Source of the DNA: Bacteroidetes bacterium endosymbiont of Geopemphigus sp.
Lineage (GTDB): Bacteria > Bacteroidota > Bacteroidia > Flavobacteriales > Blattabacteriaceae
DNA: 64,000 nucleotides
Direction of reading: 5' to 3'
Assembly (NCBI RefSeq): GCF_002904345.1
Contig: NZ_PEIH01000005.1
Coordinates: forward strand, 736,449 to 800,448
Shown: positions 1 through 64,000 of the stretch, in pieces
Layout of the letters: each line of letters begins with the position of its first letter
Position numbering within the stretch: the stretch's first letter is position 1
Made by a program: the position numbers and the translations under genes
The notes under the pieces: generated by a model
Database searches by the model: none
What the model saw: the letters and a program-made list of their open reading frames with translations, nothing else
What the model was told of the DNA's origin: nothing

Positions 1-906
1 TTCAACGGTATGGGCGTAGTACATATGTTTCATTGGATGGATCCTTCTCTGTCTGATCCAGAGTCATCAAATTATGATGAATTAATCGCTAACAAACGAC
101 CTTTCTTAAATATTCCCTTCTATATTCTGCGAAGTATTATTTATATAGCAGGCTGGACTTTTTTTATGTGCTGGCTGAAACGACTTTCAAAGAAGTTAGA
201 TAAGACGCTTAGTTTGAAAGATCATAATAAATTACACGATGTAAGCGTTGTCTTCATATCTTTTTTCGGTGTGAGCTCCATGATAATGGGTTGGGACTGG
301 ATCATGTCTTTGGATCCTCATTGGCTTAGTACTTTATTTGGCTGGTATGTTTTGGGGTCTTATTGGGTATCAGGAATCACTGTAATTACCTTAGTAGCTC
401 TCTATCTTAAAAGTCGCGGATACCTCCCCTTCTTTAATGACAATCATCTACACGATCTCGCCAAATATATGTTTGCTACCAGTCTTTTATGGACTTATTT
501 ATGGTTTGCGCAATTTTTGCTTTACTGGTATGGAAATATTCCTGAGGAAGTGGCTTATTTCATGCACCGTGCAGGTCAATACAATTATATTCACTTTTTA
601 ATGCTCATTCCTAATTTTCTGCTTCCGCTATTGGGACTTATTAGTAGCAGTGCAAAAAGAAAACCTAAGATCATCATTACCTTCGGTTGCATCATTCTTA
701 TTGGGCATATTATCGATATGTATAATATGATTATGCCAGGTAGTGTAGGAGGTTTTTACGGTTTTGGCGCGGCGGAGATCGGTAGTCTATTTTTTGTGAG
801 CGGAGGTTTTTTATTCATCGTATTCCGAGCGCTTAGCCAAATGGAGTTGGCTCCAAGAGGAAATCAACTTTTCCACGAGAGCGAAGTCTATGAATACCCC
901 TTCTGA
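1..906 (+). CDS. actF: Alternative Complex III subunit ActF (5' end outside the window)
   Basis: Integral membrane subunit of the quinol:cytochrome c oxidoreductase (Alternative Complex III), which oxidises quinol and passes electrons to cytochrome c or a cytochrome oxidase in the inner membrane. The reading frame is open to the window edge, so the N-terminal part (family about 450 residues) lies upstream. About seven hydrophobic segments are visible; family-like stretches include MGWDWIMSLDPHW, TLFGWYVLGSYWVSGIT, HDLAKYMFATSLLWTYLWF and NIPEEVAYF. In free-living flavobacteria the cytochrome oxidase genes usually follow actF; here the next gene is a uvrA pseudogene, so the usual respiratory cluster is interrupted. 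Identification rests on recalled family sequence and is strong; no lesion is seen in the visible part. Confidence 0.88.
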   Translation, partial: FNGMGVVHMFHWMDPSLSDPESSNYDELIANKRPFLNIPFYILRSIIYIAGWTFFMCWLKRLSKKLDKTLSLKDHNKLHDVSVVFISFFGVSSMIMGWDWIMSLDPHWLSTLFGWYVLGSYWVSGITVITLVALYLKSRGYLPFFNDNHLHDLAKYMFATSLLWTYLWFAQFLLYWYGNIPEEVAYFMHRAGQYNYIHFLMLIPNFLLPLLGLISSSAKRKPKIIITFGCIILIGHIIDMYNMIMPGSVGGFYGFGAAEIGSLFFVSGGFLFIVFRALSQMELAPRGNQLFHESEVYEYPF

Positions 907-957
907 TCTGAAAATTTTTAACAGACAATCTTTACATTTACTACACAGGTTTATTGT

Positions 958-3764
958 ATGGAACACAGCCAAAAAGCCATAAAAAGTCATTTCCTTAAAA
1001 TAAGGGGCGCGCAGCTACATAATCTGAAAAATATCGATATCGATATCTCGAGCGGTAGCTTTGTGGTAATTACCAGATTAAACGGAAGTGGAAAATCTAC
1101 TTTAGCTTTTGATACTTTGTATGCTGAAGGCCAGCGAAGATATGTTGAGAATCTTTCCTCCTATGCACGTCAATTTCTCAGAAAGCTTGACAAACCAAAA
1201 GTAGATTCAATAAAAGGAATTAGCCCGAGTATAGCTATTGAGCAAAAGGCTACACTTACCAATCCGTGATCTACGGTGGAGGCACCAGTACTGAAATTTA
1301 TGATTACCTCAAACTTCTTTATGCACGTATCGGAAGAACCTATTCGCCTATTTCCGGAGAGGAAGTAAAAAAAAGATAACGTAGGGACATTATAAATTAT
1401 CTCCGCTTATTACTTGAAAATAAACCATTTTTATTGATAAGTCCCGTAAAGATACCGGGCAACAGGACTTTTCTTGAACAAATAGCTGTTTTTCGGCAAC
1501 AGGGATATATGCGTATTCAGGTAGATGGTCATTTACTGAGCATTGAAGAGGCGATCGATTACGACTACGAGCCTAAAGATCCTGAGCGTTCTTTTCTAGT
1601 TATCGAACGTATTCTAACACAAGATGATGAGGAATCTTATCAAAAACTAGCAGACTCCATAGAGATCGCCTTTCAAGAAGGCCAGGGAAGGTGTCTGTTG
1701 GAAAATATCCAGACAAAAGAGCAAATACACTTTTCAGAACGTTTTGAAAAAGACGGTATAGTTTTTCATCTACCCGATCTTTATTTTTTTACTTTTAACA
1801 ATCCTTACGGAGCATGTCCTCTTTGCGAGGGTTACGGGAAAATCATGGAAATAGATGAAAACTTAGTAATCCCTGACAAAAACCTATCAGTTTATGAAGA
1901 CGCCGTGGCTTGCTGAAATGGAGTTTCCTCACAAGTCTGGAAAGAAAAGCTGACTTCAAATGCTCAAAAGAGCAACTTCCCTATACACAAGCCCTACATA
2001 GAGTTTTCGGAAGTACAAAAAAAACGCTTTGGGAAGGCACCGATCCATTTTAAAGGCATCCATGCTTTTTTTCAAAGTTTAGAAGATAAAAATTATAAAG
2101 TACAAAATCAAGTTCTGCTCGCGCACTATCGCAAGGAAGACCCTCTGTAGAAAATGTAATGGCAGTCGACTTCGAAAAGAGGCTCAATGGGTAAAAATCA
2201 ATGGACGATCTATTACTGAGCTTATAGAATAATTTTTAGATGAATTGCTGGATTTTTTTCAAAAAAAAGAACTTTCCGATAACGAACGACATATCACTCA
2301 TCGCATACTTATCTAGCTTATCAATCGTCTGCGTTTTTTAAAAAAAAAGGTTAAGGTAACCTAAACCTCAACAGATCTTCTAACACCCTTTCTGGAGGAG
2401 AATCTCAACGTATTCATCTGGCTACCTCACTTGGCAGCAGTCTGGTAGGCGCTACTTATGTTCTTGATGAGCCCACAGCGTGGGATTGCATCCAAAAGAT
2501 GCACTTAAACTCATTGAACTTCTCAAGCAATTAGCTTCTCTGGGAAATACGGTCGTCGTCGTGGAACATGACGAGGAAATCATACGCGCCAGCTGACTAT
2601 CTTTGTAGATATAAGACCGAAAGCCGGTTCTAAAGGAGGTGAGGTAGTTTTTTCAGGTTTTCCCGACGAGTTTAGAAAAGCAAAAAATTCACTCACAGTT
2701 GATTACTTATTGGGGAGAAAACAGATAAATATCCCCAAACAAAGGCGCGCGTTTATCGATTGCATCACGTTTAAAAATGTATGTGAAAACAATTTGAAAA
2801 ACCTTACCGTAATGTTCCCTTTACATACGCTTACCTTCATTACGGGAGTAAGCGGCTCCAGGCAAAAGCACCCTTGTCAAAGGAGTTCTATATCCCTCAC
2901 TGACTAAAAAGCTAAACCACCTCGGTGATAAATCTAGTCAAGAGACAAAGCTCGAAGTAGACATTCACCGTATCGCACAAATAGAGCTGGTGGATCAAAA
3001 TCCGGTAGGCAAATCTTCCCGATCCAATCCAGCTAGCTATACAAAAGCTTTTGATGAAATACGCAATGTTTTTATGATGCAAAGGAAAAGCAAGCGGATG
3101 GGATACAAAAAACGCCAGTTCTCTTTCAACACCGAAGGCGGACGTTGCGAAAATTGCAAGGGTGAAGAGGTACGGTTACCGTAGAAATGCAATTTCTAGC
3201 CGAAATAACCCTGTTGTGCGAAGAATGCAATAGCAAACGCTTTAAAAAAGAAACCCTCGAAGTACAGGTGCACGGCAAGAACATCGCTGATGTACTTGAA
3301 ATGACCATCGATGAGGCTATCGATTTTTTTAGTGAGAACTCTGAAGATAAGAAAAAAATTACAAACCCTCCATCAAGTCGGGTTAGGATATCTTAAGTTA
3401 GGACAATCCTCAAGCACGCTTTCCGGAGGCGAAGCGCAACGCATGAAACTCGCCTCATTTCTTTCAAAAAGTCATTCGGAGAAATCAACGCTTTTTATTC
3501 TGGATGAACCCATCCAGGGGACTTCATTTTCACGACGTAAAAACGCTTTTAAAGATTCTTAACGCATTGGCAGATAAAGGGAACAGCCTATTGATTATCG
3601 AGCTCACTATCGATATGATCGCCAATGCGGACTGGATTATAGATCTGGGACTGGGAGGTGGAAAAAAAGGAGGATATATCATTGCGGAAGGACCCCCTGA
3701 AACACTCGCTCACACAGAAGGTTCTGAAATCGGCAAATTTTTAAAAGAAAAATTAGACTCCTGA
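958..3764 (+). pseudogene. uvrA: Full-length but multiply broken uvrA (excinuclease ABC subunit A)
   Basis: UvrA is the ATP-dependent damage-recognition subunit of nucleotide excision repair, about 940 residues with two ABC ATPase modules. The whole gene is still recognisable in order but is split among frames. The N-terminal Walker A region reads [10 protein letters not shown], where GLSGSGKS is usual; then come [19 protein letters not shown] and a stop at 1267 where NPRSTVGT would be expected. The zinc-finger part FNNPYGACPLCEGYG, a first LSGGESQR signature near 2395, a frameshifted second Walker A near 2850, CENCKGE, a second LSGGEAQR near 3420 and a final ADWIIDLG/GG region follow. Total length of about 2.8 kb matches an intact gene, so decay is by point changes and small indels rather than large deletion. 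No single frame can give a working protein. Confidence 0.95.
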
Positions 3765-4032
3765 AAAAAAATAGCTGATTTCTCTTTTTCACTTTGAAAT
3801 GAACTCATTTTACTGACAGAGGGTTTAAGTAAGCTTCTTTTAGACAAATACAAGCGCCCAATCTGTGAGGGTATGCTATAAAAAGCTAAGAAATATACAT
3901 ATTTCTGTATATTTTTAGTCTCTGAAGAATCCAAAAACATCCATTTTAACTCTTCTTTACCCAAAGAAGAGCGTATTTCATAGAATGTGCAGTATTTTCT
4001 CTTATATCTCTTCCTCCAAAAAGGCTTAAATA

Positions 4033-4951
4033 ACGTAAGTTTTGGGTCTTAATCAAAAGGAGACAGAAGGTAATCTGCCAAATGTTCAAGAAAGTATTCA
4101 GAGGGCTATTATTTTGAGAATGTTCTATATCATATACACCTTTAAGCATTGCGATAATAGATTATATCTAACCACGTTTGGAAATAAGAAGCTTCTGTTT
4201 CCTAGTCAGAAAAGACCCATCTTTTCAATCGATCTAATAGATTTGATATCAAACCAGCGCTGTTGTCAGCCTTTTTTTTCCCGGCAAGTCTTACATAGAT
4301 AAACTATACGATAGGGTTTACTACTATAAAAAGCTTCCATTCATAGAACCACAACCCACAGAAGTTTTTCCTCTAATGGCTATTCCTGAAAATACCTTAT
4401 TACTATGGATGCACTTATTATAACATACAGCTATTTTTGTTGAGTTAAGAATAGTATATAACATTGCGCTCTCTCCAGTCTGCAGTATAATAGAAATATA
4501 GGCATGATTAAAGCGATTCTTGGCTTGAGTTGTTATAAAACAGCTATAAGAATATGCACTTTGCAGTATCCTTTTAATGAACCGGTTTCTATCACATTCT
4601 GACAGTAATATTGAAAACATTTATAGTCGCTTAGTTGATAGACAATCTCTATGCACATCAATTTCTTAGTAGCTAATGCGGGGTTTGTGAACAGACTTGG
4701 CAGGGCCAGATTGGATAAGTTTTTCTCCTGCCATATGTTTTTCAAATACTTTCATAAAAGTGTACGATTTACAAAATATTTCAATAGCTTTAAGCTTATT
4801 TATTATTACAAGAATAGTTAATAGGTTAAATGGCGATATTTTTCCTAATTTAACTGTGCTTATTCTTTTTTTTTACTTTTGAGTCTCCTTTATAAGTTTG
4901 AATTACTCCTCTTATAATCTTATTTATCCTTATAAAGACCTAAAAATCAGG
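4033..4951 (-). mobile_element. Degenerate IS982-family insertion sequence, copy 1
   Basis: The minus strand encodes a broken IS982-like DDE transposase: fragments such as LIQSGPAK, CFQYYCQNVIETGSLKGYCK, NSTKIAVC..., NKVFSGIA and, near the other end, DIEHSQNNSPLNTFLNI. The same element occurs at 45819-46735 in the opposite orientation. Comparing the two copies defines the ends: the 5' end (high coordinate) begins CCTGATTTTTAGG and the 3' end finishes ACTTACGT. The flanks TTAAATA (4026-4032) and TTAAAAT (4952-4958) look like a worn 7-bp target duplication. This copy retains the 5' leader that copy 2 lacks, but lacks about 100 bp carrying the DKxFINQSAMKYLFERG region. Several frameshifts and stops make it inactive. 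Confidence 0.88.
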
Positions 4952-5374
4952 TTAAAATATCTCAACGCATCTTCATTTAGAATGATCTTGAAGTATTCTT
5001 AAAAAGTATTTTCATGCTTTATTTCTTGTAACTGGTTAAAATTAAAATTATTTAGCTAAAAGTGTTAAACGAATAAAATTATCCTCTTATCGCCTCTTTA
5101 TAAATATTTAAAAAACCTCTCCCCCTTTAGCGAAACATAGCCGATACCTATCCATAAAAAGGACAGACATTGAAAGTGTCCCTTATCATCTTTATTCTAT
5201 CTTATAAAGAATTTTCCCCCGGTATAGAGCGGATTCAACTCACTTATTGAAATGATAAACATATATTATTTTTTATATACATTTATGTAAATGCAATAAC
5301 ATAAAAAGATATTTATTATAAATAAATCTATTTTGTTGCTTAAAAAGTATATAATTATCAGTTTAATTCAATCT
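4952..5374. other. AT-rich intergenic stretch without a recognisable gene
   Basis: About 420 bases between the IS982 copy and a lipoprotein pseudogene. All frames are densely stopped and no conserved motif was recognised. A promoter for the downstream gene may lie here but no clear TAnnTTTG element was picked out. Confidence 0.5.
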
Positions 5375-6319
5375 ATGAAAAATAGATGTCTCTTATTCTT
5401 CACGTTGTGCTTGTTCTTTAACACTTGTAGTAACGAAGATGATCTTATGAGTTCTGATTTAAAAAGAGTCAAAAGAGAAGTTAGATAAGGAATATCATTA
5501 AGAAAGGTTGATGATTATCTTTTATCTCTGGGGAATATCTTTTATAAGAGTAGTATTCTCTTTGATAAGCGTGAAGATGCAAAAAAATGGAAAAATCTTA
5601 TGGAATTCAAAACCGGATATACAGTAACTGATAAAATACAAAGAATCAACCTTCCGGAGTCTTCCGAATGGGATATATATCTTATGAAGCATACCTATAT
5701 GGAAGGATTGTAAATATGGACTATTTTCCCATAACCATAGAGCGCATGCCCACCGTAAACGGCAAAGAGCTAAGTTCTTTGGAGTTTCTTGACGTGTGAT
5801 AAAGAATAAATTAATGATTTTATAGACCGAAGGAATACGGGAGTTGGATTCAATCCTATTGACGAGGTATGTGATCTCGAGCTTAAGGCTATTCTTGAAG
5901 GAGAAACCAAGATTTGGAAATTGGAATAATCCTTTTTTTCACTTTTAAGTATTACAATACCTTGGTAATGAAGGTTCGGTGATTTGTTCGGATTATAATA
6001 ACCTTAAGGTCGTTACAGAATCAAACAGGAAGTTCAGCACTAATAAAAAGCCCTCTAGATGATGATCATTCGGTAAGCGGCAACAGAGAATTCGGCTATG
6101 TTAAAAACAACAACGGATCTTATACTTTTTATACAAGAAGAGTAGATAGAATACAATTCAGTGACATTTTCAAAACAATAACTGTTGATGTTTTTACTCA
6201 CGGTCCTTTTGGATATATATGGCATATAAGAAGGAATAGCTCAAATGCAAGCTTCCAAAAACATACAATATGATTGGGATAAAGTAAAAGCCATGTTTGA
6301 CAGAACAAAAGGCATTTAA
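5375..6319 (+). pseudogene. Broken gene for a predicted lipoprotein of unknown function
   Basis: Starts with a good lipoprotein signal: MKNRCLLFF then hydrophobic residues and the lipobox-like FNTC followed by SNEDD, so the mature protein would have been anchored by Cys 18. The frame stops at codon 38 (TAA), then resumes as a readable chain (REDAKKWKNLMEFKTGYTV) and shifts frame several more times. Fragments include YFPITIERMPTVNGKELSSL, GVGFNPIDEVCDLELKAILEG, GNREFGYVKNNNGSYTFYTR and TVDVFTHGPFGYIWHI. It closes with KVKAMFDRTKGI and a stop at 6317-6319. I do not recognise the family. The coherent composition across frames supports one former gene of about 310 codons rather than random sequence. 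Confidence 0.6.
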
Positions 6320-6429
6320 GCAAATGCTATCATAAGTAAGTAGTTACTAAATATAAAAAGCTTATGTACACGCTAAAAACTATGACCAAGATCTTGTTTC
6401 TTTACTGTTGATTATAGGAGCTTTTAAAG

Positions 6430-7230
6430 GTGATTGGGGTTACGCATATGTCGTTTTTCTTATGCTTTCGAGCTGTATTTCTTCTTAGTCTGATGATTCT
6501 TATTTTTTATCTTTTCTATGCCGGGCTTCGTTATAAACGATGGGAAGCATTTCTGATCCCAGTTTTATCAAGCTTTATTATCATTTTGACTTTAAAAAAA
6601 ACACTTTTTATCTGATAAATATAATTTTAGTTTTTTAACATATGTATTAGAATATATATATTCTAATGATGGAGTCGGTTTTCGAATGATCACTGGACTT
6701 ATCACTGCCATCACTATTTACTTTTTAAACGGTTTCCTTCTAAAAGAGCGACCCTTTCAAAAAGAGACTTCTCGCTTTATAAAGATCTTTTTTTTCTACC
6801 CTGCTCTGGATGGTCGTATTTGACATTTATACTTTGCTGGTAGTTTATGATTTTCCATTTAAAGAAGGTGAAGGTGTTAAAACCCGGGGAGACGCGATAA
6901 AACTCTTTATGTTTGATGGGATCCGTCGGAATTTATTTTCCTGTGATTATTTTTTTATATAGAAGTTTTGACTATTGGTATGGGGGTATTATTATCTGAT
7001 TTTAAAAAAGATCAAAAATCTCCAAGATTATTAATTTAACAATTATACTTTATATCCTATCAACAGGGGATTTATAAATGATAATCATACTTTATATTTT
7101 CGATAAAAACAATTTAGAGTTTTGGAAAAAATATACCCTACAACCTCACCTCTTAATTTATGTATTGACAGCTTTTCTTTTGGCTTTTCTTCAGAGACGG
7201 AAGTTTAAAAATTCATATAAAAATTCATAA
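6430..7230 (+). pseudogene. Remnants of one or more small membrane proteins
   Basis: Short hydrophobic reading frames lie in series: 61 codons from 6430 with two membrane spans (FRAVFLLSLMILIFYLFYAG and a second rich in Ile/Leu), a piece from about 6686 (ITGLITAITIYFLNGFLLKE), a piece near 6810 (VVFDIYTLLVVYDFPFKEGEG) and a 50-codon frame at 7078-7230 (PHLLIYVLTAFLLAFLQRRK). They are interrupted by stops and frame changes, as expected of a decayed polytopic membrane protein. No family was recognised. The sequence from 7231 to 7614 shows nothing that I can assign. Confidence 0.35.
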
Positions 7231-7614
7231 AAGTAAAGAGTTGTTCTCTATGAGATGGTTGGGGGTATCTTTTCCTCGCCAAAGGAGGAAAAACAATCCC
7301 AGGTTAAATAATAAAAGGGTTTATTTTGTGATGCGGATCAACTAAGGAATCTTCTTAAAGATAAGTACAATCACCCAGCCCCGCTTACGAATTAAGCTTA
7401 CCATAAGAATCTTTTTTACAGGCAAAAGAAGCTAAAAAAAGAAATTTTATTTGTTTTCAAACTCTTATTATGAGAGTTCATATTCAATCTTTTGGTACAA
7501 TTCTCAGGTAAGAATAATCCCAAGAAATGATAAAGAAACTTAACATTTTAAAGTAAAAATATTAAGATTATCACAGACTTGGTGAACATACCGGCGCCCG
7601 GAACAAAATTCTAA

Positions 7615-8276
7615 TTATTTATTTAAACATAAAGCAGCTTCCTCGGAAAAATAAGTAGTGATAAAATAAGCCCCCGCGCGCTTAAAGCAAAGGAGACTCA
7701 AGCATCGCTTCTTTACCTTCAATCCAGACTTGTCGATTAGCTGCCTTAATTTCATCGCATACTCTCCACTTCCTTGATAGGGAAGCTACGGGAACATCGA
7801 AATGATCCATGACGCTACGGACGATGTCCAAATAAGGAAAAACCGGTTTAATCATATACATCAGCTCCTTCTTCAACATCGGAAGATACTTCTCGAAGCG
7901 CTTCCCGCAAGTTATGATAGTCTATCTGATAAGTCTTTTTATCTCCAAAACCCGGTACGGAATCAAAAACCTCGCGAAAAGGACCATAAAAATGACTGGC
8001 GTATTTGCCGCTATCGCTATAAATCATAATACCTTTATGAACAAATCATTCCCATCTAAACAACTACAAATAGCTCCTATACGCCCATCCATCATATCAG
8101 ACGCTAAACATCGGACATGCTTGAAATTTCTTCTTTTTTATTTTTTCCTTCGAAAATAAATAGCGACGCCTTCAGATCATCAACGCTCAATTTGGTTCTT
8201 GTATCATCTTACGAAGATCCTCTTGCATACACAATCTTATATATCTATTAAGAAGTAATAAAGGAAATTTTTTCAT
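7615..8276 (-). pseudogene. hemB: hemB (porphobilinogen synthase) with a large internal deletion and frameshifts
   Basis: HemB condenses two 5-aminolevulinate molecules to porphobilinogen. Reading the minus strand from ATG at 8276: a start-like segment ending LRKMIQE, then LSVDDLKASLFIFEGK and KKEEISSMS, which matches the HemB N-terminus. The sequence then jumps to [92 protein letters not shown]-like and KRAGA...TYF, ending LCLNK at 7615. Roughly 130-150 codons between the N-terminal part and SDMMDGR are missing, including one catalytic-lysine region, and several frameshifts remain. About 220 codons are left of a usual 325-330. The gene lies downstream of hemE, as in flavobacterial haem clusters. 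Confidence 0.9.
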
Positions 8277-8309
8277 AATTTATTTGTAATAAAATACAAT
8301 TCTATTATA

Positions 8310-8317
8310 TAAATTTG
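8310..8317 (+). promoter_or_regulatory. Putative -7 element TAAATTTG
   Basis: Matches the Bacteroidota -7 consensus TAnnTTTG and lies 23 bases before the ATG at 8340. A TTTG at 8283-8286 could serve as -33, but the spacing of 23 is slightly long. Confidence 0.5.
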
Positions 8318-8339
8318 TGTCTGATAAAAAAATAAGACT

Positions 8340-8714
8340 ATGATCAAATGGAAAATTCAACTACTTCTCGGAATGACATTAATAGGCCAGTTATCAGCCC
8401 AAGAAAGTTCAAAAAAAAAAGAAATAAAAATTTCGAAAAATTCTCCGTCGAATCATTTGAAAGAAAATTCGAGCATTTCCCACTACGTAGTTGAATGCCA
8501 TCTCGTATATCAGCCTGAGGATAAAACAAAAAAGGTTTCAAAAATGTGTCTTTATGACATGTTGGGAAATTCATTAATTGAGCAGAAATTTTCTGTTGAG
8601 AAATCTATGAATAACTATACCATAAATTTGCAAGAAATTCCGGCAGGAACATATCACCTTAAGATTTCATTTTCTGATCATACGCATATTCTAAAAGAGG
8701 TTAAAAAAAAATGA
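8340..8714 (+). CDS. Small secreted protein with a sorting-domain-like C-terminus
   Basis: 124 residues with a signal peptide (MIKWKIQLLLGMTLIGQLSAQ), so exported. The mature N-terminal part is Lys/Ser/Asn rich. The C-terminal 65 residues have the pattern of a short immunoglobulin-like beta domain: MCLYDMLGNSLIEQKF, then YTINLQEIPAGTYHLKIS, then HTHILKEVKKK. This resembles the type IX secretion type A sorting domain (LYD..G......INLQ.L..GTY.LK......K.VK) and also the DUF3244-like small domain; I cannot choose between them. It lies between hemB and hemE on the opposite strand, at the position where flavobacterial clusters often carry other genes. The frame is intact and has its own promoter-like element, so it is probably expressed. 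Role unknown. Confidence 0.65.
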   Translation: MIKWKIQLLLGMTLIGQLSAQESSKKKEIKISKNSPSNHLKENSSISHYVVECHLVYQPEDKTKKVSKMCLYDMLGNSLIEQKFSVEKSMNNYTINLQEIPAGTYHLKISFSDHTHILKEVKKK

Positions 8715-8726
8715 TTTTACTCTTCT

Positions 8727-9746
8727 TTACCGGTATTCTTTAATCACTTCCACAAAGGCCTGAGCATTCTCCACCGGAGTTTCAGGTAGTATTCCGTGGC
8801 CGAGATTCGCTATATAAGATTGAGAGTCAAACTCACGAAGCATCCTCAGTGTTTTCTCTTTAACCTGAGAAATAGGCGCTAACAATTGTACAGGATCAAG
8901 ATTGCCCTGAAGCGTAAGCGCTCCAACAAAATTCCTTGCCTTATCGGCAGGGACTGTCCAATCCAGACCCAAAGCCGATACTCCTGATTCACTCATACGC
9001 GAGAGCGCATGCCAGCAACCTTTAGCAAAAACAATAACCGGCGCATAGGGACATAGGCTTTCAACGATTTTTTGTGTGTACCTCCACGAAAAGAGTTCGT
9101 AATCTTGCGGAGATAGTACACCCCCCCAGCTATCAAAAATCTGTATGACATCAGCGCCGCTTTCGACTTTCTTAAGCAGATAGGCAATGGTAGTTTGCGT
9201 GATCTTTTCTAAAAGTCTATGTGCAGCTGCAGGCTGGGAGAATCCAAAAGCCTTTACACTATTAAAAGTCTTAGAACCTCTACCCTCTACAGCGTAGCAA
9301 AAAATTGTCCAGGGTGCTCCAGCAAATCCTATTAAAGGAACGCGATTTTTCAGAGCTTGTTTGCTTAGGCGAATGCCCTCAAACACATAAGAAAGCTCTT
9401 CTTGTACTTGCGGACATTTCACCCGATCTGCCTGCTCTATTGAACGAATAGGATACTCCAAAAAAGGACCTTCATTTTCTTTCATTTGAAAGTCTAATCC
9501 CATGGCTTGCGGAACCACGAGTATATCTGAAAACAAAATCGCCGCATCTACGCCAATCTGATGTACAGGCATGCAAGTTATCTCAGCTACGAGTTCAGGA
9601 GTACGACAGCGCGTAAAAAAGTCATATTTTTCCTTCAGCTTTCTAAAACTCGGAAGGTAACGCCCGGCCTGACGCATCATCCATACAGGAGGACGAGAGA
9701 GTTTTTCGCCCTTAAGCGCACGTAATAACAAATCATTTTGTAGCAT
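8727..9746 (-). CDS. hemE: Uroporphyrinogen decarboxylase
   Basis: HemE removes four carboxyl groups from uroporphyrinogen III to give coproporphyrinogen III in the cytoplasm. The 339 residues are the usual length. The signature RQAGRYLP is at residues 25-32, the catalytic-Asp region LFSDILV has Asp 74, and [16 protein letters not shown] and [11 protein letters not shown] are present. ATG at 9746 lies inside the end of hemD (14-base overlap), which suggests translational coupling. The gene looks intact although hemA and hemB in the same cluster are broken; unless the pathway is rescued by other copies or by imported intermediates, this enzyme has no substrate. Confidence 0.96.
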
Positions 9747-10404
9747 GAAAATATTTTTTTATGAGCTGAATTAAAGAAATAGCCGATGGTTTTTCCGGAG
9801 AGAAAACCTCATAAACCCCTGCAGATGAAAGGGCCTCCGAAGTGGTTTTACCGATGGCAAAATAACACGTGTTTTGCGAAATACTATTTTTCCTGAAAAA
9901 AGAAATCACGGCCGAAGGGCTGAAAAAAATTATTGCCTGATAAGACCCGGGAAGCGCGTAAGGACATAATGATGTATGATATACTTCATAACGATTTAAA
10001 GAACATCCTTTTAAAGAATCAGCGATATGATCCAAGCTGCGCGTCCCGCAAAACCAATCGTAAGGCCCTTTCGGAAGCTCATCCTTGTTCAATAGCGAAA
10101 AATCCCGAGCATAATCTTTTTGAATCGTAACTTTCACACCCAATTTTTCAAGTAAAAAAGCAGTCTGATCACCCACCACGAAGATCTTTTTCCCTCGAAG
10201 GATTTCTGCGGAAAAATTTTGGCAAAATCCCTTAACGGCATTTCTACTGGTAAAAATCAGCACATTATTTAAAGCAGGTTTTTTCGGAAGAGAAATATAC
10301 TTTATAGCAATAAAATCACGCATATTTATCGAAAAAAGTTCGCAGGAAAAAGAGCCGAGAAGTTCTCCAGGAAGCATTTTCGTAAAGAAGATCTCAATTA
10401 TCAT
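9733..10404 (-). CDS. hemD: Uroporphyrinogen-III synthase
   Basis: HemD closes and inverts ring D of hydroxymethylbilane to form uroporphyrinogen III. The family is poorly conserved; assignment rests on length (223 residues, normal 230-260), position immediately before hemE with overlapping ends, and the pattern of two alternating alpha/beta lobes: [11 protein letters not shown] near residue 50, [19 protein letters not shown] near 70-90, and [14 protein letters not shown] followed by [13 protein letters not shown] in the second half. Those are the typical TSxNAV and FxSPSAV/AIGxxT motifs. Start ATG at 10404. No lesion visible. A dead ktrA lies directly upstream, so the original transcription from hemA/hemC is interrupted by about 2.2 kb of pseudogenes. 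Confidence 0.85.
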
Positions 10405-10425
10405 CTGAAGTATTCTTTACAAACT

Positions 10426-11089
10426 TCATGATAGCTTTATTAGCTCCAAAAAGCACACCAGTATATCGCTGTTTTGTAAAATGGTCTCTCCGGTGACCAA
10501 ACCCTTTACTTCTTTCTTTTCGTCCTTTGTAATAGAGATTTTTTCCAGCTCACAAATAATAGTAACGAGCGAAACTGCGTATTTTTTAGTCAAATCGAGC
10601 TCTTTTATAGGTCTTCCATTAAATATCATCAGCGAAACTACTTCAGCGATAGAATGTTTATTATCCATGTGACAGTAATCTAAGGCATAATTAAAAGAAA
10701 TTATTTTGGTCAGTCGAAAAGCCGCGTCTTGTTCAGGGTGTACCACATCAGGGATCCCAATAGTCTCGAGAATGGCTTCGTGAATATTAGAATGAGAGCG
10801 ACTGATAATTCGCAATTATTCGTATTTTTAAAATAGCCGTAGAAACTATAGAAGCGCCTTCATCCTCGCCTGTGGATAACAATGGCTAAATGAGCTTGCT
10901 GCATAGGCAACGGCTTATAAACCGCCTCGTTTGTAGCGTCCATGCATACCATATACTGGATATGATCTTTCAGAAGATCAACTTTTTCCATATTATTATC
11001 TACGACGAATACTCCATGGCTATTCTTCGTAAGGTTTAATGCAAGAGATCTTCTAAAATTCCCAAGACCTATTAAATAATGACTCTCAT
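10426..11089 (-). pseudogene. ktrA: ktrA/trkA: regulatory NAD-binding subunit of a K+ channel, frameshifted
   Basis: KtrA-type RCK proteins form a cytoplasmic ring that gates the TrkH/KtrB potassium channel. The minus strand from about 11089 gives an N-terminal Rossmann segment (IGLGNF then SLALNLTKNSHG, VFVVDNNMEKVDLLKDHI, MDATNEA) that is frameshifted near its start and again near 10830. The rest reads as one frame at 10426-10815: ISRSHSNIHEAILETIGI, DVVHPEQDAAFRLTKII and a TrkA-C-like end. The complete family is about 220-230 residues, which the 664-base span matches. It directly follows the trkH remnant, the normal gene order for this transporter. Function is lost because the NAD-binding lobe cannot be joined to the C-terminal lobe. 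Confidence 0.85.
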
Positions 11090-11094
11090 CGCTC

Positions 11095-12594
11095 TTAATT
11101 GATTAAAATATTCTCTTTAAAATAGAGGTAATACTGTTCGTACGTCGGAGCAATCCTATCAAAAGTTTAAAAGTTCCTATTCTTCCTACAAACATAAATA
11201 CGATCAAAACACATTTGCTTCCCGTTGATAAATAAGGAGTAATTCACAGTGAAAGCCTCGTAGTGGAAAAATCGAAAAGAACTCGAAATATAGCCAGAAT
11301 ATTTAACTAGGATTAAATCAAGTATGAAAAATTCCTATGCCTATGATCAATGAAAAAAGCATAATAATGGCAAAAACACGTTTGACCGAATCGTAGGGAA
11401 TTTCCTTTCCGAATATTTCGAGTCGACCTCTTAACCTTGTATCAAAGAGAAAATATTCATTATAAGTTAATGTAAAAGTACTTGTTTTTATACCATCTCC
11501 CGTGGAGGCTGGCGAGGCGCCGATCCACATTAAAAACATATGATTTAAAGCCCTATATAATTATAAAATTAAATACAATATTAAATCCTATTCCTCCAAG
11601 AATTAACAAAACAGCCATAGTAATCTATAAGAAATAGTTAAAGCGGAACATATAGGAATATAAACCCTAGGAAAGGGTAGAAAAACCTGTATTACAAAAG
11701 CCAGAAACAGCATGAAAAATCGAAAAAAATAAAGGACGGTCAATCTCTAAAATCTCTCTATTTGCTATAGAAAAATAAATTAACACGGCGCAGATTCCCT
11801 CTAGGCGAAGATTCCCTCTATAATTAAGAGTAAAGCCTACAATTTTTACGGCCAACCCAAGAACATTGTTACAGAGCATCGGAATTCAAAAAATTACTTA
11901 CGTGCAAGCATTCCTTAAAAGAAGCGCCTCGTCGAAAAAAATAACCGAAAAACGAAATAATGATCAAAATACCCAACCCTCTTAATTGTATAAGTATCAA
12001 AATAATTAGCTTTCCAAAAAATGTAAAGTCTTTAGCCGTATCAATCGCTGTTAATCCTGTAACACAAACAGCGCTTATAGAAGTTAAAAATGCATCCGCA
12101 AAAGATATATCATGCACCGTAGTTCCAGGAAACAGCAAGAGACCTGCTCCGCTAAACGTCAGCAATAAGAAGCTCGTTGCGATATTAAAAGAGGGGTTAT
12201 TTATCCGTGTATACAATTTTTGCATAGCGCGAGCCATTCTGATAAGAAGATAAAACAGAAGTCCGATAGTTAAAATCGTTTCGGTATATCGGTATATTTT
12301 AAATTTTCATAAGCAGACTCATTTTTATCCCAATACATACATATGAGTTCAGATAGTAAAGAAATAAACAACACCGTGAGAGAAAAAACGATCATCGATC
12401 GATAGTTTTTCTATGAAAACCCCTCTCAAAGAGAATAAAAATGTGAACAAACACAGGAAAAGCGGTCATTCCTAAAAAATCCTCGCATATAGCGACGGTT
12501 CTACTCCATCAGGATGCGAGCCTATGCTGATGATTATATGAAGGAGAATTACCGGGGTGGTAAAAGGCAATATTTTACTTAAACGTATAGACAT
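11095..12594 (-). pseudogene. trkH: trkH/ktrB: potassium channel subunit, multiply frameshifted
   Basis: TrkH/KtrB is the membrane pore of a K+ uptake system. The minus strand from ATG near 12594 shows N-terminal debris (PSLYARIF), then a well preserved block at 11869-12237 with LLLFPGTTVHDISFADAF, TSISAVCVTGLTAIDTAKDF, GKLIILILIQLRGLGILI and FFRRGASFKE. Further pieces are FHAVSGFCNTGFSTLS (a pore-loop CNTGFS signature), WIGASPASTGDGIKTSTF and a terminal KENILIN with stop at 11095. The selectivity-filter glycines can be found but lie in different frames. The 1.5-kb span is close to a short TrkH. The partner ktrA follows within a few bases and is also broken, so the whole K+ uptake unit is lost at this locus. 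Confidence 0.9.
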
Positions 12595-12599
12595 ATTTA

Positions 12600-13550
12600 T
12601 TATACATTACCAGATGCCTGAGTAATGGACTTCATAAGCGCCCTTCCACCTTTATTAAAAACTTCATAAGCACATTCCTCGCCTAAGATCTCTGACATAG
12701 GGCCCCATCGATCTACTTGTATAAGCTCTTTTCCGTCTGTGCTTATAAGCGCGCCTTGAAAATGTATTTTTTGATTGATTAATAAAGCGCGGGCGCCTAT
12801 GGGCATTGAGCAGCCACCCTCAAGCGTGCGCAAAAAACGACGCTCTGCCTCCGAGGTTAGTTTTGTCTCAAAATGACTTAATCGATCACAAAGCGTAAGA
12901 AGTTCTGAATTCTCTTTCATAAGTGTTGCGGCAATTGTTCCTTGTGCTGGAGCAGACAGCATCCAATTTAATTCTTTATAGTGAAAGCCTCGAGCAGATA
13001 ATTCCTCTAAAAGGCCTATACGCTTTAGACCTGCAACTGCAAAAATTGCCCCATCCCAACGACTTTGAACAAGCTTCCGCAAACGTGTATCGATATTACC
13101 CCTTAAATCCACAATCTCATGCTGTGGATAGCGATAATGCCAAAAAGCGCTTCTGCGCAAACTTCCGGTGGCTATAGTAGCCTTGCTCGAAAAATCATCC
13201 AAAAAATGATGGGATCCTCTGTATATCAATAGATCTCTGAAATCAGAACGTGGTAAATAGGCTGAAAGTACAACGTTATTAGGAAGTTGTGTAGGTAAGT
13301 CTTTTAAAGAATGTACCGCTGTATCAATCTTTCCAGAGCGCATGGCGTCGATAAGAGTATGCGTAAATAAACCCACATTTAAACTCGAAAGCTCTCTAAA
13401 AGACACCTCAGAAAGGACATCACCTTGAGATTTGATAAGCACCAACTCAGAAGACTGCCCTAGTTCTTGCAATTGCCTTTGAAAACATTTTGCCTGCCAC
13501 AAAGCCAGACGACTCTCTCGAGTTCCGATGCGTATCTTTTTATTTTTCAA
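12600..13550 (-). CDS. hemC: Porphobilinogen deaminase (hydroxymethylbilane synthase)
   Basis: HemC polymerises four porphobilinogens to hydroxymethylbilane. 316 residues, usual length. Substrate and cofactor motifs are intact: GTRESRLALWQA at residues 9-20, HSLKDLPT at 80-87 (catalytic Asp 83), LRGNIDTRL at 149-157 and LEGGCSMPIGA with the dipyrromethane-bearing Cys 247. The start is TTG at 13550; no in-frame ATG lies near the conserved RIGTRES, and the TTG overlaps the end of the old hemA frame (its stop TAA at 13542-13544), the arrangement of a translationally coupled pair. Since hemA and hemB here are broken, porphobilinogen supply is doubtful, but the gene itself shows no lesion. Confidence 0.95.
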   Translation of the reverse strand: MKNKKIRIGTRESRLALWQAKCFQRQLQELGQSSELVLIKSQGDVLSEVSFRELSSLNVGLFTHTLIDAMRSGKIDTAVHSLKDLPTQLPNNVVLSAYLPRSDFRDLLIYRGSHHFLDDFSSKATIATGSLRRSAFWHYRYPQHEIVDLRGNIDTRLRKLVQSRWDGAIFAVAGLKRIGLLEELSARGFHYKELNWMLSAPAQGTIAATLMKENSELLTLCDRLSHFETKLTSEAERRFLRTLEGGCSMPIGARALLINQKIHFQGALISTDGKELIQVDRWGPMSEILGEECAYEVFNKGGRALMKSITQASGNV

Positions 13551-14440
13551 TAGCTTCGGACTTCAGATCAAATATTCCTCCGATAAGCGCAATACTCTTG
13601 TCAGCTTTCTTTTTATGTATAAAGATGTGGTGCGCAAAATGATAGGTAATTTTTTGTATGAATCGATGATTCACAGGTTCCTGTTGAGTTTTCCAGCCGG
13701 AATTCTTTTTTTATGACGACTTATTTTCTCATTGTATATCTCTGTAAGATAATTTTTAAATTACTGGATTACAGGCGCATTCCTTTGCATATGTTCAGTC
13801 ATTGGAAAAATTCCTTTTTAACCTCATCCAAAATGATTTCAACATTAGGAATTTCTTTCTTCCGCTGATCCATGATTTCATCGGAATGTTGACTTAATGC
13901 ATCGACATTTAGTAAATGTATACCAGGTATTTCGCTTACCAGAGGATCTACATTTTCAGGAATAGATAGATCCAAAATCAAAAGCGAACGCCTGCGATTA
14001 GAGAACATATCAGAGAGTATTACCGCTGAAGGCGCTGAGGTAGCCACGATAAGAATATCAATCTCGCGAATATCAATCTCGCAGAAAACTACCTGAAGTT
14101 GCTCGTAAGGTTTAATAAGCAGACGCCCCGAAGTCCATGAACGTGCCGTTTGATGAGTGCGATTGATCAGAGTGATATGTTTATGATCGGTATACTTGAG
14201 AAGATTTTCACAAACGTTGTGGCCAATTTTTCCCAAATCATATAAAAATATATTCTTTCTGGAAACCTCGGGAATCTCTTTTAAAATGTAGTGAACAACG
14301 ATATACGCTACCGAGGAAACACCTGTACTTAAATGAGTTTCCGATTTGATGCGTTTGCTTGCCTGAATCACCGCATTAAGTAAGCGCTCTAAAAAACAAT
14401 CGATAAAACCGAATTTTATTAAAAAATGAAACCACTTTTT
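13542..14440 (-). pseudogene. hemA: hemA (glutamyl-tRNA reductase): catalytic N-terminus missing, dimerisation domain frameshifted
   Basis: HemA makes glutamate-1-semialdehyde from Glu-tRNA, the first step of the C5 haem route. The longest open part (13799-14371) covers the NADPH-binding domain: HLSTGVSSVAYIVVHYI, KNIFLYDLGKIGHNVCENLL, ITLINRTHQTA, DILIVATSAPSAV and LLILDLSIPENVDP. Just upstream a further piece (FIDCFLERLLNAV) is in frame to about 14440, but the catalytic domain with its active-site Cys (about 130-150 codons) is gone. Downstream of a stop at 13799-13801 the dimerisation domain can be followed in other frames (MQRNAPVIQ, then FAHHIFIHKKK and IALIGGIFDLKSEAIEK) to 13542, where it overlapped hemC. 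Function is lost. Confidence 0.9.
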
Positions 14441-14726
14441 TATTTGAAAGCTGTATCATCTTTATTATAATTAATACTTAATAAGGTAAAAATGTCTAAG
14501 CTCCTTTGCAGAACCTCTAGCATACGCCATAGGGTATTTTCATAAAATATCACAACAAATTTAAATCTTGTAAAAAGGAAAAAATGCGCCCACGCAAAAA
14601 AAAATAACTCTAAAAGTTAATAATCTCTTTTTAGAATTTATCTAAATTAGCTTTTATAAAAAAGTTTTCTTCTTAAGAAGAAATATAAAATCAAGCAACC
14701 TGGCTACTTTAAGATAACTTTATCTG

Positions 14727-15623
14727 ATGGAACTATTTGTGAAATATACCCATAAAAGTAAAATAAGAGAAGTCAAGATCTCTTCGGATATTTACCTTTC
14801 ATTTATAGAGAATACGCTCAATCAGACAGATACAATAAAAAAGCGGATTGATAAACGATTTATTCAGCTTTACTTTTGCACTCGTGGCAATGCTGCGCTT
14901 ATTCTTAAGCCAGATAATCAAGGAATGCCTTTGAAGGCAGGCAAATCCTTTTTGATCTATACTCCAAATAATGATTTATCACTGAATCTTAATATCGGAC
15001 AAGAATCCGAAGTCGCCGTAGCTGCCATTTCAATAAAAAAGCTTCACAAACTTTTTTTAGAAAATGTTGAACAAATTCCCTTTCTTAACAGTAGGTGTAT
15101 AACCAAAAAATTTTATATCGAAAAAGAAATCTTACCAGCTATTCTTATGGTATTAAGTCAAATGAAACATTATTCTTCGAATACTGTGCTAGAAAAATTA
15201 TATTTCAACGCAAAGATTTGTGAACTCTTCGCTCTCTATTTTCATACCGAGCAAAGTAAGATGGATAAATGTCCCTTCTTTGCCAACGAAAATGATCTCC
15301 AGAGGATCAAATATGCCAGAGACTTGCTTATCAAAAACGTATCTCATCCTCCTTCTTTAAATAATTTGAGTATTCAATCTGGTCTAAGCAGATATAAACT
15401 TAAAGAAGGATTTAAAAACATTTTTGGCCATACTATTTATGGATATCTTCTGGATCATAAACTAAATATAGCTCGTGAAAGAATTGAAGAAAGGAAAATG
15501 CAAGTCCAGGAAGTGGCCTATTTGTTGGGCTATGAAAATCCAAGTCATTTTATCAAAGCTTTTAAGAAAAAATACGGGGTTACACCAAAGAAATATCTTG
15601 CTTCATTGCAAAAAAAATTTTGA
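14727..15623 (+). CDS. AraC-family transcriptional regulator
   Basis: 298 residues. The C-terminal AraC/XylS DNA-binding domain (about residues 200-296) has both helix-turn-helix units: PPSLNNLSIQSGLSRYKLKEGFK and MQVQEVAYLLGYENPSHFIK followed by AFKKKYGVTPKKY. The N-terminal 190 residues form a less conserved ligand or dimer domain. The gene diverges from the haem cluster starting with hemA, with about 290 bases between. A neighbouring AraC regulator next to hemA is common in flavobacteria, so a role in haem or iron control is plausible but inferred. No lesion is seen; if its former targets were hemA-hemB it may now be losing its purpose. Confidence 0.88.
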   Translation: MELFVKYTHKSKIREVKISSDIYLSFIENTLNQTDTIKKRIDKRFIQLYFCTRGNAALILKPDNQGMPLKAGKSFLIYTPNNDLSLNLNIGQESEVAVAAISIKKLHKLFLENVEQIPFLNSRCITKKFYIEKEILPAILMVLSQMKHYSSNTVLEKLYFNAKICELFALYFHTEQSKMDKCPFFANENDLQRIKYARDLLIKNVSHPPSLNNLSIQSGLSRYKLKEGFKNIFGHTIYGYLLDHKLNIARERIEERKMQVQEVAYLLGYENPSHFIKAFKKKYGVTPKKYLASLQKKF

Positions 15624-15637
15624 CCATATGCCTAAAG

Positions 15638-15781
15638 CTAAAAATGGAAGTTTTCTATAAACTGAGTTTTCACTTTCTCAAAAGGCAAACGCACATCTGA
15701 GTGCGCCATTTCATTGATAAAAACCATTCTGATATCTACATGTGCAGCGAGATTTTCTTCTTGCAGTAGATCACAGCTCAT
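15638..15781 (-). CDS. Short unassigned reading frame downstream of sufE
   Basis: Forty-seven codons beginning MSCDLLQEENLAAHVDIRM and ending FEKVKTQFIENFHF, on the same strand as sufE and 130 bases downstream. The composition looks protein-like (AHVDIRMVFINEMAHSDVRL) but I recognise no family. It may be a small gene or the last surviving piece of a longer one that once followed sufE. Confidence 0.3.
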   Translation of the reverse strand: MSCDLLQEENLAAHVDIRMVFINEMAHSDVRLPFEKVKTQFIENFHF

Positions 15782-15910
15782 ATTTATAAGGGGTATTGTT
15801 TATCAACAAAAGCATTTGCTCTTGATTAGAAAAAGTACTGATCAAAACAATTGGTTAAAAAAATTATTTATACAAACCAGTATTTTCAAAAATGCAGGTG
15901 AAAAAAGTTC

Positions 15911-16354
15911 TCATTTTTTGATCGATTCGTGAAAAAATTTTAAAGCTAGGGCATACTGTTTGATCTTCCTGAACATAGCTTCTATACCATTAGCGCGAGC
16001 GGAAGAAAGAAAAGAGTTAAATCCTATTTCAGATAAGAATACCGGATCTGAATGAATGATCTGATCAGGAAAACGACCAGAATAAATACGCAACATTAAA
16101 GCTACAATCCCCCGAGGGATAATTGCATCGCTATCGGCCTGAAAGAAAATTTTACCTTCCTTTTTGTAAGCATATAGCCACACTTGCGACTGGCATCCTC
16201 GAATAAGTTTATCTTCAGTACGCAATTCATCAGGAATTTTAGGGAGTTTCTTGCCGAATTCTATAAGATACTCATAACGTCCTTCCCAATCTTCAAAGAG
16301 CGCGAACTCCTTAATAATCTCCTGAGTAGCTTCTTGCATGCCTTCCTTCCTCAT
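15911..16354 (-). CDS. sufE: Fe-S cluster assembly sulfur acceptor SufE
   Basis: SufE takes sulfane sulfur from the cysteine desulfurase SufS and hands it to the SufBCD scaffold. 147 residues, usual length for the family. The acceptor cysteine sits in RGCQSQVWL (Cys 54), and the flanking LPKIPDELRTEDKLI and the later DSDAIIPRGIVALML, RANGIEAMF stretches are family-like. Start ATG at 16354; an internal Met at 16339 is an alternative. A TAAATTTG element on the minus strand (16373 to 16366) lies just upstream. The partners sufS/B/C/D are not in this window, so the suf genes appear dispersed or lie elsewhere. Confidence 0.93.
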   Translation of the reverse strand: MRKEGMQEATQEIIKEFALFEDWEGRYEYLIEFGKKLPKIPDELRTEDKLIRGCQSQVWLYAYKKEGKIFFQADSDAIIPRGIVALMLRIYSGRFPDQIIHSDPVFLSEIGFNSFLSSARANGIEAMFRKIKQYALALKFFHESIKK

Positions 16355-16365
16355 CGGTTTTTTAA

Positions 16366-16398
16366 CAAATTTAAAAAAGTTTATTCGGATTATATTTG
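16366..16398. promoter_or_regulatory. Divergent -7 elements for sufE (minus) and the SerA-like gene (plus)
   Basis: Minus strand TAAATTTG at 16373-16366, 12 bases before the sufE ATG; plus strand TATATTTG at 16391-16398, 42 bases before the dehydrogenase ATG. Both match TAnnTTTG. The plus element argues that translation of the dehydrogenase starts at 16441, not at an earlier in-frame TTG at 16396 that lies inside the element. Confidence 0.55.
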
Positions 16399-16440
16399 TT
16401 GGATAGAAGTTGCCCTTCTAAAAATAATAGTATAAATCTT

Positions 16441-17397
16441 ATGAAGCCAAGGCTATTACATCTCGATGAAAACCATCCATTACTCATAGAAAATCTTCGG
16501 CAAGAGGGTTTTGAATGTGAAGAGGATTATTATAGCTCTAAGACGGAAATAGAAAAGCGAATAGCTAACTATGAAGGGATTATCTTAAGAAGTCATTTTC
16601 GTATAGATAAAGAGTTCCTTCAGGCTGGAAAAAAACTCAAGTTTATAGCCCGTGTAGGATCAGGTCTGGAAAATATTGATACAGCATTTGCCTATAAAAA
16701 AGGAATTGTTCTTTTGCATGCTCCTGAAGGGAATTGTGATGCAGTAGGAGAACACGCTCTGGGAATGTTGCTCTGCTTAATGCATCGCATAATTCAGTCC
16801 GACCGACAAATACATCAAGGAAAATGGATGCGTGAAGCAAACAGAGGAGTAGAACTTTCGAGAAAAACTATCGCGATTATCGGATATGGACATACAGGAA
16901 AAGCCTTTGCACGTCGCTTATCGTCCCTTAAAACAAAAACGCTATGTTATGATATTTTAGAAGGTATAGGAGATACTTATGCAAGACAAACTTCATGGGA
17001 AGAAATTTTTCAATTGGCAGATGTGCTTAGTTTACATGTTCCATTAACTGAGCTGACGAAAAATATTATAAATCACGAAACAATTCAGAAGTTCAAGAAG
17101 TCTTTCTATTTGATCAATACAGCGCGTGGGGATTGTCTTAGTATAGAGGCACTTACAGATTCCCTAAAATCAGGAAAAATACTTGGAGCTGGCCTAGATG
17201 TGCTCCCTTATGAGAAATCATCATTTGAGTCCTTGTTCGAAGAACAGTTATCAGATGATTTTCATTATTTATGCCACTCGGAGAAGGTTGTGCTTACTCC
17301 TCATATTGCGGGCTGGAGCCAGGAATCAAAATATAAACTAGCCCGATGTATTTTTGATAAAATAATTTGCCTTTATAAGGCAGGTAAAAAAATATAG
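16441..17397 (+). CDS. D-2-hydroxyacid dehydrogenase, SerA-like (3-phosphoglycerate dehydrogenase type)
   Basis: NAD-dependent oxidoreductase of the D-isomer-specific 2-hydroxyacid dehydrogenase family; the likely reaction is oxidation of 3-phosphoglycerate for serine synthesis, though substrate cannot be proved from sequence. From ATG 16441 the protein has 318 residues. The nucleotide-binding motif GYGHTG is at 148-153, and the catalytic triad lies in NTARGD (Arg 229), LDVLPYE (Glu 258) and TPHIAGWS (His 288). It lacks the C-terminal ACT domain of E. coli SerA, so serine feedback by that route is not expected. It diverges from sufE and is followed immediately by tRNA-Ala. Intact. Confidence 0.85.
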   Translation: MKPRLLHLDENHPLLIENLRQEGFECEEDYYSSKTEIEKRIANYEGIILRSHFRIDKEFLQAGKKLKFIARVGSGLENIDTAFAYKKGIVLLHAPEGNCDAVGEHALGMLLCLMHRIIQSDRQIHQGKWMREANRGVELSRKTIAIIGYGHTGKAFARRLSSLKTKTLCYDILEGIGDTYARQTSWEEIFQLADVLSLHVPLTELTKNIINHETIQKFKKSFYLINTARGDCLSIEALTDSLKSGKILGAGLDVLPYEKSSFESLFEEQLSDDFHYLCHSEKVVLTPHIAGWSQESKYKLARCIFDKIICLYKAGKKI

Positions 17398-17405
17398 TAC
17401 ATTTG
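17398..17405 (+). promoter_or_regulatory. Putative tRNA promoter -7 element TACATTTG
   Basis: Exact TAnnTTTG match beginning on the base after the dehydrogenase stop codon and ending 11 bases before the mature tRNA, a close fit for a dedicated tRNA promoter. Confidence 0.6.
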
Positions 17406-17416
17406 CCTCCCGAAAG

Positions 17417-17490
17417 GGGGACGTAGCTCAGTTGGTTAGAGCGCTACAATGGCATTGTAGAGGTCGTGGGTTCGACTCCCATCGTCTCCA
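17417..17490 (+). tRNA. tRNA-Ala, anticodon GGC
   Basis: Full cloverleaf of 74 bases: acceptor stem GGGGACG/CGTCTCC, D-arm AGCTCAGTTGGTTAGAGC, anticodon stem CTACA/TGTAG enclosing ATGGCAT (anticodon GGC, reads GCC/GCU), T-arm GTGGG-TTCGACT-CCCAT. The acceptor contains G3.U70, the alanine identity pair. Discriminator A at 17490; CCA is not encoded. Confidence 0.97.
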
Positions 17491-17530
17491 CTTATATTCT
17501 CAAGATATAACCCAAAAACAAATCTTTAAA

Positions 17531-17566
17531 ATAATATCAAAAAAAGATATACTTTTTTGATATTAT
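17531..17566. repeat. 14-bp perfect inverted repeat downstream of the tRNA
   Basis: ATAATATCAAAAAA and its complement TTTTTTGATATTAT flank an 8-base loop (AGATATAC). Placed 40 bases after tRNA-Ala it could act as a transcription terminator in either direction (the stem itself supplies the U-run), but it is A/T only and could be a low-complexity coincidence. Confidence 0.45.
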
Positions 17567-18362
17567 AACGAAAAAGAATTCCTTTTGGGAATCATATGTT
17601 AATTTTAACAAACTCGAGAGAGTTACTTACTACAAATTTCTATGCTGAGATACTTAATTTCTTCCTCGCAGCTGCGCGAGTACATAAACTAAGGGACGAT
17701 TCTTTTATATATTTAATAAACTTATAATCCGATTGTATATAAAAATATGTAACAATATCAAATAAACTAATAAATGTATTTTTTTATCAAATATTTGATT
17801 TATTTAGTTAAATAAAAAGTGTGTTTATTAGTTTTTCTTCCTTTTAGTAGATTGCTGATAGTATAAAAAATTGATAGATATTTTTTAATAAAAAACTCAT
17901 TTTTCAAATTATTAATGAATATAATTTTTTATTAATATAAAAAAATACATGTACCATACAAGTATTTTTTTATAAACTAATATATTCATGAAAAACATTA
18001 TTTATAATATCATCAGTTTCATCGCGTTATATTTTGTAAATTAAATTGTAGAAGATTGTACCTCTTTTATAACATCCATAATATCTTAAACATTAAAACA
18101 AACCCAATTCCTTATGCTAAATGTGTGGCTGTATTATTAAATGTCTCTTATAGAGATAAAGCGATTCAAACAAAAATTATTAAAACAGTACCTATCTGTC
18201 AATGACAAGATTTTAGTATATCGTATGTTTATTTAAAAAATCATTATAAAACATCATTTAACTTTTTCATACGTCCTTACAATAAGATAAATTCGCAAAA
18301 ATCTCCTATGGAGGAATCTGCAATAAAAGTGTTGATTTTTATCTGATTAACTTAAGATCAAT
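17567..18362. other. Very AT-rich gene-free stretch with several inverted repeats
   Basis: No recognisable gene. Features seen: a 14-bp palindrome ATCAAATATTTGAT near 17788, a pair of inverted AAACTAATAAA-like words around 17766 and 17825, and a 13-bp perfect inverted repeat TATAAAAAAATAC/GTATTTTTTTATA at 17936-17974 with a 13-base loop. Short reading frames starting near 17988 (MKNIIYNIISFIALYF) are soon stopped. Could be a former regulatory or mobile-element region. Confidence 0.4.
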
Positions 18363-18710
18363 ATGTTAGAAAACATAAAAATATGCTCTCATTATATAAA
18401 TAAGAGACATAAAGCTCCTCTTGTTTTAGATGAAGAACCTCAGATTACCTTTTTAGAGACACCTACTAAAGAAAAGGCAGGAAATTTAGTTTTTCAGATA
18501 TTAAAACCAAAAATTCTTTCGAAGAATCAATCAAATCTGGGTGAGAGGCTTATTGATCAAATAAAAGCTGAGTTAGGATGCCTGGAATATGTCAACAATG
18601 TTATAAAGAAAAATATAACGTTTTTTTTGTTAAAAGAATTTGAAGCGAACTCATTGCCAGGAATAAAAGAATGTCCTAGTATAATAATATTTGAATCGAT
18701 TTGGCAGTGA
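18363..18710 (+). CDS. Hypothetical protein, probably the surviving start of a larger decayed gene
   Basis: 115 codons, lysine and isoleucine rich, without signal peptide or membrane span; begins MLENIKICSHYINK, has QIKAELGCLEYVNNVI in the middle and ends SIIIFESIWQ. I recognise no family. Directly downstream, other frames continue a similar lysine-rich, helix-prone sequence for about 900 bases (see next entry), so this is more likely the first open part of a broken long gene than a complete protein. Confidence 0.35.
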   Translation: MLENIKICSHYINKRHKAPLVLDEEPQITFLETPTKEKAGNLVFQILKPKILSKNQSNLGERLIDQIKAELGCLEYVNNVIKKNITFFLLKEFEANSLPGIKECPSIIIFESIWQ

Positions 18711-19650
18711 AAATAAAGCTATAATTCTATCTGTATTCGAAGTTATTAAAGAAATAAATTATCATTTACCACAGAAATGAAAAAATATACTGAAAAGGTA
18801 TTTTATGAATTCGAAGAACTTTACAACAGCTGCTTAAGCGAACGCACCTGTGCTTTTAACTGCCAACCTTATAATCTTAGCCATGGAAGTTGAAAAGAAA
18901 ATAAATGAGACCTGCATTTTGAGCTTCGTTCAGCTAAAAAGCTATTGCAAGAATTTCAAAGATGGGAAAATAATATTAAGTTAATTACTAAAAATATAGA
19001 TACTTTGGAAGCCTGCATACAAAAGAAAAAAACCAAATAAAGAAAATGATTTCCATTTAAAGAAATATATCGAATAGAATAAAGAAAGTTATAATGAAGT
19101 AAAAATTCTTAAATGCTAAACAAGAAGTCCTGAAAAATCAATCAAAAAGTATTCATGGTCATTAAAAACTACTTTTGAATTTATCGATAAAAAAAAGAGA
19201 AGATATAAATACTACAAGATCTCATGGAGAAAATAAGTTAAATCATTAATTCTCTTTCCGGTATTAAAAAACAAATTTTAAACCTTAGCGATAAATTTAC
19301 TGCAATCATTCATAATTTTTAATTATGCTAACTATAAGGATGATGAAAAGATCAAATTATTTGAAAAAGTATACTGAGTAGATCTTCATAAAAAATCTAA
19401 ATAAATACATGAATACATTTGTTTCTTTATTTTTACTGTGGATATCCACCGTAAATTATTATTTAGTGACCAGTCTGATTTTTTTAAAGAGTTAAATCCA
19501 GCTTTTAGCCCTTTTCCCATCCTAAGGACAAAATATAATCAGGATAAAACTTATTAAAACCTGCTTTTAGTATCAAACTACCCTAAAAATAAATTGTCCA
19601 AATCAAAGAAGAATCTCTGATAATTAATCCATTAAAAGTCCGCTACTTTG
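18711..19650 (+). pseudogene. Lysine-rich coiled-coil-like remnant of unknown function
   Basis: Stop-interrupted frames give helix-prone stretches such as NKAIILSVFEVIKEINYH, RSAKKLLQEFQRWENNI, KNIDTLEACIQKKKTK and SGIKKQILNLSDKFTAII, and near the end IHEYICFFIFTVDIHRK. They fit the C-terminal continuation of the 18363 frame. No family recognised; the density of charged heptad-like segments suggests a coiled-coil protein. Confidence 0.35.
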
Positions 19651-19686
19651 CAAAAATTTCTATCTTTCCTACATAAACGGTTGCTT

Positions 19687-19981
19687 ATGCACCATTCCAT
19701 TGAAAATCTCAATATCGAAGAACTACAGTTTGGAGCCCCCTGCTCAACTCATCGATGTGCGTGAAATTGATAAGCATCTGCCTTTTAATATTAGAGGAGA
19801 AAACATTTCATTGTCATGAATCGAGAAAAATTTTCATAAACTTAAACGCAAATTTCCAATTATCGTTTATTGTCAAAAAGGGATGAGAAGCAGTAAAGTG
19901 GCAGAGGTCTTATTGAAAAATGGTTATGAAAAAATAATGTAGCTTAAAGGAGGCTTGAGTGCCTAGAGAAAATCTAGGTAA
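19687..19981 (+). pseudogene. Rhodanese-like domain gene, nonsense and frameshift mutated
   Basis: Single-domain rhodaneses move sulfane sulfur by way of an active-site Cys. From ATG 19687: MHHSIENLNIEELQFG, a frame change, LIDVREIDKHLPFNI, GENISL with a stop where PLS-x-I is usual, LKRKFPIIVYCQKGMRSSKV (active-site loop CQKGMRS complete), AEVLLKNGYEKIM, a TAG, and LKGGLSA followed by TAG where Trp (TGG) is expected. At about 98 codons the length is normal. At least one frameshift and three premature stops make it inactive. Confidence 0.88.
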
Positions 19982-20048
19982 AAAATTTACTATTTTCTCT
20001 AAAATCTATTGCTTGAAAACCTTAAAGATAAGATAGATTATTTTTCGA

Positions 20049-20056
20049 TAGATTTG
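20049..20056 (+). promoter_or_regulatory. Putative glnS -7 element TAGATTTG
   Basis: Matches TAnnTTTG and ends 17 bases before the glnS ATG at 20074. Confidence 0.5.
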
Positions 20057-20073
20057 CAAAAATCTTGTAAAAT

Positions 20074-21762
20074 ATGAGTGATCATACTTTTTCAAATTTT
20101 ATTGAAGAAATCATTGAAAATGATCTGAAAGGGGATTTTATAAGAGAACATCTTCGCTTTCGCTTTCCTCCAGAACCTAACGGACATTTACACATTGGAC
20201 ATGCTAAAGCTATTTGTTTAAATTTTGGTCTTAGTGAATACTATAGAACTCCTGTGAATCTTAGATTTGACGATACAAACCCAGCCAAAGAAGAACAAAC
20301 TTATGTTGAATCTATAAAAAAAGATATTCAGTGGTTGGGCTTTCGCTGGAACAAAGAATGTTATACCTCGGATTATTTTGAACAGCTTTATCATTGGGCT
20401 CAGGAACTTATTCAAGAGGGAAAAGCTTATATAGACGAACAAACCCAGGAAGAGATCATCGCGCAGCGAAAAACTCCTTTCGAATCAGGAATAGAAAGCC
20501 TTTATAGAGAGCGCCCTACTCAAGAGAGCCTAGAGCTATTTGAAAATATGAGATCGGGGAAATTTGAAGAAGGATATTGTGTACTTCGGGCAAAAATCGA
20601 TATGAAAGCGCCCAACATGAATCTGCGTGATCCTGTGATGTATCGAATACTCAAAAAAGCTCATCAACGCACTGGAAAACAGTGGTGTATATATCCTACT
20701 TACGATTGGGCGCATGGTCAGTCGGACTATATAGAGCAAATTTCACATTCATTATGCTCGCTTGAATTTGACAATCACCGGCCTTTATATGATTGGTATC
20801 TGGATCAGATCTGCAAGCAAGGAAGAATAAGACCTAAACAACGTGAATTCGCACGTCTTAACCTCAGTCATACCATTATGAGCAAGCGAAAACTCCAGCG
20901 TCTCATACAAGAAAAAACGGTTACGGCCTGGGATGATCCCCGCATGCCTACCCTTAGTGGCTTGCGCCGTCGCGGATATACAGCTGAGGCTATACGCAAT
21001 TTTTGCCAACGAATAGGGATTGCCAAGCGTGAGAATGTAATTGAAGTTTCACTACTTGAGTTTAGCATTCGTGAGCAACTTAATAAAATAACCCCACGGG
21101 TTATGGCCGTTCTGGATCCGGTAAAGCTTATCATAGAAAATTATCCCGAAAGTCAAACCGAATGGCTAGAGGCAGAAAATAATCCTGAAGATCCGAAAGC
21201 GGGAGCACGTAAAATTCCTTTTTCAAAAATCCTTTATATCGAACGAGAAGATTTTATGGAGATAGCGCCTAAAAAGTTCTTTCGCTTAAGCATCGGTAGC
21301 GAGATACGTTTAAAAAACGCTTATATTATCAAAGGAAGTGGTGTGCTAAAAGACGATGATGGAAAAATCATAGAAATATATGCCCAATATGATCCTGAAA
21401 GCCGATCGGGCAGCGGTACAGAAGAGAGCTTACGCAAAGTAAAAGGCACCTTGCACTGGGTATCAGCTGCTCATTCCATTGACATTGAGGCAAGATTGTA
21501 CGATCAATTGTTTTTAGTTCCGGCTCCGGAGGCATGTAAAGAAGAGGATTTTATGAATTTTATGAATCCTGATTCTCTGAAAATTGTTAAAGGATATGGA
21601 GAACTCTCTCTTAAAAAAGCTCGGGAAGGCGAACGTTTTCAATTCCAGCGTACGGGCTACTTTTGCGTAGACAGGGAAAGTTCCGGCGAAAGGATCGTCT
21701 TCAACAGGACTGTAACGCTTAAGGACAGCTGGGCGAAGGAAAATAAAAATGGCCCTAAATAA
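20074..21762 (+). CDS. glnS: Glutaminyl-tRNA synthetase
   Basis: Class I aminoacyl-tRNA synthetase charging tRNA-Gln directly. 562 residues, normal length. The HIGH signature lies in PPEPNGHLHIGHAKA (about residues 32-46) and the KMSKS-type loop is TIMSKRKLQ; the acceptor-binding RGLPTxxGL equivalent is DPRMPTLSGLRRRGYT, and the C-terminal anticodon-binding beta barrels follow (MAVLDPVKLIIENYP onward to FNRTVTLKDSW). Intact, single gene with its own promoter-like element. Presence of glnS implies that the cell does not depend only on GatCAB for Gln-tRNA. Confidence 0.97.
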   Translation: MSDHTFSNFIEEIIENDLKGDFIREHLRFRFPPEPNGHLHIGHAKAICLNFGLSEYYRTPVNLRFDDTNPAKEEQTYVESIKKDIQWLGFRWNKECYTSDYFEQLYHWAQELIQEGKAYIDEQTQEEIIAQRKTPFESGIESLYRERPTQESLELFENMRSGKFEEGYCVLRAKIDMKAPNMNLRDPVMYRILKKAHQRTGKQWCIYPTYDWAHGQSDYIEQISHSLCSLEFDNHRPLYDWYLDQICKQGRIRPKQREFARLNLSHTIMSKRKLQRLIQEKTVTAWDDPRMPTLSGLRRRGYTAEAIRNFCQRIGIAKRENVIEVSLLEFSIREQLNKITPRVMAVLDPVKLIIENYPESQTEWLEAENNPEDPKAGARKIPFSKILYIEREDFMEIAPKKFFRLSIGSEIRLKNAYIIKGSGVLKDDDGKIIEIYAQYDPESRSGSGTEESLRKVKGTLHWVSAAHSIDIEARLYDQLFLVPAPEACKEEDFMNFMNPDSLKIVKGYGELSLKKAREGERFQFQRTGYFCVDRESSGERIVFNRTVTLKDSWAKENKNGPK

Positions 21763-21868
21763 AGGGGGCGCTTTCTATTAATCTTAATTATTACTTATAT
21801 GGTTCTGTGGATTTGTTCTAGAAGATTTTCTCTTCTATAAGATAAATTTTCGAAGCACCAGAATTAAT

Positions 21869-22497
21869 TCACTCAAGAATAGTAGACTGACGCTTCCCCA
21901 AACCACTATTTCCCAAATCCCTTGAAAAACTACGACTAAAGTTTGAATTTCTTTTCTGAGTAGGTATAGATAGGCCATTGAGTTGATTGTCTAGTTGATC
22001 TTGGTATTGTTCCCTTTCAATTCCATATTCTTGGTCAATTTTTTTTAGATTTACTATCTAAAACGTCCCAATTTTCAAACTCCACCATATCAGTAGAATT
22101 GCCACTATTGGAAAGTAAATTATATTTATCGGCAAGAATCTGCAGGGGACTGGAAGAATATACTGCACTAGGGTATTGATCAATTTGATTGAACGATGTA
22201 TTTCTCGGATCTGGAGAACATTTTTAAACCTAAAAATTTCATCGATGAGCTGCTTTGACGACCATTTTTAAAATGTCGCGCCACACTTAAATTAAATCTG
22301 GAAACACCCAAACCAAGATCTAATATTGCACTAGCAACAAAAGGATTGATGAAAAAAAGAGCAATACCAGCTACTATACTCCCTACCAAAATTGCTGTGG
22401 CAAGTAATAACTGCTTTGTTTTTTTGAAAAAATTCCCTACCTCCCCAAAGAAGGAGCTTTTCTCCTTTCTAAACTCTAGGATATAATATTTTACCAT
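21869..22497 (-). pseudogene. Small membrane protein of unknown function, frameshifted at least twice
   Basis: Minus-strand frame from ATG 22497 gives 105 codons: a charged N-terminus, two adjacent hydrophobic segments (LLLATAILVGSIVAGIALFF and FVASAILDLGLGV) and a basic tail. A one-base shift near 22210 lets it continue as NTSFNQIDQYPSAVYSSSPL and LADKYNLLSNSGNSTDMVEF, and a second shift at an A8 tract (minus strand, about 22045) continues to IDQEYGIEREQYQDQLDN, NFSRSFSRDLGNSGLGKRQ and a stop at 21869. The reconstructed product is about 205 residues, Ser/Asn rich. No family recognised. It may be a pseudogene, or the A8 shift may be bridged by slippage. Confidence 0.5.
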
Positions 22498-22659
22498 AAT
22501 ACTGTAATTAATGATTTTTAATCAAATATACAATCAATTATTATTAACATTAACAATATATTATCATAACTTTTATGATATATTATAGTATTTTACTAAC
22601 ATTTAAAAAACGTAACGAGAGATTATAAGCAGTGAATCGTTTCAAAAGTCATTTTAAGT

Positions 22660-23190
22660 AAGAGTGAGAGAGTAATTAGTCTTGAATAGCCAATTATTTA
22701 AATCTATCTGAAGTTCTTCGATGCTTCGATAAACTTTTTTTCTAAATTTGTATAGTTCTATGAAAACGCTCACATATACCGTTGGCTTGTGGAGATTTGG
22801 CTTTGGTCTTGCTGTGATCTATATCTTCTATGGCCAGATAGAGTTGATATTCGTGTTCTTTTCTTGAACCGCAATATTCCGTTCCTCTATCGGTGAGCAC
22901 TCTTTAAGAGATTAAGCTCATGTTGTTCAAAGAAACATATCTCAAGATCATTAAGAAAGATCTTTTGCTTATAAGGATGGAGAGGTTCCTGAAGTTAGAA
23001 TCAATTTTAGTTTGAAAAGCCTTAGTACCTCCGCGTTATAGTCTCCACAAAGTCTTTCCTTGCTGGACAAATGATTAAGGAAGCTACCAGTGGTATATGA
23101 TGTATATACCCCCAGACTGGATATTTTTCCATATAAATGGAAAAATACTGAGCAAATTTTCTCTTGTTGAACTTTCTCTCCATGCGCCAT
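22660..23190 (-). mobile_element. IS481-like transposase remnant
   Basis: On the minus strand, frames between about 22905 and 22660 assemble an integrase catalytic core: VLTDRGTEYCG, EEHEYQLYLAIEDIDHSKTK, AKSPQANGICERFHRTIQ and KKVYRSIEELQIDLNNWL, characteristic of IS481-type transposases (second Asp and the Glu of DDE visible). Upstream (to 23190) shorter lysine-rich fragments may be the N-terminal part, but are too damaged to align by eye. Many frame changes and stops; terminal inverted repeats could not be located. Confidence 0.65.
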
Positions 23191-23690
23191 GAGTTTTAAT
23201 ATCGGCCGCCGATAAGAAAATATTATCTTTTGAACTTATCGAACCATTTCTCATCAAGAATCATCGCTAAAATGCCTTTAATGAAGAATATAAATCTTTG
23301 TGGTTCTTCTCTCGAAAAGCTGTATTATAAGATAAAAGCGCTTTTCCTGAAATAATCAGATCCTTTCATGAAGAAGTATTGTCTTTTTCAATAGCAAGGA
23401 GATTGGGCTGATCATAAGGGGAATGCCCTATGATAAGTAAGAGAGAACCTGCTCTCCTGTATAAAATTTATTGTCAAATGAAGGAAAGGTCATAAGGTTT
23501 TTCCTTCATAATACCGCCAGAACGCACAGAACCATAAGCTTCAACGGTGATCTCTGCGACTTATTTCCTGCAAGCCCTTCAATAAAGATCTCCCGGGATA
23601 TTTTTGCGTAATGCCAAAAGGCCTGTGAGGGTAGGTAGCTCCGGGAAACAGGAACTTGTTTTTTTCTCTTTATTCTTTATCTAAGTTATT
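23191..23690. other. Decayed sequence between the IS481-like remnant and ribE
   Basis: Short coding-like fragments occur on the minus strand (for example VEAYGSVRSGGIMKEKPYDL near 23510 and HSPYDQPNLLAIEKDNTSS near 23400) but no family could be named. No intact gene. Confidence 0.4.
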
Positions 23691-24317
23691 TTAATAGGTG
23701 AAAGAATGTTTCATTAATTTTGGCTTACCAAAGTCGTACTTTCCCAGACGTGCAACATATTTCCCGATGATATCGAATTCAATATTAATACGTTTACCTA
23801 CTTTTAGGAATTGTAAATTTGTATGCATATAGGTATAAGGAATGACACTTACGCTAAAGCGACTTTCCTGGGAATTCACTACCGTAAGACTGATACCGTT
23901 CACCGTTATAGATCCTTTTTCAACTGTAATATTCAATAAACTTTTTTCATGAGAGAAATAAAAAATCCAACTACCATTACGATCTTCGACTGAATCAACA
24001 TAGCCTGTTGTGTCAACATGCCCTTGCACGATATGACCATCTAAGCGATCACTCACACGCAGACAACGCTCAAGATTGATTTTATCCCCTATCTGCAATT
24101 CACATAATTGACTTCGACGAAGTGTTTCTTCTGTAGCAATAACTGAGTAATATTGCTCATCAGATTCCACCACTGTCAAACAAAGCCCATTGTGACTAAT
24201 GCTCTGATCTGGCTTTAAAGCTTTATCAAAAGGATTTTCTATTAGTAGTTCTAGATTACTTCCTGAAGTTTTTAAACGACTCAATCTGGCCATTTTCTCT
24301 ATAATCCCTGTATACAT
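23691..24317 (-). CDS. ribE: Riboflavin synthase (alpha subunit)
   Basis: Dismutates two 6,7-dimethyl-8-ribityllumazine molecules into riboflavin. 208 residues with the two repeated lumazine-binding barrels: MYTGIIEKMARL at the start with SISHNGLCLTVV in the first, and GHIVQGHVDTTGYV with GSITVNGISLTVV in the second; the C-terminal tail helix KLMKHSFTY differs from longer homologues but length is normal. The family usually has VNGVCLTV where SHNGLCLTV is seen here. Start ATG 24317. It diverges from pdxA with a shared symmetrical promoter region. Together with ribF it shows that flavin supply is kept. Confidence 0.95.
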   Translation of the reverse strand: MYTGIIEKMARLSRLKTSGSNLELLIENPFDKALKPDQSISHNGLCLTVVESDEQYYSVIATEETLRRSQLCELQIGDKINLERCLRVSDRLDGHIVQGHVDTTGYVDSVEDRNGSWIFYFSHEKSLLNITVEKGSITVNGISLTVVNSQESRFSVSVIPYTYMHTNLQFLKVGKRINIEFDIIGKYVARLGKYDFGKPKLMKHSFTY

Positions 24318-24336
24318 ACTTCGTAATGTTTTTTGG

Positions 24337-24353
24337 TACCTTTGTCAAAGGTA
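24337..24353. promoter_or_regulatory. Symmetrical divergent -7 pair for ribE and pdxA
   Basis: TACCTTTG-T-CAAAGGTA: a perfect 17-base inverted repeat in which each arm is a TAnnTTTG element, plus strand (24337-24344) facing pdxA and minus strand (24353-24346) facing ribE. An in-frame ATG for pdxA at 24326 lies upstream of the plus element, so the ATG at 24377 is preferred. The palindrome could alternatively be a repressor site. Confidence 0.55.
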
Positions 24354-24376
24354 GATATCATTTGAGCAGAGAGATC

Positions 24377-25456
24377 ATGGTTCGGGGAAAAAAGATAAGA
24401 GTAGGTATTTCCGTAGGTGATCCTAATGGAATAGGACCTGAAATTACTTTAAAGCTTCTTCAAAAGAAACGCCTACTTAATTTTTTTACACCAGTGGCCT
24501 TTAGTTCCATGAAACTTTTATCATATTACAAGAATTTATTATCTATAGATGTAGAGCTACGCGGCGTTCATTCTTTGGAAAAAGTTGCGTCTCACAAATT
24601 AAACGTTATAAATGTTCAGCACGATGACTTTACCATTAAACCTGGTGAAGCTTGTGCCGAAGCAGGACAGTATACAAGACTTTCTTTGGAATCCGCTACA
24701 CGAGCCCTGAGAGATAATCACGTAGATGTTCTTGTCACAGCGCCGCTGAACAAAGATCTTATTCATTCAAAAGATTTTCCTTTCGTGGGGCATACCGATT
24801 ATTTACAAAGTACCCTTTCTGGAGAAGCTCTTATGCTAATGATTCATCATGAGTTAAAAGTAGCTCTGCTTACGCATCATATTCCGTTAAAAGAAGTAAG
24901 TAAACAGATAAATATTTCCAGAATCATCCAAAAAATCAAAACGCTCCAGCACTCACTTCATCGAGACTTTGGCATAGCCAAACCTAAAATCGCTGTCTTA
25001 GGGCTCAATCCTCATGCCAGCGATAATGGCTTACTCGGCGATGAAGAAGAGCAAAAAATCTCACCAGCTATTGAAAAGTTGTTTGGCGAAGGTATCCTGG
25101 TTTTCGGCCCTTATCCGGCAGATAGTTTCTTTGGAAGTGGTAAATACAAAAACTTTGATGCTATTCTGGCCATGTATCATGACCAGGGTTTGATTCCTTT
25201 TAAAACATTGACCTTCGGCGAGGGCGTCAATTTTACAGCAGGTCTTTCGTATGTACGTACCTCACCAGATCATGGCGTTGCCTATGATATAGCCGGAAAA
25301 GGTATTGCAAATGCAAATTCTCTTGAGGAAGCCATATTCAGTGCTGTTAAAATATTTGAAAACCGAAAAGCATATGATGAACTAGAGTCACGGGCACTTT
25401 CACTCTCTTCTAAAAGATCGCACTTAAAAAATAATAAGGAAGAAACTAGAAGATAG
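24377..25456 (+). CDS. pdxA: 4-hydroxythreonine-4-phosphate dehydrogenase
   Basis: NAD-dependent, metal-requiring enzyme of the DXP-dependent pyridoxal phosphate route; produces 3-amino-1-hydroxyacetone phosphate for PdxJ. With ATG at 24377 the protein is 359 residues; the start is chosen because RVGISVGDPNGIGPEI follows directly, as in the family. Metal-binding histidines lie in PFVGHTDYLQ, LLTHHIPLKEV and AMYHDQGLIPFK, and GLNPHASDNG and RTSPDHGVAYDIAGKG are intact. pdxJ is not in the window. The stop codon is 12 bases from that of convergent atpC, inside a shared hairpin. Confidence 0.95.
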   Translation: MVRGKKIRVGISVGDPNGIGPEITLKLLQKKRLLNFFTPVAFSSMKLLSYYKNLLSIDVELRGVHSLEKVASHKLNVINVQHDDFTIKPGEACAEAGQYTRLSLESATRALRDNHVDVLVTAPLNKDLIHSKDFPFVGHTDYLQSTLSGEALMLMIHHELKVALLTHHIPLKEVSKQINISRIIQKIKTLQHSLHRDFGIAKPKIAVLGLNPHASDNGLLGDEEEQKISPAIEKLFGEGILVFGPYPADSFFGSGKYKNFDAILAMYHDQGLIPFKTLTFGEGVNFTAGLSYVRTSPDHGVAYDIAGKGIANANSLEEAIFSAVKIFENRKAYDELESRALSLSSKRSHLKNNKEETRR

Positions 25457-25471
25457 GTTTCTGGAAACCTA
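25454..25471. terminator. Hairpin spanning both stop codons of convergent pdxA and atpC
   Basis: TAGGTTT-CTGG-AAACCTA, a perfect 7-bp stem with a 4-base loop. The left arm starts with the pdxA stop TAG and, on the other strand, the right arm starts with the atpC stop TAG. No long T-run follows on either side, so termination strength is uncertain. Confidence 0.5.
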
Positions 25472-25714
25472 ATCAATCATAATGGTGACATGATTATCTT
25501 TTACTTCTAATAAACCGCTTTTTATTGAAAAATGCAGATGATCTGTTTTTTGAATTTTAGACACACATAAGGTGATCTGTCCTTCTTTCAATACTGATAC
25601 CATAGACACATGGTGATCAAGCAGTTGAAAAGAGCCATCTAGTCCGGGGACATGTAAACTTGAAGCCTCTCCTTGATAAATTGTTTTTTCAGGCGTCAGT
25701 ATCCATACATTCAT
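25469..25714 (-). CDS. atpC: ATP synthase F1 epsilon subunit, short form
   Basis: Central-stalk subunit that links gamma to the c ring and can inhibit ATP hydrolysis. 81 residues: only the N-terminal beta-sandwich is present (MNVWILTPEKTIYQGEASSL, FQLLDHHVSMVSVLKEG, SGLLEVKDNHVTIMID); the C-terminal two-helix inhibitory arm of E. coli epsilon is absent, which is typical of Bacteroidota homologues. It starts 4 bases after the atpD stop in the same operon. Intact. Confidence 0.93.
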   Translation of the reverse strand: MNVWILTPEKTIYQGEASSLHVPGLDGSFQLLDHHVSMVSVLKEGQITLCVSKIQKTDHLHFSIKSGLLEVKDNHVTIMID

Positions 25715-25718
25715 ATTT

Positions 25719-27236
<1,518 letters not shown>

Positions 27237-27329
27237 TTAGCGCAAAAATTATAGTTTGGTAAATATAATCGATTTTAGGTGATTTCGCTTGATTTCCTCT
27301 TAAAAGAGTTATCATAGTTAATAAGTAAT

Positions 27330-27337
27330 TACATTTG
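27330..27337 (+). promoter_or_regulatory. Putative ribF operon -7 element TACATTTG
   Basis: Exact TAnnTTTG match ending 18 bases before the TTG start of ribF; would serve ribF and the overlapping nuclease gene. Confidence 0.55.
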
Positions 27338-27355
27338 TTTTAAAACTTTCAATAC

Positions 27356-28306
27356 TTGAAAATTATTTCATCAACTGACGCTTGGGATTTCTCTGATCCT
27401 GTAGTATTTAGCCTTGGCATGTTTGATGGAGTGCATCTTGGGCACAGAGAGATTATTAATAAACTTTTGCTCTTTGCCCGTCGAGAACATCGACCCTCGG
27501 TCTTACTCACTTTTAATCCACATCCCAGACAGTTTCTATCAGGAGCTTGTCATTGGAAATATTTAACAAGTCTTTCTGAAAAAGCAGATCATCTCTCTAA
27601 TTTAGGTGTGGATTATATGATCGTTCAAAGCTTTGATGAGGCTTTCGCTTCTCTCTCTCCGGAGCATTTTGTTGGTGATATACTTATCAAAAAACTCAAT
27701 ATATGTAGTCTTATTATCGGATATGATCATCATCTGGGGAGAGATAAAAAAGGATCCTATACACATTTGAAAACTCTTTCGCTAGATTATGGATTTATTC
27801 TAGAACAACAACCTGCTTATAGATTGTGCCATCGCGCGGTCAGTTCTACAAATATTAAAAAAGCCCTTTCAGAGAGGCAACTCACCTGGGCCAACGCAGC
27901 TCTGGGAAGACCTTATAGTTTTTATGGAATAGTTATTCATGGAAATCAGCTCGGTCGGCAACTGAATTTTCCTACAGCAAATCTTGCGATATCATCTGAG
28001 AAATTTTTACCTGCTAAAGGAGTCTATGCCGTGAAAGTTTTTTTAGAGGAAAAAGAATTCATTGGAATGCTTAATATCGGAAACCGACCTACGATTAACT
28101 CAAAAGAAACTCGAATTGAAGTGCACATTTTTGATTTTGCAAAGGAGATTTATGGCCACACATTGCAGCTGCAACTTATAGCACCTCTTCGTAAGGAAAA
28201 AAAGTTTTCTTCCCTGGCTGATTTGAAAAATCAGTTGCAAAAAGATAAGGAAATCACACGGAAGATTCTTCATGACCTTATGATCTCCCAAAAAGCTATA
28301 AAATGA
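27356..28306 (+). CDS. ribF: Bifunctional riboflavin kinase / FAD synthetase
   Basis: Converts riboflavin to FMN (C-terminal kinase) and FMN to FAD (N-terminal nucleotidyltransferase). 316 residues, normal. The adenylyltransferase motif GMFDGVHLGH (HxGH) is at about 21-30, with LTFNPHP and SSTNIKKAL following. The kinase part has RPYSFYGIVIHGNQLGRQLNFPTANL and KGVYAV, MLNIGNRPTI, VEVHIFDF-like segments. The start is TTG at 27356; no in-frame ATG lies before the conserved region. The stop overlaps the next gene by ATGA, indicating coupled translation. Confidence 0.95.
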   Translation: MKIISSTDAWDFSDPVVFSLGMFDGVHLGHREIINKLLLFARREHRPSVLLTFNPHPRQFLSGACHWKYLTSLSEKADHLSNLGVDYMIVQSFDEAFASLSPEHFVGDILIKKLNICSLIIGYDHHLGRDKKGSYTHLKTLSLDYGFILEQQPAYRLCHRAVSSTNIKKALSERQLTWANAALGRPYSFYGIVIHGNQLGRQLNFPTANLAISSEKFLPAKGVYAVKVFLEEKEFIGMLNIGNRPTINSKETRIEVHIFDFAKEIYGHTLQLQLIAPLRKEKKFSSLADLKNQLQKDKEITRKILHDLMISQKAIK

Positions 28307-31017
28307 TTTCTTTTATTGATCAACTTGCTCAAGAGATCATTAATAAATACACCCGATCAGATGCACTCACGCTTGTATTGCCCGGAAATCGATCGATTGT
28401 TCAACTCAAGAAAGCTTTGCAGAAACTCAGGGATGAAAAACATGGACTTCCTGAATTTTTCAGTATGCAAACCTTCATGCAAAGGGTTTCTAATCTCTCT
28501 TTGATAACAACTACTTCTTTGCTTTTTGAGAGCTATAAATTAGCCAAAAAGTATACCCATAGCCCCACTGAATCTTTTGAAAAGTTTTTGACATGGGCTC
28601 CCAGGATTTTGGAAGATTTCAATAACCTTGACTTATATATGGTGAAAATCGATCAATTTTTTTTCCATATGCATTCCGTTGAGCAAATGTTTGAATGGTC
28701 AACACAGTCAACAAGCTGCCGCGAAGGAGAAAAAACACCTTTCTGGAAACCCTTAGGTGAATTGTACAGAGCGCTCAAAACTCATCTTTTATCTAAAGGA
28801 CAAGCCTATCAAGGGCTTATGTATAGACAAGCCACAGAAAAAACACAGACTTTCCTTTCAGATCTCCCTGCTGAAAAACACTTTATTTTTGCAGGAATGA
28901 ACGCCTTAAGTAAGTCTGAAGAAAATGTGATCGAGTATTTACTCGATCAAAAAAGAGCAGAGGTATATTGGGACATTGATGAGTACTTTCTAGATCCTGT
29001 ACAAGAAGCGGGTGCCTTCATACAGAAATACACGAAAATGTGGCCGTCTTTACAAGGAAAAAAGCTTCAGTGGGCAGGCAATGATTTTAAAAAACCAAAA
29101 TATATAGAAGTTACAGGCGTCCCCTCACAAATTGGACAAGCTAAAAAAGCAGGAATTATCCTTGGGCAACTGGCAGATAAAGGGCATAATTTTTCAAGAA
29201 CCGCTGTAGTTTTTCCAGAGTCTTCTTTAGTATCTCCGTTTCTTCACTCTATACCAAAGGGGATTAATAAGGTAACTATAGGTATAAACGAATCTTTAGA
29301 AGATACTTGCTGGCATCAGCTATTTGAACTGATCTTTCGGCTTTTCTCAAATCGGGAAAACTCAGAGAAAGAAGCTTTTTATTATAAAGACCTGCTTGAG
29401 ATCTTTTCTGAGAGACACCTGCGGCACTTTTTCCATTGGGAATCAAGAGAATTGACAGAAAGAATTTACCGAGGTAATTTGATTTTCGTTCCTGACGCTC
29501 TTTTGAAAATCTACTTAAAAGAAAGCTTTTTTTTAGATATTCTATCTCCACAAAATTTAAACCCTAAAAGGTGTGTGGAGATGTTATTAAGGTTCATCAA
29601 GGAATTTAATAAAAAACTTTCTTTCCCTAAAGAAACCCACGATGAATCCTCTTATTTAAAGACTTTTGAAGAATTCTTTCAGTATTTACTCTCTAATGCC
29701 TCACACCTCTCAAGCCTTCATGAACTTAGGTCCCTTTACAAACAATGGATAACCTCTAAGCCCTGCAGTTCCTCAGATGAGCATGCTGAAGGCTTGCAGT
29801 TATTGGAAATACATGAAACTTGTTTGCTTGATTTTGATACAGTTATCATCACTTCGGTGAATGAGGGTGTTTTTCCGCCGGAGAAAGCTGATGATTCATG
29901 GATTCCTTTTGATACGCGTTTGCAAATGGGATTGCCTGTTTATCGCGAACGCGATGCGCAATATGCTTACTATTTTTACCATTTACTACAAAGAGCCCAG
30001 CATGTTTTTTTGATTTATAATACTCAAGAAAGTACATCGGGATCAGGAGAGAAAAGCCGATTTATTTATCAATTGGACATTGAATCACCACATAAGCTGG
30101 TGCATAAAATTGCCGCGCCCTTGCCGGATTTTCCCAAAGCATCTGCTTTTTCTATTCCAAAGACCCCCCATATGTTAGAGCGTCTTAGAAAAATGGCGGC
30201 TCATGGGTTTTCCCCTTTTTCTCTTAGCTTGTACATCAGAGACCATGTGATGTTTTACAAGAAAAAAGTACTGAATCTATCAGAGAAAGAAGAAGTAGAA
30301 GAAAGCATTGAAAAAATTTCCCATGGTACCCTCATCCATAAATCGCTTGAAAAGCTTTACCGTCCCCTGCTGAATAGGCATTTAAGCTTAAGACATTGTG
30401 CGGAATTACGAACAAAAATTACACCTGTAGTAACGGCTTTTTTCCGGGAACTTTATGGAGAAAGCTACCAAAAGGGGAGAAATTTACTGATCTATCAAGT
30501 GATTAAAAAGCAGCTCGAAGGCTTTATTAATTGGGAAGAAAATAATCTACGTAATAAGCAAAGCGTATGTGTTTATTCCCTTGAGGAAGCTTTTTCAATG
30601 CGCCTTGACTTACCCGAAGAAGTACGTCTTTTTGGAAAGATAGATCGTATTGACGAGTGTAACGGAAACATTCGAATCATCGATTACAAAAGCGGATACG
30701 TAGATCCTCTATCGCTAAGATTGACCTCTGATGATCTGGGAAAAACAGTACAAGACATTCGCTTTGATAAGGCGCTGCAGCTCCTGCTGTATGCTTGTCT
30801 TTACCATAGCTCAGATAAAGCTTTAACTTACGCGGTTTCTCCCTGTATTTTTTCCTTTCGAAAAATTCATAACGGACTGCTGCCTTTATTGATCGACTCA
30901 CAAGCGCACGTAAATAAAGACTTCATAGAGCTATTTTTACCCTATTTATTGGAAAAAGTATTGGAAATACTTGATGCTGAAATACCATTCACAGAGAAAA
31001 ATATTATGATAGATTAA
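28303..31017 (+). CDS. PD-(D/E)XK nuclease / inactivated-helicase protein, AddB-like
   Basis: 904 residues resembling the AddB-like recombination nuclease subunit of Bacteroidota. The N-terminus (LTLVLPGNRSIVQLKKAL) is a degenerate helicase domain, the middle has VVFPESSLVSPFLHSI and FDTVIITSVNEGVFPPEKADDSW, and the C-terminal nuclease has GTLIHKSLEKLY, LFGKIDRID and the catalytic IIDYKSG (D..K). Such proteins act with an AddA/UvrD-type helicase in double-strand break repair; no such partner is in the window. It overlaps ribF by four bases. The extreme C-terminus (EIPFTEKNIMID) may be slightly short. Intact frame suggests recombination repair is kept even though uvrA is lost. Confidence 0.85.
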   Translation: MISFIDQLAQEIINKYTRSDALTLVLPGNRSIVQLKKALQKLRDEKHGLPEFFSMQTFMQRVSNLSLITTTSLLFESYKLAKKYTHSPTESFEKFLTWAPRILEDFNNLDLYMVKIDQFFFHMHSVEQMFEWSTQSTSCREGEKTPFWKPLGELYRALKTHLLSKGQAYQGLMYRQATEKTQTFLSDLPAEKHFIFAGMNALSKSEENVIEYLLDQKRAEVYWDIDEYFLDPVQEAGAFIQKYTKMWPSLQGKKLQWAGNDFKKPKYIEVTGVPSQIGQAKKAGIILGQLADKGHNFSRTAVVFPESSLVSPFLHSIPKGINKVTIGINESLEDTCWHQLFELIFRLFSNRENSEKEAFYYKDLLEIFSERHLRHFFHWESRELTERIYRGNLIFVPDALLKIYLKESFFLDILSPQNLNPKRCVEMLLRFIKEFNKKLSFPKETHDESSYLKTFEEFFQYLLSNASHLSSLHELRSLYKQWITSKPCSSSDEHAEGLQLLEIHETCLLDFDTVIITSVNEGVFPPEKADDSWIPFDTRLQMGLPVYRERDAQYAYYFYHLLQRAQHVFLIYNTQESTSGSGEKSRFIYQLDIESPHKLVHKIAAPLPDFPKASAFSIPKTPHMLERLRKMAAHGFSPFSLSLYIRDHVMFYKKKVLNLSEKEEVEESIEKISHGTLIHKSLEKLYRPLLNRHLSLRHCAELRTKITPVVTAFFRELYGESYQKGRNLLIYQVIKKQLEGFINWEENNLRNKQSVCVYSLEEAFSMRLDLPEEVRLFGKIDRIDECNGNIRIIDYKSGYVDPLSLRLTSDDLGKTVQDIRFDKALQLLLYACLYHSSDKALTYAVSPCIFSFRKIHNGLLPLLIDSQAHVNKDFIELFLPYLLEKVLEILDAEIPFTEKNIMID

Positions 31018-31430
31018 AAAACATCTCCCAAGATAAGGACTGATAAGGATGGATATTCTTTTCTCCAAAAGCAATTATTCATCAATTTATTGATAATACA
31101 TATAAAGCAAACTCCATATTAAGTCTCTACTACAGAATTGACAAAGAAATTGCTCCAATTTTAAGATCCGGGTCTTCTGCAGATATTGTTATTTATAACA
31201 TCTTTGAATATCCCGTTTTTTCCATAAATAAGATCAGTAAAAATACAGATGTACATAAAAATCTGCGACAGAGTTATTAATTTTTTAAAAGATATGGGGA
31301 TTGTAGAGATTATTAAGAAGAGCAAAGGAAACAATCCGATAAGGCTAATGCCCTCTAAAAACTCAAAAGCCCACTTGGAATTTCCACCCCGTAAACGCCA
31401 TATTCAATCTTGCGAATCTCTAATCCATTA
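31018..31430. other. Decayed sequence downstream of the nuclease gene
   Basis: Plus-strand fragments such as FFSPKAIIHQFIDNTYKANS and RIDKEIAPILRSGSSADIVI look protein-like but are broken and not assignable. No intact gene. Confidence 0.35.
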
Positions 31431-31622
31431 AAGCTTATTATACCCGGTATAAAAAATATATGTTAAAAAAACATTATTATTTATTTTATAATTACATTTT
31501 CCTTGCAAGCATAGGTGGGCATAGAAACCAAAACCACCAAGAGAAAGCTCGGAAAAACCGACACGCAGGGCAAAAAAGGGATGATACGATGAATCGAGGC
31601 TAATACTTGCTTCGAGGGGCAC
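31428..31622 (-). pseudogene. Possible C-terminal fragment of an outer-membrane beta-barrel protein
   Basis: A 64-codon minus-strand frame reads PLEASISLDSSYHPFFALR, VGFSELSLGGFGFYAHLCLQ and YKINNNVFLTYIFYTG: alternating hydrophobic/polar strands with Gly turns, like the end of a PorV/PorQ-type type IX secretion barrel protein. There is no start-linked upstream part, so it would be a truncated remnant. The assignment is weak. Confidence 0.25.
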
Positions 31623-31849
31623 AATAGAACAAAATAGAAATGTTTGGATTATAAATCCACTTTTGATCTTGAAAAGTTTTTATTAACTTTTGAAGGAGGG
31701 AAAGATTTAAGGTTTAATAACAGGCAAGGTTGGCAAAGTATTGATTACTCAAATACCGAAAAAAGATCTCGTACAGGTGAAATAGAAGGGCGTTCATCCA
31801 TAGTCTGTTGGTTTTTCCCCTTAAGGAAATGAACTCATAGATAAAACCT

Positions 31850-32335
31850 CTAAGGTGTAGTTTATATCATCTCTTCATAATCGGGGTAATTCTATAAGAC
31901 TATCTATCTCAAACCACCCCACATCGGGCACTACGATCTCATCGAGAGCTTTCCGCGTTTTATCGCCATAGCGCCACTCAAGATTCTTGACAAGGGGTAT
32001 TTTACCACTTGTGCTTTTTAACAAAGTCCAAGATCCGCTCCCTCGCTATTGATGATAGATCTGTCCACATAGATTCGCATATCGATCTTTAGTTTACCAG
32101 ACGATTTATTGACGATCTCAAGTCGGTTACCCGCGCCTTTAATTTGGCTCATATATTTCGCGAAGCGCGCCAAAACCTTGCTTTCTATCGGGGCGGCCGC
32201 CCCGGCTAATATTGATGATGATTTGCGAGAGAGTCCTCTCAAGAGCCTCACAGCGTTTGACGAGTGCTCTTTTAATTAGCTCTTTATCATCCATTGCCAT
32301 TAATATCATAACTAAAAAAACCTCCTCATTCTATG
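31850..32335 (-). pseudogene. Remnant of a mobile-element (possibly phage) gene
   Basis: Minus-strand frames assemble into a helical start (MAMDDKELIKRALVKRCEAL, ERTLSQI), then KVLARFAKYMSQIKGAG, LEIVNKSSGKLKIDMRIYVD, SEGADLGL, VKNLEWRYGDKTRKALDEI and VPDVGWFEIDSLIELPRL. At least three frame changes are needed. The order and length (about 155 residues) suggest one gene. I do not recognise the family with confidence; a phage or conjugative-element origin is inferred from the adjacent integrase and the less AT-rich composition. Confidence 0.4.
32189..32204. repeat. 16-bp perfect GC palindrome CGGGGCGGCCGCCCCG
   Basis: Every base is G or C, in a strongly AT-rich chromosome; it contains a NotI-type core (GCGGCCGC). 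It lies inside the mobile-element gene remnant, where its frame would encode Ala/Gly/Pro-rich residues, so it may be only coding sequence from a higher-GC donor. Confidence 0.7.
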
Positions 32336-32699
32336 AAAGAGGAAGACCGTCGATATACTTTAAGACCTGATCTCTATACCACAATAGGGTGTGTGGGCTC
32401 TGGAGTTTCACGCGTTGCCTTCCGCTATACACTCATGCAGCCATAGGGCGTAGTGATATATACCTCCATAACCTCTAGATCGCGGTTTTGATCTTTGATG
32501 TGAGTTTTTCAGAGAGCTCGGGAGTCCGATCTATCTGTTCTTCTATCTCAAAATGCGATCCCATCACTTACCATCTATTATTTTCATGTTTCTTAGAGCT
32601 TAAGGGAAAGTTAAACAAGCCCTCGCCCTTTTCATCTTTGGCTAAAGGTAGATTCGCCGAGATCTTCCCTTGAGAGATCTGCTAGCCAGTTCAGTACGG
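32336..32699 (-). pseudogene. Unassigned remnant within the integrated element
   Basis: Minus-strand fragments: SANLPLAKDEKGEGLFNFPL, HFEIEEQIDRTPELSEKLTS, DLEVMEVYITTPYGCMS and RKATRETPEPTHPIVV, in different frames. Likely one more broken gene of the same element. No family named. Confidence 0.35.
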
Positions 32700-33828
32700 A
32701 ACTTTCTTTAAAACGCCAAATCAACTTAAAATAGCCATGATCGATAAATTGGGTAGCTTATCTTCGGCAGGTGTGAGAGTTTACCAGGAAATATTTGGCA
32801 AATACCTTTCTTTCCTTGCATCTTGTCTTGGAGTTCATCAAAGACGCCTTAAGTGGGTTTCGTGATGCCTGAAAGTTGACAGACCTCCCTGAAATAAGGG
32901 TTAAATTTTTATCCGCTACCTTTCTAGGTAATCCTTCTCTTCTCTCCAACACAGCCTTAAGCTGCGGGTGTAGGGGTATAATCACGTTATGACCTGTCTT
33001 TTAGATATAGCATTCCCTGATGTTTTTGATTTTGATCTCGAACTTTAGAAAGTCGCTTACCCTCAGGTCTATTCGCAAACTCACCATGGCGAAGTCTCTC
33101 GCGTTATCGATCCTGCCGCTACAAGAGAGATTCAGAGCATAAATTCTTTCTATCTGCTCATCGCTTAGCCAAACGCTCTTTCCGCTCTTGAATAAGAAGC
33201 TCTGGAGAAAAACTCGGGATGCTCAAACTCTTCATGAGCGTTCTGACCTTCAAGTTCGGCTACCCTGCCTAAGGCTTTAAGGTTCTTTATCATCACTCCC
33301 TGTACTTGAGACACCCAGTTTCTCTGTTTTGCTTAAATATTCTATAAACTCTTTATGAAAGTCGGTGAACTTTAACTATGTGTTCTTATACTCATGAAAA
33401 GCATTAAGCTTACCTAAGCTAGTTTTGTATATTTTTATGGTGTTTTCAGAAGGGGGGGCTTTGTCTTTTTTGATCAGAGCGAAGACTTTCTCTATACAAT
33501 CCCCAATCCACTCTGTCACAGAGATATCTTTGTCTTTTTCATAAGATTCGCCGAAGAACTCAGAAACTGTTTTTTTAATCCACGATATGATCTTCATTCA
33601 TGCGTTCAAAGAGATAAGCAGAAAGCTTTTCAAGAGTAGCGTTGACCAAATCCTTTTGATGAGCCGAGGCTATGTTTATTACACGTTGCTTTTTTCTTAT
33701 CCCAGTGCTTGGAGTTGACAAGAATGTGGGGTTCGTATCCTGACATCGAGGCTTCGCTCCCTTATTAATCTAAGGTATATTTGAGAGGGATTGCCGTTGG
33801 TGAGAATCATGAAATTGATGGAGGTCAT
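32700..33828 (-). pseudogene. Tyrosine recombinase (phage-type integrase), broken
   Basis: Integrases of this type insert and excise phages or conjugative elements. The minus strand from ATG 33828 gives MTSINFMILTNGNPSQIYLR, HILVNSKHWDKKK and NATLEKLSAYLFERMNE, the N-terminal arm-binding part of Bacteroidota integrases. A SAM-like core-binding domain follows (SENTIKIYKTSLGKLNAFHE, FTDFHKEFIEYL), and then the catalytic domain: RDFAMVSLRIDLRVSDFLKF (first Arg region altered), KTGHNVIIPLHPQLKAVLE, FREVCQLSGI and HTCRRS, where the HxxR box appears as H-T-C-R-R. Several stops and shifts separate these parts. It marks the left or right end of a former integrated element covering about 31.8-33.8 kb. 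Confidence 0.85.
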
Positions 33829-34226
33829 TTGTCGTTATATTTGCCTGCAAATATGCCTGTAATTGCAATAATATGCAATCTTACTTGATTTATAGTTATA
33901 TAGTCGCATGAGCATACATGGATATACATTAGATCCATTCCTTCCCTGTATAGTTCTTTATTGTATTTACATAAAGATTTTAGCTAAAAAAAGATTCTTG
34001 TATATAGGGATAAACCATCTTGTCGAGATACCTTAAACTACAAAAAAATTGTTAAAGGCAAAAGATAAAAAACCCTTCCACTTCTATAAGATTATTCACA
34101 AGAGGATCTATCCATATTTTGGATAATTCTTAGAATAGGTATAATTACCTCATCTTTTATTCTAAAATTATCATCAGCATGATAAATAATTTCATAAAAA
34201 TGAGTAAGTACAAATAGATTTTATTC
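33829..34226. other. Intergenic region between the integrase remnant and leuB
   Basis: About 400 AT-rich bases with no gene. The first 60 bases contain the inverted words ATATTTGC/GCAAATAT, upstream of the integrase start, which could be its old promoter or an attachment-site core; no matching copy was identified elsewhere in the window. Confidence 0.4.
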
Positions 34227-35282
34227 TCAATTCCTAAAAAGCTCCTTAACTAAAAAATCCCCTACTTCTTCAGTTCCCATAGCTTGCTTAGAACAAATAT
34301 CTATAGTAGATTTCCCGTGATTTATAGAGTAATCTACAGCTTTTCTCACTGCCCGGGCTTCAGCGGACAATCCCAAATAATCCAGCATCATAGCAGCTGA
34401 AAGTATGCAAGCCAAAGGATTGGCGATATTCTTTCCGGCGGCCTGTGGATAAGAACCATGTACAGGTTCAAAGAGCGCGTTTTTCTCACCGACGGAAGCT
34501 GAAGGTGATAAGCCTATGGAACCGGTAATGACACCGGCTTCATCAGATAAAATATCGCCAAACATGTTTTCGGTCAAAAGCACATCAAAATCAAAAGGCT
34601 TAAGTATAATCTGCATGGCGGCATTGTCAACAAATAAAAAATCTACCCCCACCTCGGGATAATCCTCAGCTATTTTTTTAACCAGCTCGCGCCATAGTCG
34701 CGAGGTCTCCAACACATTTGCCTTATCTACCAACGTAAGTTTTTTACGACGCGCAAGAGTTGCTTTAAAAGCAGCATGCGCGATACGCTCTATTTCATTA
34801 GCAGAATAACTGCATTGATCATAAGCCCAATGGGACGAACGAGCTTTTTCTCCAAAATAAATTCCCCCTGTAAGCTCGCGATAGATTACAAAATCAACTC
34901 CTTTTATATTTTCTTTTTTTAATGGAGATCGATCTAACAAAGCCTCGTAAGCCGTGATAGGACGTATATTACAATAAAGACCCAGAGATTTGCGAATCTT
35001 TAATAAACCTTGTTCAGGCCTGACCTTGGTGTTGGGATCGTCATCGTACTTAGGATCTCCGATAGCACCGAATAAAACAGCATCGCTATCCAAGCAAATA
35101 TCAAGAGTTTCTTCAGGCATAGGGCTGCCTGTATGCGCAATGGCCGCGGCGCCGGCTAAAGCCCGGCGGTATATAAAATCATGCTTAAACTTCTGAGCTA
35201 TCGCATCTAAAACTTTCACTGCCTGGCGAGTGATTTCAGGCCCTATGCCGTCACCGGCGAGCAGCGCTATTTTTTTATTCAT
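34227..35282 (-). CDS. leuB: 3-isopropylmalate dehydrogenase
   Basis: NAD-dependent oxidation and decarboxylation of 3-isopropylmalate to 2-ketoisocaproate, the third leucine step. 351 residues, normal. Family motifs: ALLAGDGIGPEI at residues 5-16, DAVLFGAIGDPKYD, RPEQGLLKIRKSLGLYCNIRP split over residues 89-109, YRELTGGIYFG, and the metal-binding region TENMFGDILSDEAGVITGS. The NAD-binding GSAPDIAG loop appears as EPVHGSYPQAAGKNIANPLA, as in other flavobacterial enzymes. Last gene of the leuACDB operon, 15 bases after leuD. No lesion. Confidence 0.96.
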   Translation of the reverse strand: MNKKIALLAGDGIGPEITRQAVKVLDAIAQKFKHDFIYRRALAGAAAIAHTGSPMPEETLDICLDSDAVLFGAIGDPKYDDDPNTKVRPEQGLLKIRKSLGLYCNIRPITAYEALLDRSPLKKENIKGVDFVIYRELTGGIYFGEKARSSHWAYDQCSYSANEIERIAHAAFKATLARRKKLTLVDKANVLETSRLWRELVKKIAEDYPEVGVDFLFVDNAAMQIILKPFDFDVLLTENMFGDILSDEAGVITGSIGLSPSASVGEKNALFEPVHGSYPQAAGKNIANPLACILSAAMMLDYLGLSAEARAVRKAVDYSINHGKSTIDICSKQAMGTEEVGDFLVKELFRN

Positions 35283-35297
35283 AATAATAAAATTTTT

Positions 35298-35900
35298 TTA
35301 AAGAGATAAAAATGAAGGATGTTTCTCTTCAAAGCTCTCTATCTTATTCTTAAGACTGATTAAGAAATCGATATCGTCATATCCTTTAAGCAGGCACATT
35401 TTTTTATAAGGATCTATACTAAAACTCTCGCGGCGATCGGTACCTGCAATTTGCAATGTTTCTTTTTCAAGATCTACGCATAGCAAAGTAGATTTATCGG
35501 ATTCAACCGCATGAAAGAGCTCTCTTAAAAACCCTTGAGATATTTCCACTGGCAACAAGCCATTGTTAAGAGCATTTCCCTTAAAAATATCTGCAAAAAA
35601 GCTCGATATTACCACACGAAATCCATAGTCGAAAAGCGCCCAGGCCGCATGTTCGCGACTGGATCCACAACCGAAATTCCTTCCTGCAAGCAATATCTCT
35701 CCGGTATGGTTAAGATTATTGAGAACAAAATCTTCTCTGGACTGTTCATCAGCTCTATAGCGCCAATCTCTGAAGAGATTTTCTCCAAAATTTTCTCGGG
35801 TGGTGGCTTTCAAAAAACGTGCCGGTATGATTTGATCCGTATCTATATTCTCTAAGGGCAAAGGCACCGCCCTTGAGATAAGTCGCTGGAATTTTTTCAT
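35298..35900 (-). CDS. leuD: Isopropylmalate isomerase small subunit
   Basis: With LeuC isomerises 2- to 3-isopropylmalate. 200 residues, normal. Contains [20 protein letters not shown] near the N-terminus and the swivelling-domain signature [20 protein letters not shown], and later NNGLLPVEI. Lies 8 bases after leuC and 15 before leuB on the same strand; intact. Confidence 0.96.
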
Positions 35901-35907
35901 ATCAAAT

Positions 35908-37311
35908 TCAGTTAAAAAGGTCCATTTTTTCTATGTAACGACTAACGTCAACGATTTTTCCTTCTATGGCTGTTATAGCTGCGACCATCGGACTGGCGAG
36001 CAAAGTACGTGCTCCCGGACCTTGACGTCCTTCGAAGTTTCGATTAGAAGTAGAAACGCAGTAAGCCTCTGAAGGGATCTTATCTTCATTCATCCCTAAG
36101 CAAGCCGAGCATCCGGCTTGTCTAAATTCAAAACCGGCAGCCTGAAATATATGATCAAGACCTTCCTCACACGCCTGGCGTGCCACTTGTTGTGATCCGG
36201 GAACAATCATCGCTTGCAGATTTTCGGCTTTTTTCTTATCCTTTACTATCCGTGCCACAAGCCGAAGATCTTCTATACGCGCATTGGTACAACTTCCGAT
36301 AAAAACATAATCGATGGATTTACCTATAAGGGATTCTCCCTGTTGAAAACCCATATAATTCAGGGATTTTTTATAATTTTCGTCCTCTGTATTTACGGGA
36401 ATATTTTCACTGATCTTAATGCCCATTCCGGGATGGGTTCCGTATGTGATCATGGGCTCTATATCAAGAGCATCAAAACAATTTTCTTTATGGAAACGCG
36501 CATTTACATCGGTATAGATACTTTTCCAATAACTCAATGCTCTTTCCCATTCCATACCCTTGGGCGCGAATTTTCTTCCCCTTATATAAGAAAAAGTAGT
36601 ATCGTCAGGAGCGATCATACCGCCTTTAGCGCCCATTTCTATACTCATATTGCAAACGGTCATTCGACCCTCCATGCTCATTTGTTGAAAAACGTTCCCT
36701 GAATACTCTACAAAATGACCTGTGGCTCCATCCGTACCCATCTTAGAAATAAGATATAATATAACATCTTTAGGAGTTACGCCTTTTTTAAGCTTACCCT
36801 CTATTCGAATGCGCATTTGTTTAGGCTTGGATTGTAAAATGCACTGACTGGCCATTGCCATGGCTACCTGGCTGGTGCCAATGCCAAAAGCAATAGCTCC
36901 AAAGGCGCCGTGAGTGGAAGTATGACTGTCTCCGCAAACAATAGTCATACCTGGAAGGGTAAGTCCGAGCTCCGGACCGATAACATGAACGATTCCCTGA
37001 TATTCATGGCCAAGGGCAAAGAGCTCGATCTGATGTTTTTTGCAATTCTCAGATAAAGTTTCCACCTGCTTTCTTGAAAGAGGCTCCTGAATAATAAGGT
37101 GTTGATTTTCAGTAGGTACATTGTGATCTGCCGTGGCGATAATCTTCTGTTTTCTAAAAACCGGAAGACCTCTTTTTTCTAAGTCCGCAAAAGCTTGCGG
37201 ACTAGTTACCTCATGAATAAAATGTCGATCAATATAAAGCACTTCAGGTCCTTTAGGTATACGCTCTACAAGGTGAGCTTGCCAGACTTTATCAAATAGA
37301 CTGCTTGCCAT
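35908..37311 (-). CDS. leuC: Isopropylmalate isomerase large subunit
   Basis: Aconitase-family [4Fe-4S] enzyme, partner of LeuD. 467 residues, normal. Cluster ligands are visible: the first Cys in [13 protein letters not shown] and the other two in [26 protein letters not shown]-type motif reads [15 protein letters not shown], and [17 protein letters not shown] is present. Its start lies inside the end of leuA (20-base overlap), implying coupled translation. Needs Fe-S supply, consistent with sufE being kept. Confidence 0.97.
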
Positions 37312-38485
37312 GGGTTTGAAGATTTGTTAAAGAAGCGAAATTAGTAGTTTTTAAAATAGTTATCAGATCTTTATCGAGAATTTCCTTCTTTTGATCTGCA
37401 TATTCAAGAAAAATGGGATAGAGCGTATCTAAATGCTTTTTGGAAAGGCTATAGCCGATCTTTTGACAGCGATAAGCCAGGGCAGAACGACCACTTCGAG
37501 CGGTCAATATAATGGAAGATCCTTTCATACCTACTTCTTCCGGCGAAATGATCTCATAAGTTTCTCGTTTTTTAATCAGACCGTCCTGATGGATACCTGA
37601 AGAATGCGCAAAAGCATTCGCTCCCACTATAGCCTTATTGGCCTGAACAGGCATCTTTGTGCACTCAGAGATCAGCCAACTGGTAGGACAGAGCAATTCA
37701 GGTTTTATGGCCGTATAAAAGCCCAGTGACCTATGTTGCCTAAAAATCATCACGATTTCTTCCAGCGCAGTGTTTCCGGCACGCTCTCCTAGGCCATTTA
37801 TAGTGCATTCCACTTGCTGAGCGCCATTAATCACACCCGCCAGAGAATTAGCTGAGGCCATACCCAGATCATTATGACAATGCGTAGAAATAACAGCTTT
37901 ATGAATGCCATCTACATTTTCTTTTAAATAACGGATCTTTTCACCATATTCCTCTGGAAGGCAATAGCCTGTGGTATCGGGAATATTTAGAACGCTGGCA
38001 CCAGATTTTATCACTTCTTGACATATATGTGCAAGAAATTCATTATCTGTACGTCCGGCGTCTTCAGCATAGAACTCAACTTCTTCCACAAAGCTTTTGG
38101 CATACTTAACCGCCTGTACGGCGCGTTCCATAATTTTTTCGGGAGTACTGTTAAATTTATAACGAATATGCACATCAGAAGTTCCGATGCCTGTGTGTAT
38201 ACGAGGACGGCGGGCGGTCTTAAGGGCCTGAGCGGCTATTTCGATGTCTTTTTTTACGGCCCTTGAAAGTGCACAAACCACAGGTGTTGAGAGCGCTTTG
38301 CCAATTTCCATAACCGATTGAAAGTCGCCCGGACTTGAAACAGGAAATCCCGCTTCAATAATATCCACTCCCAGCAATTCAAGCTGAAGGGCAATTTCAA
38401 TTTTTTCCGAAGTATTTAATTTACAGCCGGGAACCTGCTCTCCATCTCGCAAAGTAGTATCGAAGATTTCTATCTTTTTGTCCAT
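37292..38485 (-). CDS. leuA: 2-isopropylmalate synthase, short form without the regulatory domain
   Basis: Condenses acetyl-CoA with 2-ketoisovalerate, the committing leucine step. 397 residues. The DRE-TIM barrel is complete: [16 protein letters not shown] at residues 8-23 and the metal-binding [15 protein letters not shown], plus [17 protein letters not shown] and [10 protein letters not shown]. The C-terminal LeuA allosteric domain (another 120-150 residues in longer enzymes) is absent; short forms occur in flavobacteria, so this is probably native rather than a truncation. Leucine feedback on the enzyme would then be weak or absent. First gene of the operon; a small hairpin lies in its leader. 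Confidence 0.95.
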
Positions 38486-38506
38486 GATAAATTTTTGGAT
38501 TGCTAA

Positions 38507-38531
38507 ACTTATCTTTTTACAAGGGATAAGT
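38507..38531 (-). promoter_or_regulatory. Leader hairpin upstream of leuA
   Basis: ACTTATC and GATAAGT form a perfect 7-bp stem with an 11-base loop, 22 bases upstream of the leuA ATG. No Leu-rich leader peptide or T-run was seen, so attenuation is only a possibility. Confidence 0.3.
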
Positions 38532-38624
38532 AAAAAATAGAAATGATAGATTTACAATAGCCTATCAGAGCATACTTGTCTATAAAATATTTACAATCAA
38601 GGCTTAATCTACTATTATTTTACG

Positions 38625-40205
38625 ATGTCCAATAGAAAAACTGATCCGCTATTTCAATTGATAAGCACACTCTCGAGAGCTGAAAAACGCTATTTCAAAT
38701 TATACGCGCGGCGTCTCCGAGTTAATGAAAGCGCTAAGTTTTTAAAACTTTTTGATATTATGTCCCGAATAAAGACATACGATGAGGATTTTATTCTGAT
38801 GCACACCCCTGTAAGTAAACAACAGCTGGCAAATATGAAAGCACATTTGTATCGACAAATCCTTACAAGTTTGCGCATGCAAAGCACAGAACACGATTGC
38901 GAACTCCAGCTTGGAGAACAATGTGATTTTGCTAAATTACTATATAAAAGAGGCCTTTATCGGCAAAGTTTGAAATCTCTGGAGCGTGCTAAAGCCTTAG
39001 CACGTAATTATCACGCAGATAACCTACTTGCAAGTATGATTTCTTTCGAAAGAATGATCGAATCTCAACATATTACCCGAAGTTATTATCCGCGTGCTGA
39101 AGAATTAATTCAAGAAGCTGAAGAAGTTTTAGAAAAAGTTCACCGCTGTGAAGTATTTTCTAATCTTTCACTCCGATTTTACGGCATGCATATTCGTACA
39201 GGATCTATCCGGAATGAGTATGCCAAGCCTTTTGTAGAAGAATATCTTCATGCCAATTGCCCGGACTTAGATGCAAATGCCGGCTTTCTAGAAAAATTAA
39301 TGTTTTACCAGATGCAATTGTGGCGCTACTTTATTCTTCAAAATTTGACAATGTGCTATCGCTATTCCCTCTCTTGGATAAGACTTTTTAAAATACATCC
39401 TCAAATGAAACAATCTCTTTCAATGCTATATTTAAAAGGATTTCATTATCTTCTCGAAGCACTTTTTTATTTTAATGACTATCATCGATTTATCCGGGGA
39501 TTGAAGTCTTTTGAGTATGCAGTTGAAACGATAAAAAGACCTGATAAAAATACACGTATACAATCTTTTGTTTATCTCTATAGCCATCGCCTGAATCAAC
39601 ATTTTATGGAAGGTTCATTTTCCGAAGGCATAGAACAACTCTTACCTGAATTGACTCTCGCATTAAATAAATACAGTAACTATTTAGATGCTCATCAACT
39701 CATGGTATTTGATTACAAAATAGCTTGCCTTTACTTTGGAAACGGACATTTTATATCGGCAATAAATCATCTGGAAAGAATTATCAACCGATACGAAGAG
39801 GGCTTACGAGAGGATTTACAGGCTTTTTCCAGGCTTTTGCATCTGCTTGCCTGCTATGAGGCAGAGTGCTTTGATAAGCTGGAAAAACAAATTAAAATCG
39901 TTTATAAATTTTTCTTGCAGTTAAATCAACGTGGTAAAGTACAACATGCTATATTGAAATTTTTAAAAGAATTGGGTGATATCTATCCTGATCAACTCAA
40001 ATCACGGTTTATAAAACTAAAAAACGAACTTAGCGAGTATTTTGAAGACCGCTATGAAAAAAAATCACTTCTTTACCTCGATATCATATCATGGCTGGAG
40101 AGTAAAATCGAAAATAAACCTGTGAAAGATATTATTCGTATAAAATTCCTTAAAAAAACGAATCAGACTCCTCTTGCGAAACATTTTCATTCGTCAAGGC
40201 CTTGA
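38625..40205 (+). CDS. Conserved hypothetical protein, TPR-like helical repeats
   Basis: 526 residues, soluble, no signal peptide. Rich in aromatic-containing helix pairs of TPR character, for example YKRGLYRQSLKSLERAKALA near residue 107-126, YYPRAEELIQEAEEVLEKV near 160 and YFGNGHFISAINHLERIINR near 370. The opening TDPLFQLISTLSRAEKRYFK is memorable and I have seen similar starts in flavobacterial hypothetical proteins, but no function is known to me. It diverges from leuA with 140 bases between, and its 3' end overlaps the convergent DUF6168-like gene by 56 bases. Intact frame of this length in a decaying genome suggests it is under selection. Confidence 0.75.
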   Translation: MSNRKTDPLFQLISTLSRAEKRYFKLYARRLRVNESAKFLKLFDIMSRIKTYDEDFILMHTPVSKQQLANMKAHLYRQILTSLRMQSTEHDCELQLGEQCDFAKLLYKRGLYRQSLKSLERAKALARNYHADNLLASMISFERMIESQHITRSYYPRAEELIQEAEEVLEKVHRCEVFSNLSLRFYGMHIRTGSIRNEYAKPFVEEYLHANCPDLDANAGFLEKLMFYQMQLWRYFILQNLTMCYRYSLSWIRLFKIHPQMKQSLSMLYLKGFHYLLEALFYFNDYHRFIRGLKSFEYAVETIKRPDKNTRIQSFVYLYSHRLNQHFMEGSFSEGIEQLLPELTLALNKYSNYLDAHQLMVFDYKIACLYFGNGHFISAINHLERIINRYEEGLREDLQAFSRLLHLLACYEAECFDKLEKQIKIVYKFFLQLNQRGKVQHAILKFLKELGDIYPDQLKSRFIKLKNELSEYFEDRYEKKSLLYLDIISWLESKIENKPVKDIIRIKFLKKTNQTPLAKHFHSSRP

Positions 40206-40554
40206 CCAACAATAAAGCCTCCACAAATAATATACCGAAATAGGCTACCATATATTGAATCAGAAGATATTTTCTGGGATGCTCAGGGTTTATGATTATA
40301 AAATATAAAAACAATACACTAGCGGCCATCTTAATCAAACCAGAAAACATATAAGCATAACCCACATATTGTGGACGCTTATGATAAACCCATATATAAA
40401 ATAAAAAAAATAAAATGCTCAGAGGAAGTAAAAAACTGTAAATACGCCATAAATCAGGCTCGCGCTCTAAAATGACCTGTGAGAGGAAATTGTGCATACC
40501 CGCAATAATCAGGCCTCCTGTAATGAAATAAACGAACTTTTTTACCAATATCAT
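40150..40554 (-). CDS. DUF6168-like small membrane protein
   Basis: 134 residues with four hydrophobic segments (around residues 6-27, 40-58, 67-86 and 96-116) and a charged tail. Sequence and topology resemble the DUF6168 proteins that in flavobacteria sit between an AtpI-like gene and atpB at the start of the ATP synthase operon. Here the sprE remnant is upstream, as in those genomes, but atpB does not follow: a convergent unrelated gene overlaps the 3' end. It may assist assembly of the Fo sector; that is inference from context. Confidence 0.6.
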   Translation of the reverse strand: MILVKKFVYFITGGLIIAGMHNFLSQVILEREPDLWRIYSFLLPLSILFFLFYIWVYHKRPQYVGYAYMFSGLIKMAASVLFLYFIIINPEHPRKYLLIQYMVAYFGILFVEALLLVKALTNENVSQEESDSFF

Positions 40555-40785
40555 TTCGGTGATTTTTTGTGAAAACTACATAAATTTATATTAAGTATTG
40601 TATAACGCAAAATACGAGCACCCGAAAGAATAAATAAACTTTGTAAGTTACATAAAACATTTTCTTGATACCAACTTTATCTTTAATATATTCATTCGTT
40701 TAACACAAAGTATAACACTCATAAAGAATATATTTTATCATTAAAATAAATGATTTACTTAGTGGTAGCTTAAAAAGCTTATTTC

Positions 40786-43095
40786 TTAGTTACCATCAGA
40801 AGCTTTTTCTAGAGTATTTAAAATTTCTCTTACCTTTTCACCTTCAATAGTTTTAGGGTAAAGATCTATGAGATCTTTAAGTTCCTTGATATAGAATTCT
40901 CTGCATAGATTTTACCGGCTATCATAGCCTTAAGCAAGTCTACTTTAGGAAGTATTTTATCTTTTGGGAATTTTTCAGCAATCTCCTTTAAAAGACGCTC
41001 TGTAGTATTCTGATCTTCTTTTTTATAAGCTTCATAGTTGTATATACATATTAATGGATAATGGACTGATTTCCTGAGCAAAAGTCTCAGACTATAAGAT
41101 ATATTGGTTATAATACGAATCAGGAAATCTTGACACAAGCTGATCTTTATAAGCTTGCGCGCGCGCTGACTTTTGTTCTTTATAGATTTTGTAAAGCACA
41201 TAACAAGCCAGAAAGAAATCTTCAAGGTTCGTTATTAAGAGTCTTTCGAGCAAAGCAGAGACTGCGATAAGGTCTTTGAGTCTTTCAAAATAAGCCATCC
41301 ATAAATATAATTCCGCTTGATCACTCTCTTTTTTTAAAGCTGTAATCCCGAGAGGGTCCTGTGGAATTTGCTCAAGATAATAGCTTGGTTCATAGCGCCT
41401 ATCATTTTTTTCTTAGTTTCTATGGATTTATCGGTTACTGCTGACTCCTGAGTCAGCATAGAATTTGCCGCTTTTGAAGAGAGTCGCCAGTTTTCCAATA
41501 GATCTCTCGAGTCCCATTAAGTAGTAAACTTGTTTTTTCCGGACCTTCTCAACTCATTGTTGTAAAAGTAGAATTTATCTTTGATTTTTTTCATTAAAAT
41601 TCGTTTCAAAACCAACATATCCATCTCACTGAACTTTGAACGATCGATTGTTTTTTTCTTTCAATCGCTCTTTTTCTTGATCTTCCTTTTTAAGCTCCGA
41701 AATATAGTTTATAAAGAAATTTTTCTTTTCTCAGGTCCCATAACTACCAGATTAAGCAGACTATCTTTTTTTTGAACGATATCATAATTATCGACAACAG
41801 GATCCATATTTTCACGCTTTTGGGTCAGGGCCTCACAGGTGGTATTTTTAGGAAAATCCTCTAGCGCGTATATTATAATATTGATCAGCTTTCGCATACT
41901 GCAAATCAGAAAAGGATATATCGCCTAAACTCTTATAAATATTCCCCTTAGCATCTGAGCTACCTGCGTTTTCTTGCTCAAAGACTTTTTGATAGTAGCT
42001 TTCAGTCTCTTTTTTCACCAGATCTTTCAGCTTTTTATCCACGGTATAATACAGATGATCACGTAAATCATAATACTTATCCTCATAAACTTATTCTCCT
42101 AAAGGGATTTCTCGAGTTAGCTGATTTCTAGCGATTTGCTCTGGATCTTTGGATCAAAATATTAAGCTCATGACATTTTTTCCCGAAAAACTATTTCAAA
42201 ATCCAGACTCTTTTGAGCGATAATCTCAAACCTTTCAAAGGCTTTTTTCATATTTCCTTCCAAAGTGGGAAACTGTGCCTGAACATATTGATAACGTATC
42301 TTTTTTAAAGAAGACTCACTTAATTTTTGTTCCTGATCAAGCAATTTAATAGTCTCCGAGTAATTTTTGCGCTTAATAAAAAGCTCAGATTGCAAAAACA
42401 AGACTTCCCAAAATAAATGCTTTCTAAGCGATTTTTTTGAAGATATTTTCGGATATATTCAAAACCTGCGTGAGCATTTCCTGACTGAACTTGCGCTTTG
42501 GTAATCCAAAGACGCACTTCATATCATATTTTTGTAATTTTTAAGCCCATTTCGGGTGTAATAAAGCGCCTCGAGGACCAGCTCTTTCCCTGCATACCTG
42601 GTCTTGCCGAGCTGATAGGAAAATAAGCCTGAGCTCTTATCTAGGAATTTCTTTCTTATTCCCTTAATAAGCATCGAATGATTTTCTATTGCCTTAAGGG
42701 CTTTTTTCAGCTTCTTCAACCCTTTCCTTTCTTCTGATGAAATTTCTTTTTCGTTTGAAGAATTTTCATCTTCCCACTCAACACTTAAGAAATCGTCAAA
42801 TAACGTTAGGGACAGTTTTTTTTAATAGAGGGCTTTGAGGAGGTAACAAGAATGTTTAGCTCCGTAGTATCTTGTATTATATTGGGCAGGCCACTTAACG
42901 AAAGAATTTGAGAATAATCGTCTTTATAAGATTTCTTTAACCCTTCCATAGTTTTACCCATAGACCATTTGAACATTAAATAAAATATTGCAACGTGCCG
43001 CTATCTGGTGATAGTGCCTATTAAAAAACCTTCTCTTCGGGTAGAGCAAGCCCATGTAAAGGAAAAATATCGATAAAAATAAAAAGATGATTCAT
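40786..43095 (-). pseudogene. sprE: sprE/porW: type IX secretion and gliding lipoprotein, fragmented
   Basis: SprE (PorW) is a TPR lipoprotein of about 870 residues needed for type IX secretion and gliding. The minus strand from about 43095 carries RRFFNRHYHQIAARCNILFN (the RxYH..T.KYNxLFNG region), GLKKSYKDDYSQIL, KAIENHSMLI, LGKTRYAGKEL, then TPR pieces ITKAQVQSGNAHAGFEYIRK and ELFIKRKNYSETIKLLDQEQ, a middle part LYHTVDKKLKDLV-like and SSDAKGNIYKSLGDISF, DSLLNLVVMGPEKRKISL, and an end KDLIDLYPKTIEGEKVREIL with stop at 40786. Many frameshifts and stops; about 2.3 kb remains of 2.6 kb. Upstream of the DUF6168-like gene, as in free-living relatives. Confidence 0.82.
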
Positions 43096-43147
43096 TTTAT
43101 GAACATAAGATAGGATGATCAAATAAATCTATATAAAAAAACCAGCC

Positions 43148-43155
43148 TATTTTTG
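43148..43155 (+). promoter_or_regulatory. Putative tyrS -7 element TATTTTTG
   Basis: Exact TAnnTTTG match 31 bases before the ATG at 43187. An in-frame TTG at 43163 would lie at the expected transcription start, favouring the ATG. Confidence 0.5.
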
Positions 43156-43186
43156 CAAGGCTTTGAATCTAACAAATAATCTATCG

Positions 43187-44479
43187 ATGGAGGACCTTAT
43201 AAAAGAATTCTCCTGGCGCGGACTCTTGCAAGAGCACACACCCGGACTTCAGGATCAACTTAAAAGAGATAAAATCACTTTATATGTAGGTTTTGACCCT
43301 ACAGCTGATTCATTACACATAGGAAGTTTACTTCCTATTATCATGCTCGCCCATTTCGAGCGAACCGGCCACAAGCCCATGGCTATTATAGGTGGAGCTA
43401 CTGGGATGATTGGCGATCCTTCAGGGAAGTCAACAGAGCGTCAGCTTTTGGATGAATTTACATTAGCGCATAATATAAGTTGTATTAAATCACAGCTGGC
43501 ACGGTTTCTGAATTTTGAAATGGGAAACACACGATTGCTTAACAACCATGACTGGATGCGCGAAATATCCTTTCTTGAATTTGCGCAAGACATCGGCAAA
43601 CACCTCACGGTCAATTATATGATGTCAAAAGATTCTGTAAAAAAACGCCTTGGAGATTCCTCCTCCAAGGGAATGTCATTTACGGAATTCACTTATCAAC
43701 TCTTACAAGCCTATGATTTTTTACATCTTTTTCAAAATGAGAACTGTTTGCTGCAAATCGGAGGTTCAGATCAATGGGGAAATATCACTACCGGTATAGA
43801 GCTTATTCGAAGAAAAATGGGTGCAACAGCACACGGTTTAACCTTTCCGTTGATCACTAAAGCTGATGGAGCAAAATTCGGAAAGAGCGAGAGCGGAGAA
43901 AATATATGGCTGGAGGCCAGGCGCACGTCACCTTATAAATTTTTCCAGTTCTGGATAAACACCTCTGATGAGGAAGCTGGGCGTTTTATAAAAATGTATA
44001 CTTTTTTACCCAAAGATACCATAAATCAACTTATCGAAGATCACCGAAAAAAGCCACATAAGTGTATTTTACAACAACGCCTTGCTACTGAACTTACCCG
44101 ATGGGTACATGGAGAAGAAGCTTGCAAAAGCGCTTTAAGCGCCTCAAGGTTGTTATTTGGAAATAACCCTATGACTTCAATGGAAGTACTCGATGATGAG
44201 ACATTTTTATCTGTTTTTGAAGGCGTTCCGCGTGCTCAAATCTCTATCGAAGATTTGCAAAAGGGAATATCTATCATAGATGCTCTTGTAGAGAAAAGCG
44301 GATTTTTAAGTTCAAAAGCAGAGGCAAGACGTGCCCTAAAAGAAAGGTCCATTCTAGTAAATCGTCAGAGAATCGATGAGGACCTCATATTGGGCAAAAC
44401 CAATATACGTGAAAAACGTTATATACTATTACAAAGAGGCAAGAAAAGTTATTTTATACTCGAGGTGGTAAAAACTTAA
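43187..44479 (+). CDS. tyrS: Tyrosyl-tRNA synthetase
   Basis: Class I synthetase charging tRNA-Tyr. From ATG 43187 the protein has 430 residues. It has YVGFDPTADSLHIGSLLPI (HIGH motif), GGATGMIGDPSGKSTER, QIGGSDQWGNITTG and the KMSKS equivalent KFGKSESGENIWL, followed by a C-terminal S4-like domain (EARRALKERSILVNRQRI). The stop overlaps the convergent era stop by a few bases. Intact. Confidence 0.96.
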   Translation: MEDLIKEFSWRGLLQEHTPGLQDQLKRDKITLYVGFDPTADSLHIGSLLPIIMLAHFERTGHKPMAIIGGATGMIGDPSGKSTERQLLDEFTLAHNISCIKSQLARFLNFEMGNTRLLNNHDWMREISFLEFAQDIGKHLTVNYMMSKDSVKKRLGDSSSKGMSFTEFTYQLLQAYDFLHLFQNENCLLQIGGSDQWGNITTGIELIRRKMGATAHGLTFPLITKADGAKFGKSESGENIWLEARRTSPYKFFQFWINTSDEEAGRFIKMYTFLPKDTINQLIEDHRKKPHKCILQQRLATELTRWVHGEEACKSALSASRLLFGNNPMTSMEVLDDETFLSVFEGVPRAQISIEDLQKGISIIDALVEKSGFLSSKAEARRALKERSILVNRQRIDEDLILGKTNIREKRYILLQRGKKSYFILEVVKT

Positions 44480-45357
44480 TGGAGGTAGCCCAGTTTCTTA
44501 AGCTTCTCTTTATCTGAGCGCCAATTTTTATTTACTTTAACATGAAATTTCAGGAAGACCTTTTTTTTAAAAAATTCCTCAAGGCTTTTTCTTGCAGCGA
44601 TACCTAGATTCTTTAAAGCCTTTCCCTGATGGCCAATAAGTATGCCTTTTTGTGAATCTCGCTCGAGATAGATGACACATTGAATTTTCAAGAGCGTTTG
44701 CCCGTCTTCAAAACTCTCGGTAACCACTTCAGTTGAATAAGGAATTTCTTTTTTATAAAGGAATAAAATTTTTTCCCGGACAATCTCATTGACGAAAAAA
44801 CGCTCCGGTCGATCGGTAATATCTTCCTTAGGATAATAGGCATGGCCTTCGGGCAAAAGACTGATAATTTTCCCAAGAAGCAGATCTGTGTTAAATTTTT
44901 TCAAGGCTGATATCGGTAAGACCTCGGATTCCGGAAAAATACGGTGCCAATACTCAACAGCGCCCTCAAGATTTTTTTGGTCGATACAATCAATCTTATT
45001 GATCAACAAAAGAATAGGGACAGAGAGCTTTTGAATATTTTCAAGAATTTTTTGACTCTTTAAAGATATCTCTTTTGCTTGCGCCATGTAAAGAAGCACA
45101 TCTGCATCCTTAAGTGCATCTTCTACAAATTTCATCATAGCTTTTTGCAGTGGATAAGCCGCTTCAAGTAAACCAGGAGTATCAGAGAAAATAATCTGAT
45201 AATCAATAGAATTGAGAATTCCGAAGATGCGATGTCTTGTAGTTTGGGCTTTAGGGGTAATTGTGGATAGACGCTCGCCCACCAGCGCGTTCATTAAAGT
45301 AGATTTTCCTACATTCGCCTCTCCAATGATGCTAACAAATCCCGTTTTATGATTCAT
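44476..45357 (-). CDS. era: GTPase Era
   Basis: Essential GTPase that binds the 3' end of 16S rRNA and assists 30S assembly. 293 residues, normal. G1 GEANVGKST at 12-20, G2/G3 region ITPKAQTTRHRIFG and DTPGL, G4 NKID, G5 SALK; the C-terminal KH domain contains GILIGHQGKALKNLGIAAR. ATG at 45357 lies four bases after a TATTTTTG element on the minus strand, so a leaderless or near-leaderless transcript is possible. Intact. Confidence 0.96.
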   Translation of the reverse strand: MNHKTGFVSIIGEANVGKSTLMNALVGERLSTITPKAQTTRHRIFGILNSIDYQIIFSDTPGLLEAAYPLQKAMMKFVEDALKDADVLLYMAQAKEISLKSQKILENIQKLSVPILLLINKIDCIDQKNLEGAVEYWHRIFPESEVLPISALKKFNTDLLLGKIISLLPEGHAYYPKEDITDRPERFFVNEIVREKILFLYKKEIPYSTEVVTESFEDGQTLLKIQCVIYLERDSQKGILIGHQGKALKNLGIAARKSLEEFFKKKVFLKFHVKVNKNWRSDKEKLKKLGYLH

Positions 45358-45360
45358 ACT

Positions 45361-45380
45361 CCAAAAATAAATATTTTTGG
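45361..45380. promoter_or_regulatory. Palindrome with -7-like elements just upstream of era
   Basis: CCAAAAATA-AA-TATTTTTGG: 9-bp perfect arms, 2-base centre. Each strand carries TATTTTTG (TAnnTTTG). On the minus strand it ends only 4 bases before the era ATG. Confidence 0.45.
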
Positions 45381-45818
45381 CACGGATTTCTTAAAAGCAG
45401 CCTGAAAAACCGCAGCGGGATATTACTTATCTTTGGTTGCTTGATAACATACATAACGCGTCCTTAGAAAATAACCGTCAGGATTTTAATGCGGCCAAAC
45501 ACAATAGGAAAGTTTTCTGACTGAGAATCCTGATAAGCTCGTTGGAAATATTTTACTTGATGTAGATTTCTCTTTTTCATCTGCAGATTTTCATCGTTTT
45601 AAAATTTTTAATAGTTTTTTATCAACTATTTACTAGGGACGTATGATGTTACTTTGCTTATTTCAAAAGGCGTTCATATTATTTTCCGTTTTTTTAGACT
45701 TATCTTAAATTCTTTCCAATTGACTTTATATAAACGTAAAGAGCCTTTATTGATCTGTTCAGATCATAAAAAAAAGCCTTAGATAGAGTGATATCTATCA
45801 ACATTTTATAAGTAATAA
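45381..45818. other. Intergenic sequence between era and the second IS982 copy
   Basis: About 440 AT-rich bases; no gene recognised. The last 7 bases (GTAATAA, 45812-45818) are the left target duplication of the IS. Confidence 0.45.
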
Positions 45819-46735
45819 TCTGATTTTTAGGTATTTATAAGGATAAATAAGATCAATTGAAATATTCGGTAAATCATACACTTTTATGAAAGCATTTGAA
45901 AAACATATGGCAGGAGAAAAACTTATCCAATCTTGGCCCTGCCAAGTCTGTTCACAAACCCCGCATTAGCTACTAAGAAATTGATGTGCATAGAGATTGT
46001 CTATCAACTAAGCGACTATAAATGTTTTCAATATTACTGTCAGAATGTGATAGAAACCGGTTCATTAAAAGGATACTGCAAAATACATATTCTTATAGCC
46101 GTTTTATACAACTCAAGCCAAGAATCGCTTTACTCATGCCAATATTTCTATTGTACTGCAAACTGTGAGAGAGCGCAATGTCATATACTATTCTTAACTC
46201 AACAAAAATAGCTGTATGTCATAATAAGCGCATCCATAATAATAAGGTATTTTCAGGAATAGCCATTAGTAGAGGAAAAACTTCTGTGGGTTGGTTCTAT
46301 GAGTGGAAGCTTTTTATAGTAGTAAACCCTATCCGTATAGTTTATCTATGTAAGACTTGCCGGGGAAAAAAAGGCTGACAACAGCGTCGGTTTGATATCA
46401 AATCTATTAGATCGATTGAAAAGATGGGTCTTTTCTGACAAAGACTTTATTAATCAAAGCGCTATGAAATACCTTTTTGAAAGGGGTTTTAATTTGTTAC
46501 GAAAACTCGTAAAAACATGAAAAATAAGCTAATGACTAAGAAACAGAAGCTTCTTATTTCCAAACGTGGTATAGATATAATCTATTATCGCAATGCTTAA
46601 AGGTGTATATGATATAGAGCATTCTCGATATAGTAGCCCTCTGAATGCTTTCTTGAATATTTTTTTGGGTTAGCTGCCGACTCTTTTGGTAGAGTACCTT
46701 CTGTCTCCTTTTGATTAAGACCCAAAACTTACGTG
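45819..46735 (+). mobile_element. Degenerate IS982-family insertion sequence, copy 2
   Basis: Plus-strand, opposite to copy 1. Flanked by exact 7-bp direct repeats GTAATAA (45812-45818 and 46736-46742), which fix the ends. Transposase pieces in order: MAGEKLIQS, LMCIEIVYQLSDYKCFQYYC, NVIETGSLKGYCK, STKIAVCHNKRIHNNKVFSG, RGKTSVGWFYEWKLFIV, an INQSAMKYLFERGFNLL region with the expected DKGF Asp neighbourhood, KTRKNMKNKLMTKKQKLLI, SKRGI, and IEHSRYSSPLNAFLNIF. Frameshifts and stops abound, and about 130 bp of the 5' region present in copy 1 is missing, so the ancestral element was slightly over 1 kb. Confidence 0.92.
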
Positions 46736-46742
46736 TAATAAG

Positions 46743-47939
46743 TATAAAGAACACGCTTATGAGACTTTGGTACAGCGCATAAATGATTTCAGTATTTATT
46801 AGGATTTGCATCAGAGGATCGGTTATGATATAAAGAATTACTTCCAAAAAATGTGTTGGCATAATAGACAGAAACGATATCCTGTGTGGAAGTAAACACT
46901 GCATAAAAACAGCGATCCTGACATACAGATTCTACAAGAAAGGGTACTATATTTCTTCCAGAGGTGGTTCATGGACTATGGAGATAGGCAATTTGGGCAC
47001 TTATTTTAGAGAACATCAAGAAAAAGAATTGCTTGAATCTATAAGCATAGGAACCAGAGATTTTCTATTAAGATGTATCGAGACTTTGTTGAGGAAATTC
47101 TTAAAGGTTTTCCCAATGATACCGAAAATCTTCCAGTGCCCACTTGGTTTTACGGACATCAGCCAAGCAGTACATATGCTTAGCATATCATCAAATATTT
47201 CTCCAATAGCATCCGAAAAATAACCTATTGGCTATCAATCTATAACGACACAGGAGATTTTCCAGCATGCTACGAAGAATCAATGTAGAAATTTTGCTTA
47301 TCACACATCCATGATTTTCATGAGTATAATATGAAAAAATGCTTTTTATATTGGACAACACAGAAAAAATCATAGATTTTCTGTATGAGTATCCTCCTAT
47401 TAAGAAGTCAGAATAAAAAAGAAAAATATTTTGAGGAAATATCATTTGTTCATTTAAACAAGATGGTAATTGTATGAGTACAAAGATTTTTTCGATTTTT
47501 ACAATCGTTTTTACTTTAAAGAGTTTTTTTAGCTTTACCTAAATATCTGTTCGTAGCTTTAACTCCTATAATCGATATTAGCAAACAGACTTTTATTATC
47601 TCCATAACTTATCAAGCCCTAATTATTGTGATATTTGATCTATTTATATACCTTTTTGTAGTTTTTAAATTACACTTGTAAAACTTTAAGCCGTCACAGC
47701 AGGGCAATATTGAGGTTTTTCAGTTCTCATAAATGAACATATTGTGATTCATTCTATGAAATAGTCATATTTTAAAATAATAGGAAAAAAATATTCGTTG
47801 ATATAACTACATTCTGATATTTGAAGTAAGAAATATTGTATGTAAGGTATTTAAAATAAGGAGAAAAATAAAAAACTTCCTATGTCGTTTTTAACTATTT
47901 TTGCCCGTAACCATACTATAGAAAGGGTTAGGAATTACG
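46743..47939. other. Decayed region, possible LOG-family remnant
   Basis: No intact gene in about 1.2 kb. Around 46960-47280 plus-strand fragments read DYGDRQFGHLF, then RDFVEEILKGFPNDTENLPV and PTWFYGHQPSSTY, then KYFSNSIRK, which recall a Bacteroidota LOG-type Rossmann nucleotide-binding protein (VPTWxYGHEPxNxFAT..AKYFxNSIRE). The match is by memory and the frame is broken. The remainder is unassigned and AT-rich. Confidence 0.35.
47896..47903 (+). promoter_or_regulatory. Putative -7 element TATTTTTG for the hydrolase-engB pair
   Basis: Exact TAnnTTTG match 36 bases before the hydrolase ATG at 47940. Confidence 0.5.
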
Positions 47940-48725
47940 ATGATTTTCAGTTTAAAGAAAGAAAAGACATATACTTACGTAGAAGAAGGAGAAGGTCATA
48001 CTTTTGTGTTGCTGCACGGCTTAATGGGTAATCTGAGTAACTTTAATGCGCCGTTAAAATTTTTTTCCACAAAGGGTTATAAGGTTATCATTCCAAGTCT
48101 TCCGCTTTACAGTATGCCCTTGCTTAGGACTAATATTTCTAACCTAGCGAAACATATTATGCGATTTCTTCGCGATAGAAATTTTTCTAAAGTTACTTTA
48201 GTGGGTAATTCTCTGGGAGGGCATATTGCGCTTATCGTTGCCAGGGAAATACCCAATATGGTTCATTCCATTACCCTTACAGGGAGTTCAGGTTTGTTTG
48301 AAAAAGCTTTTGGAGATTCTTTTCCCAAAAGAGGGAGCTATCAGTATATTGAACAAAAGACCCAAGAAGTTTTTTATGATCCCAAAGTGGCCACAAAAGA
48401 GCTTGTGGATGAGGTGTATGAAATCGTTAGTGATCGAAATAAAGCCCTTAAAACATTGCACATAGCACGAAGTGCACTGAAAAATAATATGGCCGATGAG
48501 CTTCTCTATATTAAACAACCCGTTTGTCTTATATGGGGAAAGCAGGATAATGTCACTCCACCTGAGGTAGCTGAAGAGTTTCACAGGCTTTTGCCCTGCT
48601 CGGATCTTTTCTGGATAGACAAATGCGGGCACGCTCCTATGATGGAGCGACCTGAAAGTTTTGTAAAAATCCTCGATGAGTGGATTTCAAAATTTAATTT
48701 GAATCATGAATATTCAAAGCACTAA
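47940..48725 (+). CDS. Alpha/beta hydrolase
   Basis: 261 residues with the alpha/beta hydrolase fold. The oxyanion region is FVLLHGLMGNLSNF near residues 22-35, the nucleophile elbow is GNSLGGH (Ser about 97), and the catalytic His is in DKCGHAPMMERPE near the end; the Asp region is WGKQDNVTPPE. Substrate unknown. In flavobacteria a hydrolase of this kind is commonly found directly upstream of engB, as here, with the engB ATG inside its 3' end (20-base overlap). Intact. Confidence 0.9.
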   Translation: MIFSLKKEKTYTYVEEGEGHTFVLLHGLMGNLSNFNAPLKFFSTKGYKVIIPSLPLYSMPLLRTNISNLAKHIMRFLRDRNFSKVTLVGNSLGGHIALIVAREIPNMVHSITLTGSSGLFEKAFGDSFPKRGSYQYIEQKTQEVFYDPKVATKELVDEVYEIVSDRNKALKTLHIARSALKNNMADELLYIKQPVCLIWGKQDNVTPPEVAEEFHRLLPCSDLFWIDKCGHAPMMERPESFVKILDEWISKFNLNHEYSKH

Positions 48726-49320
48726 TTTCATAGGAAGCAGCGCTAAAAAATCCCAATTTCCCATCTCTGACCTACCTGAATATGCCTTTATAGGTCGATC
48801 TAATGTTGGTAAATCCACTCTGATCAACATACTCACCAATCGAAAGCAAATCGCTAAAACCTCCTCAGTTCCTGGAAAAACACGTTTGATCAATCATTTT
48901 TTAATCAATGAACAGTGGTATCTAGTAGATTTACCCGGCTATGGATATGCAAAAGTTTCTAAAAAAGAGCGTGAAAATTTTCAAAAACTCATTAGTGATT
49001 ATATAGATTACCGTGAAAATCTTGTGTGCTTGTTTGTGCTTATCGACAGTCGCCTGAGCGCTCAGAGAATCGATCTGGACTTTTTAAAAGAGTTAGGTAA
49101 AAAACGAATCCCTTTTTGTATGGTTTTTACTAAGACAGATAAGCTCACTACACAAAATTGTAAGGAAAAAATAAAGATCTACAATGCCACTTTATTAAAA
49201 GACTGGCAAGAACTGCCTCAGCATTTTAAAAGCTCGGCAAGCTCAAAAGAGAGCAGAATAGAAATTCTTACCTACATAAAGCAGCTCAATCGAGAGTGGA
49301 AATCTGGCTTAACAAACTGA
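48706..49320 (+). CDS. engB: Ribosome biogenesis GTPase EngB (YihA/YsxC)
   Basis: GTPase required for late 50S assembly. 204 residues, normal. G1 GRSNVGKSTLIN at about 25-36, G2 SSVPGKTRLIN, G3 DLPGYGYAKVS, G4 TKTD and G5 SSAS are all present. It overlaps the upstream hydrolase and, at its 3' end, the convergent aroQ by 35 bases. In free-living relatives gliding genes gldB/gldC often follow; they are not here, in line with the loss of motility genes. Intact. Confidence 0.96.
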   Translation: MNIQSTNFIGSSAKKSQFPISDLPEYAFIGRSNVGKSTLINILTNRKQIAKTSSVPGKTRLINHFLINEQWYLVDLPGYGYAKVSKKERENFQKLISDYIDYRENLVCLFVLIDSRLSAQRIDLDFLKELGKKRIPFCMVFTKTDKLTTQNCKEKIKIYNATLLKDWQELPQHFKSSASSKESRIEILTYIKQLNREWKSGLTN

Positions 49321-49732
49321 TCGCAGCGAGCTTGTAAGAAGTCATGCCAAAACCGCAAATGGAGCCCTTGCAAGCAGCAGAGATTAAAGAACGATGGCGA
49401 ATCTTTTCGCGAGTAAAAATATTGCTGAGGTGAACCTCCACCACAGGGATGGAAATGGACCGGATAGCATCGGCTAAAGCCAGTGATGTGTGAGTATAAG
49501 CACCGGCATTCAGCACAATACCTATTACTGAAGAGCTTTTTTCATGTAGAAGATCAATAAGTGCTCCTTCATGATTGGTCTGTGCATAAGAGAGCTTAAT
49601 TTTAGATAGAAAAGACTTTTGCGAAAGGCGCTGAATATACTGCTCCATGGACTCATTACCATAAATATCCGGCTCACGTTTGCCCAATAAATTCAAATTA
49701 GGTCCATTAATTATGGATATTTCTTTCAGCAT
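49286..49732 (-). CDS. aroQ: 3-dehydroquinate dehydratase, type II
   Basis: Third step of the shikimate pathway (3-dehydroquinate to 3-dehydroshikimate). 148 residues, normal for the dodecameric type II enzyme. IINGPNLNLLGKREPDIYG near residues 8-25 holds the catalytic Tyr and Arg, GIVLNAGAYTHTSLAL and PVVEVHLSNIFTRE (catalytic His) follow. The two genes at its 3' side overlap (engB). Other aromatic pathway genes are outside the window; retention points to aromatic amino-acid or chorismate supply. Confidence 0.96.
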   Translation of the reverse strand: MLKEISIINGPNLNLLGKREPDIYGNESMEQYIQRLSQKSFLSKIKLSYAQTNHEGALIDLLHEKSSSVIGIVLNAGAYTHTSLALADAIRSISIPVVEVHLSNIFTREKIRHRSLISAACKGSICGFGMTSYKLAAISLLSQISTLD

Positions 49733-49797
49733 GCATCAAATATTTTCAAGTCAAAGAAACAAATATTTTTCTATCTTTAAAAACAAATCCCCCGAAT

Positions 49798-50920
49798 ATG
49801 CAAGAAAGAATAATCGCGACAAAACAGAAGACTCTTTAAATCAACACTAATCCTTGTATATACGGAATTTTTTCCGAAATAGGTGCCGGCCAGGAAACTG
49901 TACGGGCTTTTTTTTTCGCGCTGGTGGCGATTCAAAGCTGTGGCTAAGACCATGTCTACCTACGACAAGGATTTTAGCGATGCTATTTTATGGAAGAGAA
50001 GTTGATGACCGATACGTATGTGAGGACCGTATTAAAAAGAAGACCGAATTAAAAAAAATTTTGTATCATACGATTCGGTTAATTAAAAGCCGTATGCAGA
50101 GACTGAATTACCCTGAGATTTTTTTTGTACATGCTAATAGCGTAACAACCATTGACTATAAAAAAATCAAGTAAAGGACATGAATGGGTAGGTATCCACC
50201 ACTTTTTTCATCTACTTCCCCAAGAGGCGTATAGTGAGATCGTATTGCACTTAAATTTTCCCAAACCGAAGCGCATCATCAGCAAGAAACTCTCGGAGAA
50301 TTGGGAACTAACTTGATTTATGGAGATTTTTATCATAGGGATAATCCGCGCAAGCTTTTATTATCACTTTATGATAACATAGGTAAATACAAAATTGTTT
50401 TTGACACGATTAATTTTTCTGGAAATCGTTTCCATTGTATGTAGATAATCGCTTAATCTGCTTGCAATTGGTGAAAAAATGGAATGACTGACACAGTTAT
50501 TTTTGGTCCCAACGGGAAAAATATTTTGGCCGCTGAGTTCCTTTTTAAAATGAGTTCCTTTTTAAAAAAAGTATTTTTTTGATCCGGGGTAATTTTAAGA
50601 CGGTAACCAAAGTACATGAAGATATACTTAAGTATGGTTATGAAATTTTCATAAAAGAAAGTCAAAGAAATCCGAAAGATTTCGTAGTGCTTTGCGAGAT
50701 CACTTTAAGCAAGTTAAAATCAGCGCGGGAGAACTCGATGAAAGAGATTTTCTTGATCGCGTAGATATTCTACGCAATCTGATGGCGGAGGGATACTCGA
50801 AAGAAATATTAAAAAAAATTCAGGAAGGCAAAAGTAAATGAGAAGATGATTTACCCGATGAGATAGCCCAAACCATTAAAGAAAAAAGCTTATTCGGTCA
50901 GGCTGGTGTTATGTACTAAA
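49798..50920 (+). pseudogene. Broken conserved gene (about 480-codon family often annotated as nicotinate-nucleotide adenylyltransferase-like)
   Basis: Plus-strand fragments in order: MQERIIATKQKTL, TNPCIYGIFSEIGAGQETVR, AFFRAGGDSK, MSTYDKDFSDAI, IRLIKSRMQRLNYPEIFF, VTTIDYKKIK, SKGHEWVGIHHFF, EEAYSEIVLHLNF, LGELGTNLIYGDFYHRDNPR, KLLLSLYDNIGKYKI, DTINFSGNRF, FIRGNFKTVTKVHEDI, ITLSKLKSA, GELDERDFLDRVDILRNLM and LPDEIAQTIKEKSLFG near 50875. Stops and frameshifts separate nearly every piece, and about 300 codons of material remain. The family is widespread in bacteria; its biochemical role is not firmly known to me. Confidence 0.7.
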
Positions 50921-51158
50921 AATCTGAATTTTTTTCCGATTTTTTATCTCAGATAAATTATCTGAAATAGATTATGTAACTCAAAACATAACACATTTTT
51001 TATAAAAAGAAATTGTAAACAACCATTCCTTAGTGATGGTGATAAATATCTTATAGATGCATATTTTACCAAGTCTCTATTTTTAAAAATTCTGACTAAA
51101 AAATATAGTATATCAGTAAAAATCAATCTGCTTTTTAAGCAGGTGTATTTTTTTAAGT

Positions 51159-51965
51159 TCAAAGTATTTTAAGAAAACTGACTTCCTTTTCGGTTAAAAT
51201 ACGCCACTGCCCTCTCTTAAGCGCTTTTTTCGTAAGACCTCCAAAAGATACCCTGTCAAGCTTAGTTACTTCATAGCCCAAAACTTCAAAAATACGACGC
51301 ACCACCCTGTTCCAGCCGATATGAAGTTCGAGGCCTATTTCATTTTTTGTAGCGCCCTGAACGTAAGAAATCACATTTATTTTAGCCTTTCCTTCAGGCA
51401 GACGCACTCCTTCACGGATCTTTTCAAAATCGCTCCCCTGAAGTTTTCTGTCGAGCACAACATGATAAATTTTTTTGATTTGATGTGCTGGATGTGTCAT
51501 TTTTTTAGCTAAATCTCCATCATTTGTGAGCAACAATACACCAGTGGTCTGACGATCAAGTCGCCCAACGGGATACAGTCTATAAGGCGAAGCATTTGCT
51601 ATAAGATCCATAACAGTTTTTCGATTTTTTTCATCGCGAGTGGTAGTTAAAAATCCTTTAGGTTTATTTAGCAAGACATATACTTTTCTTTCCGGGTAAA
51701 GAAATCGGCCGTCAAATTTCACACGGTCCCCAGAAAGCACCCTATACCCAAGCTTGGTAACTATTTTACCGTTAATTTCTACTATACCTGTTTTAATAAG
51801 CTCATCAGCCTCTCTTCTGGAGGCTACGCCCGCATGTGCAAGGTATTGATTTAATCGTATTCCTTTAGCAGAGTTCTCAGGATTTTTTTCTCGAGTAGAA
51901 AAGTTTTTTTTTCCAGAGGAATTTCTTTTAGAAGAGAAGGAGGAAGAGAAATTCTTTTTTTTCAT
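51159..51965 (-). CDS. rluB: 23S rRNA pseudouridine synthase, RluB type
   Basis: Modifies uridine in domain V of 23S rRNA. 268 residues. A basic, Ser/Lys-rich N-terminal extension (1-35) precedes the S4 RNA-binding domain (RLNQYLAHAGVASRREADEL) and the catalytic domain with VLLNKPKGFLTT, PVGRLDRQTTGVLLLTNDGD (catalytic Asp) and GWNRVVRRIFEVLGYEV. The basic extension is common in Bacteroidota homologues. Last gene of a three-gene operon, with its ATG overlapping the end of the prenyltransferase gene. Intact. Confidence 0.94.
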   Translation of the reverse strand: MKKKNFSSSFSSKRNSSGKKNFSTREKNPENSAKGIRLNQYLAHAGVASRREADELIKTGIVEINGKIVTKLGYRVLSGDRVKFDGRFLYPERKVYVLLNKPKGFLTTTRDEKNRKTVMDLIANASPYRLYPVGRLDRQTTGVLLLTNDGDLAKKMTHPAHQIKKIYHVVLDRKLQGSDFEKIREGVRLPEGKAKINVISYVQGATKNEIGLELHIGWNRVVRRIFEVLGYEVTKLDRVSFGGLTKKALKRGQWRILTEKEVSFLKIL

Positions 51966-52858
51966 TTAAAAAATTTCTGCAAATGTAGGCGTTCCCATCC
52001 GATCAGACTTATAGAAAATATGCCCAGTATGACAAGAATGTCATAAATATGTGAAACTATGCGGTACTTCTTTTCAGATTGGGCCCGCCAGAGTAGAATC
52101 GAGGAAAAGCAGACGATCACAATAGAGGCAGTAAAATAGCACTTCATCATGCTCTCTTGAACATATTTTATCAATATAAAGGCAAGAATCACAAGAAAAA
52201 ATAATAGAGCGCTTAACAAACACTTGGTGAGACGTTCACCATATATTAAAGGCAACGTACGATAATTAAAAATAAGATCTCCACGCTGAGTAGCTAAGTC
52301 CTTTGTAATATCTTCTACTAATAGTAAAAGGAAAAGAAAACAAGCATAGACAAAAACGCTCAGGTGAAAATTTTCATACTTTATAAAAAGAACGAAAAAA
52401 GGACAAATAGTAAGAAAAGTAGCTGCCAGATTATTCAAAAACACCCATCGGCTGATCTTGTGAGAATATACCCATATGCACAATTGGTAACCGAAGAAAA
52501 AAAATACTGCCTTTAAGGAAACCCATAGGGCAAAAAAAAGAGCCAGCACATTTAAAAAAATGTACATACGAAAAACCAACGGATGCCCAATTAAAAAATA
52601 AATTTTCACACGAAAAGGTTCCTCTAAAGAATCTTTTTCAGTATCATAAAAATTATTGATAAGATAACCTGCCGCTACGCTAGCTGCAGAGGCCAAAACC
52701 AAAAAATGAAGATTATTATCGTAAAATAATTTTTTAAAAGAATAAGACCTATCAAATATGTAATAAACTGTTAAATATTGGGCAATCACAAGTAAAAAAA
52801 GATTCCCCGCTCTAGCAACCAATAGAAGGTTGAAAAACTTTTTCAGAAAAGCATACAT
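51962..52858 (-). CDS. UbiA-family prenyltransferase
   Basis: 298 residues, polytopic membrane protein with about eight hydrophobic segments. The two Asp-rich motifs are ASVAAGYLINNFYDTEKD (NxxxD type, about residues 58-75) and LLVEDITKDLATQRGD (about 178-193). In flavobacteria this gene, next to a mevalonate-kinase-like gene and rluB, is usually annotated geranylgeranylglycerol-phosphate geranylgeranyltransferase; the true product is uncertain, and a role in quinone or isoprenoid lipid synthesis is possible. Four-base overlap with rluB. Intact. Confidence 0.85.
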   Translation of the reverse strand: MYAFLKKFFNLLLVARAGNLFLLVIAQYLTVYYIFDRSYSFKKLFYDNNLHFLVLASAASVAAGYLINNFYDTEKDSLEEPFRVKIYFLIGHPLVFRMYIFLNVLALFFALWVSLKAVFFFFGYQLCIWVYSHKISRWVFLNNLAATFLTICPFFVLFIKYENFHLSVFVYACFLFLLLLVEDITKDLATQRGDLIFNYRTLPLIYGERLTKCLLSALLFFLVILAFILIKYVQESMMKCYFTASIVIVCFSSILLWRAQSEKKYRIVSHIYDILVILGIFSISLIGWERLHLQKFFK

Positions 52859-52881
52859 AACATCTCGCTTACCTCTGTTAT

Positions 52882-53823
52882 TTAAAACCGAAAAATCACC
52901 TCCGGCTGATAATTCTTCAACTTTTCTTTAGCCATCTCATAATCAGGAGTAAAACCCAAAATAAATCCTCCCCCTCCAGAGCCGCATAGCTTAAGATAGT
53001 AAGTGTTTGTGTGAATACCTTCACTCCAAATCTCCCAAAGAGATGAAGGAATCATTGGGCGTAAATTTTGCAACACCCATGCTGACAGCGACTTCATGTT
53101 TTTAAGCAAGGGCTGAAAACTGCCATTAAGAAAGGCCTCTACACAAGCATCATTATATTCTATGAATTCTTCGCGGAGTGTTTTTCTAAAGCCACGACTT
53201 TTGAATTTTTGAAAAAACACCTCAATCATAGAAGAGGTGCTGCTGGAAACGCCTGAATTGATTAAAAAAATTGCACCTGCCCCTTTTTTATATTTGGGAA
53301 TACCCACGGTGGAAATATCATTAGCTGAATGAATGAGCAAAGGCAAATTGAGATAACAAATCAATGGATCTATTCCGGAGCTTTTTCCGTGAAAATAGAA
53401 TTCCATCATGCTAAATATTTTTTTTAATACGAGGATATGCTCTCTGTTAATGGCTTTGTCCGGTAAAATACAATTGCGCGCATAACTTTCATAAAGAGCA
53501 GCTACTAATGCCCCTGAGCTTCCTACACCATAACCCTGAGGAATATTTGAGTCAAAATACATGCCTCTTTCGAGATCTGTACGGATGGTAGAAAGATCCA
53601 GGTCTGCCGGAAAATCATCTGATTGTTGTAATTTTTCAAGAAAATCAGCGTATCTTTTTAAAGTTCCATTAGAGAGATTTAAAGATGTTTCAAACCGGCT
53701 GTCAAACTTAAGTACACCTTTATAAAGATCATGAGGTATCGAAAGTCCTTTAGCATTTTCCATAATGGCATATTCCCCAAAAAGAAGTAACTTGGCGTGG
53801 AATAAGGTTTTTTTGATTTTCAT
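52882..53823 (-). CDS. GHMP kinase, mevalonate-kinase-like
   Basis: GHMP-fold ATP-dependent kinase, probably acting in the mevalonate branch. From ATG 53823 the product is 313 residues (another ATG lies one codon upstream and an in-frame TTG at 53862). Motifs: LLLFGEYAIMENAKGLSIP at the start, the ATP-binding IPQGYGVGSSGALVAALYES, the GKSSGIDPLICY substrate-binding region and KLCGSGGGGFILGF. Resembles the flavobacterial gene found next to the prenyltransferase. Other mevalonate genes are not in the window. A minus-strand TATCTTTG directly precedes the ATGs. Intact. Confidence 0.85.
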   Translation of the reverse strand: MKIKKTLFHAKLLLFGEYAIMENAKGLSIPHDLYKGVLKFDSRFETSLNLSNGTLKRYADFLEKLQQSDDFPADLDLSTIRTDLERGMYFDSNIPQGYGVGSSGALVAALYESYARNCILPDKAINREHILVLKKIFSMMEFYFHGKSSGIDPLICYLNLPLLIHSANDISTVGIPKYKKGAGAIFLINSGVSSSTSSMIEVFFQKFKSRGFRKTLREEFIEYNDACVEAFLNGSFQPLLKNMKSLSAWVLQNLRPMIPSSLWEIWSEGIHTNTYYLKLCGSGGGGFILGFTPDYEMAKEKLKNYQPEVIFRF

Positions 53824-53862
53824 CATCAAAGATAAATTCCCTACGAATTTACTAAAAATCAA

Positions 53863-54511
53863 GGAATTAACTGTAATTTACAGTGTAAACGTTTCTATAT
53901 TATTCTGTATTCATAGAATCAGCTATCTTTTTAAAAATTAATTATATACCTAAGTCTGTATTAAAGAAGGAGCTCTATGGCAGCGTTCAAAATACCTACT
54001 GTTGCTTTGATAAAATTGAATAATACCCGGGAAGTTTTTCAAAAGGGTGATCTCTAGAAATACTAACTGACAGTATAATAAAAAAGTAAGAAACTTAAAA
54101 ATGCTATAGGCACATAAAAAAAATTACACGTTGAAAATATTTGAATTATATATTAAGAAACCATTGATACATTTCGTATACTCGAAAAATCAAAGCTTAC
54201 TGAATATACATATATTTAAGAATTTTTATAAAATTGATTGATAATAAGTATTTTATAAAATATTTTATAGGCATTGTAAGAAGCTTCAAAAGAGCGCTTT
54301 CTCCGAAAAGTATATTAATTATATAGCATAAAACCGCTAAATTATCTTTACCAGTTTGCTTGGGAGATAAAAATCTATCGGGTACGAAAAACCTATTTAT
54401 AACCTCTCGCTTGTTGGTTTAAAAGATTAAACTTTGGTGCTCTTCTTAAACATGAAAGCACTCAAGTACACCTATAAATTTGAAGAGTAGACACTGATAA
54501 AATATCTAAAT
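53863..54511. other. Gene-free AT-rich region upstream of nadK
   Basis: About 650 bases with stops in all frames. A short plus-strand fragment near 53979 (MAAFKIPTVALIKLNNTREV) is followed at once by stops. In flavobacteria a CBS-domain gene and pdxJ often lie next to nadK; no trace of them could be recognised here. Confidence 0.45.
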
Positions 54512-55402
54512 ATGAAAAAGATCGGCTTATACGGACAAAATATAAGGGTTGAGAATCTTTCTTACCTGATCAGATTTCTGGAATACATGGATAAGCGTAG
54601 TATCGAGGTACATATAGAGCAATTGTTTTTAAAAACTTTAAAAGGTTTTAAAGTGCTCAAAGCACTTGATACACCCAGCTTTTCTGAGGAAAAAACTCTT
54701 GATAAAGACTTTCAACTTGTCTTTACCTTTGGAGGAGATGGCACCATATTGTCAGCGCTTACTTTTGTCAGAGATTCCGGCATACCAATTGTAGGCGTCA
54801 ATACTGGGAATCTGGGTTTTTTAGCTACTTTCAACAAAAACGCTTTTATCGAAAAACTTGATCGCATCCTTGAGCAAAAGCTTCAACCCATAGCCAGAAG
54901 CTTACTTTGGGTTGAAAGCAATGAAGAAATATTTAAAAAAAAATTTATGCCTTTTGCACTTAATGAGTGTGCAGTGCTTCGAAAAGAAACCACAGCTATG
55001 ATTACGGTAGAGGCCTACATCAACGAAGAGTTTTTAACTTCTTATTGGGCAGATGGCCTTATATTATCTACCCCGACAGGCTCTACAGGTTATTCATTAA
55101 GTTGCGGAGGTCCTATTATTATCCCAGAAAATAAAAATTTCGTGCTGACTCCCGTAGCGCCACACAATTTATTTGCACGTCCATTAATCATTCCGGATGA
55201 CCAACGCATTCGGCTCAAAGTCCACAGCCGAACGCAGGATTATTCACTTTCATTGGATGCGCGTATTCAATCTCTAAAAACCCAAACGGAGCTCACCATA
55301 AAAAAAGCCCCTTTTAATATATACATCATTCAGGATGAAGGACAGACTTATTACAAAACGCTTCGGGAAAAACTTCTCTGGGGGGCTGATCAAAGAAACT
55401 GA
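54512..55402 (+). CDS. nadK: NAD kinase
   Basis: Phosphorylates NAD to NADP. 296 residues, normal. The ATP-NAD kinase signature GGDGT is at residues 74-78, followed by IPIVGVNTGNLGFLATF; ADGLILSTPTGSTGYSLSCGGP and the LSLDARIQ region match the family. Stands alone on the plus strand about 150 bases before the DUF6089-like gene, which begins a syntenic run (uppS, bamA, ompH). Intact. Confidence 0.97.
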   Translation: MKKIGLYGQNIRVENLSYLIRFLEYMDKRSIEVHIEQLFLKTLKGFKVLKALDTPSFSEEKTLDKDFQLVFTFGGDGTILSALTFVRDSGIPIVGVNTGNLGFLATFNKNAFIEKLDRILEQKLQPIARSLLWVESNEEIFKKKFMPFALNECAVLRKETTAMITVEAYINEEFLTSYWADGLILSTPTGSTGYSLSCGGPIIIPENKNFVLTPVAPHNLFARPLIIPDDQRIRLKVHSRTQDYSLSLDARIQSLKTQTELTIKKAPFNIYIIQDEGQTYYKTLREKLLWGADQRN

Positions 55403-55474
55403 TCAGTAAATATTCAAAAGATCCCTTAATGAAAAAATCTAATAAAATCTTTCCAAGTCGCTATAAGAATTAAG

Positions 55475-55482
55475 TATATTTG
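55475..55482 (+). promoter_or_regulatory. Putative -7 element TATATTTG for the DUF6089-uppS-bamA operon
   Basis: Exact TAnnTTTG match 68 bases before the ATG at 55551; no other good element lies closer. Confidence 0.5.
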
Positions 55483-55550
55483 TCTCATTTATCTTCTTCC
55501 TCGCCATGAGGAATTCGTCTTTCAAGCGCCGGTGAGATAAGAGAAATAAA

Positions 55551-56345
55551 ATGAAAAAGTTTTTTTTGTTATCTATCCTCTTTACAATGACTCTGTTTAA
55601 CAAAATGCATGGACAAAGACATGAAGCAGGGGTATTTATTAGAGGAAGCAATCTCATATGGAACGTAGGTAGAAACCATTATGTGCTACCTAACTATCTT
55701 TCAGGTGGTTTAATTTATCGCTATATTCTCGCTGAGAGATATGCGCTTCGCTCTAATTTTTTAGGTGCAAAGCTTTTAGCTAAAGATCAGCAAGCTGATG
55801 AAACTTACTGCAAAGGCCATGGAAAAAAGACGGATAATTATATCGGAGAAGCTTCGGTAGTTTTTGAATTCAATTTTTTCGACTTCAACGGCCAGCACAA
55901 AAATAAACATACTCCTTTTATGTTTGTGGGTCTTGGACTGCTTGGTCATCAACGTAAGAGATATTCACTTTATTATAAAAAAAATTCTCCCGATACGACT
56001 TTTGAACCTGAATTTCGCGTTAATAATCATATTAAAATGAACTATAACATTCCCTTTGGAATAGGTTATAAATATAAGTTCTCTTGTAAATGGATAGCAG
56101 GGTTTGAGTTAGGAATTCGCTTTACAGGGACAAATCAATTAGATAATAATATAGTGAGTAAAGAGAATGTTCTTGAATTTACTAGCGAAGAACTATCTGA
56201 AGCTGACAGAGAAAACATAAGAAGGCAAACCGAAAGCTTTAGAGAGGCTCATACATTCGGAGTATTGCGATCTAATGATCGGTATGTTTTCAGCGGGCTC
56301 TCACTTAGTTATACTTTTGGACATCCATCTTGTTATTGCGATTAA
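55551..56345 (+). CDS. DUF6089-like outer-membrane beta-barrel protein
   Basis: 264 residues with a signal peptide (MKKFFLLSILFTMTLFNKMHGQ) and a sequence of alternating strands: EAGVFIRGSNLIWNVG, GGLIYRYILAERYALRSNFL, EASVVFEFNFFDF, HTPFMFVGLGLLGHQ, NIPFGIGYKYKFSCKWIAGFE split by turns, and a final YVFSGLSLSYTFGHPSCYCD. Position directly before uppS and bamA is the usual one for DUF6089 proteins in flavobacteria. Function unknown; probably part of outer-membrane maintenance together with BamA. Intact. Confidence 0.85.
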   Translation: MKKFFLLSILFTMTLFNKMHGQRHEAGVFIRGSNLIWNVGRNHYVLPNYLSGGLIYRYILAERYALRSNFLGAKLLAKDQQADETYCKGHGKKTDNYIGEASVVFEFNFFDFNGQHKNKHTPFMFVGLGLLGHQRKRYSLYYKKNSPDTTFEPEFRVNNHIKMNYNIPFGIGYKYKFSCKWIAGFELGIRFTGTNQLDNNIVSKENVLEFTSEELSEADRENIRRQTESFREAHTFGVLRSNDRYVFSGLSLSYTFGHPSCYCD

Positions 56346-56351
56346 TCATCT

Positions 56352-57116
56352 ATGCAAACATTACTACAAAACATACATCCTGACAAGGTACCAAAGCATG
56401 TAGCTATTATCATGGACGGGAATGGTCGATGGGCACAAAAAAAAGGATTGATACGGACTTTTGGTCACAGAAATTCCATGAATTCCATAAAATCAACCCT
56501 CGAAGCTTGTCAAGAATTAAATATTCCTTACATTACACTGTATGCTTTTTCTTCGGAAAACTGGAAGCGTCCAGAGCAGGAGATTAGTTTTTTGATGGAT
56601 TTGCTTCATAAAAGCCTTAAACAGAATTTAGATAAGATCCATGAAAATGGAATCCGCTTGATGGCTATAGGAAAAACTCATAATCTTCCTGAAAAGCTAT
56701 CAAGCCAACTTGAATACTCTATAGAAAAAACAAAAAAAAATCAAGCAGCAACGCTTATTCTTGCTCTAAATTATAGCGCACGTCATGAGATTATTCGAGC
56801 TACAAGAAGTATCGCACAAAAGGTAACAGAGGGATCGATTAATTTAAATGATATCAATACAAAAGTATTTAAAGATCACCTTTATACGGCAGAAATTCCC
56901 GATGTAGATCTCATTATACGTACCAGCGGAGAGCAACGCATCAGTAATTTTCTGCTTTGGCAAGCAGCCTATGCTGAGCTTTATTTCACAGAGGTTCTCT
57001 GGCCTGATTTTAGAAAAAAAGACTTTTTTGAGGCCATTTACAACTACCAAAAAAGAGAGCGTCGTTTTGGGAAAATCGAAGAACAAATTCAGGATCAATA
57101 TTCTAACCTTTCATGA
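56352..57116 (+). CDS. uppS: Undecaprenyl diphosphate synthase
   Basis: cis-Prenyltransferase making the C55 lipid carrier for peptidoglycan and surface polysaccharide. 254 residues, normal. HVAIIMDGNGRWAQKKG holds the catalytic Asp 22; TLYAFSSENWKRP, LNYSARHEI and DLIIRTSGEQRISNFLLWQ follow. Overlaps bamA by four bases and follows the DUF6089-like gene by seven. Intact. Confidence 0.97.
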   Translation: MQTLLQNIHPDKVPKHVAIIMDGNGRWAQKKGLIRTFGHRNSMNSIKSTLEACQELNIPYITLYAFSSENWKRPEQEISFLMDLLHKSLKQNLDKIHENGIRLMAIGKTHNLPEKLSSQLEYSIEKTKKNQAATLILALNYSARHEIIRATRSIAQKVTEGSINLNDINTKVFKDHLYTAEIPDVDLIIRTSGEQRISNFLLWQAAYAELYFTEVLWPDFRKKDFFEAIYNYQKRERRFGKIEEQIQDQYSNLS

Positions 57117-59578
57117 TGAAAAAACCTTTTTTTACTAGCTTATTTACAATCCTTTTTTTAAGTATACTTTCAGCCCAGAGCGATGTACAAATGCCAAATA
57201 GTGAAGAAATTCCTTACAAAGAAGCAAAAATCTACATTTTGGCAGATGTACAGATTAAAGGAGCGGAAGAATTTACCAAAAATCAGATTCTAGATTTTAC
57301 TCATCTAAGTATAGGCGATAAAATTCAAATTCCCGGCAATAAAATTAATTATGCAGTAAAAAGACTCTGGGACACTCATTTATTTAATGATGTAGCGATT
57401 CATATTTTAAAAATAGAAAACCATCAACTCTATATTGAGATTTATCTCGAGGGACTCCCTGAACTCTCTGAAGTCGAGATTACAGAAATGAAAAAATCAC
57501 AATTCGAAGAGATCTTTAAAGACAAGTCTTTGAAATCAGGAACAAAAATCACCGAAGATCTGTTAAATAGTATTCGAAATAGCCTGCGAAAATATTACGT
57601 GGATAAGGGTTATCCGGAAGCTCAAATCCATATTAAGACTTCTAAGGATAAGCAAAACAAAACAAAACTGACAATCCATATTGAAAAAGGCACCCGCATA
57701 AAAGTGGCACAAATCCTTTTCGAGGGAAATAAAGAATTGCCCAATGCACGCCTGCAGAGCACTATAAAAAACACCAGGAAAAAATATTTTTTAACCAATA
57801 TATTCCATCCATCAAAATATATTCCTGAGAAGTTTGAAGAAGACTTAAAAAGCATCATGAAGAAATATCAGTCTCTGGGTTTTCGCGATGCTCATATAAT
57901 GTCGGATTCTCTATGGAAGATCAATAAAAGAAATTATGGCATTAAAATAAAACTGGATGAAGGTCAACGTTATCATCTTGGAAATGTATCCTTTGTTGGA
58001 AATAAAGTATTTGATGATGATAAACTCAAACGGATTTTTACCTATAAAAAAGGAGATCCTTATGATTTTGTCGGAATAGAAAAAAAAACCTCTGATAGTC
58101 AAAATGATGCAAGCATTTCTTCTGCCTATCTCGATGAAGGATATCTTTTTTCAAGGGTAATTCCCGTGGAAACGATTGTGAAAGATCACACTGTAGATGT
58201 AGAAGTTTATATTCAAGAAAATAAAGCAGCTGTTTTTAACAAAGTAAAATTTTCAGGAAATACGATAACAAAAGATCATGTGATCGCACGCGAGCTGCTT
58301 ACACATCCAGGAGATCTATTTTCTAAATCTGATATTAAGCGCACCTTGTTTGGCTTAGCGCAATTGGGATTTTTTGAACCAGAAAAAATTATTCCTGATA
58401 TAAAGCCTAATCCATCTAATCATACTGTGGACCTTGAGTGGAAGCTCACCGAAAAAAGCTCTAGTCAAATCCAACTTCAGGGCGGCTACGGCGGACGACG
58501 ATTTATTGGAACCATGGCTTTAAGTTTTGGTAATTTTTCCCTAGGAAATTTTTTTAAGGGAAAAGAATGGAATCCTATTCCTCAAGGCGATGGGCAACAG
58601 CTCTCTTTATCAGCCCAGGGTGGCCCTCGTTTTCAATCTTATAGCATTTCCTTTACAGAGCCGTGGATCAGCGGTAAAACCCCTACCTCTCTGAGCTCTT
58701 CCCTAAATTATTCTAAGCAGAGAATAAGCAGCAGAGAGAATTCAGATGGTAAGCTCAATACACTTGGAGCTTCACTAGGTCTTATTAAGCGACTAAACTG
58801 GCCTGATGATTACTTCAGTCTTTCCATGTCTCTGAATTATGATCGTTATTTTCGCTATAATACAGATATGGATATAAAAAAAATCTCTAAATATGGAGTA
58901 TCGAATGATTTGAACTATTCAGTATCGCTTCGCCGTATTTCAGCAGGGCCAGACCCGATATTTCCCATTAGTGGATCGGAATTCGACTTAACGGGTATGT
59001 TTACTTTTCCTTGTTCTTTTTTTGATAAAAACAGCATCAAAGCAGATACTAAATGGGTGGATTACTATAAAATCAAAATCAGAAGTTATTGGTATACAGA
59101 AATTGTCAGGAAACTTGTGGCTAAGGTTGGGGGAGAATTCGGTTTTCTCGGAACTTATGGACCCGGTAAAGACATTTCTCCTTTTCAAAGATTTTTTATA
59201 GGGGGAACCGGCCTATTGGGGTTTCGCTTAGGTGGACGCGATTACATTCCTTTAAGGGGTTATACCGATGCAGAGCAAGCCAATAGCATTTCACCTGCGG
59301 GAGGAGGTGTGGTTTATAACAGGTTTCTTCTGGAACTTCGTTATCCTGTTGTGATGGCTGGAATGGCCAAAATATGGGTGCTGGGCTTTGCCGAGTCGGG
59401 AAATAGCGTGGAGGAATATAAAAAATACAAACCTTTTGAGCTGAAAAGAGCCACCGGTCTTGGCATGCGTATATTTATGCCCACTTTTGGTTTTCTCGGG
59501 ATTGATTTCGGGTATGGATTTGATAGTGGACTGCGCTCAAAATGGCAGACCCATTTTGTAATAGGACGAGACTTATAA
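57113..59578 (+). CDS. bamA: Outer-membrane protein assembly factor BamA
   Basis: Central beta-barrel that inserts outer-membrane proteins. 821 residues. Signal peptide at residues 1-22 (ending LSAQS), five POTRA-like repeats to about residue 430 (for example VQIKGAEEFTKNQILDF, QILFEGNKELPNARLQ, NVSFVGNKVFDDDKLKRIF, KVKFSGNTITKDHVIAREL), then a 16-strand barrel with FGNFSLGNFFKGKEWNPIPQ, FTEPWISGKTPTSL, and the substrate-gate motif region GRDYIPLRGYTD (VRGF/Y type). Ends in an aromatic-alternating strand (THFVIGRDL). Translationally coupled to uppS. Intact, indicating a maintained outer membrane. Confidence 0.96.
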   Translation: MMKKPFFTSLFTILFLSILSAQSDVQMPNSEEIPYKEAKIYILADVQIKGAEEFTKNQILDFTHLSIGDKIQIPGNKINYAVKRLWDTHLFNDVAIHILKIENHQLYIEIYLEGLPELSEVEITEMKKSQFEEIFKDKSLKSGTKITEDLLNSIRNSLRKYYVDKGYPEAQIHIKTSKDKQNKTKLTIHIEKGTRIKVAQILFEGNKELPNARLQSTIKNTRKKYFLTNIFHPSKYIPEKFEEDLKSIMKKYQSLGFRDAHIMSDSLWKINKRNYGIKIKLDEGQRYHLGNVSFVGNKVFDDDKLKRIFTYKKGDPYDFVGIEKKTSDSQNDASISSAYLDEGYLFSRVIPVETIVKDHTVDVEVYIQENKAAVFNKVKFSGNTITKDHVIARELLTHPGDLFSKSDIKRTLFGLAQLGFFEPEKIIPDIKPNPSNHTVDLEWKLTEKSSSQIQLQGGYGGRRFIGTMALSFGNFSLGNFFKGKEWNPIPQGDGQQLSLSAQGGPRFQSYSISFTEPWISGKTPTSLSSSLNYSKQRISSRENSDGKLNTLGASLGLIKRLNWPDDYFSLSMSLNYDRYFRYNTDMDIKKISKYGVSNDLNYSVSLRRISAGPDPIFPISGSEFDLTGMFTFPCSFFDKNSIKADTKWVDYYKIKIRSYWYTEIVRKLVAKVGGEFGFLGTYGPGKDISPFQRFFIGGTGLLGFRLGGRDYIPLRGYTDAEQANSISPAGGGVVYNRFLLELRYPVVMAGMAKIWVLGFAESGNSVEEYKKYKPFELKRATGLGMRIFMPTFGFLGIDFGYGFDSGLRSKWQTHFVIGRDL

Positions 59579-59589
59579 AAAACTAAAAC

Positions 59590-60095
59590 GATGCTATCGC
59601 TCTGTAAAAAGTGTTTTTCTCTGTAGTTTTTATCATCACCTGTGCAAATACATATAAATAACGTTTTTGATATGTATATAGCGAGTATGTCATTAGAATA
59701 ATGGGAAAAAGAGCTGCAGACAAAACAAGAGTCGCTCGATAAAATGATTAAGGGTCTTTCTAATAAAAAACCTTTATTTACAGAAGCTTCAGATCAAAAA
59801 ACGAGAAAAAGAAATCGCCGAAAGTAAAATACAACTCAAGGAATTGCAAAAAAAATATTTTGGCCCTGAATCCGAAGTTATACGCATTCGGCAACAGCTA
59901 GCTCGGCCTGTACGGGATCAAAATATACAATGCCATACAAAGAGTAGCCAAGCGAAAACACTATTCATTTGCATTCGATAAGGCAAACAATTTGAATATG
60001 ATGTATACAGATCCTAAATTTGGCATTACCATCGACGTGCTTAAAGAGCTCGACGTGAATAAAAATAGTAAATCAATTATAATTAAATCCAGAAC
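59590..60095 (+). pseudogene. First ompH/skp paralogue, broken
   Basis: Flavobacteria carry two ompH genes after bamA. Here the first is in pieces: a damaged signal peptide, then KELQTKQESLDKMIKGLSNK, REKEIAESKIQLKELQKKYF, then RPVRDKIYNAIQRVAKRKHY and SFAFDKANNLNMMYTDPKFD and ITIDVLKELDV, which are the coiled-coil arm and the YxxxLDxS..xLYxDPxxDIT end of the family. Frameshifts at about 59800 and 59910 and at least two stops. The intact paralogue follows immediately. Confidence 0.85.
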
Positions 60096-60097
60096 AC

Positions 60098-60589
60098 ATG
60101 AAAAAAAGTATTGCATTTGCCTTTCTGTTTCTCCTGTTTACCTCGTTAGGTTTTTCACAATCTTCTAAAATAGCACATGTAAACACAGCCGATATTTTAG
60201 CAAATTTGCCTGAAATAAAAGCTGCGCAGGAAAAAATTAATGTACTAGAACAAAAACATCAAGGCGAGTTGCAAAAACTCATTCAGCAATTTCAGGAAAA
60301 AGCACAAGAATGCGAAAAAACCTCTCCTGTGAAGAAAAATTCTTGTAGCAAAGAAATGAATGATTTACAACAAAGGGCACAGAATTATCAACGTACAGCA
60401 GCTGAATCTTTAGAAAAAGAACAAGGCAATATCTTATCACCTATCTATGATAAAGTAGAAAAAACCATAAGCGAAGCAGCTCAAAATAAAAATTTGGAAT
60501 ACGTATTGGACAGCAGCCCCGGAAAAGGCGTACTTATGGCTAAAGGAATAGACCTTACACAAGAAATAAAGAGTAAATTGACAAAATAA
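60098..60589 (+). CDS. OmpH/Skp family periplasmic chaperone
   Basis: Holds unfolded outer-membrane proteins in the periplasm and delivers them to BamA. 163 residues with signal peptide (to about residue 21, LGFSQ), then IAHVNTADILANLPEIKAAQ, a long Gln/Lys/Glu coiled coil (about 45-120) and the conserved end NKNLEYVLDSSPGKGVLMAK with DLTQEIKSKL. One of an originally duplicated pair; only this copy survives. A terminator-like hairpin lies 41 bases after the stop. Confidence 0.93.
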   Translation: MKKSIAFAFLFLLFTSLGFSQSSKIAHVNTADILANLPEIKAAQEKINVLEQKHQGELQKLIQQFQEKAQECEKTSPVKKNSCSKEMNDLQQRAQNYQRTAAESLEKEQGNILSPIYDKVEKTISEAAQNKNLEYVLDSSPGKGVLMAKGIDLTQEIKSKLTK

Positions 60590-60630
60590 ATTAAAGTTCG
60601 TTATACTCATGATAAACGGACTTTATCAGG

Positions 60631-60658
60631 AAAAGAGTCGCTTTACGCGGCTTTTTTT
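60631..60658 (+). terminator. Rho-independent terminator after the bamA-ompH operon
   Basis: AGTCGC-TTTAC-GCGGCT stem (6 bp, one G.U) preceded by A4 and followed by T7, so the stem can extend with A/T pairs. Placed after ompH and before the ligase gene. Confidence 0.7.
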
Positions 60659-60670
60659 AAGGTATTTCTT

Positions 60671-61912
60671 ATGAAGAAAAAGTGCATGACGTGTAAAAAC
60701 TCTTCCTTGTGGATTGGCAAAATTTCAGACGTGCTTTTTGCTATGATTCCTGTTTCATTACTTTATGATATACATGCAAACTCTTGCAATATCGCAGCTT
60801 TTTTAATTTTTTATCTACTTATCGAAAGAAAAGTAGCACACTTCAAATGTGTTCTTCCATACAAATGGCTGCTGATTTTTTGTAGTTTATATCTGCTGGA
60901 GATTTTTGGAATTTTCTATACAAAAGATTTTCTTTTTGGATTCAACTTGTTGGGAACCAGCTTAACGCTAATATTATTTCCATTATTTTTTCCTGTTTAT
61001 TTAAAAGAACGAGGAAAAGAACATCTCTGGAAGATCCTATCTTTGTTTGTAGCGAATATTTTTCTTATAAGCCTTTGGACTTTTGTAAAGTGCCTGACCG
61101 GAAATACCCTTTTAAGCCCTGATCATAAATATTGTTTTGGCTATGAAATTCCTTATAAATATGTTTATTTCGGAATATATCTAAATTTTAGCTTCTGGAC
61201 GGTGACTTATTATCTGTATATCCAGGGCAAGAAATTACACTTTGTAAGAAAAGTGACCCTTGCTATTCTTTCCTTTTTACTGCTATTTTTTCTCTACTAC
61301 AGTGGTGGCAAAGCCGCTCTGCTTACTTGGATATTGACCCTAATCCTCTCTCTAATATTTATCGTTTCAGATTTTAGAAAGCAGAAAATTTTTAAAGTAA
61401 TTTCTATAGGAGCATTATTTATCCTAACTATAGGAATTTTAGCTTTTCAAAACCCAAAGCTCAAAAATTATTTCACTGAACAATGGGAGAAAGTATATCA
61501 AAATTATTCCGTAGTTGAACGTATTCCTCTATGGAGGTGTGCAGTTGAAATTTTCAAAGAGCATCCTTTATTGGGCACAGGCTTGAGTAATGAAGTTGAA
61601 ATTTTACATAACTGTTATAAAAAAGACCCTATACTTAAGGTAGTTACTAATTATAATTCCCATAATAGTTATCTGAGCGTCTCTGTACGTTTTGGACTTT
61701 TGGGAATAAGTTCCCTTTTACTCATGCTTCTTTATCCGATTCTCTGGAGCTTAAAGCATAAATATGGACTTTACACATTATTTTTAGGCTTATTTACCTT
61801 TTCAAATTTTTCAGAAAGCATGCTTGAGCGCCAGATCGGTCTGGTATTTTATTCCTACTTCAATATAGTTTTATTCAGCAGCTATTTCTTTTCAAGAAAA
61901 GTCGACGATTAG
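60671..61912 (+). CDS. O-antigen ligase/polymerase family membrane protein (Wzy_C type)
   Basis: 413 residues with about ten hydrophobic segments and a large periplasmic loop between residues 265 and 345. The loop reads VERIPLWRCAVEIFKEHPLL, GTGLSNEV and YNSHNSYLSVSVRFGLLG, which is the O-antigen ligase domain signature (W..A...F..HPL.GTG......, HN.YL......G..G). Such proteins join or polymerise surface polysaccharide on a lipid carrier. Not part of the preceding operon in most flavobacteria, where murI is usual; a gene replacement or rearrangement is inferred. Intact. Confidence 0.88.
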   Translation: MKKKCMTCKNSSLWIGKISDVLFAMIPVSLLYDIHANSCNIAAFLIFYLLIERKVAHFKCVLPYKWLLIFCSLYLLEIFGIFYTKDFLFGFNLLGTSLTLILFPLFFPVYLKERGKEHLWKILSLFVANIFLISLWTFVKCLTGNTLLSPDHKYCFGYEIPYKYVYFGIYLNFSFWTVTYYLYIQGKKLHFVRKVTLAILSFLLLFFLYYSGGKAALLTWILTLILSLIFIVSDFRKQKIFKVISIGALFILTIGILAFQNPKLKNYFTEQWEKVYQNYSVVERIPLWRCAVEIFKEHPLLGTGLSNEVEILHNCYKKDPILKVVTNYNSHNSYLSVSVRFGLLGISSLLLMLLYPILWSLKHKYGLYTLFLGLFTFSNFSESMLERQIGLVFYSYFNIVLFSSYFFSRKVDD

Positions 61913-62101
61913 ATGTTCATCGCAATCATCTAAAAAATTCTAGAAAAATATTTATATAAATCTTTTATGATTTCTTAGCTTGCTTTTTCCAAGTAAATAT
62001 TCTTAAATATACACTAATTTAAAATTCTATTATTTATTATAATCTAATTTATAAAATAATAATTATATTAGTATTCATTTTTACGGAAAAATTTTTTTAT
62101 C
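61913..62101. other. AT-rich spacer after the ligase gene
   Basis: No gene recognised; only A/T-rich low-complexity sequence. Confidence 0.4.
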
Positions 62102-62212
62102 GTGAAATTCAGTAGGTTTAAATTAGGTTACTCCTACAGTCTCTCTATGAGCCGAGTGCGTAATTACAATTCGGGTACGCATCAAATCGGACTCGGTTGG
62201 ATTTTATTATAG
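62102..62212 (+). pseudogene. sprF: C-terminal remnant of a PorP/SprF-family protein
   Basis: A 36-codon fragment: FKLGYSYSLSMSRVRNYNSG, THQIGLGWIL and a stop at 62210-62212. This is the last strands of the PorP/SprF outer-membrane family, whose members end YSxDxxxSxxxxYNxGTHEIxLxY. Upstream of it only unreadable AT-rich sequence remains. SprF genes normally follow a large SprB-like adhesin gene and are needed for its type IX secretion. Confidence 0.7.
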
Positions 62213-62358
62213 GTAAATCTAAATTTAGAATTTACGGCATTCACATGGTATCTCATATATAATAGTTATAGAAAAACTTCTAATAAGTAATGAAATTATT
62301 GCTATTAAAAGAAAATTAAGATAAATCTAACGGTCTTATCTTAACATCATTCTGTTGT

Positions 62359-64000
62359 ATGAAAAATCTTGTCATAAAAAATATTTCAAATCTATATAGC
62401 ATTGTATACAATTGCTTCAGCAATTTATGCCCAACAACCCATGATTACAAAACCGGCTTTTACCAAAGACTTCGAAGGAGCTAAACATGCCGATCAAAAA
62501 CTTCCTCTCACAAAAGGAGAGGTTTTACTTGAGCATGTCAGTCGCGCCCTGATAGACCAAATCAGTATAATGTAATGACAGAATTTAGGGAATATAAATA
62601 CCCTGATCGGATTGTAAAAGATCATACTGGTCAAAAAGGGAATCATGGCAATCTACTGGTTATGAATGGCAGGAACGAAAGAAAGGTAACGGAAATGTAC
62701 AAATTTCGTATTAACGATATTTGCTCAAACAGTCATTATAAATTTTCCTATTAGGCAAAGCTTTTGGAGCCTTATAACCACCCACTAGCAGAGGCAATAT
62801 AATAGGTGAAGTATTTGATAATCAAACCAGAGAGTCACTTGCTAAAAAAGAAAGCGGCTATTTAAAGTATGATTCTAACCCTGATCAGTGGATGGAACAA
62901 AATTTTATCATTAAAACTATAAATAATAAAGAGCTTGAATTTAAGCTTACCGATATAGGTTCCTTGCCTGATGGTCCGCATGGGAGTTGTCACTATTATA
63001 GAACTGGATGACATACAGGCTAAATCCGAAGCCGGATCAATCAAACTTATAGTATTGATAATCAAATACACAATACAAGAACTTATAATGCATACAAGGG
63101 AAACCATCAGAAAATAGAAGTAAAACTCATAAGAGAATTTCCTTATAAAAAACAGCAACAAAGAAAACCCGGAAAGGTCAACTGGAATGACATTCCTCAG
63201 AACAATGCAGAATTTATCGATATTAAAACAATTGATAATTGTATAGAATATAGTAATTGTGGCCTCTACAGACAGTCAATCCTGTAGGTTGTTTATCTGA
63301 GAGATAGAAAATCGAAATGCTCGAAGATAACAAGCCTTTACTATCCAATAAATGACAGTAAACATATAGAATATTTGCGATAGCGGAGATTTTCCTAAAA
63401 TCAACTTAGCAACCGATAAAAATAATCAAGCACTTAATGAACAGACTGTAGAAACCGCAACTTATTATGCAGAAGCTCTTTACTACAAAAGGATATGCAT
63501 CTAACCTAATACAGGTAGGAATCGTCAAAAAAACAGACCCATGTGTTCTCAGTAACATCCAAAATCGATTATTACTTCTATGGGGAGATAAGCCGGAGCT
63601 TTCTTTCACTCTTGATCCTTCAACAAACTCTAGAGAAATTACAGAAGCTAAGCTCAAAACTCCTTCGGACGCAAACATAACGCTTAACACTCACGAGATA
63701 GAAAATCTTAGCTCGGGGAATCTTCCTAAAGGATTATCCGGATTTTTAGTAAGAAAGATCGTGGGAAGTATACTGTAGAACTGACAAGCAATGGTTGCCG
63801 ATCCGGAGGATCCGGTGAAAAGCTGTGTAGAAGATTTGCTTTTTCCTGAGCCTAAGGGAGAAAAACCTAACTATTGAATACTCCATAGACGGGGTGAATT
63901 TCCAGTCTTCTCCTTTATTTTCAGGAATAAAAGAAGGAATCTATGAGTTTTTATGCACGATAAGGATCAGTGCGTGGTAAAAGCGCTCTTTAAAACAAAA
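62359..64000 (+). pseudogene. Large SprB-like surface adhesin, broken; runs past the window end
   Basis: Begins ATG 62359 with a signal-peptide-like ALYTIASAIYAQQ. Then come DHTGQKGNHGNLLVMNGRN and DICSNSHYKFS, which match the GYMLVVNAS...LCxxTTYEFSAW N-terminal domain of giant type IX-secreted adhesins. Later fragments TSNGCRSGGSGEKL and EYSIDGVNFQSSPLFSGIK followed by EGIYEF are the SprB-repeat type (YSIDGxNFQSSxxFxGLxxGxYxVxV). At least ten frameshifts or stops lie in 1.6 kb; the longest open piece is 63467-63778. Surface adhesin or gliding protein in the ancestor. Confidence 0.7.

What the first reader, a model, noticed from the sequence alone, without database searches (positions are those of the whole stretch)
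7615..14440. Haem cluster with hemC, hemD, hemE intact but hemA and hemB dead
The minus-strand cluster keeps the ancestral order hemA-hemC-...-hemD-hemE-...-hemB. hemA has lost its catalytic N-terminus and is frameshifted; hemB has an internal deletion of about 130-150 codons plus frameshifts, and hemF, often in this cluster, was not found. hemC/D/E show no lesion and keep catalytic residues. Either the surviving three genes are relics about to decay, intact hemA/hemB (or an alternative ALA source) exist elsewhere, or porphobilinogen is imported from a host, which would be an unusual metabolic patchwork.
Basis: partly seen in the sequence, partly recalled or inferred. Interest (0 to 1): 0.72.

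Follow-up and report, generated by a model that had tools for sequence, protein, structure and literature searches.

The report
Symbiont haem pathway starting from porphobilinogen
This bacterium, probably an insect symbiont related to the cockroach symbiont Blattabacterium, has lost all three enzymes that make porphobilinogen but keeps all six that turn porphobilinogen into haem, so it most likely takes that half-made building block from its host.

Summary
In the window hemA and hemB are multiply broken, while hemC, hemD and hemE are lesion-free and keep nearly all invariant residues. Searching the whole 1.318 Mb genome sharpens it: hemL, at another locus, is also dead. No second hemA or hemB and no ALA synthase was found in the assembly. 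All later steps are intact (hemC, hemD, hemE, hemN, hemJ, hemH). The cut falls exactly at porphobilinogen (PBG), and intact cytochromes show that haem is needed. About 9 frameshifts or stops per kb in the dead genes (including trkH and trkA inside the same cluster), against none in 5.6 kb of the six kept genes, argues against relics.

In the same family, 11 sampled ~600 kb genomes (almost certainly Blattabacterium) keep hemC, most with hemD, in the order hemC-trkH-trkA-hemD, without hemA or hemB. dN/dS is about 0.2-0.3, and the one genome read in full also has siroheme and sulfite-reductase genes. Published Blattabacterium models already assume host-supplied PBG, for siroheme. What appears new is PBG-to-haem in a relative with a larger, decaying genome.

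Best explanation: host PBG is imported and finished to haem. Import itself is inferred; no importer is identified.

The parts
13555..14446 (-). hemA pseudogene (glutamyl-tRNA reductase): about 123 N-terminal residues gone, 2 frameshifts, 1-2 stops; longest open piece 13799-14371
   Evidence: and (frame-aware alignment to three Flavobacteriales HemA; TIGR01035 104 bits, below the 209.55 cut-off, profile 144-329 of 416)
12600..13550 (-). hemC, porphobilinogen deaminase, 316 aa, intact (TTG start); the dipyrromethane-cofactor Cys motif (GGCSMPIG) is present
11098..12590 (-). trkH pseudogene (K+ uptake), approximate limits; ancestral neighbour of hemC, intact in most related g9 genomes
   Evidence: Neptunitalea order hemC-trkH-trkA-hemD; trkH in g9 genomes; 13 frameshifts called, 3 stops; gene name by homology and position
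10450..11075 (-). trkA pseudogene (K+ uptake), approximate limits
   Evidence: 4 frameshifts, 1 stop; gene name by homology and position
9733..10404 (-). hemD, uroporphyrinogen-III synthase, 223 aa, intact; overlaps the hemE start by 14 bases
8727..9746 (-). hemE, uroporphyrinogen decarboxylase, 339 aa, intact, about 64% identical to free-living Flavobacteriaceae
7618..8276 (-). hemB pseudogene (porphobilinogen synthase): N-terminal remnant about 8104-8276 and C-terminal remnant 7618-8101, about 113 residues missing between, about 6 frameshifts
14727..15623 (+). AraC-type regulator, 298 aa, intact, divergent from hemA; the same neighbour occurs in free-living Flavobacteriales, so it may regulate haem genes (inference)

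Best explanation
The organism makes haem from imported porphobilinogen (PBG). Shown: the three genes that make PBG from glutamyl-tRNA (hemA, hemL, hemB; two loci) are pseudogenes with no replacement in the assembly; the six genes from PBG to haem (hemC, hemD, hemE, hemN, hemJ, hemH; four loci) are intact; haem-requiring respiratory enzymes are intact. Inferred: PBG, which animals make in the cytosol, comes from the host (or a co-resident microbe) by an unidentified transporter. HemC joins four PBG into hydroxymethylbilane, HemD closes it to uroporphyrinogen III, and HemE, HemN, HemJ and HemH finish haem b. In related ~600 kb genomes PBG is probably taken up too, but turned by HemC and HemD into uroporphyrinogen III for siroheme.
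For: Dead hemA and hemB. Dead hemL, with 8-10 frameshifts, 3-4 stops and a ~39-residue deletion. Intact hemN (397 bits, cut-off 325), hemJ, hemH (338 bits, cut-off 27). No ALA synthase found: the only candidate scores best as bioF (321 bits, below its cut-off) against 214 for ALA synthase (cut-off 339). Haem users intact (alternative complex III, cbb3 oxidase, cytochrome bd). No cysG, cysI or cysJ match in this genome, so uroporphyrinogen III has no seen siroheme use here. Lesions: about 43 in 4.8 kb of hemA, hemB, hemL, trkH, trkA against 0 in 5.6 kb of the six kept genes, with live and dead genes alternating inside one cluster. If three of nine genes died at random, the chance that they are the first three steps is 1 in 84. 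Family: 11 g9 genomes have hemC, most with hemD, and none has hemA, hemB, hemE, hemN, hemJ or hemH; same gene order; hemC dN/dS 0.16-0.25 in most pairs and hemD 0.17-0.32 at dS below 0.5; HemC and HemD trees place this genome as their sister (support 0.99); one such genome holds SUMT, CysI, CysJ and a precorrin-2 dehydrogenase-like gene. Published Blattabacterium models require host porphobilinogen (PMC3287516, PMC3819652).
Against: No PBG transporter is identified. A POT-type peptide transporter is intact here, but nothing ties it to PBG, and no homologue was found in G243. The assembly has 5 contigs and 92% estimated completeness, so a replacement hemA-hemL-hemB set in a gap is possible, though nearly all ribosomal proteins tested, rRNA and tRNAs for all 20 amino acids are present. 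dN/dS could not be computed in this lineage itself (no close relative held). HemJ is below the strict NCBIfam cut-off (104 against 138 bits), though over Pfam's.
Confidence: 0.72

Rival explanations
1. Relics: the organism now gets haem ready-made, and hemC, hemD, hemE, hemN, hemJ and hemH are unused genes that have not yet decayed.
For: Genome decay is in progress: hemA, hemL, hemB, trkH and trkA are dead and only about two thirds of the assembly lies in ORFs of at least 100 aa. Related g9 genomes lack hemE-hemH although the one read in full still has cytochromes, so haem can evidently be obtained by symbionts of this family. Three g9 genomes show hemC/hemD decay.
Against: Zero lesions in 5.6 kb where about 50 would be expected at the rate of the dead genes, and about 25 at half that rate. 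Six genes at four loci are all intact. Invariant residues are kept, 145 of 151 in HemE.
Confidence: 0.13
2. Hidden complete pathway: intact hemA, hemL and hemB (for example on a plasmid or in an assembly gap) replace the dead copies.
For: Draft genome with 5 contigs and 92% estimated completeness.
Against: Three genes at two loci would all need replacing and all fall in gaps. The assembly holds rRNA, tRNAs for all 20 amino acids and nearly all ribosomal proteins tested. Whole-assembly searches find no other copy. No family member but this one has any hemB match in the 398-genome sample.
Confidence: 0.09
3. PBG comes from a co-resident bacterium rather than from the animal host.
For: Symbionts of this family often live beside a second symbiont (own knowledge); nothing here excludes it.
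Against: Animal cells make PBG in the cytosol (own knowledge), so no second symbiont is needed; the host and its other microbes are unknown.
Confidence: 0.06

Closest known systems
Blattabacterium cuenoti tetrapyrrole module (HemC/HemD to siroheme, PBG assumed host-supplied; PMC3287516, PMC3819652)
   Same: Same family by the tool's taxonomy if g9 is Blattabacterium; no hemA or hemB; hemC and hemD kept in the same order around trkH-trkA; PBG as the entry metabolite.
   Different: There uroporphyrinogen III feeds siroheme for sulfite reductase, and hemE, hemN, hemJ and hemH are absent. Here siroheme and sulfite-reductase genes were not found and the module runs to haem, with the upstream genes still visible as pseudogenes.
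Tail-only haem pathways of host-associated Bacteroidota such as Porphyromonas (PMC4700951)
   Same: Partial haem pathways in Bacteroidota that depend on outside tetrapyrroles.
   Different: Most Porphyromonas keep only HemH and often HemY/HemG; the break is far later in the pathway than PBG.
Eukaryote-symbiont splits of haem synthesis (Strigomonas and its symbiont; legume-rhizobium ALA supply)
   Same: One pathway divided between host and bacterium.
   Different: There the symbiont supplies the host or receives ALA (own knowledge); here the inferred hand-over is PBG from host to bacterium.

Membership tests
Functional PBG-to-haem pathway (protoporphyrin branch) | Intact HemC, HemD, HemE, coproporphyrinogen oxidase, protoporphyrinogen oxidase and ferrochelatase | tested here: met
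   (sequence only; activity not tested)
Complete bacterial (C5) haem pathway | Intact HemA, HemL and HemB | tested here: not met
C4 (Shemin) haem pathway | ALA synthase | tested here: not met
   only candidate scores best as bioF, 214 bits for ALA synthase against a cut-off of 339
PBG-importing tetrapyrrole module (Blattabacterium-like) | hemC and hemD kept under selection without hemA and hemB | tested here: met
   (selection measured by dN/dS in g9 genomes only; by lesion counts here)
PBG-importing tetrapyrrole module (Blattabacterium-like) | Uptake of PBG from the host | not testable with these tools
   no transporter identified; only published model assumptions
Blattabacterium siroheme module | SUMT/CysG-type enzymes and sulfite reductase downstream of HemD | tested here: not met
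   no cysG, cysI or cysJ match in this genome; present in G243

The most novel reading that the evidence does not exclude
Porphobilinogen is a standing currency passed from insect host to Blattabacteriaceae through a dedicated importer. The family has lost hemA, hemL and hemB at least twice (young pseudogenes here, complete loss in the Blattabacterium-like genomes), each time cutting at PBG, and different members spend it on different cofactors (haem here, siroheme there).
Probability: 0.35. Interest if true: 0.8.

Novelty: new variant of a known kind. Interest (0 to 1): 0.6.

Why it matters
It catches a symbiont giving up the front half of an essential pathway while keeping the back half, which shows the order in which haem synthesis is handed to a host and names the metabolite that must cross. 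It also gives sequence support for a porphobilinogen supply that so far stood mainly as a requirement in metabolic models of Blattabacterium, and it predicts an unknown PBG transporter.

Tried and rejected
Hidden copies: whole-assembly searches with PF00490, PF00745, TIGR00713 and tblastn with Flavobacteriales HemA/HemB gave only the broken copies. Loss of coproporphyrinogen oxidase was considered because hemF is absent and dropped when hemN was found. ALA synthase was considered for C1:122833-124041 and rejected as bioF-like. Assembly error as the cause of lesions was rejected: five genes at two loci, large deletions included, while interleaved genes are clean. Horizontal gain of hemC/hemD was rejected by tree and gene order. 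The organism and its host could not be named; paper searches for a matching genome found none, and a search for papers on PBG uptake by hemB mutants found none.

Full report
What was checked. The window lies at C4:736449-800448 of a 1,317,719-base genome in 5 contigs, 92% complete by the tool's estimate. I took the whole assembly and searched it. On the minus strand the order is hemA (dead), hemC, trkH (dead), trkA (dead), hemD, hemE, hemB (dead), with an intact AraC-type regulator divergent from hemA. Free-living Flavobacteriales carry hemA-hemC-hemD-hemE-hemF-hemB, 45 of 80 loci in full with hemH near by, and Neptunitalea also has trkH-trkA between hemC and hemD. The arrangement is therefore ancestral.

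The lesions. Frame-aware alignment gives, for hemA, loss of about 123 N-terminal residues, 2 frameshifts and 1-2 stops; for hemB, about 113 residues missing in the middle and about 6 frameshifts; for trkH, 13 called frameshifts and 3 stops; for trkA, 4 and 1. Some frameshifts called close together may be one event. hemC, hemD and hemE have none. The remnants of hemA, hemB and hemL are still about 40-60% identical to free-living relatives, in the range of the intact hemC (47%) and hemE (64%), so they probably died fairly recently.

The rest of the pathway. hemL, about 100 kb away, is also dead: 8-10 frameshifts, 3-4 stops and a deletion of about 39 residues. hemN, hemJ and hemH are intact. hemF and a TIGR00562-type oxidase are absent, but hemN and hemJ cover those steps. 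No ALA synthase was found: the nearest gene scores best as bioF. So every step that makes porphobilinogen is broken and every step after it is whole. If three of nine genes died at random, the chance of hitting exactly the first three is 1 in 84. Haem is needed: alternative complex III with a multihaem subunit, cbb3 oxidase and cytochrome bd are intact.

Are the kept genes relics? The dead genes carry about 43 frameshifts and stops in 4.8 kb. The six kept genes carry none in 5.6 kb, where about 50 would be expected at the same rate and about 25 at half of it. Dead and live genes alternate within one cluster, so regional mutation or assembly error does not explain the contrast. Invariant positions are kept at 72/82, 12/14 and 145/151 in HemC, HemD and HemE. 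A very recent loss of use cannot be excluded.

Relatives. In the tool's taxonomy the genome shares a family with 200-600 kb genomes. Among 398 genomes of the order, no other member of that family has hemB, yet 11 genomes of genus g9 have hemC. One joint search showed that most of these also have hemD and that none has hemA, hemB, hemE, hemN, hemJ or hemH; 19 other g9 genomes had none of them. The order is hemC-trkH-trkA-hemD, with the alternative complex III genes next to it, which also lie near by here. hemC is intact in eight and broken in G110, G223 and G281; hemD is also broken in G102. Pairs with dS below 0.5 give dN/dS mostly 0.16-0.25 for hemC (one G102 pair reaches 0.34) and 0.17-0.32 for hemD, so these genes are selected without any PBG-making enzyme. 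Trees place this genome's HemC and HemD as sister to the g9 set with support 0.99.

What the relatives use it for. G243, read in full, has cysH, cysD, cysN, SUMT, CysJ, CysI and a precorrin-2 dehydrogenase-like gene in one cluster. There HemC and HemD most likely serve siroheme. Published Blattabacterium models already demand host porphobilinogen, the 2013 model for this reason (PMC3287516, PMC3819652). G243 also has cytochromes but no hemE-hemH, so it must obtain haem as well. The present genome shows no cysG, cysI or cysJ and runs the module to haem.

Reading. The best-supported account is import of porphobilinogen, probably from the host's cytosol, and completion to haem. The pathway cut, the intact downstream genes and the related genomes are shown. 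The source of PBG, its importer and the flux are inferred. Because the hemA, hemL and hemB remnants here look young while g9 shows none, the upstream loss probably happened separately in the two lineages.

Limits.

Noticed in passing
g9 genomes G102, G110, G124, G129, G139, G178, G183, G223, G243, G281, G301 (loci L203-L227, L264-L273): hemC and hemD without hemA/hemB in 11 Blattabacterium-like genomes, decaying in parallel in G110, G223, G281 and G102 while the enclosed trkA stays intact; 19 other g9 genomes searched have no trace.
   Followed up: partly
L234-L263 (G243:C1): G243 has cytochrome cbb3 and alternative complex III but no hemE-hemH, so it must obtain finished haem in addition to PBG for siroheme.
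   Followed up: partly
window 10450-12590: The potassium-uptake genes trkH and trkA are dead here but present in all ten other g9 loci examined (trkH in two pieces in G281).
   Followed up: partly
window 8340-8714 (+): A 124-aa ORF with a type IX secretion C-terminal sorting domain (Por_Secre_tail) lies between hemE and the hemB remnant, on the opposite strand; possibly a remnant of a larger secreted protein.
   Followed up: no
C4:859953-861317: Intact POT-family peptide transporter of 454 aa, a speculative candidate for PBG uptake; no homologue found in G243.
   Followed up: partly
G088: hemB matches come in three pieces and hemC in two in this 1.7 Mb genome of the same order; broken genes or assembly fragments.
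   Followed up: no

Follow-up and report, generated by a model that had tools for sequence, protein, structure and literature searches.

The window, by which we mean the whole 64,000-nucleotide stretch of endosymbiont DNA analysed here, contains the divergent genes ribE and pdxA, which are separated by a spacer of 59 bases (Table 1). Both assignments are secured by family model searches, in which the pdxA product scored 360.9 bits against TIGR00557 (cut-off 290.35) and the ribE product 189.1 bits against TIGR00187 (cut-off 156.6). Between the two genes, positions 24337-24353 read TACCTTTGTCAAAGGTA, that is TACCTTTG-T-CAAAGGTA, and the palindrome described in the sequence-only reading is indeed present there, with two perfect 8-bp arms about one central base. 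The symmetry stops at the ends of the arms, where the flanking positions 24336 and 24354 are both G, and the 17-mer occurs only once in the 1,317,719-base assembly.

Table 1. Genes and predicted promoter features of the ribE/pdxA region (positions are those of the window)
Feature	Position	Strand	Remarks
ribE, riboflavin synthase	23691-24317	minus	Matches TIGR00187 and NF006767
pdxA, 4-hydroxythreonine-4-phosphate dehydrogenase	24377-25456	plus	Matches TIGR00557; start at 24377 preferred over 24326 from starts in relatives
TACCTTTG, predicted pdxA −7 box	24337-24344	plus	Predicted transcription start 24349, from sequence and published box position
TACCTTTG on the minus strand, predicted ribE −7 box	24346-24353	minus	Predicted transcription start 24341, from sequence
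Region that both transcription bubbles are predicted to cover, about 11 bp	24340-24350	both	Inferred from box geometry

In the window, palindromes as long as this one are not unusual. We counted 22 perfect inverted repeats (8-bp arms, gap 0-3, some overlapping), compared with a mean of 7.75 and a range of 3-15 in 20 dinucleotide shuffles of the window, and symmetry alone is therefore not the finding. Each arm is also a TAnnTTTG motif, and the two motifs face one another; in 20,000 dinucleotide shuffles of the 59-base spacer such a face-to-face pair appeared once when any gap of 0-20 bp was allowed and never with a gap of 1 bp. Given two boxes, the same dinucleotide should stand at both nn positions in about one case in 8 (the squared nn frequencies, taken from 35 TAnnTTTG boxes upstream of genes in this genome, sum to 0.118), so little is gained from exact symmetry: the signal lies in the face-to-face pair, and the perfection of the palindrome is largely coincidence.

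Published work on Flavobacterium places TAnnTTTG, the −7 box recognised by the primary sigma factor of Bacteroidota, at positions −12 to −5 (PMC9723704; PMC6847099). Both boxes in the spacer match this sigma-A (sigma-ABfr) consensus as well as its TAHHTTTG refinement, having no G at nn, and they stand head to head within 17 bases just as had been claimed for them, each box complete and the two separated by 1 bp. With the published Flavobacterium box-to-start distance applied, RNA polymerase in one orientation would start pdxA at about 24349 and polymerase in the opposite orientation would start ribE at about 24341, so that 8 bp separate the predicted starts and each falls within the opposite box. 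A transcription bubble extends from about −11 to +2. By this geometry the two bubbles would overlap by about 11 bp, in agreement with the overlap proposed earlier, and the two complexes would not exist simultaneously; steric exclusion between two polymerases is plausible.

Across 119 regions upstream of genes in this genome, as delimited by a simple codon-usage gene caller made for this analysis, TAnnTTTG occurs 35 times in the sense and 14 times in the antisense orientation. The leaders predicted from the 35 upstream boxes have a median length of 27 nt (interquartile range 14-57), and the leaders predicted at the element, 28 nt for pdxA and 24 nt for ribE, are typical for this genome. Neither TTG nor TTTG lies at −33 (17-23 bp upstream of the box) in either direction in the ribE/pdxA spacer of this genome. 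Among the distinct promoter sequences from two families of relatives, f3 and f6 (see below), a −33 TTG was found in the plus direction in 0/26 and 0/16, respectively (0/42 in total), and in the minus direction in 2/27 and 3/14 (5/41 in total). The element is also weak at ordinary boxes, where it was counted in 5/35, 18/96 and 19/77 and a GTT control in 3, 20 and 9, and it is reported that no −33 element could be identified in F. johnsoniae (PMC7366714).

Positions 24326 and 24377, which are two candidate pdxA starts and not the ends of the palindrome, can be told apart by the same geometry. ATG 24326 lies upstream of the predicted pdxA transcription start, whereas ATG 24377 lies 28 nt after it, a distance taken directly from the sequence of this genome and not from the scoring of relatives. 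For the comparison we began with 64 sequences, six of which (including that of this genome) had no anchoring motif and four more no exact box pair, leaving 54 that could be scored. In 53 of these an in-frame ATG is located 21-43 nt past the predicted transcription start, and in the remaining one (L068) the distance is 107 nt; an additional upstream in-frame ATG is found in only one of the 54 (L063). Because 24326 precedes the predicted transcription start and because of the ATG spacing in relatives, 24377 is the better start, as the sequence-only reading had concluded, and promoter geometry and relatives together settle the likely start codon of pdxA.

The PdxA protein of the window, used as query, matched 42 of 60 relatives, 207 of 216 genomes of the order and 89 of 90 genomes of the class, these sets being overlapping ones. 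Spacers were taken from 60 hand-picked stretches (the best PdxA matches of families f3, f6 and f4 among those listed) and from other PdxA loci, with a divergent ribE sought by tblastn within 400 bp. Left out of the counts were L001 (the same place as L002), L020 and L023 (the same genomes as L104 and L055) and the incomplete L033. We infer that f3 corresponds to Flavobacteriaceae, f6 to Weeksellaceae and f1, with its 0.6-Mb genomes, to Blattabacterium; the f6 spacers resemble that of a named Chryseobacterium (L032). At eight loci (L099, L103, L021, L022, L025, L028, L029 and L031) there was no divergent ribE within 400 bp.

Exact face-to-face boxes with a gap of 0-20 bp were found in 31 of the 33 f3 genomes and 26 of the 27 f6 genomes that have the divergent gene pair, and also in Chryseobacterium potabilaquae and in this genome. 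The numbers expected from shuffles were 0.08 of 33 for f3 and 0.06 of 28 for f6, the latter set including C. potabilaquae (27 observed). All 60 f3 and f6 spacers carry the plus box, 58 carry the minus box and 57 have the two face to face. The exact pair is absent from the single f4 genome (L104), the single f11 genome (L030) and L053, L069 and L091; judged by eye, a minus box altered at one base is present in L053, L069, L104 and L030, and one altered at two bases in L091. Since the relatives are phylogenetically non-independent and many f6 spacers are near-identical (26-27 distinct promoter sequences in f3 and 14-16 in f6), the diversity of gaps between the boxes is a better measure of conservation than these counts. 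The gap takes 12 values (1, 4, 5, 6, 7, 12, 13, 14, 15, 17, 18 and 19 bp), and 12 values with the boxes unchanged imply that the length between them has changed repeatedly, which fits two promoters and not one fixed operator.

Identical boxes occur in one of 59 face-to-face pairs, namely that of this genome. Conservation of the palindrome in related genomes had been proposed as a check, with its absence from close relatives that keep the gene pair counting against the reading, and here the outcome is divided: the exact palindrome is absent from the sampled relatives, the paired boxes are present in most f3 and f6 genomes, and in f1 the pair too is missing. Related Flavobacteriales have retained the pair of predicted promoters and not the palindrome. 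Gaps below 9 bp would give separate starts, and the f6 gaps of 12-19 bp would by their geometry give transcripts with 5' ends complementary by about 4 to 11 bases. The boxes remain paired in five of six spacers longer than 130 bp and in all four spacers of 111-124 bp, so lack of room is not the sole reason for the persistence of the pair; persistence by inertia is possible.

The 29 f1 (Blattabacterium-like) genomes with divergent ribE and pdxA (L003-L019 and L034-L045) retain the gene arrangement without an exact face-to-face TAnnTTTG pair in any of them, and one has the plus box. Perhaps the exact boxes were lost as promoter recognition relaxed in these AT-rich endosymbionts. The best degenerate face-to-face pairs in the Blattabacterium-like spacers carry 1-3 mismatches; because AT-rich spacers yield such pairs easily, we make no claim that they are remnants. 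Outside the order, ribE was found within 400 bp upstream of pdxA in none of 20 stretches, these being drawn from the 89 PdxA-matching genomes of the class (a set in which the order is represented by this genome and two more).

The rarity of the arrangement elsewhere was assessed in 1.064 Mb of sequence, comprising 264 kb from this genome plus 400 kb apiece from an f3 and an f6 genome, with genes called by the same caller as above. Of 89 divergent regions (−60 to 300 bp), 31 contain both boxes; 29 of these have the back-to-back order and three have a face-to-face pair, namely ribE/pdxA, nth/bcp and L132, the last with both orders. With ribE/pdxA excluded, the face-to-face order is thus seen in two of the other 30 regions that carry both boxes. 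The 1.064 Mb as a whole hold 12 face-to-face pairs, compared with 11 in a reversed control, and when this is set beside their presence in nearly all f3 and f6 genomes at ribE/pdxA, the arrangement is at chance level generally and nearly fixed at that locus. An opposed pair of another form lies at 462-475 of the window, where TATGTTTG at 468 on the plus strand and TATATTTG ending at 469 on the minus strand are tail-to-tail boxes that share bases, in the back-to-back order.

We traced nth/bcp in 22 genomes, leaving out five weaker second bcp-like matches (L198-L202), and found the boxes face to face in nine of ten f6 genomes and one of ten f3 genomes. The gap in f6 (L176-L185) is 2 bp in seven genomes and 5 bp in two; L185, one of these nine, has its nearest nth at a distance of 769 bp. 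In the f4 genome there is no nearby divergent nth, and at this locus the present genome (L192) has no face-to-face pair. Because nth/bcp was picked after being seen in an f6 genome, it indicates that ribE/pdxA is not alone and does not indicate how frequent such cases are.

Bidirectional promoters have been described in E. coli and other prokaryotes, with opposed starts a few bases apart at which two polymerases cannot bind together (PMC12825309; PMC10268837). They are often found where two genes diverge (24% of the E. coli ones), and the E. coli starts are most often 18 bp apart, with 10 and 23 bp also common (PMC12825309). The predicted ribE and pdxA starts would likewise be opposed and a few bases apart between divergent genes, at polymerase sites that by their positions would overlap. 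However, the E. coli starts are mapped ones some 10-23 bp apart, whereas those of ribE and pdxA are predicted from sequence and lie 8 bp apart. Moreover, the E. coli promoters share a near-symmetric −10 element, while ribE/pdxA has two complete asymmetric 8-bp boxes: TAnnTTTG is not self-complementary, and the boxes stand side by side with 1 bp between them. In E. coli, a single near-symmetric element can yield transcription in the opposite direction as a by-product; since the Bacteroidota −7 box is asymmetric, an opposed pair kept for so long is not a by-product of a single box. In its consensus boxes and typical leaders ribE/pdxA resembles the Bacteroidota sigma-A (sigma-ABfr) promoters of published work (PMC6847099; PMC9723704; PMC7366714), and it differs in having boxes opposed within 17 bp and no TTG at −33, although in F. 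johnsoniae, too, that element is reported not to have been identified (PMC7366714). The nth/bcp region of f6 has similar face-to-face boxes, but between other genes, less widely conserved and absent from this genome. Among the papers searched, none combined riboflavin synthase, pdxA and a divergent promoter, and among the matches listed for bidirectional promoters in Bacteroidetes none was on this subject by title.

Taken as promoter elements, the paired boxes form a well-supported prediction, and the best reading is that ribE/pdxA has a conserved bidirectional housekeeping promoter of a known kind that departs from the E. coli form in its two complete asymmetric boxes. We assign a probability of about 0.75 to the 17-bp element being a bidirectional core promoter in which two complete, non-shared −7 boxes of the sigma-A (sigma-ABfr) type stand face to face, most likely serving the two housekeeping genes as a compact promoter in constitutive use. 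This is favoured because the pair is conserved, the gaps vary with the boxes kept, the arrangement is rare elsewhere, the boxes are sense-oriented and the leaders typical; it is weakened because there is no −33 TTG and no exact pair in f1, f4, f11, L053, L069 or L091. Were the element instead an operator, at which a dimeric regulator would bind TACCTTTGTCAAAGGTA and control one or both genes while the likeness to promoter boxes was secondary, its perfect 8+8 symmetry about one base would be explained, this being the shape of many operators, and the excess of inverted repeats over shuffles in the window points the same way, though it is not specific to the site. Matching half-sites at a fixed, conserved spacing are not what the relatives have, however: the half-sites are separated by 12 different gaps (1-19 bp) and match each other exactly in one of 59 pairs, unlike a fixed dyad. 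Each half also fits the −7 consensus and lies as far from its gene as is usual for a leader in this genome, and the sequence is single-copy in the genome. We dropped the operator, which appears very improbable, on account of the variable gaps in relatives and the single genomic copy. It is decidedly unlikely, too, that only one of the boxes works as a promoter, the match facing it being either decorative or a cryptic start of little strength. L104 (f4), L030 (f11), L053 and L069 have an exact plus box without an exact minus box, as such a view would have it; but all four differ from the minus box by the single base noted above, the face-to-face boxes recur in 57 of 60 f3 and f6 genomes, and ribE needs a promoter for which most of these short spacers hold no alternative minus box.

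The sequence-only reading had gone further, suggesting that mutual exclusion would couple riboflavin and pyridoxal phosphate synthesis. Occupancy by one polymerase would then repress the other gene and balance the two syntheses, and the face-to-face pair within Flavobacteriales would be a selected reciprocal device working without a regulator protein, one of a small Bacteroidota set together with nth/bcp, in which the asymmetric −7 box gives no free bidirectionality. Such regulation by exclusion might exist, and there is evidence on both sides, but on balance we consider the selected device unlikely. The geometry of the promoters overlaps, the arrangement is conserved at many gaps with the promoters overlapping at every one, and it is rare elsewhere. 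PdxH, an FMN enzyme, is present in all four genomes examined, and through it FMN and pyridoxal phosphate could conceivably be linked. From E. coli it is reported that strong activation in one direction can repress the opposite direction, but also that at basal activity weakening one direction barely affects the other, with little competition in five of five bidirectional promoters whose starts are 10-23 bp apart (PMC12825309). Exclusion would moreover couple the genes inversely, with no obvious benefit; the Blattabacterium-like genomes retain the gene pair without the boxes; and nth/bcp is arranged alike with no evident pathway link. For the bidirectional promoter that we prefer, interference between the two directions would be of consequence only where one of them was highly active or became activated. 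The ribE/pdxA and nth/bcp regions provide clean natural test cases for the regulatory use of polymerase exclusion.

Riboswitch control was also considered and rejected, there being no FMN riboswitch in any of the four genomes searched and no other RNA family near ribE/pdxA; of all RNA families, only a tRNA exceeded the threshold within the window. Among relatives, five of the six long spacers that were scanned carry a Flavo-1 RNA (RF01705, 71-82 bits) between the ribE start and the boxes. The carriers (L083, L084, L088, L091 and L102) are f6 relatives of genus g51, and L068 (f3) has none. In all five the RNA is on the ribE strand and would sit in the ribE leader.

On the stop side of ribE, some 1.2 kb of the window (22498-23690) has no ORF of at least 80 aa. 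With the simple codon-usage caller, the coding fraction is 66% in 264 kb of this genome compared with 88% in an f3 relative, and the ORF-poor stretch and low coding fraction together suggest decaying genes.
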